DNA of 64,000 nt from Candidatus Gastranaerophilales bacterium (GTDB taxonomy: Bacteria > Cyanobacteriota > Vampirovibrionia > Gastranaerophilales > Gastranaerophilaceae): assembly GCA_944324395.1 (NCBI GenBank), contig CALUWC010000010.1:25993-89992 (forward strand), written 5' to 3'. The notes beneath the pieces are model-generated. The model was not told where the DNA came from. It was given only the letters and a program-made list of their open reading frames with translations, and made no database searches. The position numbers and the translations under genes were made by a program. Shown here piece by piece: positions 1-64,000 of this stretch; positions within the stretch are counted from its first letter, which is position 1; each line of letters starts with the position of its first letter.

Positions 1-270
1 ATATAAACTCTCAACTGCATCTTTTATTTTTGAAGCAGACAACATACTTCCATCTATTTGAAATTTTTTATTGCCAGCTAAAAGTTCTGCAGCTAAATAT
101 TCAAATACCGAACTATACATAGAAGGAGCAGACTTTCCAGTAAAATTCACAGTATCTCCATCATATTGATTTTTGTAAAAATTATTTGGCTGAAGTCCGT
201 TTTGCTGTTTTATATTCTGAGAATAATTAATATAAGGGGATGATTTAAAACTATTTATAGTAAGCAACAT
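1..270 (-). CDS. Partial lineage-specific protein (N-terminal 90 residues)
   Basis: The reading frame is open from the ATG at 270 to the window edge, so only the N-terminus is present. An AAAGGA ribosome site sits about 9 bases upstream of this ATG. The protein begins MLLTINSFKSSPYINYS and has a VNFTGK motif near residue 41, followed by a region that looks alpha-helical. I recognise no domain. The NFTG motif resembles the N-terminal motif seen in several other unknown proteins of this window (at 424, 7335, 11561, 12099 and 45373), which suggests a lineage-specific family of short-tag proteins. Function unknown. Confidence 0.6.
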   Translation of the reverse strand, partial: MLLTINSFKSSPYINYSQNIKQQNGLQPNNFYKNQYDGDTVNFTGKSAPSMYSSVFEYLAAELLAGNKKFQIDGSMLSASKIKDAVESLY

Positions 271-423
271 ATTAATATATCCTTTATTTAACCTTCTTTA
301 TGACGATTAAAAATACATCAATAAAAAATTTTGCTATTAAAAATTTTTACCCCTTAATAAAATTTAACAAACAAAGTAACAAAAAATATATTCAGAAACT
401 TTAATAAAAAAAAGGAGTATAAA

Positions 424-1008
424 ATGACAGAAATCAATTTTGGATCAACTTACAGAATACCTATTACGCAAGCAGGTGTAAATAAAGCTAAAAAAGCTAA
501 ATTAAAAGAACTTATTGAATCATATCCCAACGGACTCATCGGGAAAAGCAAAACGGGACAAGCAAGAATTTCAGTACCAGATAGCGAAGATAACAATTTT
601 ATTGCTAAACTTAAAGCAATAGGATACAAAGTTTACCAAAAATTTGAAGGAGATAATATTCCAAAAGAAAACATTGATACTCATATAAAAACACGTCTTG
701 ATATAAGAGAATTTGACCAAAAGGGTAAAAATCCGCAAAGATTACCTAAAGAAATAAAAGCTAAAAGACGATTTGAAAGAAATTATACAGAACCCTATAA
801 AATAGAAACTCCTGAAGAAATTTCTTCTAGAACTTCGACAGAAAGAGTTGAAGAAACTAAAAAAGAAGCAATAAAGCAGCCTAAATCAGATGTTGAACAG
901 CCTTATAACAGAAATGCAAAGATAAAAGAATCAAAAGGTTATCAGGAATTAAAAGAAAAATATGGTGAAGAATTTGCAGAAGCAGTCTTTTTCGGGATAA
1001 AAGAATAA
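424..1008 (+). CDS. Hypothetical lineage-specific protein with N-terminal INFGS motif
   Basis: This 194-residue, lysine-rich cytoplasmic protein has no signal peptide. It starts with MTEINFGSTYRIPI after an AAAGGAG ribosome site. Residues about 15-75 look like a small mixed alpha/beta unit, the middle is low-complexity and charged (KAKRRFERNYTEPYK), and the C-terminus has a helical tail (YQELKEKYGEEFAEAVFFGIKE). I recognise no family. The motif I-x-F-G-S-x-Y at residues 4-10 also occurs near the N-terminus of the 791-residue protein starting at 7335, so the two probably share a targeting or interaction feature. Confidence 0.6.
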   Translation: MTEINFGSTYRIPITQAGVNKAKKAKLKELIESYPNGLIGKSKTGQARISVPDSEDNNFIAKLKAIGYKVYQKFEGDNIPKENIDTHIKTRLDIREFDQKGKNPQRLPKEIKAKRRFERNYTEPYKIETPEEISSRTSTERVEETKKEAIKQPKSDVEQPYNRNAKIKESKGYQELKEKYGEEFAEAVFFGIKE

Positions 1009-1154
1009 AAATTATATTCCGTATTTGATTTTACCTGACAATATTAGTCAGAATAATATGCGTTTGTATAGAAATCCTGTACTATAGTCGGTTTAAATTT
1101 ATTCTATTTATAATATAATAATTATTGTTGTAAAATTATTGGTAATATTTACTT

Positions 1155-1640
1155 ATGGCAGAAGATTATACATATTATATTGATAACGGAATATTTGATA
1201 TTCAAAACGGAAAATACGAAAGTGCGATTAATAATATAAATAAATCAATCGAATTAAAAAAGGATTGGGAAATTTCGTATTTTTACCGGGGAGTTGCAAA
1301 TCAGGCATTAGAAAAATATGATGATGCAATGCTTGATTATACAAAAGCCTTGCAAATAAATGACAAAATGACAGATGCTTATTATAACAGAGCAAGAATT
1401 ACTTTATCCAGAAAAGATATTGAAAATCCTGATATAAATAAGGCTGTTTCGGATTTAGAACATGCACTTGAGCTTGACGATAAATTTGTAGATGCAATGT
1501 ATGCAATGGCAGCAGCTTATAAAAAGCTTGGAGATTACCACAAAGCTCTGGTTTATTTGGAAAAACTCTTAAAAATAGAACCTGACGCTGTGAATGCAAA
1601 GGCTTTAAAAAAATTAATTTTGCAAAAATATATAGTATAA
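1155..1640 (+). CDS. Tetratricopeptide repeat protein
   Basis: This 161-residue protein is built almost entirely of TPR units. About four repeats are visible: residues 7-40 (YIDNGIFDIQNGKYESAINN), 41-74 (YFYRGVANQALEKYDDAMLDYTKAL), 75-115 (AYYNRARITL to LEHALELD) and 116-150 (AMYAMAAAYKKLGDYHKALVYLEKLL). TPR arrays bind peptides and assemble complexes, so a scaffold role is likely, but no partner can be read from the neighbours. There is no signal peptide. It is monocistronic and followed by a repeat-rich gap. Confidence 0.75.
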   Translation: MAEDYTYYIDNGIFDIQNGKYESAINNINKSIELKKDWEISYFYRGVANQALEKYDDAMLDYTKALQINDKMTDAYYNRARITLSRKDIENPDINKAVSDLEHALELDDKFVDAMYAMAAAYKKLGDYHKALVYLEKLLKIEPDAVNAKALKKLILQKYIV

Positions 1641-1648
1641 AAAGGTTT

Positions 1649-1925
1649 ATGAGATTCTTCGCTCCGCTCAGAATGACAGGTAAATGACGAGATCCTGAAA
1701 CGAATTCAGAATGACAAGACAGTATGAGGTGACAAAGCTGTTCTGAATAACGTTAACCGTCATCCTGAGGTGAAAGCCGAAGGATCTCTGACAAGTAAAA
1801 AGATTCTGAAACACCAAGTAGGAACAGAAAATTACATTTCGAGCTTACTCTCAACTTATTTTCTAATGAGTTCAGCATGACAAAGGATTGTTCCTTCGTC
1901 CGTTTGCGGGCGAGGATCTGGGGTA
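1649..1925. repeat. Cluster of dispersed GTCAT-CTGAG / CGAAGAATCTC-type repeats
   Basis: The 357-base gap between the TPR gene and the Stealth gene holds no gene. It holds several copies, in both orientations, of a short motif pairing gtcat(c/t)ctgag with cgaagaatctc/ggatctc. Examples are gagattcttcg...ctcagaatgaca at about 1649, gagatcctgaaac...cagaatgac at about 1685, and gtcatcctgaggtg...cgaaggatctc at about 1760. A related copy lies inside the inverted-repeat element at 25838-26000, so this is a dispersed intergenic repeat family of the genome. Confidence 0.6.
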
Positions 1926-1997
1926 TGCTTTGAACAATATTAAACTAAAGGGGTAAAAGGGGGTAAACGCATCATTTGGAATTAAGAAATAAAATTT

Positions 1998-3842
1998 TTA
2001 CAATTCGAAAGAAGATTTTTCAGGAAAAGTTTCTTCTAAGAAAATTTTCATTCTTCTTCTGTCAAAATCGGTTATTCCCTCTCCGTCATTTGTACAAAAT
2101 AACGATGGTTTGTATTTACGCAATTTTCCGTAGGGATTTTTATTGTTTAAATTTATTACAATAGAATCAGCCTGATAAATCTTTTTTGCACAATTAAAAA
2201 TGCGTTTAAGCAATGGCAAATATTTATCTACACGAGAATACCTTTTCAATCTGCCGTTATTAACCGCAAGCATATAATATGTGATTGCAACTCTTTGAAT
2301 ATCTCCTTCTTCCCTGAATTTATGTGACTTCGTTTTTTGAAATAAATTTTCAAATATTATTTGACAATCCTGATAACAAGATTTTAAATATGCATCAATA
2401 TTATGATGCGGAGCATACGGGAAAAATTTTCCAAATTTATCTTTGACTATTTTCTGCTGATTTAAAATAGATCTTGTAAACATTGATGTTGCAATATGTT
2501 TTTTAGACACTTGAGATTTTAAACGAATAACCGGTTTACCTTCTTTATCAAAAAAGAAATTTTTCGTAAGATATCTGCCCAAATACATATCGTCATTGCC
2601 AAATATAAAATGCTCGGATAAATCAGGAATATCTGCAAGGAAAGTTTCTATAGCCTCGCTGTTAAATAAAGGCAAATATTTTTCAGGAATGAAATCCCTG
2701 TGAAATACCATTTGAATTTTTGGATTAGATGTATCAAGCCATTTTGGCACCTGACTATCTGTCACTATATAAATTTTATTTATCCATGAAACATACTTTT
2801 CAGCTGATCTCAGAGAATACTTTAATTCTTCGTTATCAACAAATCGCCCTGCCGTAATTGCCTGAGCATCTATATCATGCCCGTACTGTTTCTGCCAGTA
2901 TAACTTTTTGGAAAGCCACTGCGGGTCGCTTCCGTCTACCCATAAATAAACCAAATCAACAGGGAAACTCAAATCATTATTCATTCTTTTCAATGGAATA
3001 AAACCAAATAATAAATCCTTCTGCTGATATTCTCCGATATAAGTTTTAACAAACGGATTATACCAGCAGGAAGTATAATAGTTTAATCTTTCAGGTAATA
3101 TAATTTTATTTTTTCGACAAAACTGTTGAAGATTTTGATACGCAAATATTAAATCTTGTGCCTTTTTACCATTTGAATCAGTTCGCCTGATTGAAGAATT
3201 TTTTCGTTCTTTATAGTGATATTTAACTTTCGGAACAGAAACAATTTTGTTAGAGTAATACAAAGCCCTTACAGCAAAAGGAACATCTTCATAAATTCTG
3301 CCTTCACTAAATTTTATATTATTTGTTTTTAATAAATTCGTTTTATAGATTTTGTTCCATGCATAAAAGAAAAAATTTTTAGTATCACCGCACAATCTGA
3401 TTTTGTCTTGAATATTTTCTGCAAACAAAACTTTATTATACCTGACATTATATTTTTTAAATTGCTTTTTATGCTTCAAAATACTTGCAACAGCAATATC
3501 ACAGTTCTTACAAACGGCTGTATTATATAATTTTTCAAAATAATCCGAATCAACAAAATCATCGCTGTCAACAAATCCTATATATTCCCCTTTAGCAATT
3601 TCAATCCCTTTATTTCTCGCATAACCCTGTCCCATATTCTCACTCAGAGTAAGAATATTTATTCTTGCATCTTTCTTTTTGTATTCTTCAAGAATTTTCG
3701 GAGTTTCATCATTTGAACAATCATCTACAACAATAATTTCAATTTCTGCAAGTGTTTGAACCAAAATACTATTCAAACATCTTTCTATATAATACATACT
3801 GTTATACGCAGGAATTATAACGGATAATTTAATATCGGACAT
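1998..3842 (-). CDS. Bifunctional GT2 glycosyltransferase - Stealth-type sugar phosphotransferase
   Basis: This 614-residue protein has two parts. Residues 1 to about 240 are a family 2 GT-A glycosyltransferase: KLSVIIPAYNS start, nucleotide-binding VVDDCSNDET, and the metal-binding acidic motif DSDD at 92-95. From about 295 there is a Stealth domain: CR1 with DLVYLWVDGSDPQW, CR2 with RFVDNEELKYSLRS and VTDSQVPKWL, and FGNDDMYLG further on. Stealth proteins are sugar-1-phosphate transferases of capsular polysaccharides, related to eukaryotic GlcNAc-1-phosphotransferase. The likely role is therefore building a phosphodiester-linked surface glycan. The gene is isolated here, but a second Stealth fusion lies at 51265 in a polysaccharide cluster. 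The specific sugars are unknown. Confidence 0.87.
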   Translation of the reverse strand: MSDIKLSVIIPAYNSMYYIERCLNSILVQTLAEIEIIVVDDCSNDETPKILEEYKKKDARINILTLSENMGQGYARNKGIEIAKGEYIGFVDSDDFVDSDYFEKLYNTAVCKNCDIAVASILKHKKQFKKYNVRYNKVLFAENIQDKIRLCGDTKNFFFYAWNKIYKTNLLKTNNIKFSEGRIYEDVPFAVRALYYSNKIVSVPKVKYHYKERKNSSIRRTDSNGKKAQDLIFAYQNLQQFCRKNKIILPERLNYYTSCWYNPFVKTYIGEYQQKDLLFGFIPLKRMNNDLSFPVDLVYLWVDGSDPQWLSKKLYWQKQYGHDIDAQAITAGRFVDNEELKYSLRSAEKYVSWINKIYIVTDSQVPKWLDTSNPKIQMVFHRDFIPEKYLPLFNSEAIETFLADIPDLSEHFIFGNDDMYLGRYLTKNFFFDKEGKPVIRLKSQVSKKHIATSMFTRSILNQQKIVKDKFGKFFPYAPHHNIDAYLKSCYQDCQIIFENLFQKTKSHKFREEGDIQRVAITYYMLAVNNGRLKRYSRVDKYLPLLKRIFNCAKKIYQADSIVINLNNKNPYGKLRKYKPSLFCTNDGEGITDFDRRRMKIFLEETFPEKSSFEL

Positions 3843-3979
3843 TTATTCTCCTTATTTGTTTGTATTTTATATCATTTTTCGCACTGCATGTTATATTATC
3901 CACTAAATAATACGAATGTCAACAAAATATCACCCGATATGTTAGTTTTCAATGACAAATTATACTTTATAATGAGAAA

Positions 3980-4309
3980 ATGCAGAGCCTTAAAAAGACA
4001 ATCGGGAGTATTATAAAAAAACACAGAAAACGGCAAAAGCTGACCCAATTTGAACTTGCCGAAAAAATCGGTGTTGACCCCAAATATATAAGCCGGATAG
4101 AAACCGGTGTATCTTCTCCTTCACTTACTATAGTTGAAAAGATTTTCGAAATTCTGCATATCAATATAAAAAATTTATTTGAAAATGAACCCGCAGAACT
4201 CGACAAACCAACAATGATTTCTATGATAAATGAAAGTTTGCAGTCAACTTCCGCAAAAAATGTACGAGTCATAAAATCTTTTGTAGATTCTATAGTCGAA
4301 GAATTTTAA
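3980..4309 (+). CDS. XRE-family helix-turn-helix regulator
   Basis: This 109-residue protein has a classic Cro/C1-type HTH at residues 7-62 (IGSIIKKHRKRQKLTQFELAEKIGVDPKYISRIE region), followed by the usual fourth and fifth helices (SPSLTIVEKIFEILHI). A short C-terminal helical extension may mediate dimerisation. It is a small DNA-binding regulator. It sits 60 bases upstream of the EamA transporter on the same strand, so it may regulate or be co-transcribed with it, but no operator can be identified. No toxin partner is visible next to it. Confidence 0.85.
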   Translation: MQSLKKTIGSIIKKHRKRQKLTQFELAEKIGVDPKYISRIETGVSSPSLTIVEKIFEILHINIKNLFENEPAELDKPTMISMINESLQSTSAKNVRVIKSFVDSIVEEF

Positions 4310-4369
4310 CATATTTATACTATAGACTGACTGAACATTTAAATATATAATATTGGCAGAAGGAATATT

Positions 4370-5332
4370 ATGGCTGAAAATAAAAAAATGCTGGCAAATT
4401 TTGCACTACTGCTGACTGCTTTTTTGTGGGGGATATCATTTGTTGCTCAGAAAGCAGGAATGCAATATATGGGTCCGTTTAGTTTTAACTGCGTAAGAAG
4501 TTTTTTAGGAGGTTTAAGTCTTATTCCTGTTATATATATTGCAAAATTGATAAAAGAAGATAAAAGAACTCCGAAATTGAAACAACTGCAACACATATTA
4601 CTTGCAAAAGCAGGAATTTCATGCGGAGCCGCATTGTTTGCGGCAATGTCTATACAGCAATATAGTATGCTTTCAGCATCTGCAGGAAAAGCAGGGTTTA
4701 TTTCTTCTTTATATATAATTTTTGTTCCGATTATATCAATGTTTTTCGGTCATAAATTATCAAAAAATGTCAAAATCAGCCTTGTACTGGCTGTTATAGG
4801 ACTGTACCTTTTATGTTTTAAAAGTAACACAGCAGGATTTGATTTTTATGATGTATTACTGCTGATAAGTGCATTTTTCTACGGAGTGCAGATACTTGTT
4901 GTAAATTATTTTTCAAAACGACTCAATGCAGTAAAAGTATGCTGCCTGCAATTTTTTGTTGTAGGTATTTTGTCAATACCTTTAGTTTTATTTTTTGAAA
5001 CTTTGCACTTTCAAGATATAATGGCCTGCAAAGTTCCGCTATTTTTTGCGGGAATATTAACATGCGGAGTAGCATATACTCTGCAGATTTTCGGACAAAA
5101 ATACACAACTCCTGTCATTGCAGTACTCATCTTATGTTTGGAATCTGTCTTTGCAGTTTTAGGCGGAGCTGTTGTTTTGCATGAAACAATGACCTCAAAA
5201 GAAATTTCAGGCTGTATATTTATGATAACAGCTGTCATCCTGTCGCAACTGCACTGGAATACCTTCAAGAAAGCGATTCAACAACCTTCTCCGCAAGAAG
5301 AAGTGCAGACTGAGGATTTTGCCCAGTTATAA
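4370..5332 (+). CDS. EamA/DMT-family drug/metabolite transporter
   Basis: This 320-residue membrane protein has about ten hydrophobic segments arranged as two EamA repeats (roughly residues 8-145 and 155-292). The N-terminal helix has the typical FLWGISFVAQKAGM signature of DMT exporters, and GKAGFISSLYIIFVPI marks the end of the first repeat. Members export small metabolites or amino acids; the substrate cannot be told from sequence. An AGAAGGA ribosome site precedes the ATG. The 3' end overlaps the convergent DJ-1/PfpI gene by 68 bases. Confidence 0.88.
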   Translation: MAENKKMLANFALLLTAFLWGISFVAQKAGMQYMGPFSFNCVRSFLGGLSLIPVIYIAKLIKEDKRTPKLKQLQHILLAKAGISCGAALFAAMSIQQYSMLSASAGKAGFISSLYIIFVPIISMFFGHKLSKNVKISLVLAVIGLYLLCFKSNTAGFDFYDVLLLISAFFYGVQILVVNYFSKRLNAVKVCCLQFFVVGILSIPLVLFFETLHFQDIMACKVPLFFAGILTCGVAYTLQIFGQKYTTPVIAVLILCLESVFAVLGGAVVLHETMTSKEISGCIFMITAVILSQLHWNTFKKAIQQPSPQEEVQTEDFAQL

Positions 5333-5945
5333 GCCTGCCTTCCATACAAACGCACACATGCTCTGCCCAAGGTGCAGCATCTTCAAACCTTGCACCGAGT
5401 TCCCTTATTTTTGTTTCTAATAAGAATGGAACTTCTTCATCAAGTTTAACAATATGTTCTTCTTTATTCGTAAAACAGGTAACTTTTTTATCTTTCAAAA
5501 TAGACTCTCCGTCTTTTGTTTTTGCTAATATAAGCCCTGCCGGGCCATGACAAACTGCACTTATAATTTTTTCATGTTCATAAAAATATTCAACAATTTC
5601 TTTTAATAGTTCATCCTTTGCAAGATCAAACATCGGACCATGTCCGCCCGGAATAAATAAAACATCATAATCTTTGTAATCAATTTCAGAGAGTCTTGTC
5701 GTATCACGCAAAATTTTTATACATGGATCCCACTCTTCAGGATTTGAACAGGACATACTCTTTTCATCAACCGGAGATAAGCCGCCAAGAGGACTTGCTA
5801 TAGTAATATCATAACCCGTATCTTTAAAAACAAGATACGGCACCGCAAATTCTTCCAGCCAAACACCCGTTTCTTTAAGATTTGAATTTTTATCTCCGCC
5901 GTAATTTGTTGTAACTATAAGAATTTTCTTATTTTTATCTGTCAT
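5265..5945 (-). CDS. DJ-1/PfpI family protein (Hsp31-like)
   Basis: I chose the ATG at 5945 because AAAGGAG lies just upstream; an in-frame TTG seven codons earlier lacks one. The resulting 226-residue protein has the class I glutamine-amidotransferase-like fold of the DJ-1 superfamily. It shows KILIVTTNY at the start, DVLFIPGGHGP at 94-104, and the nucleophile elbow AVCHGPAG with Cys132-His133. Relatives are glyoxalase III, protein deglycase or stress chaperones. The length and ETGVWLEEF segment resemble Hsp31/glyoxalase-III members. Its exact substrate is not decidable here. Confidence 0.85.
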   Translation of the reverse strand: MTDKNKKILIVTTNYGGDKNSNLKETGVWLEEFAVPYLVFKDTGYDITIASPLGGLSPVDEKSMSCSNPEEWDPCIKILRDTTRLSEIDYKDYDVLFIPGGHGPMFDLAKDELLKEIVEYFYEHEKIISAVCHGPAGLILAKTKDGESILKDKKVTCFTNKEEHIVKLDEEVPFLLETKIRELGARFEDAAPWAEHVCVCMEGRLITGQNPQSALLLAEKVVESLS

Positions 5946-6015
5946 AATTATAAACTCCTTTTTCAAAGAGTTTATTTTAAACGGAGAAAACTTCTATCCG
6001 CCGACAGGAGAATTT

Positions 6016-6822
6016 TTATAAATAGCATTTGCGTTCCTGACCCGCAACACCTGCATACAATTCAACAAACTGTTTGGCAGGACTGGCATCAATCTTGGTC
6101 AGCAAAACTTCTTCTATCTGGAAAAATCCTACATCTCCTGACATTTCAATATCAATTTTTATAGGCTTTCTTTCTCCTCTGTGAATACCTATACGATTTA
6201 TTGCATTTGCAGAATACTTATGAATATCTCCGACTCTTGGAGTTGTATTTATAGCCATAGGTATTCTTGCTCTTCCTTTTGTCATATCGCAGCCATCAGC
6301 AATAAGTATAATTCCGGCTTCAATTGAATGAATTTTTCTTGTTGACATGTGACCGATAATTGCTTCTGTTGCTATAGACTTGATAACTACACGTCTATGC
6401 AAATCATCAGGCAATATATGCATCAAAGCTCTTTCAATAATCGGTTGAGCCAAAAGTGCAGACATATTTTCATGTCCCTGTCTGCCGATTGACATACCCA
6501 AATCGTGCATCAAACCCGCAAGAATAACGGCACACATACTGTCTTCAAAAGAACCTATTTCCTCTTGCTCTAAAGAAGTTTTTATTCCTGCTTCATGCAA
6601 GATATTCAACATCTTTATTCCGTTGCCGACCACCTGACGCATATGAACAGGTCCGTGGTCATTGTATCCGAGTCTTCTTATTGAGACATTATTTGCATAT
6701 TCTTGCATTTCCTGCAATTCTGCATCTGCAAATAAATATTTTACCAATTCCAAACATATAGGAATCTTTTTTAATCTGTCTTGTATTTTTGATTCTGTTG
6801 TTATTTCTTTGACTGATTTCAT
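6016..6822 (-). CDS. HD-domain phosphohydrolase-like protein
   Basis: This 268-residue protein carries an HD metal-dependent hydrolase core: NDHGPVHMRQV (His56, His60), LAGLMHDLGMS with the H106-D107 pair, a further His117, and IADGCDMTKGRARIP carrying a later metal-ligand Asp. The C-terminal 70 residues (GDVGFFQIEEVLLTKID) form a small separate domain. HD proteins hydrolyse phosphomonoesters or nucleotides; no substrate can be assigned. It stands alone between DJ-1/PfpI and a small secreted protein. Confidence 0.8.
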   Translation of the reverse strand: MKSVKEITTESKIQDRLKKIPICLELVKYLFADAELQEMQEYANNVSIRRLGYNDHGPVHMRQVVGNGIKMLNILHEAGIKTSLEQEEIGSFEDSMCAVILAGLMHDLGMSIGRQGHENMSALLAQPIIERALMHILPDDLHRRVVIKSIATEAIIGHMSTRKIHSIEAGIILIADGCDMTKGRARIPMAINTTPRVGDIHKYSANAINRIGIHRGERKPIKIDIEMSGDVGFFQIEEVLLTKIDASPAKQFVELYAGVAGQERKCYL

Positions 6823-6940
6823 ATCTGTATTTCTCTGGTTAACTAATATCTATTTATATAATAACGCATTAATTATAAAAAGTTAAGTCTAAAAAACAAA
6901 ATATCAATTATAAAATATTTATATTATAATATTTACGGAT

Positions 6941-7249
6941 ATGAAAAAATTTTTATCAATACCATTATTTATAATACTTATTTCAACTCAAGCATTCGCT
7001 TCTGAAGAAGTTTATCTGGATTTCAATAACAATTTCAAAAAACATACTATAAACAATAACCGCACAATTCCTAAAGAAACATCTTATGCTGATGAAGAAA
7101 TGGACGAAGATATTGATAATTTTATCGGGGAAGATGACGAAGTTAATATTTCTCCGCCGTTAAATTCAGCAGATATGATTCAAAATTCGAACACAGTTAA
7201 TCCACAAACAAGACTATTTAATGGCATTTACCCGTCAGCAAGATTTTAG
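6941..7249 (+). CDS. Small secreted acidic hypothetical protein
   Basis: This 102-residue protein has a Sec signal peptide (MKKFLSIPLFIILISTQAFA, likely cleaved after AFA near residue 20). The mature part is acidic (YADEEMDEDIDNFIGEDDEV) and ends in ARF. No domain is recognised. It precedes the 791-residue lineage protein by 85 bases on the same strand, so the two may be co-expressed. Confidence 0.6.
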   Translation: MKKFLSIPLFIILISTQAFASEEVYLDFNNNFKKHTINNNRTIPKETSYADEEMDEDIDNFIGEDDEVNISPPLNSADMIQNSNTVNPQTRLFNGIYPSARF

Positions 7250-7334
7250 ATTGTAAATTTTCAGTAATACTTTTTCAAAATATATCAAAATTATATTTTC
7301 ACAATACTTTAAGTTATCGTTAAAAGGAAAAAAT

Positions 7335-9710
7335 ATGCATATTAAAAATATTACACTTTACCCTGTACAGAATAACTATCTTCAATATCACAGACAGCCT
7401 GAAAAAAATGGCAGCAGCCAGGTTTCAATATCATTAACATCCGAACCGCAAAAAGAAATAAACTATTCCCAAATAGCATTCGGTTCAATATATAATGTAA
7501 AAAATGTAAAAGTTAAAAAAGTCGATATTGATGCTGAAAAAGCAAAACTTCTCAAACAGATTTCAGGAATGCTTGATATTGATATTGAAGATACCGATAT
7601 TGAAGACATTATAACAAATTCAATAAGAAAAGCCCTACTGTCAATTCGTACCAAATTAATAAAACAGGATAAACTTTTAAAACAAGCAGATGAGTTATTT
7701 GAAAATAAAACTCTTAACCCTATGCAAAAATTTGAAAGAATAAATCAAATAAGAAAAGAAGCTAAACGCCTTGAAAAACCTATTAAAACAACAACACAAA
7801 AAAATAAACAAACCAAAACTCCTGATGAAAGAATAGACTATCAACTTCTAAATAAATTTAAAACAGCCATCGAAGAAGATAATTTCAACCTCAAAAAAAT
7901 TGTTCAAGGATACTACAGCAATCTAAACACGATTTCAACAATTGAAGAATTAAATAAAAAATACCCGAAAATTAAAACACCAAAAAGACCTGAACAAGTT
8001 ATTGCTGAAAAAATTGCAGATACAATGACAAGAGATTTCTATGAAGAAATCGACAGATTATACGAAAATAATGCCGGTCAGGAATTAGAAACTCTTATTT
8101 TTCGTAAAATTGCGGATGTATGTAACGGACTTGCTCTAAAATATGTTGATCCGGAAACTTTTTGCAAAAAAATCATTAATCCGACAGTCCAAACCATCTG
8201 CGACAGATATGTTACGGCAAAAACAAGTACAGGATTTTCTTCGCTGCCTGAAAATCGTAAAATGAAAACTCCGCAAATAAACGATGCCGATATGAAATTA
8301 CTAGCAGTGGATTTTGATGATTTTGTATTATCAACAGTTAGAAAACATTATCTGGAATCACAAAGATTGAGTGATATAACTTATAATTCCGGAAATATAA
8401 AAATTTCACTAACAGAATTGAGAAGTTCAGATTATAAATTTGAAAAAATGCCGGAAAAAATAAGAAGCTTTATAAAAACTTCAGACTCACTTTTTGCAGC
8501 TCAAAGAAATTACGACAACTATGATATCAATCAGTTAAAAACCAGATTGAATTACTTTGCAAATCGTGAATTAGGAAACAATGAAGAAATTCTAAAAAAT
8601 ATTATAGATTTTGATGCTTGCAATTTTACTGACGAAGATATCAAACTTCTAACCAGATTTTTAAAAGAATTAGACAGCATAAATGACGGTGAGAAAACCA
8701 TTGATGCCGGACTTGCAGCTATTCATTATCAAGGCATAAGACCAAAAGGAACCGAAAAATTAAACGAACTTGAAAAACAAAAAGCTGCAGAAACTCTTAA
8801 AGCCCGCCAGCAAGAAGTATTCAAGTTAAATGAACTTAAAACAAACTTTGATAATGCAATAAATATTCTTTATAACAACAATTTAAATAATATTGCAAAC
8901 ACATGTTCAAAATATCGTCCGAAATCACTGGATGCCGAAGAAATTAAAAATGCAGAAATTTTAATAAAAATAATAAATGAAAATATCAACTCTGAGACAA
9001 TAAACAAAGCTAAACTTGAAGCAAACATTTCAAGATGGGATACATTTAATTATTACAAAAAAACAGATCCGACAAATCCCATCATTACAGCCTGTGAAAA
9101 TGGTTCAATAGATATTGATAAAGCCGGACAGCTTATTATCAATACTGAAATTGTAAATGCTTATCCAGGCAGTCTTGAATTTGTACATGAACCTGAAGTT
9201 TTAACAAAAATAATGGAAAAAACAGGAAATGACACAGAAGCAGCGATTTATTATCTCACAAAATTTGACGATTATAAAACACTTCTGCCTGAAGAAAAAA
9301 GCCGGCTTTCAGTACTTTTAAAAATATTTGATACAAAAGATAATGTCGACAAAACCATTTTGAAATATATCATTGAAAATGATTATATTACATCTGACAC
9401 AAAAGTTCTAACAACTATTCATAATGGCACCAGCGATGAAACTATTCCGGCAGAAATTTTGGCACCGGCAAAACAACAGATTTATAACAAATACAAATAT
9501 CCAACCTGTATTCAATACATGGCAGCATTTGAAGATGCATTGTCATCTTTTGCAAGGGCTACCGGTACATCCGGAATAAAAATGACCGGCAGAAATAATA
9601 AAACCATAGAATATAAAATGGAATTAAAAATAAAAGGCTATGACGATAGATTATTCTCAAGCCGTAATGATTACCGTTTTGATATATTCTCAGACAGAGG
9701 AATGCATTAA
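7335..9710 (+). CDS. Large lineage-specific helical protein, function unknown
   Basis: This 791-residue protein follows an AAAAGGAAA ribosome site. It has no signal peptide. A Gln/Ser-rich head is followed by YSQIAFGSIYNVK near residue 45, which matches the FGS motif of the protein at 424. The rest is Lys/Asn/Glu-rich and mostly alpha-helical, with coiled-coil-prone stretches (residues about 100-150 and 450-520). The C-terminal 70 residues (TGRNNKTIEYKMELKIKGYDDRLFSSRNDY) look like a compact beta-rich unit. I recognise no domain. Size and composition suggest a structural or secreted effector-like role, which is a guess. Confidence 0.6.
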   Translation: MHIKNITLYPVQNNYLQYHRQPEKNGSSQVSISLTSEPQKEINYSQIAFGSIYNVKNVKVKKVDIDAEKAKLLKQISGMLDIDIEDTDIEDIITNSIRKALLSIRTKLIKQDKLLKQADELFENKTLNPMQKFERINQIRKEAKRLEKPIKTTTQKNKQTKTPDERIDYQLLNKFKTAIEEDNFNLKKIVQGYYSNLNTISTIEELNKKYPKIKTPKRPEQVIAEKIADTMTRDFYEEIDRLYENNAGQELETLIFRKIADVCNGLALKYVDPETFCKKIINPTVQTICDRYVTAKTSTGFSSLPENRKMKTPQINDADMKLLAVDFDDFVLSTVRKHYLESQRLSDITYNSGNIKISLTELRSSDYKFEKMPEKIRSFIKTSDSLFAAQRNYDNYDINQLKTRLNYFANRELGNNEEILKNIIDFDACNFTDEDIKLLTRFLKELDSINDGEKTIDAGLAAIHYQGIRPKGTEKLNELEKQKAAETLKARQQEVFKLNELKTNFDNAINILYNNNLNNIANTCSKYRPKSLDAEEIKNAEILIKIINENINSETINKAKLEANISRWDTFNYYKKTDPTNPIITACENGSIDIDKAGQLIINTEIVNAYPGSLEFVHEPEVLTKIMEKTGNDTEAAIYYLTKFDDYKTLLPEEKSRLSVLLKIFDTKDNVDKTILKYIIENDYITSDTKVLTTIHNGTSDETIPAEILAPAKQQIYNKYKYPTCIQYMAAFEDALSSFARATGTSGIKMTGRNNKTIEYKMELKIKGYDDRLFSSRNDYRFDIFSDRGMH

Positions 9711-9791
9711 ATCTTAGCAGATATTACACATTTTGGCATTGAATAATATTATCAAATATTATAAAATAATCTGCAAAAGGAGGCTATATTT

Positions 9792-10133
9792 ATGTGGGAA
9801 ATAATAATTAAATGGGTTGCCTTTGCTCTGGTGATAGCTTTTGTCGGCTGGCTGACCCCGGGACTTGAAATTGACAACTTTCTTACAGCTATGATAGCGG
9901 CTGTCGTTATCACTTTAATCAACGCTATTATAAAACCTGTTGTTATGTTCTTAACACTTCCGATAAATGTATTTACGCTTGGTATTTTTACACTTGTAAT
10001 TAACGCACTGTTATTTATGTTTGCGGCATATTTAGTACCGGGAATAGAACTTGACGGATTTTTGAGTGCATTGATTGCTTCTGTTCTAATTTCTATATTT
10101 TCAGTTGTACTATCAATTTTCAAATTAAAATAG
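9792..10133 (+). CDS. Phage-holin-4_2 / YvlD-like small membrane protein
   Basis: This 113-residue protein has four hydrophobic helices and the family signatures WLTPGLEIDNFLTAMIAAVVITLINAIIKP (split here by the helices) and YLVPGIELDGFLSAL. It belongs to the small membrane protein family related to YvlD, named for distant similarity to holins although it is a normal chromosomal gene. Role unknown, possibly envelope stress. It has a strong AAAGGAGG ribosome site nine bases before the ATG and a hairpin terminator directly at its stop codon. Confidence 0.8.
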   Translation: MWEIIIKWVAFALVIAFVGWLTPGLEIDNFLTAMIAAVVITLINAIIKPVVMFLTLPINVFTLGIFTLVINALLFMFAAYLVPGIELDGFLSALIASVLISIFSVVLSIFKLK

Positions 10134-10156
10134 GGAACATAAAGTTCCCTATTTTT
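10127..10156. terminator. Bidirectional intrinsic terminator
   Basis: The sequence aatagggaac-ATAAA-gttccctatt forms a 10-bp perfect stem, with A-rich sequence on one side and TTTTTT on the other. It lies between two convergent genes and can end both. Confidence 0.85.
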
Positions 10157-10161
10157 TATAT

Positions 10162-11457
10162 TTACATCTCAAATTTTTGAAGAGCTGCTTTTTTATATTC
10201 CTCTGGAGTAAAAGTATCAGGAGCCTGAGCTTTAGGTTCCAAGCCCTTTTCCAACAGTTTCGGTGCAGCTTTTGCAAGTTTGTCTGATGTTATAAGTAAA
10301 TCTCTGTCTTTCTGTTTAGAAATCAGATGAATTGTCATTTCAGTCGGAGCACCGTCCGACGATACTTTTTCCTGAACTTTATAACTTGACCATTCTTCAG
10401 GCAAATTTTCTATTTTAGAATAATCTTTTTTTACACCCAGCCTCTTGTCAATTTCATTTTCAAGTATATTTGAAACATACTCTTTTTGAGATTCAAAATG
10501 GCATGGGTAAATTATTTCAGAGCCGATAACTTCTTCCGGATCCCTATTTTCATGTTTTTTGAACAGTTCTGCAGCCACAGCAAGATGAGCCAGTTCGTAA
10601 TCAAGAAATTCTTCCCATATAGGTTTTAAGATATCATCAACTTCATCTTCCATACAATTATAATAAGTACAAACTTCAGTAAATTCATGGATAAGAAGTT
10701 TTTCATATAGAGATTCCGTCGGATCAATCAGAGATTCATACATAGTAACATGTTCTTCTTCAACATCTTTTATTTCTGCATAAGTTTCTCTTAAACATTC
10801 ATTACCATATTCCATACCATGTTCTGCATAATAGTTATGAGTCTGCTGTTCTCCGGAAACTAAAGTTAAAATATTAACTTTGGTCTGCGGAGATGCTGTA
10901 GCTTTGTCATAATGCTTGCGAAGTCTTAAAACATTATCATTATGGTGATTTTGTGTCGGACGACTGAGCATAACATCAGTTTGATTTTGCAAAATATCAT
11001 CAGGGTCAACACCATGTTCCATATATGCCCACTGACTATATCGGTATAAATGGTCAAAATCTTCTAATAAACCAAAATCGAAAGTTTCTCTGACATAAGC
11101 ATCAGGTTCATTTTGTGCAAGCCAAGCTGTTAAATCAACAGCAACCTGCTCATAACCTAATGTCGTTTCTAACACAGATTGATCAGACGGGGTCAGCCAA
11201 TTAACGGTTGTTTGCTGCATATCTTCAATACGCTTTGCCATTGCAAGAAATTCTTTTGTTTCATCATCATCAGTAGTTCGTGCAAAGTGATGTTTAAAAT
11301 TCCATGCTTCGACTTCAATCCCGTTCATCAAAATCTGACGAGTTCGGGTATAACAATCCACTCCGTATTTATTAAATTTTCTATGTGCAATATCATGCCA
11401 GCTTCTAAGTTGTTTAGAAAGAGATACCCCTTTCTCTTTTAATGGATTAAAACTCAT
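10162..11457 (-). CDS. Ferritin-like diiron-type protein
   Basis: This 431-residue soluble protein is rich in paired Glu/His motifs on long helices: GYEQVAVDLTAWLA, SGEQQTHNYYAEHG, EEEHVTMYESL, HEFTEVCTYYNC and ELAHLAVAAELFKKHE. The ExxH pattern on several antiparallel helices is that of a ferritin-like/rubrerythrin-type four-helix diiron protein, here apparently with a longer multi-helix body. A role in iron or oxidative stress handling is inferred. I do not recognise a named subfamily. The ribosome site AAAGGAGA precedes the ATG. Confidence 0.6.
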   Translation of the reverse strand: MSFNPLKEKGVSLSKQLRSWHDIAHRKFNKYGVDCYTRTRQILMNGIEVEAWNFKHHFARTTDDDETKEFLAMAKRIEDMQQTTVNWLTPSDQSVLETTLGYEQVAVDLTAWLAQNEPDAYVRETFDFGLLEDFDHLYRYSQWAYMEHGVDPDDILQNQTDVMLSRPTQNHHNDNVLRLRKHYDKATASPQTKVNILTLVSGEQQTHNYYAEHGMEYGNECLRETYAEIKDVEEEHVTMYESLIDPTESLYEKLLIHEFTEVCTYYNCMEDEVDDILKPIWEEFLDYELAHLAVAAELFKKHENRDPEEVIGSEIIYPCHFESQKEYVSNILENEIDKRLGVKKDYSKIENLPEEWSSYKVQEKVSSDGAPTEMTIHLISKQKDRDLLITSDKLAKAAPKLLEKGLEPKAQAPDTFTPEEYKKAALQKFEM

Positions 11458-11560
11458 TATAAATCTCCTTTCTTTAAGGTAAATTTATAATAATCTAATC
11501 CAAGCTCTTTTATATTACATAGCCGATTATATTAAATACTTATCTTTTTCTATTATAAAA

Positions 11561-11944
11561 TTATTTTTTAAAAAAGCCTTCATATTTATTTATTAAATAG
11601 TTTTCATCAATTTTTGCCAATTTTCTGCACAAATCAGATTCTTCAGTTCCATGTGTTGTAAAATAAAAAAATTGACCTTCATTAGGAATCCCGCGAAATT
11701 TGTTAAGAAGCTTATTGAATATATTTACAGGAGAAATATTATTTATTATCAATGCAGGATGAGCAATTTTATTATCTTTTGAACTACCCATCATTACATA
11801 GTTAATCTCAGCATTATATTTTTTCCCGAATTTATTGACAGCTTTAGAACTTTTAACAGCATCATAAACAGCACCCGGCATACTTTCAAAACCCGGAACT
11901 CTTATCGCAGTGAAATTAGGTGATTGTATAGACTTAACATCCAT
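11561..11944 (-). CDS. Hypothetical lineage-specific protein (NFTAIR motif)
   Basis: The ATG at 11944 is chosen because AGAAAGGA lies upstream; a longer reading frame would run into the tRNA-Ala gene. The 127-residue protein begins MDVKSIQSPNFTAIRVPG and contains NYVMMGSSKDNKIAHPALIINNISP and a C-terminal GEQ/FFYFTTHGTEESD-like segment. The NFTA motif near residue 10 matches the N-terminal motif of other unknown proteins here. No known domain. Confidence 0.6.
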   Translation of the reverse strand: MDVKSIQSPNFTAIRVPGFESMPGAVYDAVKSSKAVNKFGKKYNAEINYVMMGSSKDNKIAHPALIINNISPVNIFNKLLNKFRGIPNEGQFFYFTTHGTEESDLCRKLAKIDENYLINKYEGFFKK

Positions 11945-11985
11945 TTTATAAATCCTTTCTGTAACAAAATCAAAACATAATAAAA

Positions 11986-12058
11986 TGGAGCGTAGGGGAC
12001 TTGAACCCCTGACCCCCACACTGCCAGTGTGATGCGCTACCAGCTGCGCTAACGCCCC
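11986..12058 (-). tRNA. tRNA-Ala (anticodon GGC)
   Basis: This 73-nt cloverleaf has the acceptor stem GGGGCGT pairing ACGCTCC, the D-arm AGCGCAGCTGGTAGCGC, the anticodon loop CTGGCAG giving GGC, and the T-arm GGGGTTCAAGTCCCC. The discriminator base is A and the CCA end is not encoded. Confidence 0.95.
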
Positions 12059-12098
12059 ATATATCTAATCTTATCAAAAAAATATTTTTAATAAAGAC

Positions 12099-12857
12099 CT
12101 ACGACAATTTTTTGATATAAAACATTACATGTTTTATCCACTGATCAGCGACGGATTTATCACAATATTTTCCGGAATGAGCTAATTCATAAAGAGTATT
12201 AAGATGTCTTTCTTTATGATGTTTAGCTACAGTTGCAGCCATTACATCAATACAAGATTCAACGTTTGAAAATTTTCTTAAACCCTTTTTTCCCATAATT
12301 CCGCCAACATTATTTTTATTCAATGCGGCAGAAGAAGTTCCTCTTGCGGATTCAGTCATAGAAATAGCCATTAATAAAACCGGATTCACCCCATACTTAT
12401 CTGCTTTATTCAAAAATACCGCAGCTTTATTTTTAAGCGGGTTTGCCGCTGATATCTTTTTAGTAAGAAGATTGTTTAAAGAATCATTTAACTCTTTAGC
12501 GGATTTATAAGCCCCGTCCATAAGAAGAACATCCTTTGCAGATTTTATAACAGGAACTTTCGGTACATTTTTACTGACTGTAGAAACTTTTGTTTTTGAG
12601 CCAAAACAGTCTGTAATTATTCCCGGTGCTGTATGGACAAATAAATCACCTTCACTTGCGGCAAAGCTTGCGGATTTATTTGCAATCTGAGAGTTAAAAC
12701 CGCCGGACATAAACACAGCAGCTACAACAGCTTTTTTACCTTTATCACCAACCTGTTCCGCACATTTTTTCGTACTTTTTAATATATATTTTCCTGACTT
12801 GAGCGTAAAATTCACAGCACTATTTACACTTATATTATGTATATGGGGTATTTTCAT
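12099..12857 (-). CDS. Glucosaminidase-like (lysozyme-fold) protein
   Basis: Start taken at the ATG 12857, nine bases after AAGGAT; a GTG two codons upstream is possible. The 252-residue protein has an N-terminal NFT motif (SVNSAVNFTLKSGK), a poorly conserved linker, and from about residue 145 a domain resembling mannosyl-glycoprotein endo-beta-N-acetylglucosaminidases: KYGVNPVLLMAISMTESARGTSSA with the putative catalytic Glu169, then NNVGGIMGKKGLRKF. Such domains cleave the peptidoglycan glycan strand. There is no obvious signal peptide, so how it reaches the wall is unclear. Confidence 0.7.
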   Translation of the reverse strand: MKIPHIHNISVNSAVNFTLKSGKYILKSTKKCAEQVGDKGKKAVVAAVFMSGGFNSQIANKSASFAASEGDLFVHTAPGIITDCFGSKTKVSTVSKNVPKVPVIKSAKDVLLMDGAYKSAKELNDSLNNLLTKKISAANPLKNKAAVFLNKADKYGVNPVLLMAISMTESARGTSSAALNKNNVGGIMGKKGLRKFSNVESCIDVMAATVAKHHKERHLNTLYELAHSGKYCDKSVADQWIKHVMFYIKKLS

Positions 12858-12988
12858 TTTCACAATCCTTCTAACAACTATATTTTACAATAATAAAAAC
12901 AAATGAAACAAAAAATTTACTATTTATTAATATTTGTTCATATATAGCCGCCATTTTAAGATATTTTACCTTCGAAATTTATTCTCTT

Positions 12989-13411
12989 TTAACGATAAGA
13001 ACCGGTTTTTCTTCCATACCGGTCATAACGAACAGTACGACCTGATGAGTCCTTTTTTAACGTTCCGGTTTTCCTGCCATATTGATCGTATATTGTAGTT
13101 GTTCCGCCGGAATTTGTTTTATATGAGCCTGTTTTGCGTCCATATTTGTCATAAGTATTATAACCGTTTTGAGTTTCTCGATAGGAACCTGTTTTACGGC
13201 CGTAGCGGTCATACGTATTATAACCATTTGAAGTTTCACGATAAGAACCAGTTTTACGACCATATTTGTCATAAGTATTGTAGCCGTTTGGAGTTTCTTT
13301 GTATGAACCTGTCTTGCGGCCGTACTGGTCATAAATATTACCTGCCCAAACACTATTTAAAGATAGAGCAAATATAAACAAAACCGCCAAACCGGAAAAT
13401 ATATTTTTCAC
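12989..13411 (-). CDS. Secreted YGRKTG-repeat protein
   Basis: This 140-residue protein has a signal peptide (MKNIFSGLAVLFIFALSLNSVWA) and six tandem units of about 20 residues. Each is built on Y-D-x-Y-G-R-K-T-G-S-Y-x-E-T-x-N-G-Y-N-T; the last two are diverged and the final one is truncated. The mature protein is strongly basic and Tyr/Gly-rich. Repeats of this kind occur in surface or secreted proteins and may form a beta-roll or bind polyanions; the function is not known. The DNA repeats are about 60 bp long. Confidence 0.8.
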   Translation of the reverse strand: MKNIFSGLAVLFIFALSLNSVWAGNIYDQYGRKTGSYKETPNGYNTYDKYGRKTGSYRETSNGYNTYDRYGRKTGSYRETQNGYNTYDKYGRKTGSYKTNSGGTTTIYDQYGRKTGTLKKDSSGRTVRYDRYGRKTGSYR

Positions 13412-13501
13412 TCCGCAGCCTCCTATATATCTTATGATACTAAAATTATCGCAAAATAATTATATTTTGGCAACACATAAAAAATGTAATATAATATAAC
13501 T

Positions 13502-13993
13502 ATGACAAACTGCAAGAGTTTTTCTCCTAAAATAACAACTAAATCAAAAATTTTGATACTCGGGTCAATGCCAGGAGTAAAATCTCTGGAAGAACAACAG
13601 TATTATGCCCACCCACAGAATCGTTTCTGGAAATTGATGGGATTGTTCTGTAAATGTGCAAACATGAATGATTTAAATTACAGCAACAAAATAAATATTC
13701 TTCTTGATAATGGATTTGCACTCTGGGATGTAATAAAATTTTGCAGCAGAGAAGGAAGCTTAGACTCAAATATTCAAGATGAAATCCCGAATGAAATTCC
13801 TGAACTTTTAAAAAATTACCCTAATATAGAAAAAATATGTTTGAACGGAAATACGGCATATACCACTTTCACGAAATATTATCCGCAATTGTTACAAGAG
13901 TACAAATGCTATAATATGCCATCAACCAGCCCTGCAAATGCAAAATATACCCTGAACAAACTCTATGACAAATGGTCTGATGCCATAAAATAA
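13502..13993 (+). CDS. DNA-deoxyinosine (hypoxanthine) glycosylase, UDG superfamily
   Basis: This 163-residue protein has the family 6 uracil-DNA-glycosylase-like signature KILILGSMPGVKSLEEQQYYAHPQNRFW at the start (split: LGSMPG at 18-23, YYAHPQNRFW at 31-40), LWDVIKFCSREGSLDS, and the C-terminal MPSTSPANA motif. Members excise hypoxanthine from deaminated adenine in DNA as part of base-excision repair. Length matches the family. It is convergent with the polyene-type ketosynthase gene and not part of that cluster. Confidence 0.85.
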   Translation: MTNCKSFSPKITTKSKILILGSMPGVKSLEEQQYYAHPQNRFWKLMGLFCKCANMNDLNYSNKINILLDNGFALWDVIKFCSREGSLDSNIQDEIPNEIPELLKNYPNIEKICLNGNTAYTTFTKYYPQLLQEYKCYNMPSTSPANAKYTLNKLYDKWSDAIK

Positions 13994-14008
13994 TTCTTTT
14001 GTATAAAA

Positions 14009-15235
14009 CTACGGCATAACTTTAAAAATTAAAGATGTATTGATTCCGCCAAAGGCAAAATTGTTTGTCATTACAATATCGGTATCTATTTCTCGGCCTG
14101 AACCCGTAATATAATCAAGCTTTCCGCATTCTTCATCAACTTCACTAAGGTTCAATGTAGGACAGAACCATTTTTTCTTTGCCATATCTATCGTTAATAT
14201 TGCTTCTATAGCACCGCAGGCACCAAGAGTATGACCTGTGTAGCTCTTTATAGAACTTACCGGAACCGCACGTTTAAAAACATCATAAGTTGCATTGGAT
14301 TCAGCAGTATCACCTTGAATTGTCGCCGTACCATGTGCATTTACATACCCGATAACATCAGGAGAAATTCCTGCATCTTTTAGAGCCAGTTCTAATGCCG
14401 ATTTCATTTTATCCCGATTTGGACTTGTTATATGAGTTCCGTCTGTACTCGTTCCAAATCCTAAAACTTCTGCGTAAATCTTTGCTCCGCGTTTTTTAGC
14501 ATGCTCATATTCTTCCAGAATTACAGTACCTGCACCTTCGCCCACAACAAGTCCATCGCGGTTTTTGTCAAAAGGTGACGGGGTTAATTCCGGAGTACCG
14601 TTTTTCTGGCTTGTCGCATACAAAGTGTCAAATATAGCAATCTGTGTCGGATGAAGTTCATCAGCTCCGCCTGCAATCATTATATCAGCATAACCGTTTT
14701 TAATAGCTTCATATCCGTAACCTATTCCCATAGCTCCTGATGTACAGGCTGTTGATGAAGGAATTAATCTGCCGGTTGTTTTAAAATACAACGAAATATT
14801 AACAGCAGAAGTCTGCGGCATCATCTTAACATAACTTCCGGATGTTACTGTTCTGACCTCTTTTTTATCCATCATTGAATAAAAATCAATAATACTTTCC
14901 AAAGAGCCGGAAGAAGAACCGTAGCTTACACCCGTTTGACCATTAGTAATAATTTCATCACCAAACAAACCTGCATCTTTCAATGCTTCTTCAGCCGTTA
15001 CAACACTCATAATTGCAACCCTGCCCATTGTCCTAAGATCCTTACGGGTATAATGTGCAGGAATAACAAAATCTCCGGCAGGAGCTGCAAGTTTCGTATT
15101 TAATCTGGTAAATACTTCCAACTCAGGCATATATTTTACACAATTTTTCAAGTTCAAAAGACGCTCAAATGCTTGCACTCTTGAATTGCCCAGAGGTGAA
15201 GTCTGAGCCATGCCGGTAACAACAACACGCCTCAT
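14009..15235 (-). CDS. Beta-ketoacyl-ACP synthase (FabF/ApeO-type), aryl-polyene-like cluster
   Basis: This 408-residue KS-II family condensing enzyme has a complete Cys-His-His triad: ACTSGAMGIGYG (Cys), VNAHGTATIQGD (His) and SYTGHTLGACGA (His). It should extend an ACP-bound polyene chain by decarboxylative condensation of malonyl units. Its ATG overlaps the stop of the ketoreductase gene (TAATG), so the two are translationally coupled. It is the last gene of the leftward arm of the cluster. Whether it corresponds to ApeO or ApeR of known aryl polyene clusters needs phylogeny. Confidence 0.85.
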   Translation of the reverse strand: MRRVVVTGMAQTSPLGNSRVQAFERLLNLKNCVKYMPELEVFTRLNTKLAAPAGDFVIPAHYTRKDLRTMGRVAIMSVVTAEEALKDAGLFGDEIITNGQTGVSYGSSSGSLESIIDFYSMMDKKEVRTVTSGSYVKMMPQTSAVNISLYFKTTGRLIPSSTACTSGAMGIGYGYEAIKNGYADIMIAGGADELHPTQIAIFDTLYATSQKNGTPELTPSPFDKNRDGLVVGEGAGTVILEEYEHAKKRGAKIYAEVLGFGTSTDGTHITSPNRDKMKSALELALKDAGISPDVIGYVNAHGTATIQGDTAESNATYDVFKRAVPVSSIKSYTGHTLGACGAIEAILTIDMAKKKWFCPTLNLSEVDEECGKLDYITGSGREIDTDIVMTNNFAFGGINTSLIFKVMP

Positions 15236-15960
15236 TAATACAACCCTCCGTTAACTGAAATAACTTGTCCTGTAATATATCCGGCATCTTCACTCATAAG
15301 ATAATTGACAAGACTTGCCACCTCTTTTGCTGTTCCGAAACGTTTCATCGGAATATGTTTTTTTATTTCTTCAACAGGTAAATCATGTGTCATATCGGAT
15401 TCTATAGCTCCGGGAGCAACACAATTTACTGTAATTTTACGTTTGGCAAGTTCAAGTGCCAAGGCCTTTGCGGCACCGATAATGCCAGCCTTGGAAGCAC
15501 TGTAATTAACCTGCCCGTAGTTGCCTCTAATACCTGATACAGATGACATGGCAACAATCCTGCCCTTAATTCGAGAAGCTATCATTGGCATAACTATAGG
15601 TTTTAATACATTGTAAAATCCACCGAGATTTGTATTTAAAACGTTATCCCAATCCTCATCGGTCATTGAGGGAAATACTGAATCACTTGTAATCCCTGCA
15701 TTTAAGACCACTCCATAATAAATTCCATTCTTTTCAATATCCTTAGATATAACTTTTTGACACTGCTCTCTGTTTGTAGTATCAAATTGCAAAATCCGTC
15801 CGCGTACCCCGTATTTTTTTATTTCTTCAAGTACTTCCTGAGCTTTTTGAATATTTTTATTACAGTGCAACACTATATCAAACCCGTTTTGAGCCAGATA
15901 TAAAGCTGTTTCTTTTCCTATTCCCCTGCTGGAACCGGTTATTAGTACAACTTTTCCCAT
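15235..15960 (-). CDS. 3-oxoacyl-ACP reductase (FabG/ApeQ-type SDR)
   Basis: This 241-residue short-chain dehydrogenase has the NADPH-binding GSSRGIGKETA motif, NAGIT, and the catalytic Ser-Tyr-Lys set (SSVSG, then YSASK). The C-terminus ends in ITGQVISVNGG, typical of FabG. It reduces the 3-ketoacyl-ACP formed by the ketosynthases. It lies four bases downstream of the dehydratase gene and overlaps the ketosynthase gene, so the arm is one operon. Confidence 0.88.
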   Translation of the reverse strand: MGKVVLITGSSRGIGKETALYLAQNGFDIVLHCNKNIQKAQEVLEEIKKYGVRGRILQFDTTNREQCQKVISKDIEKNGIYYGVVLNAGITSDSVFPSMTDEDWDNVLNTNLGGFYNVLKPIVMPMIASRIKGRIVAMSSVSGIRGNYGQVNYSASKAGIIGAAKALALELAKRKITVNCVAPGAIESDMTHDLPVEEIKKHIPMKRFGTAKEVASLVNYLMSEDAGYITGQVISVNGGLY

Positions 15961-15964
15961 AATA

Positions 15965-16417
15965 TTATACTCCGATGCTATTCAAGTATTGCTGTGCATC
16001 CTGAGGCTGGTAAGCATTTATTGTAGCCTTTGCACACTCAACACCACTATTATAAATTAAACATTCAAATGAAACAAGTTCATTATCACAAAATATTTCT
16101 TTTGCCTTAATTAAATATTTTCTGCCGTTTTCAAATTTATCAACAGAACACTTATAAGAACGTGTTCCTAATAAAAAACCAATTTTAGGTGTAACATTAT
16201 GATTTCTAAAATGAGTATAAGCAGCAATAGACTGTGCCATAAATTCAATTCCCAAAAGATAAGACACACCGTTTAGTTCTTTTTCAAAAAATACATTATC
16301 CTCTCTAATTGTGACATTTGTCAGAATATATTCTTCTTTAATATTAACTTCTTCAATATCGTCTATTAGTATCATCGGATAATTATGCGGTAATATTTTT
16401 TCCAAATCGTATTTCAT
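15965..16417 (-). CDS. Hotdog-fold 3-hydroxyacyl-ACP dehydratase (ApeP-like)
   Basis: This 150-residue single-domain hotdog protein begins with LPHNYPMILIDDIEEV, the hallmark of ApeP-type dehydratases, followed by GIEFMAQSIAAYTHFR on the central helix and KIGFLLGTRSYKC. It removes water from the 3-hydroxyacyl intermediate to give the conjugated double bonds. Because no enoyl reductase is present in the cluster, the double bonds would be retained, giving a polyene. Start is one base after the upstream ketosynthase stop. Confidence 0.82.
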   Translation of the reverse strand: MKYDLEKILPHNYPMILIDDIEEVNIKEEYILTNVTIREDNVFFEKELNGVSYLLGIEFMAQSIAAYTHFRNHNVTPKIGFLLGTRSYKCSVDKFENGRKYLIKAKEIFCDNELVSFECLIYNSGVECAKATINAYQPQDAQQYLNSIGV

Positions 16418-16418
16418 G

Positions 16419-17495
16419 TTACTTCCCTAAAATTATAACTGCGTTTGTGCCACCAAAACCAAAAGCGTTACACATAATATTTTTAACTTCTTTAACTTTA
16501 GTTCCTTTTTTTACAAGATTTATTTTCGGAATTCCCGGGTTATACTCACCATCATAAATATGCGGAGGCAAAGTACAACTGCCGCTTCTTAAAAGCTCAT
16601 AACATATTGCCGTTTCTATACTGGCAGATGCACCCAAACAGTGACCCGTAAGAGGCTTAGTAGCACCGGCAAAAATGTTTTCGCCGAAAACATTATATAT
16701 TGCATTGGCTTCCATTGTATCATTAGCAAGAGTTCCCGTACCATGAAGATTTATATAATCAATATCTTTTGGAGCTAATCCTGATTCTTTCAACGCTAAA
16801 AGCATTGCATTTGCAGCCTCAATGCCTTCTGGTTCCGGAGTCGAAGCATGATATGCATCCGACGTTTCGCCTATCCCGAGAACTTTTATCCCCTCGTCTT
16901 TTTTATCGAGTATAAATACAGCAGCCGCTTCAGAAATATTTATACCTGTCGGATTTTTACTGAACGGATTTGAACGCTTCTCCGACAGAACTTCTAACGA
17001 TTTAAATCCTGCCAGCGGGAATTGGGAAATTTCATCTGTTCCGCCTGCAATAACAGCATCACAAAGTCCGCATTCAATCCATTGTTTTGCAGTCAAAAAA
17101 GCTTTTATACCTGAAGAGCAAGCCGTTGATACCCCGCAGCAAAGTCCTTCTAAGCCCAGATAATCTTTTACAAACTCTGCAGGATTACTCATTTTTAAAA
17201 ATTCATAATTGTGAGTTTTTTCGTAATCATCAATTCCGGTATTTGTGGTTGAAAATACGACACCTATTCTTTTAGAACCGTATTCCTTTATAAGTTTTTC
17301 AATATCCGGCTGGATTTTATTTAAACAATGCAAAAGCATTCTGTTACAACGAATGTTATAAACTTCCTTATGTATTTCAGGCAGAAGAGTTGTAATTTTA
17401 AAATCAACAATTTTCCCATCAATAATATTTTGGAAAATTTCTTCTAAATTTTCACCTAAATTACATATAGCAGCTGCTTTTGTAATTCTAATCAT
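16419..17495 (-). CDS. Second beta-ketoacyl synthase (ApeR-like)
   Basis: This 358-residue ketosynthase is shorter than FabF by about 50 residues but keeps Cys (STACSSGIKAF), His (INLHGTGTLAND) and His (PLTGHCLGAS), so it should be catalytic. It heads the leftward operon (KS, dehydratase, ketoreductase, KS). Only 49 bases separate it from the divergent rightward arm, so both arms probably share a control region. It may act in initiation, or pair with the chain-length-factor-like protein at 17545. Confidence 0.82.
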   Translation of the reverse strand: MIRITKAAAICNLGENLEEIFQNIIDGKIVDFKITTLLPEIHKEVYNIRCNRMLLHCLNKIQPDIEKLIKEYGSKRIGVVFSTTNTGIDDYEKTHNYEFLKMSNPAEFVKDYLGLEGLCCGVSTACSSGIKAFLTAKQWIECGLCDAVIAGGTDEISQFPLAGFKSLEVLSEKRSNPFSKNPTGINISEAAAVFILDKKDEGIKVLGIGETSDAYHASTPEPEGIEAANAMLLALKESGLAPKDIDYINLHGTGTLANDTMEANAIYNVFGENIFAGATKPLTGHCLGASASIETAICYELLRSGSCTLPPHIYDGEYNPGIPKINLVKKGTKVKEVKNIMCNAFGFGGTNAVIILGK

Positions 17496-17544
17496 TATTC
17501 CTCTTCTTGCAGAATTTTTCTATCAATATTATACTTATAATATC
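17496..17544. promoter_or_regulatory. Divergent promoter region of the polyene-type cluster
   Basis: The 49-base spacer between the two arms is AT-rich and has TATAAT-like boxes on both strands (plus strand at 17536-17541; the reverse complement of attata at about 17529). A weak AAGAGGAAT ribosome site serves the leftward gene. The rightward gene has no clear ribosome site. Shared control of both arms is inferred from the geometry. Confidence 0.4.
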
Positions 17545-18135
17545 ATGAAGGAAATTATTTTTGATATAAAAAAATATTCTTATGTTAAAGATGAAGAGTG
17601 TGACGTTTCTTTCATTCCAATGATGACAAGAAGAAAACTCAACAAATTTGGAAGATGTGCTTTATATACTCTTTACAAAGTATATGAAAAGAATTCACCC
17701 CGTCTAGTATTCGCTTCCGAATACGGGGACACAGAAAGAGTTGATAAGTTGATTAATCAACGAGTAACAGACGGTGACGTTTCACCCAACGGTTTCAGTT
17801 CATCTGTTCATAATGCTTCTATCGGATTATTTTCCTTGCTTGAAAAAAATAAAACAGGTTACAATTCTATTTCTGCAGGCGAAAGAACTATTGCACAAGG
17901 ATTTCTGGAAAGTATTTTATCAAAGAATGCTGTTTTTTGTTATGCGGAAAGCCTTGGCGGCTTAAAAAGTGTTTCTGTATCAATCAATAATTCTAATGAC
18001 GGAAAATATTTACTATCAGAAAATATTGAAAATCTTGAATCAAAAGATTCTTTTGAAGATTTCATCAGATTTCTTGACGGGAAAGAAGATTTATTTGTAA
18101 GTGAGGTATTCAAAATTCAAAGGATTGCACCATGA
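17545..18135 (+). CDS. Ketosynthase-like chain-length-factor protein (ApeC-like)
   Basis: This 196-residue protein resembles the N-terminal half of a ketosynthase (the Ketoacyl-synt_2 type found in aryl polyene clusters). Visible features are SFIPMMTRRKLNKFGRCALY, a conserved FASEYGDTER segment and GFSSSVHNASIGLFSLL. It lacks the Cys and His active-site residues of a full KS, so it should be non-catalytic and act as a partner subunit that sets chain length. It heads the rightward arm. Its stop overlaps the next start (ATGA). Confidence 0.75.
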   Translation: MKEIIFDIKKYSYVKDEECDVSFIPMMTRRKLNKFGRCALYTLYKVYEKNSPRLVFASEYGDTERVDKLINQRVTDGDVSPNGFSSSVHNASIGLFSLLEKNKTGYNSISAGERTIAQGFLESILSKNAVFCYAESLGGLKSVSVSINNSNDGKYLLSENIENLESKDSFEDFIRFLDGKEDLFVSEVFKIQRIAP

Positions 18136-18863
18136 AATTTCTCAGAGCAATTCTTGTACTGGCTGAAATATGTTTCTTTGGCATTGGAGCGTTAATAATA
18201 GGCTGCATTATATTTCCGTTATTATCTTTATTCATAAAAGAAGAAAACCGACGAAAATTATTTTCAAATATAATACATTCATCATGGAATTTCTTTGTAG
18301 GATTGATGAAAAATACAAGAATAATCAATATCAACATTGATGGAGATTTGTCTAAAGTAAAAGGTAAAATTATTGCAGCTTCCCACCCCAGTTTAATTGA
18401 TATTGTTATTCTTATAGGAAACATGCCCAATTCTTTGTGCCTTGCCAAAAAAGAGCTTTTAAAAAATCCTGTTATGCACAATATTGTAAAATCCCTTTAT
18501 ATAATCAATAATATAGAACCTGAAATTTTCCAAAAAAATGCAATGAAGGCACTGGCTGACGGATACAATATTGTAATTTTTCCGACAGGAACAAGAACTC
18601 TGCCGGGAGAACAAATTAAAATTCATAAAGGAGCCGCACAACTTTCATTGGTATCCGGAATTAATATTGTACCGGTGAATATAAAAACAGATTATCCGTT
18701 TTTAATAAAACATCACTCCCCGCTTGATGCAGGAAATAAGCCGGTGAATTACAATATAAAAATCATGCCTGAAATAAATCCTGAAAATTATATAAATGAC
18801 ACAGACAGTGAAATAAAAGCTCGCAACCGAATATCAGAAAAAATTAAAGAATATATAAATTGA
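18132..18863 (+). CDS. PlsC-type 1-acyl-glycerol-3-phosphate acyltransferase-like protein (ApeD-like)
   Basis: This 243-residue membrane-associated acyltransferase has an N-terminal hydrophobic helix (residues 5-30), the catalytic H-x4-D block (ASHPSLIDIVI) and the VIFPTGTRT substrate block, which replaces the usual FPEGTR. Such LPLAT proteins are common in aryl polyene clusters, where they are thought to attach fatty acyl or polyene chains to a lipid anchor. Translation is coupled to the upstream gene. Confidence 0.8.
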   Translation: MKFLRAILVLAEICFFGIGALIIGCIIFPLLSLFIKEENRRKLFSNIIHSSWNFFVGLMKNTRIININIDGDLSKVKGKIIAASHPSLIDIVILIGNMPNSLCLAKKELLKNPVMHNIVKSLYIINNIEPEIFQKNAMKALADGYNIVIFPTGTRTLPGEQIKIHKGAAQLSLVSGINIVPVNIKTDYPFLIKHHSPLDAGNKPVNYNIKIMPEINPENYINDTDSEIKARNRISEKIKEYIN

Positions 18864-18909
18864 CTTTAGAAAGGGATTAAGTTATAAATTTAGTATAGGA
18901 ATTAGATAA

Positions 18910-19167
18910 ATGACACTGGAAAATGATATAAAAGAATTAATAATAAAATCGCTGGAATTAGAGGACATTAAATCTTCTGATATAAAAGATGAAGAACCGC
19001 TTTTTGGCGACGGTTTGGGGCTTGATTCGATTGATGCTCTTGAACTTGGTATGGCTTTAAAAAAACAGTATAATATTACCTTATCATCAGATAAAGATGA
19101 AAATTCAGAATATTTTTATTCTGTAAAAACAATTGCCGATTTTATCAGGAGTAATAGCAGTGACTAA
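18910..19167 (+). CDS. Acyl carrier protein 1
   Basis: This 85-residue acyl carrier protein has the phosphopantetheine attachment motif LGLDSIDALELG with the modified Ser in DSID. The acidic helix II is typical of a dedicated ACP. It carries intermediates in this cluster and would be activated by the PPTase at 25325. TAGGAATTAG precedes the ATG. It overlaps the second ACP by eight bases. Confidence 0.88.
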   Translation: MTLENDIKELIIKSLELEDIKSSDIKDEEPLFGDGLGLDSIDALELGMALKKQYNITLSSDKDENSEYFYSVKTIADFIRSNSSD

Positions 19168-19420
19168 AACTTTTACATACGATGAAATTATGAATAAATT
19201 GACAGAAATCCTTGTTGATGATTTTGAAATTGACAAATCTGTTATCCGGCCGGAAGCAAATCTTTTTGAAGATCTGGAACTTGATAGTATTGATGCAGTT
19301 GATTTAGCAGTAAAGCTTCAATATTTTACCGACAAAAAAATCCCGCCTGAAAATTTTAAAAAAATTAAAACAGTTGAAGATGTTGCAAAAACTATTGAAG
19401 AACTCGTAAAATGCGATTAA
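19160..19420 (+). CDS. Acyl carrier protein 2 (GTG start)
   Basis: I place the start at GTG 19160, eight bases after AGGAG and within the last codons of ACP 1; an upstream TTG has no ribosome site. The 86-residue product has FEDLELDSIDAVDLAVKL with the carrier Ser. Two different ACPs side by side are characteristic of aryl polyene clusters, one used for the starter and one for elongation. Confidence 0.88.
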   Translation: MTKTFTYDEIMNKLTEILVDDFEIDKSVIRPEANLFEDLELDSIDAVDLAVKLQYFTDKKIPPENFKKIKTVEDVAKTIEELVKCD

Positions 19421-19842
19421 AATATATATTTCCAATATTGATTACTTTTGCAGTTATTCTGGTATTTCATTATACAAAAATATATTTTATAAAATTTTAT
19501 CCTGTAGCTGCAAATTTAACAACATTTCTGGTATTTTTTGCATCATCATTTTCAAAAGAAACAGTTATCCAAAAATTTGCCAAAAGTCTTGAAGGCGGCA
19601 TATTAGATGATTTTACTAAGAATTACACAAGAAAATTAACTTATATATGGTGTATTATAACCTTTATAAATTTTATAATTTCAATAATAACAGTCTTTTT
19701 ACCGGAAAAATGGTGGGCATTATATAACGGATGTATTTCATATTTTGCAATTGGAATGGTGTTTGTGGTTGAATATATTATAAGAATAGTTTTGAGAAAG
19801 AAATATAGAAAAAATGATATTAGAGAAATTTCAAACCGATAA
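19411..19842 (+). CDS. Small integral membrane protein of aryl-polyene-type clusters
   Basis: This 143-residue protein has four hydrophobic helices (about residues 4-22, 28-44, 72-92 and 104-124) and no enzymatic motif. A four-helix membrane protein in this position, between the ACPs and the AMP ligase, is a regular member of such clusters (COG4648-like) and probably anchors the enzyme complex at the membrane. It overlaps both neighbours, so the genes are tightly coupled. Confidence 0.65.
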   Translation: MRLKYIFPILITFAVILVFHYTKIYFIKFYPVAANLTTFLVFFASSFSKETVIQKFAKSLEGGILDDFTKNYTRKLTYIWCIITFINFIISIITVFLPEKWWALYNGCISYFAIGMVFVVEYIIRIVLRKKYRKNDIREISNR

Positions 19843-21358
19843 ATATGATAATGAGCTTGTATTTATAAACCCTGATATTACTCTGGGAGAACTTAAGCAA
19901 TATATCTCATATCAATGCAAAGAGTTTGAAAAATCAGAAATTAAAAATATTATTTTATTCGGCAGTGATTATTTCAATTTTGCAATAAACTTTTTTGCCG
20001 CAGCTTTTACGAGTAAACAAATATATCTTATATCTGACAAAGAACGTCTAAAATTGTTAAATGTTGATTATTTGATACCGGATAATGCCAAAAAGCTCAA
20101 TGAAAAAATCAATATCAATAATATACAGCCAAAAGATATTTTAATAAACTTTTTTACTTCAGGTTCAACCGGAGAACCCCAGAATATTCAAAAAAATTTA
20201 TATAATCTTGAAGTTGAAGCTCGAACTACAATTGAAGAATTTAACTTGAAATCTGATCGTATATTCGTCGCCACAACATCATGGGCTCATAGTTTCGGAA
20301 TAGTTTTTGATTTTATTCTTCCATTTGGCTACGGCTGCAGAATAAATAAAAAAAGAATAGATTTTCCGGAACAGCTGGATTTTGAAGATAATTACATATT
20401 AATTTCAACCCCGTCTTTTATGGAAAAACTAGCAAAATATGATTACACTTTCTACAAGTCGCCTGAAAAAATCTTCCTTGCAGGAGCAAAATTAAAACCG
20501 GAAATTATCGACTATTTTAAACAATACACAGACCTGATTGACATTTACGGAAGCACTGAAACAGGTAACATTGCATACAAAAGAGGCTACACAAATTTTA
20601 CACCGTTTAGAGATGTCGAAGTAACAACCGATAATAAAAGTCAGGCTATTATAAAATCCGAATATTTTCCGCAAGAACAAGCTCTATTATCTGATATAAT
20701 TGAATTTGTTAACGATAAAGAATTTGTCTTTAAAAAACGTTCCGACAGAATTGTTAAAGTATTTGAAAAAAGAATATCTCTTGATGAAATAGAAACTAAT
20801 TTAAAAAAACATAATAAAGTAAAAGATTGTTATTGCTTTATGTACAATGATAAATTAGCCTGTATTGTATCAACTGATGATATTAGCCTTGAAAAAGCCG
20901 ACTTGAAGCATTTCCTTACAAATTATGGTGAAGTTGTACCTAAAAAATGGAGGCTCGTAGACGAACTTCCTAAAACTGCAACAGGCAAAATTGACAGATC
21001 AAAATTATTAAAACTTTTCGGAATGAATCAATCTCTGCCTTTCGTAATTTCCAAAACAATAGAACATAACGAAGCAAACATTACACTAATATTTAAAAGA
21101 AATTCCAACTTCTTTAATGGGCATTTTGATATGATGTCAATATTACCAGGAGTTGTTCAGCTTTATTATGCAAAATTTTTTGCAGACAATATTTTTAATA
21201 TTGAAATTCCGCCAAAAGAAGTCAAACGGGTAAAATTTTCTAATATAATAAGACCTGACACCCCTGTTACTCTAACCTTGAAGAATAATGAAAATTCAGT
21301 TGAATTTGCCTACATGACTGATGCTAAAACATATTCTTCAGGTATATTTGTAAAGTAA
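19814..21358 (+). CDS. Acyl-AMP ligase fused to ApeI-like dehydratase
   Basis: This 514-residue protein has an adenylation domain at residues 1 to about 400. It shows FFTSGSTGEPQNIQKN (phosphate loop), DIYGSTETGNIAYKR, and the catalytic Lys motif LPKTATGKIDR. From about 410 it has a small hotdog domain with FNGHFDMMSILPGVVQLYY, a FabA/FabZ/ApeI-type dehydratase containing the active His. It should activate the starter acid onto an ACP and dehydrate chain intermediates. In other aryl polyene clusters ApeH and ApeI are often separate; here they are one polypeptide. The starter is not predictable. Confidence 0.82.
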   Translation: MILEKFQTDKYDNELVFINPDITLGELKQYISYQCKEFEKSEIKNIILFGSDYFNFAINFFAAAFTSKQIYLISDKERLKLLNVDYLIPDNAKKLNEKININNIQPKDILINFFTSGSTGEPQNIQKNLYNLEVEARTTIEEFNLKSDRIFVATTSWAHSFGIVFDFILPFGYGCRINKKRIDFPEQLDFEDNYILISTPSFMEKLAKYDYTFYKSPEKIFLAGAKLKPEIIDYFKQYTDLIDIYGSTETGNIAYKRGYTNFTPFRDVEVTTDNKSQAIIKSEYFPQEQALLSDIIEFVNDKEFVFKKRSDRIVKVFEKRISLDEIETNLKKHNKVKDCYCFMYNDKLACIVSTDDISLEKADLKHFLTNYGEVVPKKWRLVDELPKTATGKIDRSKLLKLFGMNQSLPFVISKTIEHNEANITLIFKRNSNFFNGHFDMMSILPGVVQLYYAKFFADNIFNIEIPPKEVKRVKFSNIIRPDTPVTLTLKNNENSVEFAYMTDAKTYSSGIFVK

Positions 21359-21378
21359 TTTAAAGTTTGAGGTAAAAA

Positions 21379-21792
21379 ATGAAATTTGAATCAGAAACAT
21401 TTATAACAGTACAATTCTATGATCTGGATCCAATGAACGTTGTATGGCACGGGAATTATATAAAATATCTTGAAACAGCAAGATGTGATTTGCTTGCAAA
21501 ACTGGGGTATGATTATGAATCTATGAAACGGGATAATGTTATGTATCCTGTTGCTACAATGGAAATGAAATATATTAAACCCTGCGAATTTCAGCAAAAA
21601 TTGAGAATCGTTTCTTCTCTTGAAGAAATTGAACCCTGTATGATTATTAAATATACAATATTTGATGCACAAACAAATGAGAAAATATTCAAAGCTAAAA
21701 CAATGCAAATCTGCGTGAATTCAAAAACTAAAGAAAGTTTATATTCTGCCCCTGAAGGTTTGAAAGATAAACTTGCTTGTTGTAATCTTTAA
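21379..21792 (+). CDS. Acyl-ACP thioesterase, 4HBT/YbgC-type hotdog (ApeK-like)
   Basis: This 137-residue hotdog protein has the 4HBT signature FYDLDPMNVVWHGNYIKYLETARCDLL, in which Asp18 is the probable catalytic residue. It would release or edit ACP-bound chains. GAGGT precedes the ATG, and the next gene follows two bases after its stop. Confidence 0.84.
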   Translation: MKFESETFITVQFYDLDPMNVVWHGNYIKYLETARCDLLAKLGYDYESMKRDNVMYPVATMEMKYIKPCEFQQKLRIVSSLEEIEPCMIIKYTIFDAQTNEKIFKAKTMQICVNSKTKESLYSAPEGLKDKLACCNL

Positions 21793-21794
21793 TT

Positions 21795-22316
21795 ATGAAA
21801 AGATTTATTGTTATAGTATTATCAATTTTTCTGGCTGGAAGCTGTGTATCTGCAAAAGATGCGATATATCAATATCCCGCAAATATTGCAAATGTCAAAA
21901 TACCTCAAAACACAAATGTTACCTGTAAGTTTACACAAACAAAAACTATTCCTAATTCACAAGCCTGCATTAAATCTGGGGGAAATTTTAAATTCAATAT
22001 AAATAACGGGGTAATATTTGATACCCAGTATCCGGTTAAATCAACAACTGCATACACCTCAGACCAGAGCAAACGAATAAGTGATATAATCATTGCAATT
22101 TCAAAAAAAGATTACTCTTATATAAATAAAAATTTTAATGTTTATCATTTGAAAAATCAAAAGAATTGGGAACTTGCACTTCAACCAAAAAAAGAGTCAA
22201 AAATTCATAATGTTATGGATTCAATAGTTATTCATGGAAACAATTATATAGATACTATTGAAATTAATACACTAAAAAACGGAAGTACCAAAATAAATTT
22301 TACAGAATGCAGATAG
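21795..22316 (+). CDS. LolA-like periplasmic lipid carrier
   Basis: This 173-residue protein has a signal peptide (MKRFIVIVLSIFLAGSCVSA). The mature part resembles the LolA-type carriers of aryl polyene clusters: CKFTQTKTIPNSQACIKSGGNFKF, then VIFDTQYPVKSTT. It probably shuttles the polyene lipid from the inner to the outer membrane together with the adjacent MMPL exporter. The cysteine near the signal cleavage site (GSC) could alternatively mark a lipoprotein. Its sequence is divergent, so the call rests partly on context. Confidence 0.68.
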   Translation: MKRFIVIVLSIFLAGSCVSAKDAIYQYPANIANVKIPQNTNVTCKFTQTKTIPNSQACIKSGGNFKFNINNGVIFDTQYPVKSTTAYTSDQSKRISDIIIAISKKDYSYINKNFNVYHLKNQKNWELALQPKKESKIHNVMDSIVIHGNNYIDTIEINTLKNGSTKINFTECR

Positions 22317-22317
22317 T

Positions 22318-24423
22318 ATGAAAAATATTTTAAGAATTTTATACATTTTACTTTTTGTCATAGCAGGAATATGGGTTTTTCTCCACCCTGTTAAAACAGA
22401 AACAAATTTACTAAGAGCAGTATATTCAAACAGCTATTCCGATGAAATAGTAGTAACCCTTAGCGGAAGATACTCTTCAAAAATAAATGTGTTGATAGAA
22501 TCATCTTCTGTTCAATCAGCTTCACAGGCTGCTGACAAATTCTTAAATTCAATTGATAAAAAATCTTTTATGATTAAAGATTTTGATTTCTCAAAAATTC
22601 TTTCAACCCTGCAAATATATAATCAAAATCTGTTATCCGCATCAACTGCAAAAGAATTGGAAAATAAACAATATGACGCAGTTACAACACAAGCATACAA
22701 CAGGCTGCTTGACCCTTTCGGAATTATGCTTCTGCCATTGAATGAAGATCCGTTTGTCCTGTTCGGAGATTATTTGAAATCTTTAGGAAACGATAATTCG
22801 GACACTCTTGAATATAACGGAAAACATTATAAATTTTTATCTCTGGAAGTGAACAATAATATTGCATTATCGCCTGATATTGTAAACAAAAAAATTAAAG
22901 AACTGACACGTTTGCAATCCGAAATGTCAAACAGTGACGTAAAAATTTATCTTACAGGGACACCTATCCATTCTTACTATGCAAGCTCAAAATCAATGAT
23001 AGAAATTAATATTATTTGTGCATTATCCTCACTATTTATACTTGCAATCTGCTATTTTTATTTCAGGAATTTAAAACTTCTAATACCCATAGCAATAAGT
23101 CTTGGCGGAGGAATTCTGGCAGGATATCTGCTATGTGCAATATTTTTCCCTTCAATACATGTTTTAACATTTGTTTTTTCAACAACATTAATCGGTATCT
23201 GTATTGATTATTCTTTGCACTACTTTATAGAAAAAGATATTGAAAAAATATTTAAAAGCCTCACCGTTAGTATGCTGACAACAGTAAGTGCCTTTGCAAT
23301 ACTTCTTTTTTCAGGTGTAGAACTTTTGAAACAAATATCAGTATTTACAATGACCGGATTATTTACGGTTTATTCAATGGTAGTTTTATTTTACCCGCTG
23401 TTCAAATTTTCCGGTCAATCCGGCAAAATCAATTTTAATCTTACTCCAAAATTCAAAAAAATATTTTCAGTAGTCATTATTCTGGTATCAGTATGCGGAA
23501 TTTTCTGTCTAAAATTTAATGATGATATAAGAAACTTATATGTTCCGTCTAAAAAACTTATGAAGGCAGAAAAACTGTTTGCTGAAGTTACCGGAGGAAA
23601 CAAAAAGACAACATTTGCCCTTATTAAGGGAGAAAACATGCAAGAAATCTTGCAAAAAGAAGAAAATATTACCAAAAATCTGATGCCTCAGGATTATCAG
23701 GCAATAAGTAAATATATACCATCAATTAAACGCCAGCAGGAAAATTTTAATCTGAGAAAAGTCTTATACCAAAAAGAATTGAATAAATATGCACAGTTTT
23801 TATCACCAAAAGAAAAACAGAAATTATTAAATTCAAAACAAACTAACAAATATTTAGAATATAAAGATTTACCTGAATTTTCCGAATTCATGCCGGATAA
23901 AAACACTTCACTTATAGTTCTTTATGATATAAAAAATCCGGAAATCATAACGAAAAACGGTGCCGAATATATAGACGTAACCCAAAGTATTACAACAAAA
24001 ATAAGAAACTGCAGAATCAACTGTGTGAAAATGCTTCTGCCAATTTTTATAATTCTTTTTGCTCTTTTATCCTGCATCTATAAACCTAAAACAGCATTAA
24101 AAATAACATCCCCATCAATCATTGCCGCTGTATTTTCAATCGCACTGGTATCATTAACCGGACAAGAAATTAACCTGTTCCATATACTTGCAATATTTCT
24201 CATAGTAGGTTTCGGACTTGATTATTCCGTATTCAGGGCAAGCGGAATACAATCAGCTTCCGATGCAGTTTTACTATCCTGTTTAACAAGTATTTTTTCA
24301 TTTTTACTACTGGCATTTACAAGTTTCAAACTCATCAGTTCTCTCGGCTTTATATTATCTGCAGGGTTGACAGTATCATATCTTGCAAGTCTTCTGTTTG
24401 ACTACAAAAAGGAGAACGGTTAA
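22318..24423 (+). CDS. MMPL/RND-family exporter (ApeM-like)
   Basis: This 701-residue protein has the RND layout: an N-terminal helix, a periplasmic loop of about 200 residues, five or six helices at about 225-380, a second loop, and helices at 560-690. The SLGGGILAGYLL and FVFSTTLIGICIDYSLHYF motifs carry the charged residues used in proton coupling (GICIDYS; GFGLDYSVFRA in the second half). It should export the finished polyene product. It starts one base after the LolA-like stop. Confidence 0.85.
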   Translation: MKNILRILYILLFVIAGIWVFLHPVKTETNLLRAVYSNSYSDEIVVTLSGRYSSKINVLIESSSVQSASQAADKFLNSIDKKSFMIKDFDFSKILSTLQIYNQNLLSASTAKELENKQYDAVTTQAYNRLLDPFGIMLLPLNEDPFVLFGDYLKSLGNDNSDTLEYNGKHYKFLSLEVNNNIALSPDIVNKKIKELTRLQSEMSNSDVKIYLTGTPIHSYYASSKSMIEINIICALSSLFILAICYFYFRNLKLLIPIAISLGGGILAGYLLCAIFFPSIHVLTFVFSTTLIGICIDYSLHYFIEKDIEKIFKSLTVSMLTTVSAFAILLFSGVELLKQISVFTMTGLFTVYSMVVLFYPLFKFSGQSGKINFNLTPKFKKIFSVVIILVSVCGIFCLKFNDDIRNLYVPSKKLMKAEKLFAEVTGGNKKTTFALIKGENMQEILQKEENITKNLMPQDYQAISKYIPSIKRQQENFNLRKVLYQKELNKYAQFLSPKEKQKLLNSKQTNKYLEYKDLPEFSEFMPDKNTSLIVLYDIKNPEIITKNGAEYIDVTQSITTKIRNCRINCVKMLLPIFIILFALLSCIYKPKTALKITSPSIIAAVFSIALVSLTGQEINLFHILAIFLIVGFGLDYSVFRASGIQSASDAVLLSCLTSIFSFLLLAFTSFKLISSLGFILSAGLTVSYLASLLFDYKKENG

Positions 24424-24424
24424 T

Positions 24425-25297
24425 ATGCAGTGGTATCAAATGAGAGAACAAGCAGCAGGTGCAACAAGACTTCTAATTATCTGGAATTTATATAAAGTTT
24501 TTGGCAAAAAATTTGTAAGATTACTCGTATTTTTTATAACCTTTTTTGCTTTTTTAGGTGCCTCAGAACCACGTAAATACTCTAAAAAATACCTTGAAAT
24601 TGCCGGGTTGAACTCAGGAATATTAAACCAGTTTAGACATTTTCTGGCATTTTCTGACACTTTGCTTGATAAAATGGAGGTTTTTTCAGGAAAATATGAG
24701 CCGAAAAATATGATTTTTGATAATGAAAAAGATAAAGATATGTTTATTGAGGATTTAAAAAGAGGAATATTTGTTATAGGTTCGCATCTTGGCAATATAG
24801 AAATGATGAGAGCATTTTTGCGGACAAATATTTGCAAACATTTGAATATTTTCCTGTCTGCAGATCAATGCAAAATATTCAACCATTTTATAAAACAAAT
24901 AGAAATTCAAAGTCCTGTTGACATTTATCCTGTTGAGAATATCACTGTAAACACTTCAATCGAAATAAAAGAAAAAATTTCGAAAGGTGAAGTCGTTGTA
25001 ATGGCAGGAGATAGGATCTCGCAAAACAGCATAAACACTAATGCTGTCTTTTTAGGTAAAAAAATCCGAATTCCTTCAGGCACATTTAAATTTGCATATC
25101 TTATGGAAAGTCCGATATATTTTATCTGCACACTTAAAGAAGGTGAAAAATACAGAATATATCTAAAAAAATTTAAATACAACGGAAATAAAAAAGAAAC
25201 AATCCAGCAAATGCAAAAAGAATACCTGGAATTTTTAGAAAAACTTACACATAAATATCCTTTCCAGTTTTTCCATTTTTATGATTTTTTTGAGTAA
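24425..25297 (+). CDS. LpxL/HtrB-type lipid acyltransferase (LPLAT)
   Basis: Start chosen at ATG 24425 after AAAAAGGAG; an upstream TTG lies inside the exporter gene. The 290-residue protein begins WYQMREQAAGATRLLIIWNLYKVFG, typical of lipid A-type acyltransferases in polyene clusters, followed by a transmembrane helix. It has the H-x4-E catalytic block GSHLGNIEMMRA and VVMAGDRIS. It would acylate the lipid carrier of the product. This is the second acyltransferase of the cluster. Confidence 0.8.
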   Translation: MQWYQMREQAAGATRLLIIWNLYKVFGKKFVRLLVFFITFFAFLGASEPRKYSKKYLEIAGLNSGILNQFRHFLAFSDTLLDKMEVFSGKYEPKNMIFDNEKDKDMFIEDLKRGIFVIGSHLGNIEMMRAFLRTNICKHLNIFLSADQCKIFNHFIKQIEIQSPVDIYPVENITVNTSIEIKEKISKGEVVVMAGDRISQNSINTNAVFLGKKIRIPSGTFKFAYLMESPIYFICTLKEGEKYRIYLKKFKYNGNKKETIQQMQKEYLEFLEKLTHKYPFQFFHFYDFFE

Positions 25298-25324
25298 CAT
25301 AAAGTTTTATAGTAATATACTTTT

Positions 25325-25843
25325 ATGGAAATATATTATATAAATTCCGAAAAATTTTTAAAAACACACGATATTGAATTTCTGCATCAATATGCTGATA
25401 ATAAAAAATTTAAATCACTAAAGAGATTTATACAGTACACTCTTGGCAGGTATATTGTAAAAACTGCCGGAGAAAAAATCTACAACCTTCCGGATACAAC
25501 AATAGAAATTCAAAATAAAAAACCAAAATTTAAATATGGAAATATAAAATTCAGTATAAGCCACAGCAGCAAAATAATAGCTACAGCTTTTGATAAATTT
25601 GAATGCGGACTTGATATAGAAGAAATGAAACCAAGAAATCTTAATGAACTATCAAAATACTATGAACAAAAGTTTGAAACTCAAGAGGATTTTTACAAAT
25701 TCTGGACAGAAAACGAAGCAACAATAAAACTTCAGCAAAAAGCAAAAACAAAATATAGTAAAATTATAGAAAATAAATACATGCTAACAGTTGTTTCTTC
25801 TGATGAAAAATTTTCCGAACCTACGGATATTATTGAATTATAA
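25325..25843 (+). CDS. Sfp-type 4'-phosphopantetheinyl transferase
   Basis: This 172-residue protein activates the ACPs by adding the phosphopantetheine arm of CoA. It has FSISHSSKIIA, the metal-binding GLDIEE motif and FYKFWTENEATIKL; the family usually has W-x-K-E-A, so Asn replaces Lys here. At 172 residues it is shorter than Sfp. It closes the rightward operon. Its stop codon (TAA) lies inside the left arm of the following inverted-repeat element. Confidence 0.82.
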   Translation: MEIYYINSEKFLKTHDIEFLHQYADNKKFKSLKRFIQYTLGRYIVKTAGEKIYNLPDTTIEIQNKKPKFKYGNIKFSISHSSKIIATAFDKFECGLDIEEMKPRNLNELSKYYEQKFETQEDFYKFWTENEATIKLQQKAKTKYSKIIENKYMLTVVSSDEKFSEPTDIIEL

Positions 25844-26000
25844 AGGAACTTATGTAGCAAATTTCACTGATACTATAAAAGCCCGTCACTCTGAGGACTA
25901 AAGTCCGAAGAATCTTTTTATTGAGATACTTCGTTAACACTCAGTATGACACCGTTTTTAAAAATTTCTGGTAGGATTTGCTACATAAGTTCCTTTATAA
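25838..26000. mobile_element. MITE-like element with perfect 25-bp terminal inverted repeats
   Basis: The 25-base left end (25838-25862) is the exact reverse complement of the right end (25976-26000). The 113 bases between contain a second inverted motif, gtcactctgag...cgaagaatc against gagatacttcg...ctcagtatgac. This is the same family as the dispersed repeats at 1649-1925. The element has no gene and starts at the PPTase stop codon, so the terminal repeat supplies the stop. It could also act as a strong terminator hairpin. Confidence 0.7.
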
Positions 26001-26062
26001 ATATATTCACAATTTATTGATTATATGGTAAAATCAATGAATAAAAAGGAAAAGAGGATATT

Positions 26063-27115
26063 ATGTACTATCAAGGACTAATCAATAAATACAGAGAATA
26101 TTTACCCGTAACGGATTCAACACCTGTCGTTACCTTAAATGAAGGTAATACTCCTTTAATTAAAGCTGAAAACTTAGCAAAAAAAATCGGGGTTGATGCT
26201 GAAATATATTTGAAATTTGAAGGCTGTAACCCGACAGGCAGCTTTAAAGACCGTGGAATGACAATGGCTGTCACAAAAGCGAAAGAATCCGGTTCGGGTG
26301 CTATAATTTGTGCTTCAACAGGTAATACTTCTGCTTCAGCTGCAGCCTACGGAGCTAAAGCAGGCTTGAAAACTTATGTTTTAATTCCTGACGGTTATAT
26401 TGCACTAGGCAAACTATCTCAAGCTATGATGTACGGAGCTGAAATTATTGCTATTCAGGGAAATTTTGACAGAGCCCTTGAAGTGGTAAGAGAAATCGCT
26501 GAAAAATACCCGATAACATTGGTTAATTCCGTAAACCCTTACAGAATTGAAGGTCAAAAAACAGGAGCTTTTGAAATCTGTGAAGCATTAGGTCAGGCTC
26601 CTGATTACCATTTTATACCTGTTGGCAATGCCGGTAATATTACCGCATACTGGAAAGGCTATAAGGAATGGAACAAATTAGGAAAAATTCCTGCACTTCC
26701 GAAAATGATGGGCTTTGAAGCAGAAGGAGCTGCCGCAATCGTTAAAGGCGAAAGAATTATGAATCCTGAAACAATCGCAACAGCTATCCGTATAGGAAAT
26801 CCTGCAAGCTGGAAATATGCTGAAGCAGCCAGAGATGAAAGCAACGGCATGATTAATTTTGTTACGGATGAAGAAATTGTAAAAGCCTATAAACTCATAG
26901 CCTCTTCAGAAGGTATTCTGGCAGAACCTGCATCAGCAGCTTCTGTAGCAGGACTTATAAAAGTAAAAAATCTAATCAAAGAAGGTTCCAAAATAGTTTG
27001 TATCCTAACAGGAAACGGCTTAAAAGACCCTGATAATGCCATAAAATATTCAAATGACGAAGTTAAAAAAACTTCTTCAAATTTGACAGATATTCTCAAA
27101 GCCATGAATATATAA
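26063..27115 (+). CDS. thrC: Threonine synthase
   Basis: This 350-residue fold-type II PLP enzyme converts O-phospho-L-homoserine to L-threonine. It has [15 protein letters not shown], with the PLP-binding Lys near residue 62, [38 protein letters not shown] and the glycine-rich [15 protein letters not shown] phosphate-binding loop. Length fits the short (bacterial/Bacillus-type) form. AGAGGA precedes the ATG. It stands alone between the polyene cluster and a secreted protein. Confidence 0.93.
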
Positions 27116-27133
27116 CATTAAAGGTAGGTTAAG

Positions 27134-27601
27134 ATGAAAAAAATGTTTTGGGTCGTTGGAATTTCAGTAATAACTTTATGCAGCTGTATTTGTGTAAGAA
27201 CTTTTGCTTACAGTGATGATTCTGCCGCTAAACTACAAGAATTCAAAAAACAGCAGGCTCAAATAAAAAAATATATACCATATTATAACAATCTGGCAAC
27301 CTGCATTCCATATAAAAGTGATATGTATAAAATTTACGGAAAAGTAAACGGGGGATGCCATATTTATCTGCAAGATGATATCGGAAACGGTTATGACTGT
27401 CATGTTCCTATGACCGTAGCAAAAGCTAACAGTTCTTATGGTAAAAGTGTAACCAGCAAAATGTCTGCTATAAATTTGGAAGAACTTGCTTCTAATAATG
27501 CAGAACAATTTATAAAAGAATTTACAATGATTATAAATGACTTGAAGCCTCTAACAAAAATGGAAAATGCTATTTTACAATATCATTGTAAGAAACTATA
27601 A
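27134..27601 (+). CDS. Secreted hypothetical protein
   Basis: This 155-residue protein has a hydrophobic N-terminus (MKKMFWVVGISVITLCSCICVRTFA) that serves as a signal peptide; the Cys-rich stretch may resemble a lipobox but is not a clean one. The mature part has cysteines (NLATCIPYK, GGCHIYLQ, GYDCHVP) likely paired in the periplasm. AAAGGTAGG precedes the start. I recognise no family. Confidence 0.65.
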   Translation: MKKMFWVVGISVITLCSCICVRTFAYSDDSAAKLQEFKKQQAQIKKYIPYYNNLATCIPYKSDMYKIYGKVNGGCHIYLQDDIGNGYDCHVPMTVAKANSSYGKSVTSKMSAINLEELASNNAEQFIKEFTMIINDLKPLTKMENAILQYHCKKL

Positions 27602-27632
27602 AATATTATTATAAGCATTTAATGCAGCAAAT

Positions 27633-27663
27633 ACAAGGCAAAACTATAATAGTTTTGCCTTGT
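27633..27663. terminator. Intrinsic terminator hairpin between convergent genes
   Basis: A perfect 13-bp stem (acaaggcaaaact / agttttgccttgt) surrounds the loop ATAAT. It lies between the secreted protein and the graspetide precursor, which are convergent. No long T run follows. Confidence 0.7.
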
Positions 27664-27688
27664 TATATGTTTAAATTATATTCATCTG

Positions 27689-29338
27689 TTACAGAAGCTT
27701 AGGTTCAGAATCTCCGCCTTCTTCTCCAAGTGCCATTGTAGTGATTTGCCCGCCGCCTTCTTCTCCGATAGACATTGTGGTAACAGGAACATCACCATTT
27801 TCATTTAATCCGTAAGTGCCTGCATCAACCTCGTTATTAGGCAGTTTAATTTCACCGTTTCTTATTTTTTCCAATAATTCCAGTATATTTTTTGTGGCTT
27901 TTTCATCCAAAATAGGCTTATCATTTTTATTTTTTAAATCTTCAATTAGTTTACGGAATTTCTCTTTAACATCATCAGATAATATGACAGAATCTCCGCC
28001 TTCTTCGCCCATAGCATAAGTTGTTATTGTCTCAAAGCCACCGTCTTCACCAATTGCCGCTGTAAAAGCTGTACCACCCTCTTCATTTGTAGCTTTGGTT
28101 GTTATGCCATCACCGCTTTCACCAATTGCCGTTGTAACAGCTGAGCCGCCTTCTTCATTCAAAGCCATTGTGGTAATATTTTCACCACCCTCTTCACCAA
28201 GTGCCATTGTTGTTGGTGCTGCATCACCGGTTTCACCCAAGCTATATGTACCTGGCTCAATTGGACTCTTCGGAAGCTTTATTTCTCCATTTTTTATTTT
28301 CTCTAAAACTTCTTGAAGTGTTTTCCAAGTATCGTCATCAATTTTTACGTCAGCACCTGTTTTATTTTTCAACTGTTCTACTGCCTCTTGAATTTTTTTT
28401 GACATTTCATCATCGACTTTTACCGAACCGCCACCTTCTTCACCAAGTGCCATTGTTGTTGCTGCATCTCCGTTCTCGCCTAAAGCATATGTACCGGCTC
28501 CGATTGGAGGTTTTGGAAATTCTATTTCTCCATTTTTTATTTTTTCACTGTAGTCTTGAAGCATTTTCAATGTTTCCGGATCCAGATGTACCGGTAAGTC
28601 ATGCCGATATATCCTGAAATCACCTTCTTCCTCTTTAGGAACAGATAGTTTTCCCGGACCATAAGTACCTTCCTCCTCCAGAGCTACAGATATTTGCCCC
28701 GGGCCATAAGTACCTTCCTCCTCTAGAGGTACAGATATTTCCCTCGGACCAACCATAGGCGACAAATCAGCTTGCTTTTTCTCCCGACGTTCAGCCATTT
28801 TTTCCAAAGCTTCCTGCATTAGTTTTGGAAGTTCTACTCCTCCGTTTTTCATTTTCTCTATATTTTCCCGAATTTGTTTCTGTGCTTCTTCATCCATTTC
28901 AGGAAGTTTTATTTCACCGTTTTGAACTTTCTCCCAAAATTCCTGACCTATTTTTGGATCTATTAATTTTCCAATAGTCATTGGAGGTTCGCCTTGTTCT
29001 TCACTTAAATAAGATATACCTATCTTAGGATCAATACCTTGTTCTTTATCCGGGTAAGATATATTAAGTTTCTGGTTTCTTGCCCCATCATTGAAGTTTA
29101 CAAAAGTATTCTCATCAGGATTCTTTTCAACGTAAAATCCTTTCACTTTTAAATCTTTTGCATTATTTAAATCTTTTTTAGATTCAGTTTTCTTAGCAAG
29201 TTTGTCTATTTCAGCATTTATTTGCTCGGAAGTAGGTTTTTTCACACCTTGAGCATTTAACTCTTCTTTTGCTTTTCTAGTCAACAAATCCTTATTATAA
29301 TCATCACCGGATCCGCCATCTACTCTAAATGTTGTCAT
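27689..29338 (-). CDS. Giant multi-core graspetide (omega-ester peptide) precursor, group 2-like
   Basis: Start set at ATG 29338 after GAAAGGAG. The 549-residue acidic, cytoplasmic protein holds 17 core-like units that all keep [T/S]-x4-E. Seven match T-T-x4-E-E exactly (starting at residues 294, 376, 389, 413, 439, 520 and 533). Three are I/L-S-V-x-x-E-E-E (201, 216, 231), three G-T-Y-x-L-x-E-x (282, 363, 507), two I-S-Y-type (93, 108), and two degenerate (401, 425). TTxxxxEE is the core consensus of plesiocin-type graspetides. Between core clusters are leader-like helical modules ending in EKIxNGEIKLP (residues 136-146, 161-171, 265-275, 346-356, 490-500). It is divergent from the ATP-grasp ligase at 29473. 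Modification is inferred. Confidence 0.85.
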   Translation of the reverse strand: MTTFRVDGGSGDDYNKDLLTRKAKEELNAQGVKKPTSEQINAEIDKLAKKTESKKDLNNAKDLKVKGFYVEKNPDENTFVNFNDGARNQKLNISYPDKEQGIDPKIGISYLSEEQGEPPMTIGKLIDPKIGQEFWEKVQNGEIKLPEMDEEAQKQIRENIEKMKNGGVELPKLMQEALEKMAERREKKQADLSPMVGPREISVPLEEEGTYGPGQISVALEEEGTYGPGKLSVPKEEEGDFRIYRHDLPVHLDPETLKMLQDYSEKIKNGEIEFPKPPIGAGTYALGENGDAATTMALGEEGGGSVKVDDEMSKKIQEAVEQLKNKTGADVKIDDDTWKTLQEVLEKIKNGEIKLPKSPIEPGTYSLGETGDAAPTTMALGEEGGENITTMALNEEGGSAVTTAIGESGDGITTKATNEEGGTAFTAAIGEDGGFETITTYAMGEEGGDSVILSDDVKEKFRKLIEDLKNKNDKPILDEKATKNILELLEKIRNGEIKLPNNEVDAGTYGLNENGDVPVTTMSIGEEGGGQITTMALGEEGGDSEPKLL

Positions 29339-29472
29339 CTTTGCTCCTTTCAAAATTATACACACAAACAATTCTTACGGCAGACAAATAAAAAATCTTT
29401 AGAAAAAATTTTTAAATCGTTACAATTGGAAATATAAAAAAAAATCCTTTACTATATAAAAGGAGGCTGAAA
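29339..29472. promoter_or_regulatory. Divergent control region of the graspetide precursor and ligase
   Basis: This 134-base spacer between the two divergent start codons is AT-rich and carries the ribosome sites GAAAGGAG (leftward) and AAAAGGAGG (rightward, at about 29458). A possible rightward -10 (TACTATA) lies at about 29449 with TTACAA about 30 bases upstream. The divergent arrangement suggests joint control of precursor and enzyme. Confidence 0.45.
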
Positions 29473-30345
29473 ATGATTCTTATTATAGGAAGTGACGAAG
29501 ATTTTCATTCAAAATACATACTGGAAAAGTTACATGAACAAAATACCCCGGCAAAATATTTTGATACAAGGAAATATCCTGTATTAAACTGGTCGCCGGA
29601 AGGTGAAAATGATTATATTATACTTGATGATGAGAAAATTTACCTGAAAGATGTCACAGGAATATACTGGAGATGGTACTACGGGGTAATTTATGGAACG
29701 TCTGACATAGTATACAGAGAAAAGACATCCGCCCTTGAAAGCTTCCTGTGTTCGCTTGAGGATATCAGCTGGAACTCGCTGCAATCTGTTGAATTACATC
29801 GAAAAAAAGGGCTGCAAAGTAAAATTATGCAAAATAACGGAATAAGAATTCCTAAAACTATCGTTACTAATGACCAGGATGCCCTTGAAAAATTCTACCT
29901 TGAAAATAACAAAAACATTATCTACAAACCTGTTAGAGGCGGAGCTTATACTCAAAAATTAAAAGAGGAAGATTTTTTACGCAAAGATACACTGATAAAT
30001 TGTCCATGCCAGCTTCAGGAATGCATTGACGGCATTGATATTAGAGTTTATGCATTTGAAACAGGAGAAATTTTTTCAGGTGAAATACTTGCAAACAGTA
30101 TAGATTTCAGAGCAGATGACAAAGCAAAAATTAACAAACACCCATTGCCGGAAAATATTCAAAAAGATTGTCTGAAAATATTAAAACTTCTTGGATTAAA
30201 ATACTCAGGTATTGATATACGATTGAGCAATAGCGGAGAATACGTATTTATTGAAGCTAATCCTGCCCCAATGTTTACTCACTTTGAAAACATGACAGGT
30301 TATGAAATTACAAACACGCTTATAAAAAATTTGAAAAAAGTTTAA
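29473..30345 (+). CDS. ATP-grasp macrocyclase (graspetide synthetase)
   Basis: This 290-residue stand-alone ATP-grasp ligase has no transmembrane segment. It has IYWRWYYG at 64-71, WNSLQSVELHRKKGLQ at 100-115, the ATP-binding IYKPVRGG at 150-157, QECIDGIDIRVYAF at 182-195, DFR at 211-213, and the metal-binding YSGIDIR and FIEANPAPMF at 245-267. This pattern is that of RimK-like and MdnC/PsnB-type graspetide ligases, which join Thr/Ser hydroxyls to Asp/Glu side chains. Its direct neighbour is a protein with exact TTxxxxEE repeats, which fixes the likely substrate. It is slightly shorter than typical members (about 300-330). No transporter or protease is linked. Confidence 0.88.
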   Translation: MILIIGSDEDFHSKYILEKLHEQNTPAKYFDTRKYPVLNWSPEGENDYIILDDEKIYLKDVTGIYWRWYYGVIYGTSDIVYREKTSALESFLCSLEDISWNSLQSVELHRKKGLQSKIMQNNGIRIPKTIVTNDQDALEKFYLENNKNIIYKPVRGGAYTQKLKEEDFLRKDTLINCPCQLQECIDGIDIRVYAFETGEIFSGEILANSIDFRADDKAKINKHPLPENIQKDCLKILKLLGLKYSGIDIRLSNSGEYVFIEANPAPMFTHFENMTGYEITNTLIKNLKKV

Positions 30346-30360
30346 TATAGATATAATAAT

Positions 30361-30645
30361 TTAGCTCAATTCAATATCTAAACGTGTTTTGCCTTCACCA
30401 CGATTTATAATACCGTCGCCATTTTGCTCAAGATAAAAATATTTTTGTTGTTTACCGTCAGAAGATTGAATGTTCATTTGATCAACAGAAATAATATTCC
30501 CTGAGTTATCTTTTTGAACAGAAACTATAAGATTTTTCCCGTCTTCATTATAATAAGACTCTATAATCCTGCCACTTTCTCCTCGTTCTGTTTCTACCCT
30601 ATATCCCGGACTATTTTTTAATATTTCTACAAGAACATGTAAATA
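30361..30645 (-). pseudogene. 5'-truncated gene fragment, unrecognised
   Basis: A continuous minus-strand frame of about 94 codons runs from a stop at 30643 upstream to TAA at 30361. It encodes a plausible protein (VETERGESGRIIESYYNEDGKN, then FYLEQNGDGIINRGEGKTRLDIELS) but has no start codon or ribosome site. The NGDG turn resembles a calcium-binding loop. It is probably the remnant of a longer gene whose 5' part has been lost. A 50-90 base gap on either side is unoccupied apart from the terminator. Confidence 0.5.
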
Positions 30646-30664
30646 TTATTTATATTTTAATAAC

Positions 30665-30695
30665 AGGAACGCTCCTGAAATTCAGGAGCGTTCCT
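30665..30695. terminator. Terminator hairpin of the rpoBC operon
   Basis: A near-perfect 15-bp stem (aggaacgctcctgaa / ttcaggagcgttcct) lies just after the rpoC2 stop (minus strand), with no other gene nearby. The T tract is weak. Confidence 0.65.
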
Positions 30696-30722
30696 CATTG
30701 ATTTTTATTCTAATTTATTAAA

Positions 30723-33700
30723 TTAGTGTTCTTCATCATCAATATTGAAATCAGGAGCACCGAACATTCCCTCAATTTCTTCCAAAATTGCGGAAGGTTT
30801 TCTTGCTTGATTTCTTTGAGCAACAGCACGTTTTCTTTCTTCTCTGTCACGTTCCTCATCAGCATTTATAAGATGATGGAAACCTGTACCTGCAGGTATC
30901 AAACGACCGATAATAACGTTTTCTTTCAAACCTCTTAACATGTCTTTTTTACCTTCGACTGCTGCTTCTGTCAAGATTCTTGTTGTTTCCTGGAATGATG
31001 CTGCAGAAATGAAACTTTCAGTATTCAATGAAGCTTTTGTAATACCCAGCAGCATATATTCACAAGTTGCAGGAGTCTTACCTTCTGCTTCAGCTGCTTT
31101 ATTTACATTTTCAAATGTCTGCATTTCAATCAATTCACCAGGCAGCAGGTTAGTTTCGCCTGCATCAATAACCTTAACTTTCTTAGTCATTTGACGAACA
31201 ATAATTTCAATGTGCTTATCAGCAATTTCTACACCTTGAGAACGATATACACGCTGAACTTCGTCAACCAAATATTGCTGAGCTGCCTCAGGCCCGCATA
31301 ATCTCATAACGTCATGAGGATTCATAGGACCGGATGTTAAAGGCTGACCTTTTGTAATTTTTTGTCCGTTTGAAACAATCACATTAGTATCAATTGCATA
31401 TTTGATTTCAACAGATGAGCCGTCATTATCAACTAAGAACAATCTTGGCAATCCGTCATCATCAATTTCAATTTTTGCAGTACCGTCGTATTCTGCTAAA
31501 ATAGCACAATCTTTAGGTTTTCTGCCTTCAAGCAACTCTTCTACCTTCGGAAGACCTTGAACGATATCGCCTGTCTTTTCTCTTTCAAATACTAATGTTG
31601 CAAGCAAATCGCCTCTTAATACAAGAGCACCTGAATCAATTTGAAGCATTGTACCAGGGCTGATTAAGTAAGGACGACCGTTTCTGATAGAAATTTCGCC
31701 TTTATTAACAGCTGTAACAACACCTGAAACAGGAGATATTTCACCGCTTTCGGCAAGAACTTTATCAGTTTTAATAAATTCGCCTTTCTTTATAACAGCT
31801 TTGCCTTTTATTGCAACTTTAGTTTCTGAACTGTCAGAGATTAAAAGAAGTCTTCTTACGTCTTCTTCGTCAGACTTGATAGAAGCAACTGCATCATTCA
31901 TTGCTAATACCTGAGTCTTAGCAACAGGAGTCTTAGGTTCGATAGTTTCACCATCTTTAACCAATAATTCTGTTTGTAATGATGATGCTTTTGAAGAACC
32001 TTCCAATTCACGACGTACAATCAAGTTTTCTAATACTACAATTCTTAAAGCACCTTTAGAATCGAGTTCTACCATACCTTTTAAGTGTGATAAGTAACCT
32101 TGCATTTGAAGAACTAAGCTTGTTCTTGTAATTGTAGCACCGTCAACATTTCTAACTCTTGCTCCGTCTTTGTATTGCAATTGAGTTACAGGAATGATAT
32201 CAATCAATTCATCAGTTGTATTGAATTTGATTGAAACATCTTTTTGCGTAACTTCTAATACCTGAACCGGTCTTACAAGAATTTGAACAGGCTGGTTAGC
32301 AATAGAATCATCATCTAAAGACAATGCAGAATCCAATTCTTCATCTAAATCATCCAGCGGAAGATCATCTACTGAAGAATCCATAATTGTAACTATTGAA
32401 GTTTCTTTTGCTTTGATACCTTCAGCTATTAAAGTACCTTTTTTAACAACTTCGCCTTCATCAACTTTCAATTCTGAAATACTAGACAATGTATGAACTT
32501 CACCAGGTCTGATTGTGATTTCATGGATAACATCATTGTATTCTTTAAATTCAACAACACCATCAATATGGCAATACACGTCTTTTACAACTTCAGTACC
32601 TGCAGTAACAGCAGTACCGTTTTCTACCATTTTCAACGTGCTGTCTTTATTAATTTGATGAATTTCTTCAGGAATAAATACAACCTTACCAGGTTTTGTA
32701 ATTATTTGATTTTCATCAACTTCAACATCTACATATCTAATTTCACCTGAAGATGAAACAGAACATTCATCGTCAATCAATTCGGCAATAATCATACCGT
32801 TTTCTACTGTTGTATCAACAGGAGCCTTAACAATATATTTCTCACCGGTTTTGTCAACGGTCCAGAGCTGTTCTTTTTTAGTATGTTCAAAAGATGCATT
32901 TTCTGGCTGTAATGAAGCGATAACAATTGTCAATTCTTTACCATGAACAATTTTCTTAATCTTCTTACCGTCAAATTTATCTTCTTCAATAACTAAATCT
33001 TCACCGACTCTAACTTCGCCGCCATGCTCTGAAATTGTCAGTGTTTCTGCCAATTTCTCACCTGCAGAAACTTTTTGACCGTCTTTAACAAGAACTTTTG
33101 AGCCGCCAGGTAATGTATAAACATCTCCGCCTAATACCCAGATAATACCTTGTTTGTTGGTTGTTCTTGAGATATTACCCTGTCTGTCTTTCTTTTCATC
33201 AGCTTTGAAGTCTTCAAATACAACTTCACCTGAAATATCAGTTGTAATATCTTTTGTAGCTTTTTCAGTCAAACGAGAACTGTCACCTTGTGAAGTCGGA
33301 GCATGTTCAGCCATTTTGAAGCCTTTGTCAACCTGCATGCCATCTGTGATAAATAAAGTTGCACCTGCAGGAATATGATATTTAGTAGTTCTTTTTTCAC
33401 CTTTAACTTCAATATCTGCTTCATACATAGAAACCTGTACAATATCACCGTGACGTGTTCTGAGTTCTCTTGCTTTAATCTTAGAAACTACAGTACCGGC
33501 TTCTCTTGCAATAATTTCTTTTTTAGCTTCTTTAACACCAACAGCACCGCCTGTGTGGAAGGTTCTCATTGTCAACTGAGTACCCGGCTCACCAATTGAT
33601 TGTGCTGCGATAATACCTATTGCTTCACCGATATCAACTAATTTCTGGGTTGTCATAGCCCAGCCGTAACATTTTTGACATACACCGTATTCCAATCCGC

Positions 33701-34583
33701 AGGTTAAACCTGAACGAACTTTCAACTCATGTAAATCAAGACTTGAAATTTTCTTGATATCGTCACGATTCATTGTTGTACCTTTAGCAACAAGAACATT
33801 ACCGTCAGCATCAACAATATCTTCTGCAACTGTTCTGCCTAGCAATCTGTCTATTAGAGGAACAATAACAACATCTCCGTCCATAATAGGTTTCATGTTG
33901 ATATATTTTTCAGTATGGCAGTCATCTGCTCTGATTATAACATCTTGAGCAACGTCAACCAAACGTCTTGTTAAATATCCTGAGTCAGCTGTTTTCAACG
34001 CAGTATCTACAAGACCTTTACGTGCACCGTATGATGAAATAATGTATTCAGTAACTGACAAACCTTCTTTAAAGTTAGATTTAATAGGCAAGTCAATGAT
34101 TTGACCCTGTGCATCAGCCATCAAACCTCTCATACCTACCAGCTGTGATACCTGTGATAAGTTACCACGAGCACCTGAGAATGCCATCATATATACAGGG
34201 TTTAATTTGTCAAAGTTTTCTACAACCTGTTCAGTCAATTTAGCAGTTGTTTCAGACCAGGTATCAATAACTTTTGTATATCTTTCAACCTCTGTAATTT
34301 CACCTTTTAAGTATCTGTTTGTTGATTTTTCGATTTCTTTTTCAGCTGATTCCAATAATTCTTTCTTAACAGACGGAACTGATAAGTCGGCAATTGAAAT
34401 GGTTGTACCTGAAATAGTAGCATACTTATAACCTAAGTTTTTCAAAGCGTTAGCCAATGCTGCTGCTTTTGCCCCGCCGTATTCCAAATACATTTGACCC
34501 AATAATTTTTTCAATGAACCTTTGTCCATTTGTTTGTTAATGAAATCAGGTGTTTTCTTTGTATTTGTATATGTTCTTTCCAT
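30723..34583 (-). CDS. rpoC2: DNA-directed RNA polymerase subunit beta'' (RpoC2, split beta')
   Basis: This 1286-residue C-terminal part of the beta' subunit carries the bridge-helix and trigger-loop region of the polymerase active centre. It contains [29 protein letters not shown], zinc-binding Cys at about 222, 295, 302 and 305 ([11 protein letters not shown]), and [21 protein letters not shown] near 327-346. From about 350 to about 960 lies a long insertion of repeated beta-rich (SBHM-like) units, the SI3 insertion typical of cyanobacteria, before the conserved C-terminus ([13 protein letters not shown]). The split between RpoC1 and RpoC2 is the cyanobacterial arrangement. Ribosome site GAAGGAAA. 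Last gene of rpoB-rpoC1-rpoC2. Confidence 0.95.
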
Positions 34584-34675
34584 TCTAATTTTCCTTCAAT
34601 TAGTTAATTAACATTCTGATTTATATTCGGGAATTTCTATATTATTTATAACAATATATAAAACCCGTTCTACCC

Positions 34676-36385
34676 TTATACAAGAGCTTTTCTAACCTCT
34701 TCGTTGAAGATAATTCTACCAACAGTGGTTTCTATTCTTTCACCTTTATCATCTCTCACAACAATTTTATCGTGAAGTTTAATAACTCCGACTTCAAGTG
34801 CAGAGATTGCATCTTGGAAATTGTAGAAGTAACCTTTAACTTCTTGACTAGGATCTTTAATAGTAGTCAGGTAATACATACCCAATACCATATCCTGAGA
34901 TGGTGTAACAATAGGTTTACCGTTAGCAGGAGCCAACAGGTTGTTAGTAGCCAGCATCAACATTCTTGCTTCAGCCTGAGCCTCAATAGACAGAGGTACG
35001 TGAACAGCCATCTGGTCACCGTCGAAGTCAGCGTTGAATGCTGTACAAGCCAACGGGTGCAATTGAATAGCACGACCTTCAACAAGTTTAGGTTCAAATG
35101 CCTGAATACCTAATCTGTGAAGGGTTGGAGCTCTGTTCAATAATACAGGGTGTCCGTCAATTACCTCTTCTAATATATCCCAGACAATATGTTCTGAACG
35201 TTCAATCTTCTTCTTAGCAGATTTGATATTTTGAACATATCCTCTTTCGATAAGTTTATTAACAACAAATGGCTTGAACAATTCAATTGCCATTTCTTTC
35301 GGCAAACCACACTGATTTAATTGTAATGAAGGACCTACAACGATAACTGAACGACCGGAATAGTCAACACGTTTACCAAGTAAGTTCTGTCTGAATCGGC
35401 CTTGTTTACCTTCAATAATATTAGATAATGACTTCAATGCTCTGTTATTAGGACCAACAACGGTTCTGCCTCTGCGACCGTTATCAATCAATGCATCAAC
35501 TGCTTCTTGAAGCATTCTTTTTTCGTTTCTAACAATGATTTCAGGAGCACCCATTTCCAAAAGTCTTTGTAAACGGTTATTTCTGTTAATTACACGTCTG
35601 TACAAATCATTCAAATCTGATGTTGCAAAACGTCCGCCGTCTAATTGAACCATAGGTCTCAAATCCGGAGGTGTAACAGGAAGTACATCCATAATCATCC
35701 AGGTTGGATCAGTTTCTGAAGAAATTAAGCTGTCTAACAGTCTTAATCTCTTAATTAACTTAGATTTTTTCTGAACAGAAGTAACATTACCGGCTAATTC
35801 TGTTCTGATTTCTTCTGCCAATCCTTTAACATCAATTTCTGAAAGAAGTTCTTTTATAGCTTCAGCTCCGATACCAACTTTTAAAGTTGATTCTTCGTTT
35901 TCAGTCATATAATCTTCATATTCTTCTTCAGTTAATAATTGAAGTTTTTTGAAATCACTATCACCGCCATCAATTACAACATAGCTGTTGAAATAAATGA
36001 CCTGTTCAAGATCTTTCAATGTCATATCTAAAAGTAAGCCAAGGTATGACGGGATACCTTTAAGGAACCAGATATGAGAAACCGGTGCCGCTAATTTGAT
36101 ATGTCCCATTCTGTGACGACGAACTTTTGAATCTGTAACTTCAACACCGCAGCGTTCACAGATGATACCTTTGTGTCTTACTCTTTTATATTTTCCGCAA
36201 TAACATTCCCAGTCCTTTGTCGGTCCGAAAATTCTTTCGCAGAATAAACCGTCTCTTTCAGGTTTTAATGTACGGTAGTTTATTGTTTCCGGTTTAGTAA
36301 CTTCGCCGTGTGACCATTGAAGTATTCTTTCCGGAGACGCTATACTTATTCGTATATAATCAAAATAATCAATACTTGTAGACAA
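34676..36385 (-). CDS. rpoC1: DNA-directed RNA polymerase subunit gamma (RpoC1)
   Basis: This 569-residue N-terminal part of beta' contains the zinc ribbon [20 protein letters not shown] and the catalytic Mg motif NADFDGDQM (about residues 450-458). Cyanobacterial RpoC1 is usually about 620 residues, so this is a short form. The start is TTG (36385) after AAGGAGAATTAAAA, the only start in reach with a good ribosome site. It is 18 bases downstream of rpoB, and 92 bases separate it from rpoC2. The gap and the separate ribosome sites show that the split is genuine, not a frameshift. Confidence 0.96.
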
Positions 36386-36403
36386 TTTTAATTCTCCTTA
36401 TAA

Positions 36404-39400
36404 TTATAGATCACCGAAAGTAGTTGGAGTTTCAAAGAAGTTGATATTCAACAACTCTGAATCAACGTCTGACAGAGTACGTTTTGGAGCGGCCTTTCTA
36501 AGATCGTCCATATCTGTCATCAAGTCTACTTCCTGACCGTCTTTCTTCGCTACTGTTATATCTAAACCGATACTTTGCAATTCTCTTACAAGTACCTTGA
36601 ATGATTCAGGAATACCAGGTCTAGGGATATTGTCACCCTTAACGATTGCTTCGTATGCTCTGTTTCTTCCGTTAACATCATCTGATTTGATAGTTAACAT
36701 TTCTTGCAGAGTATAAGCTGCACCGTAAGCTTCCAATGCCCAAACTTCCATTTCCCCGAATCTCTGACCGCCGAATTGAGCTTTACCGCCCAATGGCTGT
36801 TGAGTTACAAGTGAGTAAGGACCGGTACTTCTTGCGTGAATCTTGTCATCAACTAAGTGAACAAGTTTCAAGAAGTATGTCAAACCAACAGCAACAGGTC
36901 TGTCAAACGGTTCACCTGTTCTGCCGTCAATCAACATTACTTTACCGTCTTCGCCAACCCAATCGCATCCTGATTCTTTTATACCACGTAAAAGTTCAGC
37001 TTTTGTTGCGATTTCTGATTGGTTATCACCGTACATTTCATCAAATGCAGGAGCTTCATAATAATCTCCTGTTAAGTATGAAGCCAAACCTAACAATAAT
37101 TCATAAGTCTGACCTACGTTCATACGTGACGGAACACCCAGAGGATTCAATACGATATCAACAGGAGTACCATCAGGCAAGAAAGGCATATCTTCTTTTG
37201 GAAGAATACGTGATACGATACCTTTGTTACCATGACGTCCTGAAAGTTTATCACCTACAGAAACTTTACGTTTTTGTGCAATGTAAACTCTGATAACAGT
37301 ATTAGCACCAGGCGGTAATTCATCGCCTTTTTCTCTGTCAAATACCTTGACGTCGAGAACTCTTCCGCCTTCGCCATGAGGTACTCTTAATGAATTATCT
37401 TTTACATCTCTTGCTTTTTCAGCAAAGATTGCTCTTAACAATTTTTCTTCCGGCGGATGTTCTGATTCACCTTTCGGCGTAACTTTACCAACCAGAATAT
37501 CATCAGCATAAACTCTTGCACCGATTCTGACAATACCGCGTTCATCCAAGTGTCTTAAAGCATCTTCAGACACATTCGGGATTTCACGTGTAATTTCTTC
37601 CGGTCCGAGTTTTGTTTGACGAGCTTCTATTTCTAATTTTTCGATGTGCAATGAAGTAAATATATCATCATGAACACAACGTTCTGATAAAAGAATAGCA
37701 TCTTCGAAGTTGTAACCTTCCCAAGGCATATACGCAACTAAGATATTTTTACCTAAAGAAAGTTCGCCGCCGCAAGTTGAAGCACCATCAGCAATTACAT
37801 CACCTGCTTTAACCTTATCTCCTTCATGAACGATAGGTCTTTGGTTAATACAAGTATCCTGGTTACTTCTTACATATTTCATCAATGTGTAAATATGCTG
37901 TTTGCCATGAGTATCTCTTACTACAATTTCTTCACCTACAACTCTTTCAACTGTACCGTCTACATCGGCAACGATAACCATACCAGAGTCTTTTGCTACA
38001 CGAGATTCAAGACCTGTACCTACTCTTGGTCTTTGGGTAATCAATAAAGGTACTGCCTGACGCTGCATGTTAGAACCCATCAATGCACGGTTAGCATCAT
38101 CGTGTTCAATAAACGGAATCATTGATGTTGCAACTGAGATAATCTGAATAGGACAAACACCGACATAGTCGATTTTTGAAGCCTCACACATAATGAATTC
38201 AGAACGATATCTTGCAGGAACAACTTTTTCTACAAATCTTCTGTCTTTAGTCAATTTAACATCAGCAGGAGCACAACGATAATTTTCGTCGGCATCAGCT
38301 GTCATATAAACAACTTCATCAGTAACTACACCGTCTTTTACAACGAAGAACGGAGATTCAACAAATCCGTAATCGTTAACTTTAGCGTGTGTAGCAAGTG
38401 AACCAATCAAACCTGCGTTCGGACCTTCCGGAGTTTCAATAGGACAAATACGTCCGTAGTGAGAAGGGTGAATATCACGAACAGCAAATCCTGCTCTTTC
38501 TCTTTGTAAACCGCCAGGCCCTAATGCTGAAATACGACGTTTGTGAGTCAATTCAGCCAACGGGTTTGTCTGATCCATAAACTGAGATAACTGTGAAGAA
38601 CCAAAGAACTCTTTTAATGAAGCAACTAAAGGTTTAGTGTTCAACAAATTCAACGGTGTTAAAGTTTCAGAATCCTGAAGAGTCATTCTTTCTTTAACAA
38701 TTCTTTCAATTCTTGATAAACCTACTCTGAATTGGTTTTGTAACAATTCACCAACTGAACGGATTCTTCTGTTGCCCAGGTGGTCAATATCGTCCAATTG
38801 ACCTTCATCATAAGTTAAATTGATTAGATATTCAATTGTTGAAACAATATCTTCAACAGTTAATGTTCTCTGGTTATTCGGAATATTTAAATTTAATTTT
38901 TTGTTTAATTTATAACGACCTACACGACCGATATCATATTTCTTTTCATCAAAGAATCTTGATTCTAAGATTTGACGTCCGCCTTGAGGAGAAGCAGGAT
39001 CTCCCGGTCTTAATTTTTTGTACAATTCAATTAAAGCTTCATCTGTTGTTTCTGTAGGGTCTTTTTCAAGAGTCTTTTTCAAAAATTCAAAGTGAGTGAA
39101 TTTTGATTCCATTTCAGAAACAGTAATACCCATAGCTTTTAATAAAGTTGTAGCTAAAATTTTTCTATTTTTGTCGATTTTAACGTGAATAATATCGTTA
39201 GAATCTGTTTCAATTTTCAACCAGGCACCTCTGTTAGGAATCATAGTTGCATTATATAAACGTTTTCCTGTAGGTGACGGATCACATTTAAAGTAAACAC
39301 CGGGAGAACGAACAATCTGTGATACAATAACACGTTCTGCTCCGTTTACAATGAAAGTACCTTTGTCTGTCATTGTAGGAATATCACCGATGTAAACTTC

Positions 39401-39721
39401 CTGTTCTTTAATTTCACCGCTGTCGCGGTTTACAAGTCTAATCATGACACGCAATTGTTTTGCATAAGTAGCGTCATGAATTCTTGCTTCTTCTACTGTA
39501 TACTTTGCATTGTCAAAAGTATAATTTGGCAAGAAGTGTAATTCTAATCTGCCTGTATAGTCTTTAATAGGAGAAAATGAAAGCAATTCTTCTTTCAAAC
39601 CTTCCTTTAAGAACCATTCAAACGATTTTTTTTGCACTTCAATAAGGTCCGGTAAATCATCCAAACGAGTATGAGGAATACCCATTGGTGTTACTCTTTT
39701 TGCATATTTTGTCTTAGACAT
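36404..39721 (-). CDS. rpoB: DNA-directed RNA polymerase subunit beta
   Basis: This is a 1105-residue beta subunit from ATG 39721, with GAGGTG upstream; an in-frame TTG one codon earlier is unlikely. It has the rifampicin region [47 protein letters not shown], and the C-terminal [22 protein letters not shown]. It lies without rplJL upstream in this window, so the operon has its own promoter. It catalyses RNA synthesis together with RpoC1 and RpoC2. Confidence 0.97.
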
Positions 39722-39926
39722 CAATTCACCTCATTTAATAATGGTGTACGTACTATAAAAAATTTTCTTTTTCTAACTTAAGGCTGTAAACCCTCTACCT
39801 AATTGGTAAATGTCTGCAATTTTTAATGTTCTGTGAAAGTTGGTGAAACCCACTCGTAATCAAACTTCCGGTTATGAATTTTGGTTTAGGCACACTTCGC
39901 CCAACTTTACTTTTGCATGTTACTCC
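39722..39926 (-). promoter_or_regulatory. Long 5' leader of the rpoB operon, predicted structured
   Basis: About 200 bases lie between the putative transcription start and the rpoB ATG. Transcribed leftward, the leader holds AAAGTTGG...CCAACTTT as closing stem, with AAACC...GGGTTT inside. A structured leader suggests post-transcriptional or attenuation control, as for many rpoBC operons, but no known regulator can be named. Confidence 0.4.
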
Positions 39927-39954
39927 ATCATATTACATCAATATGCACAGTCAA
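39927..39954 (-). promoter_or_regulatory. Sigma-70-type promoter of rpoB-rpoC1-rpoC2
   Basis: On the minus strand TTGACT (-35, 39949-39954) and TATGAT (-10, 39927-39932) are separated by 16 bases. It is the best match to the sigma-70 consensus in the upstream region and lies about 200 bases before rpoB. Confidence 0.65.
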
Positions 39955-40109
39955 GCTAATAAGGCATGCTTTTTGAAAAAAATTTTTATTTTTCTTAACA
40001 AAAATTTACAGTAGTAATTTAACAAATAATTATTGGGCTGAAAGTTTGATTTAGCAAGCATTTTGGGGTAGTCATTTAAAACCAATAAAAACTGAACATT
40101 GCATAAATA

Positions 40110-40139
40110 AAGGGTTTGGGCGATATCGCCCAAACCCTT
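40110..40139. repeat. 30-bp perfect palindrome upstream of rpoB
   Basis: aagggtttgggcg-atatcgcccaaaccctt (40110-40139) is a perfect 30-base palindrome without a loop. It lies in the divergent region between the rpoB promoter and the small nucleotidyltransferase gene. It is related in its TTGGGC...GCCCAA core to the REP hairpins at 44352 and 44724. It could be a REP-like repeat, a terminator or a protein-binding site. Confidence 0.5.
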
Positions 40140-40190
40140 ATATAACCAAACTTTCATATAAATTTTATTAAAGAGATAATAACAAAATAC

Positions 40191-40421
40191 TTGCCTGATT
40201 GTTCTATATACCTTTTTGGCTCTCGAACTAAAGGATGTGCAAAAAAATATTCTGATATAGATATTGCTCTGAATTGTAACAACTTGAATGAAAATATTAT
40301 GTTAAAAATTAAAAATGAATTTGAAAATTCAACATTACCCTACGAAGTTGATATTGTTGATTTAAATAATATTTCAGAAGTTTTTAAAGGGCATATCATT
40401 AATGATTTAGTAAAAATATAA
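40191..40421 (+). CDS. MNT-type nucleotidyltransferase domain, start unclear
   Basis: The frame encodes the minimal nucleotidyltransferase signature IYLFGSRTKGCAKKYSDIDIAL (G-S-x9-12-D-x-D), as in MNT antitoxins and KNTases. From the TTG at 40191 it is 76 residues, shorter than usual (about 100). Upstream sequence is in frame and matches the family (KEIITKYLPDC) back to a stop at 40143, with no ATG, only ATT at 40167. So either a rare start is used or the 5' end has degenerated. No HEPN partner is adjacent. Confidence 0.55.
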   Translation: MPDCSIYLFGSRTKGCAKKYSDIDIALNCNNLNENIMLKIKNEFENSTLPYEVDIVDLNNISEVFKGHIINDLVKI

Positions 40422-40497
40422 GCTTAAAACCATCAAAGCCTGACATCTTATTTCGTTACAAATAGAATTTTTAGTTTTTCAATATTAAAATTATAAT

Positions 40498-41262
40498 ATG
40501 TTTTATTTTGAAAAAATTAACGGCAAAAGAATTTTAAAATCTGATTTAATAAAAAATGTTCAAACATTTTTCACAACCAGAGATATCTGTATTTGTGACA
40601 AAATTCTGGAAAATAATAATCCTGATAATAAATATGAAATTGAAAACAAAATTAAAGATGACAAAATTTTGATTACAGATTATCTAAAAATCCAGCCTGA
40701 AAATCTTATTTCGCCAACTCAAACACACAGTGCAAATATAGAAATAGCAAAGATTTCACAGCATGACTATCCAGATTGTGATGCTTTAATTTTGACAGAT
40801 AAAAATATTGCAATATTTTTAAATTTTGCAGACTGCACTCCGATAATTTTATATGATGAAAATCAAAATATCGGAGCAATTGCACATGCCGGCTGGCGTG
40901 GAACAGCTCAAAAAATTGCACCGAAAACCGTTGAAAAAATGATAATAAATTTTAATTCAAAACCTGAAAATATAACAGCTTTAATAGGTCCTGCCATAGG
41001 TTATTGCTGTTACAACGTAGGAGAAGAAGTTTTTAGGGAATTATCTAAAACAGTTGTAAACTTTGACGGACTTTCCGAAATCCGGCAAGGAAATATTTAT
41101 GTAGACTTAAAAAATATCAATAAGCGTCAACTTGAAGAAACAGGAATTACAAAAATAGATGTATGTCCTTACTGCACTGTTCACAACAATGACTTATTTT
41201 TTTCTTACAGAAATGAAAACGCAACAACAAAAAGACATAGTGCGGTTTTAAAATTAGTTTAA
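40498..41262 (+). CDS. pgeF: Peptidoglycan editing factor PgeF / laccase-domain (YfiH) protein
   Basis: This 254-residue Cu-oxidase_4 (DUF152) protein has PTQTHSANIEIA, CDALILTDKNIAIFLNFADCTPIIL and GAIAHAGWRGTAQKI with the active-site His, and the C-terminal CPYCTVHNNDLFFSYRNE with Cys-x2-Cys. Members act as purine nucleoside phosphorylase/adenosine deaminase-type enzymes or as peptidoglycan editing factors that remove misincorporated serine from muropeptides. Single ATG start, no visible ribosome site. Confidence 0.87.
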   Translation: MFYFEKINGKRILKSDLIKNVQTFFTTRDICICDKILENNNPDNKYEIENKIKDDKILITDYLKIQPENLISPTQTHSANIEIAKISQHDYPDCDALILTDKNIAIFLNFADCTPIILYDENQNIGAIAHAGWRGTAQKIAPKTVEKMIINFNSKPENITALIGPAIGYCCYNVGEEVFRELSKTVVNFDGLSEIRQGNIYVDLKNINKRQLEETGITKIDVCPYCTVHNNDLFFSYRNENATTKRHSAVLKLV

Positions 41263-41280
41263 GATATAAACAAATATCTA

Positions 41281-41703
41281 ATGTATTTTTTTATCACTAC
41301 ATACAATCATAATTGTATGAACTTATCCTGGTATAATACATTAAATAAACCGCCATTTACACCGCCAGCAGCTTATTTCCCGATTGCATGGGGTATTTTA
41401 TATACTTTAATGACCATTGCATTTTTTATCATTTTATCGAAACAACATTCCCAAAATAAATATATTGCAGTTAATTTATTTTTATTTCAGCTTATATTAA
41501 ACTTTACCTGGAGTTATGTATTTTTTGAAATGAAATCTATCAGGTTTGCACTGCTAGATGTAATATTTCTGCTCATAGTTTTAATTTTTACAATAATATA
41601 TTTCTTTAAATTGTCAAAAACTGCAGGAATCCTCTTAATTCCTTATCTGTTACAGGTTATTTTTGCACTGTATCTGAACAGTGGAATTGCAATATTAAAT
41701 TGA
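41281..41703 (+). CDS. TspO/MBR family protein
   Basis: This 140-residue membrane protein has five helices and the TspO signature WYNTLNKPPFTPPAAYFPIAWGILYTLMTIAFF, then NFTWSYVFFEMKSIRFALLDVI. TspO binds porphyrins and is involved in stress and tetrapyrrole homeostasis. The N-terminal 12 residues upstream of MNLSWYN may be a mis-started extension; start at 41317 is equally plausible. Confidence 0.82.
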   Translation: MYFFITTYNHNCMNLSWYNTLNKPPFTPPAAYFPIAWGILYTLMTIAFFIILSKQHSQNKYIAVNLFLFQLILNFTWSYVFFEMKSIRFALLDVIFLLIVLIFTIIYFFKLSKTAGILLIPYLLQVIFALYLNSGIAILN

Positions 41704-41795
41704 TACGTAAAGAAATGTAAATTTATCTAAAAAATTTAGCACAATTTCTATTTATAATCGTTGTATAAATAGGAAAAGGTAGAAGGATGTGTGTT

Positions 41796-42188
41796 ATGAA
41801 AAAATTTTTAACAGTATTATTTGCATTGTTGTTAACATGTGACAGTACATTTGCAGCAACAATAGTTGCCCGATATAACAATGCCGGAAGAGTCACCGGT
41901 TACAGATATGGTGCAGGAATTCATCAAAAATTCGGCAGAAATGCCATTTATGCTCCGCATACTGCAAGAAGAATCAGCCAAATAAACAGACAAAGAAAAC
42001 TTGAGAATGCTATTATAAATTCTATAAATAACAGAGGAAGATGCTGCAACAATAATATGCCGATGCTCACAAACGGAGCTTCTATGGCCGCAGCACCGGC
42101 TTCTGTGCCAATGTCAAGATTTGACAAAAATTATACTATCAAAACTCCTAAAACTCGTACAGTAGGCGGAGTTACTTATTACAATTAA
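41796..42188 (+). CDS. Secreted protein 1 of a tandem trio with C-terminal GVTYY
   Basis: Start set at ATG 41796 with AGAAGG in front. The 130-residue protein has a signal peptide (MKKFLTVLFALLLTCDSTFA), then YNNAGRVTG, FGRNAIYAPHTARRISQINRQRKLENA and the C-terminal RTVGGVTYYN. Shared blocks with the third gene (YNNAG, NAIYAPHT, RQRKLE) and a common ending (GVTYY) in all three show local duplication. Basic, possibly periplasmic; function unknown. Confidence 0.65.
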   Translation: MKKFLTVLFALLLTCDSTFAATIVARYNNAGRVTGYRYGAGIHQKFGRNAIYAPHTARRISQINRQRKLENAIINSINNRGRCCNNNMPMLTNGASMAAAPASVPMSRFDKNYTIKTPKTRTVGGVTYYN

Positions 42189-42206
42189 TTAAAAACAGGA
42201 AAAAAT

Positions 42207-42611
42207 ATGAAAAAGGTTCTGGTCAGCATTTTAATAATTATATTTACACAAACCGGATTGCCGGCACTGGCAGACGGCCAATATTATCTGGTTGATTATC
42301 CCGATATATCAGGCAACGGAACTCGTCAGGTCATTGTAAAAAGAAATAAATTTAAGAGAGATCATTTTGCAAAACCGTCAAGATGCTGTGCCAGAAAAAG
42401 AGTCCCTCGAAGCAACACCGAACAGCATAGAAGAACAGATTACAGGTTAAAATTAAGACAGGCTTACCATCGTGCCAAAGTCGTTGATATGCAGCCCAAA
42501 CCCAAATTATCTGTATCAAGATTAGACAAAAACTACAACGTTATGATGAAAAAACAAACAATTTCTTGTAACGGAGTAACTTACTATGGTACAATAAATG
42601 CATGTAAATAA
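42207..42611 (+). CDS. Secreted protein 2 of a tandem trio with GVTYY motif
   Basis: This 134-residue protein has a signal peptide (MKKVLVSILIIIFTQTGLPALA), a basic region with CCARKR, and the block SRLDKNYNVMMKKQ that matches SRFDKNYTIK of the first gene. It ends in CNGVTYYGTINACK, so the GVTYY motif is internal by seven residues here. CAGGAAA precedes the ATG. Function unknown. Confidence 0.6.
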   Translation: MKKVLVSILIIIFTQTGLPALADGQYYLVDYPDISGNGTRQVIVKRNKFKRDHFAKPSRCCARKRVPRSNTEQHRRTDYRLKLRQAYHRAKVVDMQPKPKLSVSRLDKNYNVMMKKQTISCNGVTYYGTINACK

Positions 42612-42629
42612 AAATTTTAGGAGATGAAA

Positions 42630-43073
42630 ATGAAACAAATCTACATTTTTGCATGTATTATTTTGTTGAGCTGCAATACAGTTTTTGCAGGAACTCAGTT
42701 TGTGGAATACAACAATGCAGGATCTGTTATAAACAAATCCAAACCTGAATTTGGTTCAAATGCAATATATGCACCTCACACCAGTGCAAAAAGAATGCGT
42801 ATTATCCGCCAGAGAAAACTCGAAGATGCATATTATAAACAATTTGAAAACAAACATAATTATAATATAAATGTTAATCTTCCAACTACAAATACAAATG
42901 ATAACAAAGTTATAGAAAATGCTGATTCATCTGTTTCAAATAAAACCAGTTCAACTGACAAAAGTTTATCTGATTCAAAAAATTTCATACAAAAGATGAA
43001 AGACAGACGACAAAATGCAAAAACTAAGCAAAATCAGCGTCCTGTAACAATCAACGGAGTAACTTATTATTAA
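42630..43073 (+). CDS. Secreted protein 3 of a tandem trio with C-terminal GVTYY
   Basis: Start at ATG 42630 after TAGGAG; an ATG two codons earlier overlaps the ribosome site. The 147-residue protein has a signal peptide (MKQIYIFACIILLSCNTVFA), the blocks YNNAGS, NAIYAPHTSAKRMRIIRQRKLEDA (shared with gene 1), a Ser/Lys/Asn-rich middle, and the end VTINGVTYY. A hairpin terminator follows. Three adjacent copies imply expansion of a secreted or surface family. Confidence 0.65.
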   Translation: MKQIYIFACIILLSCNTVFAGTQFVEYNNAGSVINKSKPEFGSNAIYAPHTSAKRMRIIRQRKLEDAYYKQFENKHNYNINVNLPTTNTNDNKVIENADSSVSNKTSSTDKSLSDSKNFIQKMKDRRQNAKTKQNQRPVTINGVTYY

Positions 43074-43092
43074 TAATATAAAAAGTTTCTAT

Positions 43093-43127
43093 AAAAATCC
43101 TCTGTAAATAAAATACAGAGGATTTTT
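43093..43127. terminator. Bidirectional intrinsic terminator
   Basis: A 14-bp perfect stem (aaaaatcctctgta / tacagaggattttt) with loop AATAAAA is followed by T residues in both directions. It separates the convergent trio and the ogt gene. Confidence 0.85.
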
Positions 43128-43130
43128 AAT

Positions 43131-43586
43131 TTATTTGGAATACCTTGCTTCAAGTTCAAGCAAATATTTTTTCACATCCAACCCTTCTGCATAACCCGTC
43201 AAACTCCCGTTTGAACCTATTACCCTGTGACAGGGTACAAGTATTATAATTTTATTTTTATTGTTTGCCATACCGACAGCACGTGCAGCTTTAGGATTTC
43301 CCATTTCGCAGGCAATATCTTTATATGAAACAACCTGACCGTAAGATATTCTCCTTAAAGCCTCCCAAACTTTTATTTGAAAAGGAGTACCCTGAATTTG
43401 AAGAGGAATATCAAAAAACTTCCTTTTACCCTCAAAATATTCTTTTAATTGCAAATAAGTTTTATGAATAAGCGGGGTTTCAATATTTTCACCATTAGTA
43501 TCAGAAAACTTTATATACACAATTTTTCCGTTATCTTCACCTATCCAAATTTTCCCGACAGGCATATCATAACCGTATTTTTTCAT
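43131..43586 (-). CDS. ogt: Methylated-DNA-protein-cysteine methyltransferase
   Basis: Start is ATG 43586 after TTGAGGAC; the upstream TTG is unlikely. The 151-residue protein transfers the alkyl group from O6-alkylguanine to its Cys. It shows PFQIKVWEALRRISYGQVVSYKDIA, the catalytic VPCHRVIGSNGSLTGYAEG (Cys in PCHR), and the C-terminal KYLLELE helix. Length matches Ogt. Confidence 0.93.
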   Translation of the reverse strand: MKKYGYDMPVGKIWIGEDNGKIVYIKFSDTNGENIETPLIHKTYLQLKEYFEGKRKFFDIPLQIQGTPFQIKVWEALRRISYGQVVSYKDIACEMGNPKAARAVGMANNKNKIIILVPCHRVIGSNGSLTGYAEGLDVKKYLLELEARYSK

Positions 43587-43627
43587 TATATTTGTCCTCA
43601 AATAAAAAATATTATATAATAAAATTT

Positions 43628-44245
43628 ATGAAAAAGATTTTATGCTACGGAGATTCAAACACCTTTGGCTTTAATCCAAAAAACGGAGGCCGATATGATA
43701 AAACTACACGCTGGAGCGGAATCTTATCGGATTTACTCAAAGAAAAATACGAAGTAATTGAAGAAGGAATGAACAACCGCACAGGATTTTTCAAAAATCC
43801 GGAAGGGTTGAAACAAAGCGGCGGAGAATACCTATCAATATATCTGCAAAATCACAAAGATATTGATATCTGTATTCTTAATCTCGGAACAAATGACGCA
43901 CAAATATTTTATCCGATTGATAATGAAACAACACAAAAAGGTCTGCAAAATCTCACTTCTGCAATAAAAAACATAAATCCCCGGACAAAAATAATTATTA
44001 TTCCGCCTGTGAAAATTACACAGAATTTATTACACAGCGGTTTTGCAGTAATTTTTAACAAAGATTCAATCAAAAAAATTCAAAATACATTTCCAGCTTT
44101 TGAAGAATTTGCAAAAGCAAACAATTATTATTATTTTGACTTTAATAAATTCACAAGCCCGTCACAAATTGACGGAATACATTATACAAAAGAATCCCAC
44201 AAAATTATTGCAGCTAAGCTTGCAGAATTTATTTCTAAAATCTAG
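43628..44245 (+). CDS. SGNH/GDSL-family hydrolase
   Basis: Start set at ATG 43628, the usual N-terminus (MKKILCYGDSNTFGF). The 205-residue esterase/lipase-type enzyme has the catalytic Ser in GDSNTFG (block I), block III GTNDAQ, and block V DGIHYTKESHK with the catalytic Asp and His. The substrate is unknown; relatives deacetylate glycans or act on acyl esters. It stands between ogt and the REP-rich gap. Confidence 0.85.
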   Translation: MKKILCYGDSNTFGFNPKNGGRYDKTTRWSGILSDLLKEKYEVIEEGMNNRTGFFKNPEGLKQSGGEYLSIYLQNHKDIDICILNLGTNDAQIFYPIDNETTQKGLQNLTSAIKNINPRTKIIIIPPVKITQNLLHSGFAVIFNKDSIKKIQNTFPAFEEFAKANNYYYFDFNKFTSPSQIDGIHYTKESHKIIAAKLAEFISKI

Positions 44246-44351
44246 ATTGATTGGGTGAATAATATTTTATCAAAATAGATCTGCAAAATTATAAAATTTT
44301 GTCGGGCTACTATTCGCTGTTGGACTGAAAACCCTTACATTTCACTTCATT

Positions 44352-44371
44352 GTTGGGCAAGTATGCCCAAC
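44352..44371 (+). repeat. REP hairpin (left)
   Basis: gttgggca-agta-tgcccaac forms an 8-bp stem with a four-base loop. Extended by ccgac it is the exact reverse complement of the copy at 44720-44743, so the two are inverted copies flanking a 0.37 kb gap. They are the probable substrate of the RAYT transposase next to them. Confidence 0.7.
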
Positions 44372-44460
44372 CGACCCTCCATGCAAGAGTATATATACAA
44401 TTTATCATCATCGAACAAGGGATTGACAAACCCGCAGAAATCGTAAATAATATTAATAAG

Positions 44461-44497
44461 CCATTAGGTAAGTGAGCGAACTGCACTTATTTAATGG
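44461..44497 (+). terminator. Hairpin with T-rich tail
   Basis: ccatta-gg-taagtg...cacttatttaatgg pairs with a small internal loop and is followed by tttatttttgttt. It can end transcription rightward, and it lies directly beside the weak minus-strand ORF described below. Confidence 0.45.
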
Positions 44498-44498
44498 T

Positions 44499-44696
44499 TT
44501 ATTTTTGTTTCTTCATCATTTTATAATTTTTAATAATATTTCCTTTATTATCAGTAATTTTTTCTATTAAATAATCATAAAGATTGCCATTGTGAGTATT
44601 ATATAAATGGTCATATACTCTATCAACTTCATTTTTATAATTTGTAGTTTCACCAATACGAGATTTTAATAATTGCTCTCTCAAATATGGATACAT
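44499..44696 (-). CDS. Possible short gene or remnant, unrecognised
   Basis: From ATG 44696 this would give 65 residues (MYPYLREQLLKSRIG..., ending KNYKMMKKQK). The frame extends upstream through the REP hairpin into the RAYT gene. There is no ribosome site and no known domain. The composition is protein-like, so it may be a relic that the REP element interrupted. Confidence 0.3.
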   Translation of the reverse strand: MYPYLREQLLKSRIGETTNYKNEVDRVYDHLYNTHNGNLYDYLIEKITDNKGNIIKNYKMMKKQK

Positions 44697-44719
44697 TTCA
44701 AAGTTTTCTGTTTGGTTTT

Positions 44720-44743
44720 GTCGGTTGGGCATACTTGCCCAAC
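44720..44743 (-). repeat. REP hairpin (right)
   Basis: gtcggttgggca-tact-tgcccaac is the reverse complement of the copy at 44352-44375 and lies 28 bases before the RAYT start. A degenerate relative sits inside the RAYT gene at 45024-45047. Confidence 0.7.
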
Positions 44744-44771
44744 AAAATAAATTTTGTGTTAATATCATACT

Positions 44772-45308
44772 ATGAATTACCGCAGAGTATTTGTTCAAAA
44801 CGGATATGTCCACATAATAATAACATCTTATGAAAGAAAGCCTGTATTCATTGATAATATTGAAATACTAAGAACTGCATTTAGAAATGTTCAAAAACTA
44901 TATAAATTTGAAATTATTGCAATTTGTGTTTTACCTGAACATATTCATTTAATTTTACATCCCGAAAATATTAATAATTATCCTAAAATAATATCCTCTA
45001 TAAAACATTACTTTTCAAAAAATGTTGGGCAGGTATACCCGGCTAACAATTTGAAAATCGGATATGAAAATAAACGGGAAAAAGGAATTTTTCAAAGGCG
45101 ATACTGGGAACATACAATTAGAAATGAAGAGGAATTAAACAATCAAATTGATTATATTCACTACAATCCTGTTAAACGTGGATTTGTGAATAATGTATTT
45201 GACTGGCAGTATTCATCTTTTCATAAATTTGTAAAACTTGGGTTATATGAAAATGATTGGGGCAGCGAAAAAGACATTGCGAATATTAAAAATTTAGATT
45301 TTGAATAG
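44772..45308 (+). CDS. REP-associated tyrosine transposase (RAYT, Y1_Tnp)
   Basis: This 178-residue IS200-like single-strand transposase has VHIIITSYERKPVF, the metal-binding HUH motif PEHIHLILHPEN and the catalytic Tyr in YIHYNPVKRGF. RAYTs mobilise REP hairpins. The gene lacks a partner transposase and its REP substrates lie directly upstream. The segment KNVGQVYPAN (45024-45047) is encoded by a diverged REP sequence, so a REP copy seems to have been built into the coding region. Confidence 0.88.
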   Translation: MNYRRVFVQNGYVHIIITSYERKPVFIDNIEILRTAFRNVQKLYKFEIIAICVLPEHIHLILHPENINNYPKIISSIKHYFSKNVGQVYPANNLKIGYENKREKGIFQRRYWEHTIRNEEELNNQIDYIHYNPVKRGFVNNVFDWQYSSFHKFVKLGLYENDWGSEKDIANIKNLDFE

Positions 45309-45372
45309 TCTTTATCACATTTATATGGGTATCTTCCACTCTGATAAGAATTACACTATGCAAATCCCAAAC

Positions 45373-46671
45373 TTATTTGCCGCTATCCCGGGTATTAGCC
45401 GTTTGATGTTTGTATCTGTATTTTGTCCAAATTCTTGTAACCGCACTCAAGGTAAACCCCATAACGGCCAGACCGAAAGCATAAGGAACACCCGTAATAA
45501 TAGCTTTTTGTTTAATCAGAGAAGCTAATTCTTTATCGACGGAAGTATTATTTTTCTTTGAAAGATATTCAGCAATTTTCGGCAGTTCACTTCTTGACGG
45601 AATATTTATTATGCCATTTTTATCTTTTTTAATTAATTCAGGAAACTTTCCTTTTTTTGCAAGAATATTTTTAAATCCTTCATCAAATATTGACGAACCG
45701 AAAATGGTATATAATACAACAAGCGGAACCCTTGTCCACACTTCATAAAAATCAAGCTTGCCTCTATCTTTTGCAGCATTTGAATAACCAAAAAGCCCTG
45801 TTGTACATATTACAGCAAGCTGCCCTTTACTTAAGGATAATTTACCGTTCGAACTTTCAAAATCAAGCTTTAAATAATCTTTTAGGAATTTTTCAAATTT
45901 TGGAGAATTCATACCTGTTTTTTTGAATAATTTCGCTAATTTTTCACCCGGTTCAAGAATATATTCAGATAATTTTACAATTTTATCCGATCTGTGCCCT
46001 GCCGCAGCCAGCAATGCACCTGCACCAACACCGGCTGCAGATAAAATCCCTGCTTTTACAAGTTCTTTTTTTGCATGAGTTTCAACTCTCTTTTGCTGAT
46101 TTATATCTTCTTTTTTGTCTTTATTTAAATTCGCAATATTATTGAAATCACTCACTTTAAAAACTTTCAAGGTAAATAAATTTTTTGCAAAACTCAGTGC
46201 ATATTCCAAAACGGGAATAGCAAGACAAGCAACAACCATGCCTGATTTTGCCGTTATAAGCCTGTTTTTTAAAGTTTTATCCAACTTTGATTTTTTAATA
46301 GTATCTAAACTTTGCGAAAGATTCTTTGTAATATCTTCTTTTAAATTTTTAGGTTGAATAGCCTTAAATAAACCATTTCTATATAAATGTTCTCCAAAAA
46401 ACGGAGCAGCATAATAAAATAAACCTGATTCCAGAAATTCCAAAAAAGTAAACTCCCAAAAATCAGCTTTACTCCTTGATAACAGAGCTTTGGGCAGCCA
46501 ATTTGTTGCCGTATCCTGTATAAATCTGGTGGAAGATAAATTCTCCTGAGATTTTATAAATGCATCTAAAAATCTTAATCCTCCGCCCTGAGTCCCTTTA
46601 AAATTTACTTTTGTTTTATTATTTATATAATTTATTTTTGTATTATCTATTGAATTTATACTTGTAATCAT
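45373..46671 (-). CDS. Lineage-specific membrane protein with NFKG motif
   Basis: This 432-residue protein begins with a short head containing KVNFKGTQGGG near residue 22, again the NFxG motif. The body has several hydrophobic stretches: TAKSGMVVACLAIPVLEYALSF, ILSAAGVGAGALLAAAGH, VWTRVPLVVLYTIFGSSIF and GVPYAFGLAVMGFTLSAVTRI. It is therefore likely in a membrane. No domain recognised. AAGGAT precedes the ATG. Confidence 0.6.
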   Translation of the reverse strand: MITSINSIDNTKINYINNKTKVNFKGTQGGGLRFLDAFIKSQENLSSTRFIQDTATNWLPKALLSRSKADFWEFTFLEFLESGLFYYAAPFFGEHLYRNGLFKAIQPKNLKEDITKNLSQSLDTIKKSKLDKTLKNRLITAKSGMVVACLAIPVLEYALSFAKNLFTLKVFKVSDFNNIANLNKDKKEDINQQKRVETHAKKELVKAGILSAAGVGAGALLAAAGHRSDKIVKLSEYILEPGEKLAKLFKKTGMNSPKFEKFLKDYLKLDFESSNGKLSLSKGQLAVICTTGLFGYSNAAKDRGKLDFYEVWTRVPLVVLYTIFGSSIFDEGFKNILAKKGKFPELIKKDKNGIINIPSRSELPKIAEYLSKKNNTSVDKELASLIKQKAIITGVPYAFGLAVMGFTLSAVTRIWTKYRYKHQTANTRDSGK

Positions 46672-46712
46672 TATTTAATTATCCTTTTTGCTTCTAAACT
46701 TTACACACTAAA

Positions 46713-46735
46713 AAACCGCCCTAATCAGGCGGTTT
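46713..46735 (-). terminator. Terminator of the 28-residue peptide gene
   Basis: aaaccgcc-ctaatca-ggcggttt forms an 8-bp stem followed on the minus strand by TTTTTAGTG. It lies 27 bases after the stop of the small peptide gene. Confidence 0.75.
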
Positions 46736-46762
46736 AAAATTTTTGTTTTTGCTTATCTTAAA

Positions 46763-46849
46763 TTAACACATTCGACACGCATAACAACGACCGCCTGACA
46801 TCAGGTTTTGCATCATCATCATTTGCATCATCATAGTGTTATTTTGCAT
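46763..46849 (-). CDS. 28-residue Met/Cys-rich peptide
   Basis: This small gene is too short for usual ORF calling. ATG at 46849 follows AAAGGAAA 11 bases upstream; TAA at 46763. The product is 28 residues: a Met/Gln/Asn-rich half (MMMQMMMMQ core, ten Met in all) followed by SGGRCYACRMC with three Cys. A terminator hairpin follows and an AT-rich promoter-like stretch (TATTAT/TATAAT-like) precedes, so it looks like a stand-alone transcription unit. Met- and Cys-rich peptides can bind copper or other soft metals, or be the precursor of a modified peptide. No homologue is known to me. Confidence 0.55.
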   Translation of the reverse strand: MQNNTMMMQMMMMQNLMSGGRCYACRMC

Positions 46850-46904
46850 AGTCTAAATTTCCTTTGCATTTATAATAAAATAATATATTTTTCTTGTCAA
46901 TTGG

Positions 46905-47282
46905 TTATTTAACCTTGTTTAACAATATTTGTTTTGCAATATCAAAAGCGTTTGAAAGAGTATAGTCTTTAACCTTGTTAAATAACTTTTCATTTTTCAA
47001 AATATCAATAAGTTCATATCCTCTCGCAGTTAAACGATAGCCGACATCTATGATACTGTATTCCCCGCCGACACAATAGACAAAACCGAACGGATATTTT
47101 GAAGAGAAAGATTCAATCAAATCCTTATCCGCAAGAATTAAAATATGACCCATGAATTTACGCTCTAAATCATGTCCTTTTATATTAAGTTTTTGCATAA
47201 GATGGTGAGAACTAATTAAATAATCATCTTCATCTTCCATTGCTAATAAGATTTGTCTGATAAAATCGGAATCAACTTTCAT
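46905..47282 (-). CDS. DUF2513-family protein
   Basis: This 125-residue protein begins MKVDSDFIRQILLAMEDEDDY and has ILILADKDLIESF and YRLTARGYELIDILKNEKLFNKVKDY, the pattern of DUF2513 proteins. They are small winged-helix-like proteins, often on mobile elements or near phage genes. No function is known. No partner is apparent here. Confidence 0.75.
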   Translation of the reverse strand: MKVDSDFIRQILLAMEDEDDYLISSHHLMQKLNIKGHDLERKFMGHILILADKDLIESFSSKYPFGFVYCVGGEYSIIDVGYRLTARGYELIDILKNEKLFNKVKDYTLSNAFDIAKQILLNKVK

Positions 47283-47341
47283 ATATCTATTCTCCGTTAG
47301 GTATTTTATACCACTTTAGCAATAAATTCGCAACACAAAAT

Positions 47342-49150
47342 TTATACTAAAGCTTCCACCTTGGCAAATTGAGACTCATACAGATGTCTGTAAACACCGT
47401 CTTGTATATGTATCAATTCATTATGATTACCAAGCTCAACAAGTTTTCCGTCTTTTATAACCGCAATTCTATCGGCATTTTGAACAGTCGTAAGCCTATG
47501 TGCAATAACAAATACTGTTCTATCCTTCATCAGGTTTTCTATTGCCTGCTGAACTATTTTTTCAGCTTCGTTATCCAATGCACTGGTTGCTTCATCTAAA
47601 ATCAAAATAGGTGCATTTTTCAAAAAAGCTCTGGCAATTCCGATTCTTTGCTTCTGACCGCCGGACAACAAAACTCCACGCTCTCCAATATTTGTATCAA
47701 GTCCTTTTTCAAGAGATTTTATAAAATCTTCAAGATAAGAATCTTTTATAGCCTCATGAAGTTCAGCCTCAGTAGCATTCAAGTTTCCAAGCATGATATT
47801 ATCTCTGATTGTTCCGGAAAATAAAAAATTATCCTGAAATACTATAGAAATATTATCCCTAAGCGATTCAAGAGTGTAATCTCTGACATCAATCCCATCA
47901 ATTAAAATATTACCTGATTTAATATCGTAAAATCTCGGTATTAAATTGACAATCGTACTTTTACCGCCCCCAGAATTACCAACCAATGCAAAAGTTTCAC
48001 CTTTTTGAACCTTAAATGAAACACCTTTTAATACCGGTTTATTTTTCTTATATTCAAATTTAACATCTTTAAATTCTATAGAATCATTTAAACCTTTAAG
48101 AATTTTTGCGTTCGGTTTATCTTTAATCCTTGGAACAGCATCAAGTTGTTTAATTACACGTTCTAACGCTAAAAGGGCATTCTGCATATTTTTCGCATTA
48201 TTACCAAGTAATTTTATCGGAGTATAAAGCATAATTAATGCTGTAATAAATGATACAAAGTTACCGCTGGTGATAGTTCCCTTAACAATCATATAACTGC
48301 CTAAGCCGATAACAGCAGCAATCCCTATTGACACCATAATATGCATCATAGGAGATAACCAGCCGGTTTTTTGAGTAATTTTCATACTTAAACCAAAGAC
48401 ATTATCTAAATCTTTATTAAAATTTTTACGTTGATAATCATACAAATTATATGCCGTAATAACTTTATTACCTGCAAAAGCTTCATTATAAGCAGTAATT
48501 ATTCGTCCACCTGCTGATTCTGATTTATCAGTTATTGATTTAATTAATGCTCTCATTTTTGTAAGAGGAATAACAGCACAAATTAAAACAATTATTGCAA
48601 TAATTGCTAACTGCCAAGAGTTATATAGCAAAACTGCAACAAGAGAAATTGATGAAAAAACTCTTGAAATACCGGTTTTTAAATTATTCAACAAACTATT
48701 ACAAGATGTATTGGCATCATTATTAAACCAACGTAAAATATCACCTGAAGTTCTTGTATCAAAAAATGTAGCATCTTTATGCATAAGTTTGTCATACAAT
48801 GTCTTTTTTAAGTCGTTTGTAACACGACCACCGACCCAGGCATTCATATAAGTAGATAAATAATTTAAAAAACCTTGAGTAGATGTAAACGCAACAATCA
48901 AAATAGGAATATACCAAGGTGAATGCACAGTTTTATCAACCATTACAATATCCATATATGGTTTTAAAGATAATGCAATAACAGCATCCAATGAACCTAT
49001 TGGTATTGCAAGTCCAAGAGCCAAAAGAGTCCTAAACCAGTACTTTTTAAAATATGGGAGTACTTTTGCATAATTCTTCATTACTCCATCTTTATCAAAC
49101 ATTTTCAAAATACTATCTAATTTTTCTTTAGCAATCATTATTTTATACAT
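47342..49150 (-). CDS. MsbA-like ABC exporter (fused TM-ATPase)
   Basis: This 602-residue half-transporter has six helices in residues 40-330 and an ABC ATPase at the end: Walker A GNSGGGKST, signature LLSGGQKQR, Walker B ILILDEATSALD, and the H-loop IAHRL. The start may be ATG 49138 (overlapping the galE stop, TAATG) rather than 49150. The family flips lipid A-like or lipid-linked saccharides. Its place at the end of the galE-glf-Stealth operon suggests export of the polysaccharide product or its lipid carrier. Confidence 0.9.
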   Translation of the reverse strand: MYKIMIAKEKLDSILKMFDKDGVMKNYAKVLPYFKKYWFRTLLALGLAIPIGSLDAVIALSLKPYMDIVMVDKTVHSPWYIPILIVAFTSTQGFLNYLSTYMNAWVGGRVTNDLKKTLYDKLMHKDATFFDTRTSGDILRWFNNDANTSCNSLLNNLKTGISRVFSSISLVAVLLYNSWQLAIIAIIVLICAVIPLTKMRALIKSITDKSESAGGRIITAYNEAFAGNKVITAYNLYDYQRKNFNKDLDNVFGLSMKITQKTGWLSPMMHIMVSIGIAAVIGLGSYMIVKGTITSGNFVSFITALIMLYTPIKLLGNNAKNMQNALLALERVIKQLDAVPRIKDKPNAKILKGLNDSIEFKDVKFEYKKNKPVLKGVSFKVQKGETFALVGNSGGGKSTIVNLIPRFYDIKSGNILIDGIDVRDYTLESLRDNISIVFQDNFLFSGTIRDNIMLGNLNATEAELHEAIKDSYLEDFIKSLEKGLDTNIGERGVLLSGGQKQRIGIARAFLKNAPILILDEATSALDNEAEKIVQQAIENLMKDRTVFVIAHRLTTVQNADRIAVIKDGKLVELGNHNELIHIQDGVYRHLYESQFAKVEALV

Positions 49151-50160
49151 CCTATTTTTATAGATTTTGTTAATTTATCTTCCCAATTATACGCAGTTAA
49201 AATACTTTCTTCTAAACTTCTCTCAGGAGACCAGCCAAGATCTTCTTTAGCCTTTTTATTATCCGCAATCAAAGTTGCCGGATCTCCTTCTCTGCGAGGT
49301 TTTATTTCAACCGAAATTTCTTTTTCAGTAACTTTTTCACAAGATGAAAACACTTCTTTTACACTATTGCCTTCATTTGTTCCAAGATTAAAAAAGTTTG
49401 TTCTGCCTCCGTTTTCTAAATATTTTAATGCCAAAACATGCGCTTTTGCAAGGTCTTCAACATTTATATAATCTCTCACGCAAGTACCGTCTTTTGTCGG
49501 ATAATCTGTACCAAACATTTGAAATGTTTTTCCACCGCTAAAAGTTGATTTTAAAATATTAGGTATCAAATGAGTCTCCGGTTCATGCCATTCTCCAACT
49601 CTGTTTTGAGAATCCGCACCTGCAACATTAAAATATCTCAAACGCACACTTCTTAAGCCGTATGCCTTGTCATAATCATCCATAATGTTTTCTATCATCA
49701 ATTTTGTTTTACCGTATGTATTGATAGGCATTTGAGGATGCTTTTCATCAATAGGAACATAAACGGGTTCTCCGTATGTTGCGGCAGTTGAAGAAAATAC
49801 AATACGTTTAACATTATTCTCAAGCATGGCACATAAAAGATTTAACGTACCATAAACATTATTAAAATAATATTTTTGAGGATTTTTAACAGATTCAGCA
49901 ACCTGAGAATATGCAGCAAAATGAACAACAGCATCAATTTTATGTTTTTCAAAAACAGATTTTATATCTACCAAATTTTGTAAATCACCTTTGACAAAAT
50001 CTACAACTCGGCCGTTTGAATTTATATTTTTCAAAGTTTCAACAGTTTCAATATGTCCGAGTTCCAAATTATCAAAAATCACAACATCATATCCTGCATC
50101 TAGTAATGCAATTACGTTGTGACTTCCTATATATCCTGCTCCGCCTGTTACTAATATCAT
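49138..50160 (-). CDS. galE: UDP-glucose 4-epimerase
   Basis: This 340-residue extended SDR interconverts UDP-glucose and UDP-galactose. It shows TGGAGYIGSHNVI (NAD binding), the catalytic FSSTAATYG / YGKTK pair (Ser, Tyr, Lys), and RYFNVAGAD. It supplies UDP-galactopyranose to the mutase encoded upstream. The glf stop at 50160 coincides with its ATG region, so the two overlap by one base. Confidence 0.93.
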   Translation of the reverse strand: MILVTGGAGYIGSHNVIALLDAGYDVVIFDNLELGHIETVETLKNINSNGRVVDFVKGDLQNLVDIKSVFEKHKIDAVVHFAAYSQVAESVKNPQKYYFNNVYGTLNLLCAMLENNVKRIVFSSTAATYGEPVYVPIDEKHPQMPINTYGKTKLMIENIMDDYDKAYGLRSVRLRYFNVAGADSQNRVGEWHEPETHLIPNILKSTFSGGKTFQMFGTDYPTKDGTCVRDYINVEDLAKAHVLALKYLENGGRTNFFNLGTNEGNSVKEVFSSCEKVTEKEISVEIKPRREGDPATLIADNKKAKEDLGWSPERSLEESILTAYNWEDKLTKSIKIGCIK

Positions 50161-51275
50161 TATTTAATCTCCTCAAATAATTCTATTGCTCTTAAAATAG
50201 CTTTATCCATATCATAATATTTGTAATCTCCTAATCTGCCAAGGAAATATACATTTTCTGATTTTTTCGCTTCTTCCAAATATTTTTCATACAATTTAGT
50301 ATTCTCATCATTTGGAATAGGATAATATCTTTCGTTTCTGCCTAATTCGAAAAATTCCGAATATTCTTTTGCTATTACTGTTTTATCTGATTTATCATCA
50401 AGATAGTATTTATACTCATGTATTCTTGTAAAATCATAATTACAAGGATAATTTACACAGGCATTAGATTGATAATATTCCTTGTCATATGTTTCAAATT
50501 TAAAATAAACACTTCGATATGGCAATTGCCCGAATTTGTAATTATAAAATTCGTCAATAGGACCTGTATAAAATATACGTTTGAAATTCTTATCTTTCAA
50601 GTCTTTATAATCCGTATTCAATTTAACTTTAATATTTTTATGATTCAAAATTCTTTCAACAACTTTTGTATATCCGTCAAGCGGAATACCTTGATACTTA
50701 TCCTGAAAATATCTGTTATCTTTACTTAAATAAACCGGAACCCTGGCAGTAACAGCACCGTCAACTTCTTCAGGAGAAACACCCCACTGTTTTGTTGTAT
50801 AATGTAAAAAGATTTTTTCATAAACATAATTTGCCAAAAATTTTAAATCATCGTCATCTTGTTTTTGAAACTCTAAAATTGGAACTTTTGAATTAATTTC
50901 AAAAATATCCAGTAATTTTTGTTCTAACCTTTGTGCCAGTGTCTGCGGAAAAACATCATACAAAGTATTAAAATTAAACGGAATATGAGTTTCAATACCA
51001 TCTAAAATTCCGACAACCTTATGCATATACGTATTAAAATCAGTAAACTGTTTCAAATATTTCCAAACTTTTTCTGATTTTGTATGGAAAATATGCGAAC
51101 CGTATTTGTGAATCATAATACCGTTTTTATCGCGGTAATCATAACAGTTACCTGCAATATGATCTTTTTTATCTATTACAAGAACATCTTCATTAAGTTC
51201 AGTTGCAATCAAATTTGCAATAACAGCACCTGAAAATCCTGCACCTACAACAAGATTCACATTATTATACTCCAT
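50160..51275 (-). CDS. glf: UDP-galactopyranose mutase
   Basis: Start at ATG 51275 with GGAGGG six bases upstream; a longer frame would overlap the Stealth gene. The 371-residue flavoenzyme has the FAD-binding NLVVGAGFSGAVIANLIA motif and IDKKDHIAGNCYDY, and in the middle YTTKQWG. It isomerises UDP-galactopyranose to UDP-galactofuranose, the donor for galactofuranose-containing surface glycans. galE next to it supplies the substrate. It overlaps the upstream gene by 11 bases. Confidence 0.93.
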   Translation of the reverse strand: MEYNNVNLVVGAGFSGAVIANLIATELNEDVLVIDKKDHIAGNCYDYRDKNGIMIHKYGSHIFHTKSEKVWKYLKQFTDFNTYMHKVVGILDGIETHIPFNFNTLYDVFPQTLAQRLEQKLLDIFEINSKVPILEFQKQDDDDLKFLANYVYEKIFLHYTTKQWGVSPEEVDGAVTARVPVYLSKDNRYFQDKYQGIPLDGYTKVVERILNHKNIKVKLNTDYKDLKDKNFKRIFYTGPIDEFYNYKFGQLPYRSVYFKFETYDKEYYQSNACVNYPCNYDFTRIHEYKYYLDDKSDKTVIAKEYSEFFELGRNERYYPIPNDENTKLYEKYLEEAKKSENVYFLGRLGDYKYYDMDKAILRAIELFEEIK

Positions 51276-53127
51276 ACTGTTCCCTCCAGTGTTTTTTCCT
51301 AATTCCAAATTTTGTAATAATTTTATAAAGTTTTGTTCTGAATTGAAAAACATCATATCTTTTCTTATTTGTTTCGCAATATACAGTCGGAACTTCTTTT
51401 ACTTTAAAACCTAAAGTTTTTTTATACTCAATATAAACAGTCAGCAAACGCTCTGCCAAAAATCCGTACACTCTCTGTTGAAAAACATCTCTTTTTTCAA
51501 CCTCGGGTTGAATTTCCGCTTCCAGTGTTCCTAATATATCAAACAACCACGATGCATATTCATCTAAAAATTCTTTAGATGATATAAAAATATTATATAA
51601 ATAAATATCTTTTGTTTCTTTTAATACATGAACAGCCGTATCATAAATCTGCGGAGTTTTTTCTTTTATAATTTCCAAAACTCTATCCAAATCAGAAATA
51701 TAATGTCTTTTTTTATAATAATTATAAATAGATGAACTCTGCGGAATAATACGTTTCATAGGAAGAATTATATCATAACCAGATAAAATAGAATTAATCT
51801 TAGCTTTGTTTAAAGATAAAATATCAGCTATATTATCAGGGAATTTGTTATACCACCTGACGTTTCCGCAACTCAAATCAAGCAATCTTCTATAATGCAT
51901 AAGACCCTTATAATCAGCATCAGAATTTTTCCACAGCCAATACAATGCTGTTAATTCACAATAATATGGATTTTTATCTGAAATATTATCACCTGTATTA
52001 TCTTTTGATATTCCTAAATCAACATCGGATAATGCAGCTCCTACCTGAACCGGTTTTAAAACTTCATTTTTTATAATATCAAATTCTTTGTGATAACATA
52101 CACAAATTTCCGCAGATTTTTCCTCTTTTTTTTCAAAAGAAGATTTCTCGGGAAATTTATTTTCTAAAAATTCTTTCATTTTTAATCTATCCTCATCTTT
52201 AGTGTTTAAACTGTCATTTAAACAAAATAAATACGGTTTATATTTCTCAATCAGTGCCAATTTTTCTTTTTTCAATTCAATCATTATTGAATCAGGAGCC
52301 TTTTTAATAAAGAAATTCTTTATAAAAGAATGCAAATTATTAACAATTTTTGCTTCTCCGCAATGATTTGCTATAGAATAATATCCGAATATTGATCTTT
52401 GAACACAATCTGCTTCCCTGAATTTTTGTCGTGCTGTAACCTCAAAACCCTGCTGAAATTCTTCATAACATTTTTCAATATCGGATTTTTTATAAGCATC
52501 AATATTATGATGCGGGAAATAAGGAAAAGATTTTCCAAACTTATCTTTTACCATATTGTAAGCCTGAGATATCGAATAACCGTAAAGATGCTTATACTTT
52601 TTATTTATAATCCTGCGTTTTGAAAATCTGAAAACAGGCTGTCCGCTTTCATTAAAGAAAAAACTTTTATCAACATAATTCCCGAAAAACATATCATCAT
52701 TTGCAAATAAAAAATATTCGGATAACCCCGGAATTTTCTGCAAAGCAGTTTCCAGTGCCACCGAGTTAAATGAAGGAAGACAATCATCAGATAAAATTTC
52801 GCTATGATTTATAATATGAATTTTAGAATTAGAAATATCAAGCCATTTAGGAATTTGGTTATCAGTTACGATAAATATATTGTTAATCCAGGGGGCATAT
52901 TTTTCCAAAGACCGCAGAGAATATTTCAACTCATCGTTTTCAACAAAACGGCATTCCGACGTTGAATCAGAATCCAGAGCTTTTCCGTATTTTTTCAACT
53001 CGGAATTCTTCTTTTCCTGCCAGATTTTATCGGAAGAGTCACACCATAAATAAACAATATCTACAGAATAATCCTTACAGCTATTTTCATTAATTCCAAA
53101 TTTATCAGCCAATTTAATATCTCTCAA
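51265..53127 (-). CDS. Stealth-type phosphotransferase fused to DUF4422 glycosyltransferase
   Basis: This 620-residue protein has Stealth blocks in its first half: DIVYLWCDSSDKIW at about 24, RFVENDELKYSLRSLEKYAPWINNIFIVTDNQIPKWL, and FANDDMFFGNY. After a linker at about 335-342 it continues with a DUF4422 glycosyltransferase (EICVCYHKEFDI, CELTALYWLWKNS, YKGLMHYRRLL). It should transfer a sugar-1-phosphate and a further sugar (possibly galactofuranose, given glf). Its Stealth half matches that of the protein at 1998, which is fused to a different glycosyltransferase. Confidence 0.85.
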   Translation of the reverse strand: MRDIKLADKFGINENSCKDYSVDIVYLWCDSSDKIWQEKKNSELKKYGKALDSDSTSECRFVENDELKYSLRSLEKYAPWINNIFIVTDNQIPKWLDISNSKIHIINHSEILSDDCLPSFNSVALETALQKIPGLSEYFLFANDDMFFGNYVDKSFFFNESGQPVFRFSKRRIINKKYKHLYGYSISQAYNMVKDKFGKSFPYFPHHNIDAYKKSDIEKCYEEFQQGFEVTARQKFREADCVQRSIFGYYSIANHCGEAKIVNNLHSFIKNFFIKKAPDSIMIELKKEKLALIEKYKPYLFCLNDSLNTKDEDRLKMKEFLENKFPEKSSFEKKEEKSAEICVCYHKEFDIIKNEVLKPVQVGAALSDVDLGISKDNTGDNISDKNPYYCELTALYWLWKNSDADYKGLMHYRRLLDLSCGNVRWYNKFPDNIADILSLNKAKINSILSGYDIILPMKRIIPQSSSIYNYYKKRHYISDLDRVLEIIKEKTPQIYDTAVHVLKETKDIYLYNIFISSKEFLDEYASWLFDILGTLEAEIQPEVEKRDVFQQRVYGFLAERLLTVYIEYKKTLGFKVKEVPTVYCETNKKRYDVFQFRTKLYKIITKFGIRKKHWREQYGV

Positions 53128-53258
53128 ATTTTAGCCAAACGGGTAATTGACATATCAAATTTTCATACCCAGAACATTATAAACGTGTAAAATGCCCAAT
53201 ACAATAAATAAATAAGAAATATTAAGCAGAGCTGCCGATTTGAAATTACATAAAAATT

Positions 53259-53675
53259 TTATACGGCTTTTTCTTCGGAAATCATTTTATTCATAGGATT
53301 CCAGGAATCTTTTAAATTATTTTTAATAAGATTCTGGTAAAATTTTTCTTTAAAATCCAATAAATCTAACTGCTGCTTGAGTTCAGACATTTTTTGCTGA
53401 GCTTTTCTTCTGGTTTCCTGAATAATTTCATGCCGCTCAGGAATGGTAGAATCTCCTATTATGCATAAATCAATATATTTTTTAATTGATTTATTATCCG
53501 TCCCGACAGATCGCAAACATTTAACAATTTTAACCCAGCCTAAATCATCTTCTGAAAACATACGAATATTATTTTCATTTCTTTTTACAAACGGAAACAT
53601 TCCGCTCTTTGCCCAAAACCTCAATGTATGTTCTGAAATATCCAGCTTTTCAGCAACTTCTTTGATTGTATACAT
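53259..53675 (-). CDS. MerR-family transcriptional regulator
   Basis: Start set at ATG 53675, preceded by GGAGGG; a longer frame lacks a ribosome site. The 138-residue protein has the MerR HTH (MYTIKEVAEKLDISEHTLRFWAKSGMFPF and the RMFSEDDL motif), and an effector domain with a helical dimerisation stretch (KMSELKQQLDLLDFKEKFYQNLI). No metal-binding Cys cluster is visible, so it may sense a drug or redox signal. It may regulate neighbouring genes. The target is unknown. Confidence 0.85.
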   Translation of the reverse strand: MYTIKEVAEKLDISEHTLRFWAKSGMFPFVKRNENNIRMFSEDDLGWVKIVKCLRSVGTDNKSIKKYIDLCIIGDSTIPERHEIIQETRRKAQQKMSELKQQLDLLDFKEKFYQNLIKNNLKDSWNPMNKMISEEKAV

Positions 53676-53745
53676 AACACCAACCCTCCATAAAAATATT
53701 CTATCATAAATATTACACAGTTGGAAGTTACTCTCAAATAAAAAT

Positions 53746-54744
53746 TTAAAATCTTCCGTCGCAATCAGTGCCGCAGAAAATACACTCGCCATCTTTTAAA
53801 TTATATCCGAGCATTTCATAGCCGTTTCTGACAATCACAGGTTTTCCGCAGTTTTTACAATATGTAGTTGAGGTTTCCTGATTGGTTATATTACCGGTAT
53901 AAACATATTTTAACCCCGTATTCTTTGCAATTTTATAAGCATTTAAAAGTGTAGAAAAATCAGTTTGTTTTCTGTTATTAAATTTATATTTCGGAGAAAA
54001 AGCACTAAAATGAAGCGGTACATCTGCTCCTAAATTTTCAAAAATCCACTCGCATTCCGCTTTTATCTCATAATCAGAATCATTTTCATCAGGGATAAGA
54101 AGAGTTGTCAATTCGAGCCAGCAATCAGTTTCATTTTTTACATATTTAATAGTTTCCAAAACCGGTTCAATATGAGCAAGACAATTCTTTTTATAGAAAT
54201 TTTGGCTAAAAGCTTTCAAATCAATATTTGCAGCATCCATATACTTGAAAAAATCTTTTGCCGGTTCAGAATTTATGTATCCTGATGTAACTGCAACAGT
54301 TTTAATTTCGTTTTTACGGCACAATTTTGCCGTATCAATTGCATATTCAAAAAATATAATCGGATCATTATAAGTGAATGCCACACTTTTACAATTATAA
54401 TATTTTGCAACCCTCACTATATCTTCAGGTGAAGTCTTGTTTAAAGTTTCGACATCTGCATTAGTTTTTGTAATATGCCAGTTTTGACAGAATTGACACC
54501 CCATATTACACCCAAGAGTACCGAAAGATAATACAGGTGTTTTAGGATAAAACTGATAGAGCGGCTTTTTCTCAATAGGATCAATCGCTAATCCGGTATT
54601 ATAACCGTACGTTGTTAAAACAATTTCACCATTAATATTTTTTCTTACATGACAAAAACCTTCTTGGTTATCTGCCAGAACACAATTACGAGGACATATT
54701 GCACATTGAACTTTACCATTTTTTAAAATATTTTGATATTTCAT
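53746..54744 (-). CDS. amrS: AmmeMemoRadiSam system radical SAM enzyme
   Basis: This 332-residue radical SAM protein has the [4Fe-4S] motif GCNMGCQFCQN (Cys79, 83, 86), an N-terminal Cys set (CAICPRNCVLADNQEGFC), and a C-terminal Cys-x2-Cys zinc-like region (YCKNCGKP, CIFCGTDC). It is the AmrS member of the conserved AmmeMemoRadiSam set. It is divergent by 21 bases from the Memo-AMMECR1 fusion, so both are likely co-expressed. The substrate of this trio is not known. Confidence 0.9.
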   Translation of the reverse strand: MKYQNILKNGKVQCAICPRNCVLADNQEGFCHVRKNINGEIVLTTYGYNTGLAIDPIEKKPLYQFYPKTPVLSFGTLGCNMGCQFCQNWHITKTNADVETLNKTSPEDIVRVAKYYNCKSVAFTYNDPIIFFEYAIDTAKLCRKNEIKTVAVTSGYINSEPAKDFFKYMDAANIDLKAFSQNFYKKNCLAHIEPVLETIKYVKNETDCWLELTTLLIPDENDSDYEIKAECEWIFENLGADVPLHFSAFSPKYKFNNRKQTDFSTLLNAYKIAKNTGLKYVYTGNITNQETSTTYCKNCGKPVIVRNGYEMLGYNLKDGECIFCGTDCDGRF

Positions 54745-54765
54745 AAAATGTATTATAATACTTTT

Positions 54766-56109
54766 ATGGATAAAATAAAACAGCCTTCCGTTGCAGGAAC
54801 TTTTTACACAAACAATGCAACAGAGCTAAAAAAACAAATAGAATCTTTTAAAAAAGAAAGCAGAAACAGCTATGAATATCCAACCCGGGCTGTTATTGTT
54901 CCGCATGCCGGCCTTATTTACTCAGGCAGATTGGCTTATGAAGGTATAAGCCAGCTAGACAAAAATATAAAAAATATTTTTATCTTTGCTCCGGCACACA
55001 GAGTGGGCTTTGACGGAGTTGCACTTTCAAGTTTTGAATACTGGTTAACCCCGCTGGGACAAATTGAAATTAACCAGACAATCAATCAGGAATTAAAAGA
55101 GAAATTTGCTGCCCAATTTATAGATCAGGCATTTGAACCTGAACATTCCATAGAAATTCAGGTTCCGATAATTCAATACGTTTTTGAAAATGTAAAAATT
55201 ATACCTGTACTTGTCGGAAAAACTGATTACACAACAATCAAACAAATTATTGAAACTTATTATCCTGATCCAAATAACGGATTTGTAATTTCATCAGATT
55301 TAAGTCATTTTTTAACAGATGAAAAAGCAAAACAACTTGATATTACAACTGCTCAAATGATTGAATCAGGTAATCTTAATAATTTTAAATTTGAACAGGC
55401 ATGTGGAGCTTTGGGAATAGCAGGACTTGTAACTTTTGCAAATTCCAAAAACTATTCACTTATCCGGATTGATATGAACAATTCAAGTGCAGTAACAGAA
55501 GATAAAACTAATGTTGTAGGCTACGGCTGCTGGTTTTTATATGAAGGGCAAACCAATGAATTTTTAAAGAAATATTATTCAAAATCAATAATTGATATAT
55601 GCAAATATTCAATAAAAGCCCAATTTGAAAAAAATGACGTTCAAATAAAATATCCGCAGGTATTTAATCAAATCGGAGCAAGTTTTGTCACTCTGGAAAA
55701 AAATAACAATCTCAGAGGCTGCATAGGTTCCATAATTGCTCACCGATCACTTATACTCGATATTGTTATGAATGCAAAAAATTCTGCATTTAATGACCCC
55801 AGATTTAATCCCGTCCAAAAGGAAGAAGTTGAACAGCTTAAAATTGCAGTATCAATTCTGTCAGAACCCAAACAAATAAAATTTACGGACGAAAATGACC
55901 TGTTAAATCAGTTGCGTCCAAATATTGACGGAATCATTATAAAAGATGGCAACTATCAAGCTGTTTATTTGCCATCTGTTTGGGAACAGCTGCCTGATAA
56001 AAAAGAATTTCTGAACACACTAAAAATAAAAGCAGGACTAAATCCAAACTATTTTTCAAAAACTTTCGAAGCATACCGCTTTGAAACAGTTTATATAAAA
56101 GAAACTTAA
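54766..56109 (+). CDS. Memo-like protein fused to AMMECR1 domain
   Basis: The ATG at 54766 gives the typical Memo N-terminus (MDKIKQPSVAGTFYTNN). The 447-residue protein has a Memo domain at 1 to about 275 (VPHAGLIYSGRLAYEG, SSDLSHFLTDEKAKQLD with metal ligands) and an AMMECR1 domain at about 290-447 (GASFVTLEKNNNLRGCIGSI, DPRFNPV). The Memo part resembles extradiol-type dioxygenases. Fusion of both subunits supports that the three AmmeMemoRadiSam parts act together. Confidence 0.9.
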   Translation: MDKIKQPSVAGTFYTNNATELKKQIESFKKESRNSYEYPTRAVIVPHAGLIYSGRLAYEGISQLDKNIKNIFIFAPAHRVGFDGVALSSFEYWLTPLGQIEINQTINQELKEKFAAQFIDQAFEPEHSIEIQVPIIQYVFENVKIIPVLVGKTDYTTIKQIIETYYPDPNNGFVISSDLSHFLTDEKAKQLDITTAQMIESGNLNNFKFEQACGALGIAGLVTFANSKNYSLIRIDMNNSSAVTEDKTNVVGYGCWFLYEGQTNEFLKKYYSKSIIDICKYSIKAQFEKNDVQIKYPQVFNQIGASFVTLEKNNNLRGCIGSIIAHRSLILDIVMNAKNSAFNDPRFNPVQKEEVEQLKIAVSILSEPKQIKFTDENDLLNQLRPNIDGIIIKDGNYQAVYLPSVWEQLPDKKEFLNTLKIKAGLNPNYFSKTFEAYRFETVYIKET

Positions 56110-56128
56110 GTTTTAATAACCACAAGGT

Positions 56129-57433
56129 TTAATCCAAAATGTTTTCACTCTTCAATTGTGCAAATTTTTCTGCCATAGTCGGGTTATTTCTCGTCAAACG
56201 TTTAATACTTAAATCTTCAGCTTTATTGTTTGCCAGCCGCAAATTATTCTCTGAAGATAACAGTGCCTCTTTTGTTTTTTGTAAATGGTCAATGGTTTTA
56301 TCAATTTCCTCAATAGCAGTTCTGAATTTACGGCTCGCGAGTTCGTAATTTCGTGAAAATTTTTCTTTAAACTCGTTCATTTCCGCTTCAAAATTTGAAA
56401 TATCAATATTCTGGTTTTTTATAACTGCAAGTTCCTGTTTATACTGCAGAGAATGTAATGCAGCATTTCTTAATAATGTAATCATCGGAATAAAAAACTG
56501 AGGACGAATTACATACATTTTAGGGAATCTATGCGAAACATCTACTATACCTGAATTATACAATTCGTTGTCAGGTTCCAGAAGCGACACCAGAACTGCA
56601 TATTCACAATTTTTTTCTCTGCGGTCTTTATCCAGTTCTTTCAAAAAATCCTCGTTTTTCTTTTTGGTAGCAGTTTCGTCCATTTCATTTTTCATTTCAA
56701 ACATAATAGAAATAAACTCCACACCGTTTTCATCGGATTCTTTGAATATATAATCGCCTTTGCTTCCGGATTTTGCATCATTATCTTTTTCAAAATACGC
56801 TCTTTGAAATCCTGTTGCTCTTAATCTATTAAACTCAATTTCGCAATGCTGTTCAAGAGTTTCTCCAACCATTTTTGTTGACAGTTTCGCTTTAAAATCC
56901 TTGTAATGTGCGATTTCTTCGTCTTTGAATTTCAATTTTTCTTCATACTGTTCTTTTAAAGATTGCTCTTTTAACTGACTTTCTTTTTCGCTTGTTTCAA
57001 TTTGCCCGCTTAATTTAATAATTTGATTTTCTTTTTCTGCCAAAATTTTATCTTTTTCATTAATAATCTTATTTACAGCAAGTTCTTTATCTTTTTCACA
57101 AGTTTCTATTGTAACTTTGAGCTGTTGGATTTCTTTATCCTTTTCTGCAGCAATTTCAGTTACGGCAAGTTTTTTAGAATTATTTTCAGCATCAAGTTTT
57201 GATAACAAATCAGCTATCTGCAAATCTTTTTTATTCAAAATATCACTAAATTGCCCTTCTGTTTCAGCTTTAGCAAGCTTAACAGCAGTATTCTTTTCTG
57301 CTTCAAACTGATTTTCCCGAAGAGTAATTTCTTTTTCAAACTCTTTATCCCTTACCTGCTTCAGAATAGCAGCATAACCTGATTCATCAACTTGAAACAC
57401 CTCGCCGCATTTTGGACATCTAATTTCCTGCAT
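56129..57433 (-). CDS. DUF2130-family protein with zinc ribbon and coiled coil
   Basis: This 434-residue protein starts with a zinc-binding [15 protein letters not shown], followed by a long coiled coil (about residues 25-180) and a C-terminal DUF2130 domain ([31 protein letters not shown]..-like restriction-endonuclease-like core, then [18 protein letters not shown]). DUF2130 is predicted to be nuclease-related. It stands alone; the biological role is unclear. Confidence 0.82.
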
Positions 57434-57539
57434 TCCCCGCTCCTTTTATCTATAGAATTATTATATAATAATTCAAAAATAATCGTCGCACAACAAAAAC
57501 GAGATAATAAAATATACCGTTTTTTAATTTATAATCAAT

Positions 57540-58160
57540 TTACCATTTTCCGATATGTATTTTTTGTTTTGTAACACATTCTACCTGCTCAATAACAGTT
57601 GTATTATCTGCCGGATATCCGATTCCAATATAACAAGGAAGTAAATAATCGACAGGTGCTTCTACAGCTTTTGCAACATTTGAACCCTCTTCCCCAACTG
57701 GAATTCTCATAGAACACCCTAAACCTTCGGCAGTCGAAGCTAAAAATATATTTTCAATTACACACCATATAGAAGAAATAGGGTTTAAAGAGCTGACAGA
57801 AGATGGTTTTAAAACACCTGAATTAGATTTAAAAAACGGTAAAATAACATGCGAAGCATTTATTAACATTGAGTATTGTCTTGGCATAGCATAAGCATAC
57901 ATTTTTTGCTGGGGTGTACCGTTGACAAGAGTTTTCCTTAAAATTTCTAATGTAGGCTCAATCCCCTGCTTTACAAATTGAAGGGCATTTTCCTTATCTG
58001 CAGTACTTTGTAGAACAACAAATTCCCAATTTCTCAAATGATCATGAGTCGGAGCTTGTATACCTGCATTTATAATTTTTTCTATAACTTCATCAGGTAC
58101 AATTTTATCTTTAAACTCCCTGACAACCCTCCTTTTTGATATTGCATCATATAAATCCAT
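57540..58160 (-). CDS. Nitroreductase-family flavoprotein
   Basis: Start at ATG 58160, where GGAGG lies upstream; a longer frame overlaps the MATE gene. The 206-residue FMN-binding oxidoreductase has DLYDAISKRRVVREFKDK (FMN phosphate binding), QAPTHDHLRNWEFVVLQ and the C-terminal PVDYLLPCYIGIGYPA. It reduces nitro compounds or flavins with NAD(P)H. Substrate unknown. It is 88 bases downstream of the MATE gene. Confidence 0.88.
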   Translation of the reverse strand: MDLYDAISKRRVVREFKDKIVPDEVIEKIINAGIQAPTHDHLRNWEFVVLQSTADKENALQFVKQGIEPTLEILRKTLVNGTPQQKMYAYAMPRQYSMLINASHVILPFFKSNSGVLKPSSVSSLNPISSIWCVIENIFLASTAEGLGCSMRIPVGEEGSNVAKAVEAPVDYLLPCYIGIGYPADNTTVIEQVECVTKQKIHIGKW

Positions 58161-58248
58161 TAACCTATTGCCTCCGTAAAATAATATATTCAATATAAAA
58201 TATAAACATAAAAATAACTTATCACGAATAAAAAATATTATACAATAT

Positions 58249-59619
58249 TTACGATACTTGAGTCCTAAATTTTTTATCAATTTTTCTTATATTTATTAAA
58301 TAACCTAAAGCAACTATAATAGATGCTGATATCCAGGCGATTGGCCCGGAATAAAAAATTCCAAAATAACTATATTTTACTGCCAGATATCCTGCTGAAT
58401 ATGCCCTTACCATAAGTTCTGCACAAGACGAAGTTAATGGAATCAAAGGTCTTCCCATGCCCTGCAATGCATTTCTGTATATAAATATCTGACCTAAGAA
58501 GAAATAAAATAATGTACTTATCCACAAATAATCATGTGCAATTTTGATAACTTGAGGATTAACATCGCCAATGAATATTTGAACAATATGACTTCCCCAG
58601 TATCTCATAACAAATGCCATAACTATACTCAGGACAATATTTATTACAGAACCTCTTTTAACTCCCTGCTTAATTCTTTTAATTTTTTCGGCACCAAAAT
58701 TTTGAGCAACAAAAGCTGCTAATGCTATTCCAAATGAAATCATAGGCATTGTTGCAATCTGCTCAATTCTTAATGCGGCAGTGAAAGCCGCAATAACATT
58801 TGCCCCGAACGAATTACAAACACTTTGAATAATTAAAATTCCGATACCTAGCACCGAAAATTGCACAGCCATCGGAATTCCAACGGCTAAATGTTCCTTT
58901 GCAAATTGTTTATCATCTTTGTTATGTATAAAATCAAAAATCCATTCTTCTTTTTTCGTATGCAAAATCGGAAATTTAAATTTAATGTAAAAAATACATA
59001 ATAATGCCGAAAAACCTTGAGATAAAACAACGGCAACCGCAGATCCGGGAACTCCCCAATGAAATTTTAAAATAAAAAGAAGTGCAAGGAATACATTCAA
59101 AACAGAAGCAAAAATCAAAAAATACAAAGGAGTTTTGCTATCGCCCAGTGCTCTCACTATACTTGCAAGAAGATTATAAAAATTTACCGTCACAAGTCCC
59201 CAAATACATATTTGAATATACCAGAACGCATTATGCATGATTTCAGGAGGAACATTCATCATAAATAGAACAGGTTTCATCAAAAAAGAAAAAATAACAG
59301 TGAAAAATGCAGTAAATGCAGTACTCAAAATAGTTGATATAGTAACAGATCTTCTAACTCCTGCATAATCCTGAGCACCAAAACGTTGCCCTGTAATAAC
59401 TGCAAATCCGTTATTCATTCCTATAACAGCAAAAAGAATCAATGCAAATAACGGTGCAACTGCACCAACAGCAGCCAAAGCATTAACCCCCAAAGTTCTG
59501 CCGACAATTACAATATCAGCAATATTGTATAATTGCTGAAAAATATTACCTATTAAAAGCGGAATAGAAAATAAAATTATAACCTTTAGCGGCTCATCAT
59601 CTGTTAAATCTTTAATCAT
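58249..59619 (-). CDS. MATE-family multidrug efflux transporter
   Basis: Start at ATG 59619 (MIKDLTDDEPLKVIILFSIPL), the normal N-terminus of this family. The 456-residue protein has twelve hydrophobic helices and the NIFQQLYNIADIVIVGRTLGVNALAAVG signature at the end of the first helix. It exports drugs by sodium or proton antiport. Length fits MATE. It may form an operon with the nitroreductase. Confidence 0.92.
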   Translation of the reverse strand: MIKDLTDDEPLKVIILFSIPLLIGNIFQQLYNIADIVIVGRTLGVNALAAVGAVAPLFALILFAVIGMNNGFAVITGQRFGAQDYAGVRRSVTISTILSTAFTAFFTVIFSFLMKPVLFMMNVPPEIMHNAFWYIQICIWGLVTVNFYNLLASIVRALGDSKTPLYFLIFASVLNVFLALLFILKFHWGVPGSAVAVVLSQGFSALLCIFYIKFKFPILHTKKEEWIFDFIHNKDDKQFAKEHLAVGIPMAVQFSVLGIGILIIQSVCNSFGANVIAAFTAALRIEQIATMPMISFGIALAAFVAQNFGAEKIKRIKQGVKRGSVINIVLSIVMAFVMRYWGSHIVQIFIGDVNPQVIKIAHDYLWISTLFYFFLGQIFIYRNALQGMGRPLIPLTSSCAELMVRAYSAGYLAVKYSYFGIFYSGPIAWISASIIVALGYLINIRKIDKKFRTQVS

Positions 59620-59724
59620 AATAATTATTATATAGCAAAAAATACTTGAAAAAATTTTTTCTTCATGCAAGAATTAGTATATGCGGTAGAAATACAGCAG
59701 AAAATCAATAGAAAGAAGGGTTAT

Positions 59725-59801
59725 GGCAAGGTAGCTCAGCTGGCTAGAGCGTTCGGCTCATACCCGAGAGGTCGAGAGTTCGAGTCTCTCCCTTGCTACC
59801 A
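59725..59801 (+). tRNA. tRNA-Met (anticodon CAT)
   Basis: A 77-nt cloverleaf with acceptor stem GGCAAGG / CCTTGCT, anticodon loop CTCATAC, T-arm GAGAGTTCGAGTCTCTC and encoded CCA. The base pair at the top of the acceptor stem argues against initiator tRNA; an isoleucine type with modified CAT cannot be excluded. Confidence 0.92.
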
Positions 59802-59804
59802 TTT

Positions 59805-59831
59805 AAGAGGGTTTAAATACCCTCTTTTTTA
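59805..59831 (+). terminator. Intrinsic terminator after tRNA-Met
   Basis: aagaggg-tttaaata-ccctctt is a 7-bp stem followed by TTTTT, directly after the tRNA gene. Confidence 0.8.
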
Positions 59832-59855
59832 ATTGTATTTATTTGTTATAGTTTT

Positions 59856-61049
59856 TGTCCAGTGTATTTGTATTTTAATGTCCAGTTTGTTGTAAACAAA
59901 ATAAAACGTCAATTGGACATATTAATAAACCTGATAATTTATTAAAATTAAAACAAAAATATTTATTTAATTTTTCAAATATTAGTCATCTGCCTAATAT
60001 CCATTCGGGTATGTTTGTATATATTATATCGGTATGAAAGGAGAAATACAAAACGCTGCACCTGAAGCGTCAATTTTAACTGCACGTGAAATTGAATATT
60101 TATCTCTTGTAGCAATGGGTTTTAAAAATATTGAAATAGCAGATATATTATCTGTCACAAACAGTACAGTTAAGAAAACATTAGAAAATATTTTCTCAAA
60201 ACTCAATGCAAAAAATAGAACCTATGCTGTTACAACTGCATTTGTACATAGAGTAATTACGTCACAAAAATTATCAGAAATCTTTCTGAGGTATAAGAAC
60301 TCTATTGAGAAAATAAGCTTAGTAGCGGTTAACAGTTGGTTTGATGAAAAATAATTGTGTAAAAGAATACATGGTTTAATTATTTTCGGCAAAATAAAGT
60401 TATTTAAAGAACTTGCCTCTATCTCAAATGCCGTTTACATTCCAGCCCCTGTTCCCCTATTCTTATTGACCTATTAATTTATAAAAAACAAGCGTTGAAC
60501 TTATTAAATATAGTGAAAATCTGTTCGAACTCCTGAAAATGTCCGCCACGACTTATTCTCGGTTAAATAATGCCAAAAAACGGGAATTATTAAAAATTCT
60601 GTGTTCGAACTTTTTATATGACGGTGAAAACGTAGTTATTAAGGTTTAATGAGACATTTGAGTTGTCGAATAATAGCCTTAATTAGGCAGTATGTTTGAA
60701 TATTAGCGGTATTTTTTAAATTGACTGTGATTACTCAAATTGGTCTTTTGCTACTCTTTTTGTCTCTCAAAATCCAACAAAAATTAAATAAATTGCCTGA
60801 AACTTAAGCACTGATAGGATTATGGTTTTTCGGACACTTTTGAAATCTGTTTTTGAGATGTTTAATAGCCGTGTTTGGCTTGGTGTTTGAGTTGTACCCG
60901 CTTCCCCAAGTCTGAGAGTCGGGGTTTTGAAAAGTCCGAAATGTCCGGTTATTAGGACTAAAATGTCCGGTATTTTTCCATAAAATTTTATAAAATTGCC
61001 GAGTTTCCCTATTATATTTGAATTACAGCCATGTACAAAAAGCGGACAT
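59856..61049. repeat. Cluster of eight TGTCC(A/G) sites in a mostly non-coding stretch
   Basis: The six-base motif TGTCCA/TGTCCG occurs at 59856, 59879, 59914 (reverse), 60540, 60831 (reverse), 60942, 60964 and 61043 (reverse), often preceded by AA(A)A. The longest matches share aaAATGTCCGgt/AATGTCCAG. They lie between the tRNA and the HEPN gene, in front of the transposase. The region 60355-61612 contains no gene. Repeated sites like this at one side of a transposase could be element-end binding sites. Confidence 0.45.
60034..60354 (+). CDS. LuxR-type (GerE) HTH protein, stand-alone
   Basis: This 106-residue protein has the LuxR HTH (LTAREIEYLSLVAMGFKNIEIADILSVTNSTVKKTLENIFSKLNAKNR) and a short helical tail. 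It lacks a receiver or ligand-binding domain, so it is a bare DNA-binding unit. The ribosome-like AAAGGAG lies just after its ATG, so translation initiation is unclear. It lies inside the probable left end of the transposable element. Confidence 0.72.
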   Translation: MKGEIQNAAPEASILTAREIEYLSLVAMGFKNIEIADILSVTNSTVKKTLENIFSKLNAKNRTYAVTTAFVHRVITSQKLSEIFLRYKNSIEKISLVAVNSWFDEK

Positions 61050-61612
61050 TTTTTACAATTTGCTATTCAAAAATTATACTAAACTCGGAAGAGTCCCGTA
61101 AATTGCGCCTTTTAGAATTTTAATTATTTTGCATAATTCTATGATATTTACCCCTAAGTCGGAAGTTGGATTTTGCGTAGGCTGAAGTGAGCGAAAGCGA
61201 ACGAAACGTCGAAGTAACACGGAGTATAGCGAATGTAATTTTGCAAAGCAAAATAAAATGAGCGACTACGGAGTGTTAAGCAATAATCCAATTCAATTTA
61301 GTGGGAAATCGCTTCCCTGACTTTATTTTATAAATATTTTATCGAAATAAATTCCAAAACTTATAAAGGAGTTTTCTAAAACTAAGTGTAAAAAATAACG
61401 GATTAATTTTACCCCTTAAAGCAGGAAGCAGAATTGAGAGAAAATGGTAGATTTTTGCTAAATTCTAATTTCAAACTGTATTCAAATTGGGTTTTAAAGT
61501 AGTTTTTTAGGTATTTTATAAAATTTTCTGCTTAAGATTCAGATATAATCAGACACAAAACAACACATTTCCCATCATTAGTGAGCATTATGATAAAAAA
61601 CAATAAAATGCT
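60355..61612. other. 1.26 kb gap without a gene, left part of mobile element
   Basis: No open reading frame here has a start, a ribosome site and protein-like composition. The stretch contains several of the TGTCC sites, a small region at about 61164-61285 rich in gcgaa/cggag motifs (gaagtgagcgaaagcgaacgaaacg..., then gagcgactacggag), and the left copy of the 24-bp direct repeat (61550-61573). Confidence 0.6.
61550..61573 (+). repeat. 24-bp direct repeat, left copy
   Basis: cagacacaaaacaacacatttccc at 61550-61573 matches 62866-62889 with two mismatches (both C to T), in the same orientation. The two copies flank the HEPN gene. Confidence 0.6.
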
Positions 61613-62833
61613 TTAAGCAAATTTTTTATCTTCAACTAAATTATATAATTCATTTATTTTATCAAAACCGTCTTGTTTTATGATATTAAGCATAGAGTAT
61701 ATTCCTAATTTTACGAAATTAAAAAATTCAATATAGTCATTAGATTTTATTTTGGACGAGGAGCCTCCGCTGTGAACAATTGAAGAACGCATTCCGTAAA
61801 ACTGCTTCAATTTTTTATATGTTTTGATACGTTTTTCTTTCTCTTTAGTAATAATAAATGAAAGCGTTTCTGCTAAATTTGTGGTTATTGAAGGTTGTAT
61901 GAAATAGCCTTTCTCTTGTCTGGATAATAGGCATTCCAATGATATTGCAACTTGTAAAAAGCTATCTTCTAAATCTTTTGTCTGTATAGATTTTCCTAAC
62001 CATAATGCTGCTTTATATATTTTTTGTTTTAATTCGTTATTATGGTCTACTAATAATTCAAATAAATTTTGATGTTCATTCGTAAAATTTGACAATAATG
62101 TAATTTGATTTCCTAAAAAGGAACTTCTTGATGCTGAAATAGAAGAGTTTATTATATTATATTCATTATCTAATAAATGGTATTGCATACTATTATGACT
62201 AAAATTTGTTGTTAAAGATTGTGCAAAATTTCTATCGCCAAGAGCAACACTAATAAATTTTATAATTTCTGAGCTTTTTTCCTCAATTATAGATTCAATA
62301 GCATTGCTATCATTAATATATAATTCTACATCTTTTAAGATTAAAATTAACTGTCTTGCATTATCAGGATTTATATTATTTTGTTCATTTAATCTAGGAA
62401 GTAATAATGGATGAGGGTGCATATTAAGAAAATTTTGAGGGTTATGCAATTCAAAGGATGGTAATATAATTTGCTTAATACCCTCTTCTAATCCAATATT
62501 ATATAAATTTATTAAAACATTGTATTTAGTCATATTTATATCCTCAAATATTTTTAATAAATCGCTTTCATTAATAATTTTAGATTTATTAAAATTATCT
62601 AATAAAAATTTTTTAATTGTTTCTGTAACAAATTTAGGACTAAATTGTCTTATTTTGTTATTATATTTTTCCATAAAATAGCAATAGTAATTGTACAAAA
62701 TTTCTTGTGGAACAACAACTATGCCCTGATCTTGAAATGAAAAACCTATTGGCTCATTAGCATTCGGTATATTTTCTTTGACAACACAAGCATTATTTAA
62801 TAATAGTTGAATATCTATAGTTATTTTATTCAT
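61613..62833 (-). CDS. Apea-like HEPN-domain protein, putative RNase (defence cargo)
   Basis: Start taken at ATG 62833 (MNKITIDIQLLLNN); a longer frame would start with low-complexity hydrophobic residues. The 406-residue protein ends with an Apea-type HEPN domain: DSFLQVAISLECLLSRQ, then YKKLKQFYGMRSSIVHSGG with the RNase-type R-x4-H motif (RSSIVH). HEPN proteins of this type are metal-independent RNases, often in antiphage or stress systems. It is flanked by a 24-bp direct repeat and divergent to a transposase, suggesting defence cargo. The N-terminal 250 residues match nothing I know. Confidence 0.68.
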   Translation of the reverse strand: MNKITIDIQLLLNNACVVKENIPNANEPIGFSFQDQGIVVVPQEILYNYYCYFMEKYNNKIRQFSPKFVTETIKKFLLDNFNKSKIINESDLLKIFEDINMTKYNVLINLYNIGLEEGIKQIILPSFELHNPQNFLNMHPHPLLLPRLNEQNNINPDNARQLILILKDVELYINDSNAIESIIEEKSSEIIKFISVALGDRNFAQSLTTNFSHNSMQYHLLDNEYNIINSSISASRSSFLGNQITLLSNFTNEHQNLFELLVDHNNELKQKIYKAALWLGKSIQTKDLEDSFLQVAISLECLLSRQEKGYFIQPSITTNLAETLSFIITKEKEKRIKTYKKLKQFYGMRSSIVHSGGSSSKIKSNDYIEFFNFVKLGIYSMLNIIKQDGFDKINELYNLVEDKKFA

Positions 62834-62865
62834 AACAATAATAATTATATATAAAAAATAATATT

Positions 62866-62889
62866 CAGACATAAAACAATACATTTCCC
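62866..62889 (+). repeat. 24-bp direct repeat, right copy
   Basis: cagacataaaacaatacatttccc; see the copy at 61550. It lies in the divergent region between the HEPN gene and the transposase, so it may also be a regulator or transposase binding site. Confidence 0.6.
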
Positions 62890-62960
62890 CCTGAAACACT
62901 TCCAATTTGAGAGAAACCAGTCTAACATACAGTAGCTGTAATAATAAATAAGGATATGGT

Positions 62961-64000
62961 ATGGCAGACATTAATAATAACAATATTTGGATTGATGTTG
63001 AAACACTCGCAAAATTGAAAAACATTACTCGTCGAGCTGTTCGGCTTGCTCTTAATCAGAATAAATATGAATACAAAGTTGAAAATATTAGAGGCGGTAA
63101 AACATACAAAATTAAATTATCAACGCTTGAAGAAGAACTTCAGCTCAAATATTTTCAGGAATATTATGATGATTATAAAACTTGTGAGAACGAGGTTATT
63201 GAACTATCAAACCTCAATATCAAACAAGAAAAACTGATATCCGAAAATCAAAGGAAAATTGCACTCGCAAAGTACGACCTGATTTATGCTTGGCTTGATT
63301 TTAGGAAAGAATATAAAAGGGACAAGTTGAAAACAGGTGGCAACATCCCCGATAAAGAATTTTTGCAATTATATAATACAGGGATGTTTCAGGAAGAGAT
63401 TTTTAAGATTTTAGGTAAAGTCTCAATTGGCTCACTATATCGTTGGCGGGCATTATTAGACTATAACAAGGATTGGACAGCACTCGTTGGACAATATAAA
63501 TATTCAACAAGAAAAGAATACAGAACCACTCTAAACGAGGAGCAGATTAAAATATTTATACAAATTCTGCTGTCGCCTAGTGCGTTTTCAATTGGTAAAG
63601 CAATTTCTTTAACCAAACATATATTAAAAGAACGCGGTCAGGAGATTTTACCGAAAGATATTACTTTTCGCAGGTACGCAGAATGGTTTCGGGATAACAA
63701 TTTTGACAAATGGACACTTGCAAGAGACGGCGAAAAAGCATTAAAAGATAAAGTAAGTCCGTTTATTGTAAGAAACGCAGCACTTTTAAAAGCAGGGCAA
63801 GTGCTTGTGGCAGACGGGCATACGCTCAACTTCCAAGTCATAAACCCGTTCACAGGAAAACCCTGCCGAGCAACTTTGCTTGGTTTTTTAGATTGGAAAT
63901 CCGGCGGACTTGTCGGGTACGATATTATGCTTGAAGAATGTACGCAAAATATCGCATCGGCTCTGCGTAATGCGATTTTAAAAATGGACCATATTCCTGA
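62961..64000 (+). CDS. Mu-type transposase (MuA-like), partial
   Basis: The frame starts at ATG 62961 (AAGGATATGGT in front) and is open to the window edge (346 codons). It has an N-terminal HTH-like binding region (WIDVETLAKLKNITRRAVRLAL, residues 10-31), a helical part, a second DNA-binding part (residues 140-250) and the start of the DDE catalytic domain: VLVADGHTLNFQVINP with first catalytic Asp285, then ATLLGFLDWKSGGLVGYDI. The second Asp and the Glu lie outside the window. It drives replicative transposition of Mu-like phages or related transposons; a MuB-type ATPase would be expected next. Confidence 0.85.
   Translation, partial: MADINNNNIWIDVETLAKLKNITRRAVRLALNQNKYEYKVENIRGGKTYKIKLSTLEEELQLKYFQEYYDDYKTCENEVIELSNLNIKQEKLISENQRKIALAKYDLIYAWLDFRKEYKRDKLKTGGNIPDKEFLQLYNTGMFQEEIFKILGKVSIGSLYRWRALLDYNKDWTALVGQYKYSTRKEYRTTLNEEQIKIFIQILLSPSAFSIGKAISLTKHILKERGQEILPKDITFRRYAEWFRDNNFDKWTLARDGEKALKDKVSPFIVRNAALLKAGQVLVADGHTLNFQVINPFTGKPCRATLLGFLDWKSGGLVGYDIMLEECTQNIASALRNAILKMDHIP

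Follow-up and report, generated by a model that had tools for sequence, protein, structure and literature searches.

A predicted giant graspetide precursor with plesiocin-type cores beside a PsnB-like ATP-grasp ligase in a gut-type member of the Vampirovibrionia

Graspetides are usually regarded as small peptides. What is encoded, and what would be made, at a locus where a single ATP-grasp ligase is paired with a repeat-bearing protein of 549 residues? The locus lies in a 64,000-nucleotide stretch of genomic DNA, the whole of which was analysed and is referred to here as the window. An original prediction, made from the sequence letters, had described a plesiocin-type precursor with seven exact and ten related units, divergently paired with a graspetide ligase in a cyanobacterial relative from the gut. 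Reading frames and unit counts bear this description out, and the near relatives of the host are Candidatus Gastranaerophilales, in agreement with a gut-type vampirovibrionian host that is likely a non-photosynthetic relative of cyanobacteria. The best explanation of the whole, to which we give a probability of about three in four, is a protein studded with hairpin bicycles that is modified under the guidance of a leader, likely escapes processing and is probably a multivalent serine-protease inhibitor.

The ligase and its repeat-bearing neighbor

The ligase, whose ATG at 29473 is preceded by AAGGAGG (found by eye), is nearest, among solved enzymes, to the plesiocin cyclase PsnB, both in sequence and in fold; in the fold comparison, PsnB is only 1.2 Z ahead of AMdnB (29.2 vs. 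28.0). It is classed by sequence comparison as a graspetide-type ATP-grasp enzyme nearest to PsnB, and the clustering with RimK, glutathione-type or carbamoyl ligases that would have told against the original prediction was not found when family scores and fold were compared. Identity as RimK was rejected with a family score of 55.6 bits where 143.4 are needed, RimK also ranking below the listed graspetide ligases, and that as a glutathione, carbamoyl or D-Ala ligase was ruled out by scores and fold. The ligase comparison started from the window, 41 other loci and four enzymes already known; 44 rows remained after L048 (one stop) and L022 (24 stops, from a reading on the wrong strand) had been dropped. 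The DFR motif of the enzyme (Table 1) differs from the DWR of MdnC and AMdnB, and is described in PMC13097080 as critical for graspetide synthetases.

On the opposite strand, the precursor frame runs over 560 aa when read from a TTG (27689-29371) and over 549 aa from an ATG, which is preceded by the Shine-Dalgarno-like sequence AAAGGAG (by eye); the Shine-Dalgarno sequences of both genes are strong. A promoter scan returned 20 sites compared with 11.6 ± 3.3 expected, and a 14-pair stem at 27633-27663 may be a transcription terminator. Together with ten related units of the form [TS]x4-5E, the seven exact TTxxxxEE units bring the total to 17. Shuffling of the precursor (10,000 shuffles) gave a mean of 0.04 exact units and a maximum of two, by which a chance origin of the repeats was ruled out. 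The assignment of the cores to the plesiocin type holds. Synonymous codons vary among the seven cores, so the feature that has been kept is the protein motif. Among 57 distinct exact cores, position 3 is variable, position 4 is mostly A, position 5 mostly L, M, V, I, or T, and position 6 mostly G. Sequences in the PDB matched the precursor at chance level only (best E 0.36).

Table 1. Features of the gene pair, with window coordinates.
Feature	Residues	Position	Strand	Basis
Giant precursor, 549 aa, net charge about -43, zero cysteine	1-549	27689..29338	-	reading frame
N-terminal domain, helical pair, LysM-related, first strand missing	1-75	29114..29338	-	hhalign, AF2
Leader-like motif TFVNF, predicted ligase recognition site	78-82	29093..29107	-	sequence motif
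Predicted helical spacer, low confidence	122-191	28766..28975	-	AF2
Core TTMALGEE	294-301	28436..28459	-
Predicted helical spacer, low confidence	310-349	28292..28411	-	AF2
Core TTMALGEE	376-383	28190..28213	-
Core TTMALNEE	389-396	28151..28174	-
Core TTKATNEE	413-420	28079..28102	-
Core TTYAMGEE	439-446	28001..28024	-
Predicted helical spacer, low confidence	455-493	27860..27976	-	AF2
Core TTMSIGEE	520-527	27758..27781	-
Core TTMALGEE	533-540	27719..27742	-
PsnB-like ATP-grasp graspetide synthetase, 290 aa, divergent from precursor	1-290	29473..30345	+	sequence, fold
DFR motif of ligase	211-213	30103..30111	+

Plesiocin, a group 2 graspetide, has the core consensus TTxxxxEE in four repeats. 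The PsnA2/PsnB system resembles the locus in its tandem TTxxxxEE cores and single ATP-grasp ligase, whereas the window precursor spreads 17 units over 549 residues, carries a LysM-related domain ahead of the leader-like motif, has predicted helical spacers and stands without a linked transporter. The giant size put forward in the original prediction holds, but its range of roughly 50-150 residues for known precursors is not supported as stated: graspetides of large size with repeats have been published before, and PMC13097080 describes the large precursor of corallotide (group 15; His6-CorA about 22 kDa) and long or large precursors in groups 34, 35, and 41. According to the same survey, corallotide and groups 34 and 35 share repeated linkage motifs with the window, CorA likewise has a helical N-terminal domain, and group 35 likewise consists of synthetase and precursor only, whereas corallotide differs in its KxxxD isopeptides, its oxygenase and its size. 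Window-type sequences may belong to groups 34 or 35. Several cores per chain and a distributive ATP-grasp cyclase are also found with the multi-core microviridin precursor AMdnA, although its cores number three and are of the microviridin type, as far as the parts of PMC5934393 used here describe them. The microviridin (group 1) core, given as TxKxPSD in an excerpt of PMC7823629, is absent from the window precursor, which contains no PSD sequence. Constructs of up to 258 aa have been cyclised by a graspetide synthetase, as stated in part of PMC12291112. Searches of openly licensed papers turned up neither plesiocin-type cores in a protein of this size that combines a LysM-related head with a leader placed inward, nor a paper containing both "graspetide" and "LysM".

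Leader-like motif, N-terminal domain and relatives

Of 19 precursors, 14 contain a motif of the form [PTS]F[VIL]x[FY], where 0.28 would be expected; the partly masked L029 is outside this set and has TFVNF in another frame. Six precursors carry the motif at residues 6-10 (L030, L033, L038, L040, L042, and L044) and eight, including that of the window, at residues 58-83, where the numbering of L024, L025, L026, and L032 follows the longest frame and begins some 8-10 residues ahead of the likely ATG. Two of the five precursors that do not have it contain SYLNF. PFIKF (L033) and PFVKF (L042) match the published leader motif Phhx(1,2)h; in the window, its P is replaced by T. According to PMC8939145, no more than about half of the precursors of graspetides contain this motif, and a location within about the first 30 residues is frequent rather than defining; the window motif, starting at residue 78, lies outside that stretch. 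The sole DNA similarity (E <= 1e-10) between the window precursor and those of L024, L025, and L026 covers codons 62-87, which enclose the motif. The motif is predicted to guide the ligase.

The domain that precedes the motif is related to LysM-bearing N-termini. The cut-off for LysM (PF01476, 20.9 bits) is exceeded by the relatives P0139 (24.3 bits) and P0153 (22.2 bits) and narrowly missed by P0144 (20.5 bits) and P0138 (20.3 bits), and a Pfam search of the window precursor gave zero matches, PF01476 included. Alignment of window-type with LysM-bearing N-termini by hhalign gave 98.9% with the leader stretch, which inflates this figure; the rerun without the motif gave 97.5%, and removal of 17 further residues gave 96.1% with an E of 3.3e-9 over 33 columns. 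By this alignment, the window domain is kin to the LysM-bearing N-termini but degraded, the first strand of the LysM-type fold being absent in the window-type sequences. AF2 placed helices at residues 12-29 and 37-52 with a block pLDDT of 75-81. The model of the whole precursor was poor (pLDDT 40.1, pTM 0.17), too poor for a structure search, and the helical spacers are therefore a guess. No signal peptide was evident by eye. A Pfam match to TMP_C in P0138 (33.6 bits, cut-off 27) coincides with the repeats and was ascribed to their composition.

Similar proteins accompany related ligases. At 18 of 28 loci from Vampirovibrionia or near kin, a neighbor with at least one exact core was found, or at 19 when L028, with related units only, is counted; at the other nine no cored precursor was found beside the ligase, and some of these lie at contig ends or were examined with only 1.5 kb of flank. 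In other taxa, 34 of 57 loci (L047-L103) contain a core-rich frame, defined by at least two exact or at least six loose units, and 23 contain none; 30 of the 34 frames measure 51-150 residues and the remaining ones 234-427. Precursors of this set, from Cyanobacteriia, Pseudomonadota, and Planctomycetota, share TTxxxxEE cores and a related ligase with the window, but those listed start with an HPF-type leader instead of TFVNF, and the planctomycete ones differ further by an RR-hydrophobic stretch and are larger than the others. The smallest precursor has 58 aa and one core (L040), followed by those of 60 and 72 aa (L042 and L038), and the largest, P0122, has 613 aa and 22 units, seven of them exact. 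At E <= 0.001, the window precursor matched 40 proteins, itself included, among 7,990 candidates scored. Within the order, the ligase occurs in 19 of 286 genomes and the precursor in eight, seven of which also have the ligase. The exception, G260, has no ligase match and contains an eroded precursor remnant of 108 aa with one exact core. Twelve of the 19 ligase genomes gave no match to the window precursor at E <= 1e-5, and several of these carry small or diverged precursors.

Several further architectures were observed. P0156, P0157, P0159, and P0160 (306-370 aa, 12-14 exact TTxxxxEE units, different N-terminus) form, as judged by these features, a further large family. In P0158 (410 aa, HPF leader, four exact cores), the cores are seemingly fused to a type I secretion-like domain with RTX calcium-binding repeats; the label "RTX toxin-like" that one source gives to it implies no toxin activity. 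The planctomycete precursors P0154, L083, L085, and L099 have an HPF leader and C-terminal cores, and a twin-arginine hydrophobic stretch was recognised in three of the four by regular expression and in P0154 by eye; in these, ring formation would precede Tat export. Beside a more distant ligase (42% identity), L019 encodes at 891-1373 a protein of 160 aa whose T-[LK]-A-Y-P-S-D-D repeats may be a further type of core.

Proposed product and competing explanations

In the reading we prefer, the PsnB-like ligase would recognise TFVNF inside the 549-residue protein and, acting distributively as reported for PsnB and AMdnC, would close each exact unit by two side-chain esters, yielding 14 esters in these units and possibly also single esters in the ten related ones. 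The spacers, drawn from a low-confidence model, would keep the hairpin bicycles apart, and the product would be a likely unprocessed protein strung with them. Sequence shows what type the ligase is, that cores and motif are there and how the N-terminal domain is related; macrocyclisation of the cores is predicted with high confidence. A search of the 99.36%-complete window genome for Peptidase_C39 (E <= 0.001) found none, with 8 of 14 control genomes positive, and no protease or transporter gene directly adjoins the pair, as had been noticed at the outset. The NHLM-type transporter, reported in PMC13097080 to co-occur highly with group 2, is not linked to it either. Because neither a C39 peptidase nor a linked transporter was found, the product probably stays whole, a prediction that we favor by a little; proteases other than C39 could cut it. 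By analogy with plesiocin, a role as multivalent serine-protease inhibitor is proposed tentatively as the likeliest function. Plesiocin and the microviridins are described as potent inhibitors of such proteases, and the potency of plesiocin grows with the number of cyclised motifs (PMC13097080); no protease target could be read from the core sequences.

The giant protein might instead be a mere store, whose spacers are cut by an unlinked protease so that many small bicyclic peptides are released. GG follows 55 of the 57 distinct exact cores and is a potential cutting site, and according to PMC8939145 a GG-type cleavage motif occurs in roughly half of the precursors of graspetides, whose cleaving enzyme is in most cases encoded outside the locus. 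This GG, however, stands behind the cores and not ahead of them, and the N-terminal domain and spacers, unneeded in a pure store, have been kept; with the negative C39 search and the absence of a directly linked protease or transporter, release of small peptides appears unlikely. Rather improbable, too, is a cell-wall or surface polymer, an idea akin to one voiced in the original prediction, in which ester-locked hairpins would form a rod that is fixed to peptidoglycan by the LysM-derived N-terminus. Its merit lies in the homology of the window N-terminus to a domain that passes the curated LysM cut-off in P0139 and P0153, and the window genome contains a frame of 1,992 codons that matches LysM, the visible part of which has no evident signal peptide; against it, the window domain has lost the first LysM strand and matches no Pfam family, and no signal peptide was recognised in the precursor by eye.

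It could also be argued, as the link between ligase and precursor is one of sequence, that the ligase modifies something other than the repeat protein and that the genes are neighbors by chance. The recurrence of cored proteins beside ligases at most loci of Vampirovibrionia and near kin and at more than half of those in other taxa, the presence of the ligase in all but one of the precursor genomes, and the erosion of the precursor where the ligase is gone make such a coincidence very improbable. Should the bicycle-studded protein stay whole as preferred here, one extra gene would provide a large, ring-reinforced, multivalent protein, which in a gut lineage could affect serine proteases of the host or of microbes. 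With precursors of 58 to 613 residues that share a leader-like motif, the growth of a single-core RiPP into a protein becomes directly testable, and so does the question of how one enzyme would reach cores that lie as far as about 450 residues away from the site it is predicted to recognise.

Genomic site and possible exchange

In the window, L024, L026, and L032, the gene pair is flanked by thrC on one side and rpoC on the other, and neither of these genes was found near the pair in L025, L027, L028, and L029. Thirty loci of the genus were read at their rpoC end: four have the ligase there, in nine thrC lies beyond rpoC without an intervening ligase, and 17 have neither ligase nor thrC within 1.5 kb of rpoC; the remnant in G260 (L127, 810-1136) also lies between thrC and rpoC. 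Judged by this gene order, the pair is subject to presence or absence at one thrC-rpoC site.

Comparison of the window with L032 revealed an uneven divergence. Silent sites are saturated in the ligase (dS 3.44, dN 0.059), and dS is 0.52 in rpoC and 0.24 in thrC, which lies on the opposite side of the precursor. Within the precursor, residues 1-86 show a dS of 0.74, whereas in the aligned part from codon 76 it is 0.027 for core units and 0.031 for other post-N-terminal codons, the switch falling at codons 75-76, two residues ahead of TFVNF. In the alignment, a block of about 104 residues and 24 repeat residues also set the two proteins apart. Such a leader-plus-core block, near-identical at the DNA level, was seen in one of 21 pairs compared, namely this one. 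We read the pattern as exchange of a leader-plus-core cassette, and the exchanged tract may continue towards thrC; an assembly chimera is a possible source of the near-identity. More speculatively, and with low confidence, the Vampirovibrionia may have turned a 58-residue single-core graspetide into a class of whole proteins. Their head would derive from LysM, their leader motif would have shifted inward, and as many as 22 ester-locked hairpins would form a recombining array that stays uncut; leader and cores would pass between species as one cassette, and the rings would serve as protein architecture.

Two neighboring regions were also noted. On the minus strand at 30358-30640, the window retains a truncated remnant of a 296-aa gene with an EF-hand-like end, which is intact in L032 (8040-8930). 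Just upstream of the pair, positions 14009-25843 encode ketosynthases, a short-chain reductase, an ACP, acyltransferases, a thioesterase, an AMP-binding protein whose end matches an ApeI-like dehydratase weakly and below the cut-off, a 4'-phosphopantetheinyl transferase-like protein and a 701-aa protein that has no Pfam match, and this region is, from its predicted products, an aryl-polyene-like locus.
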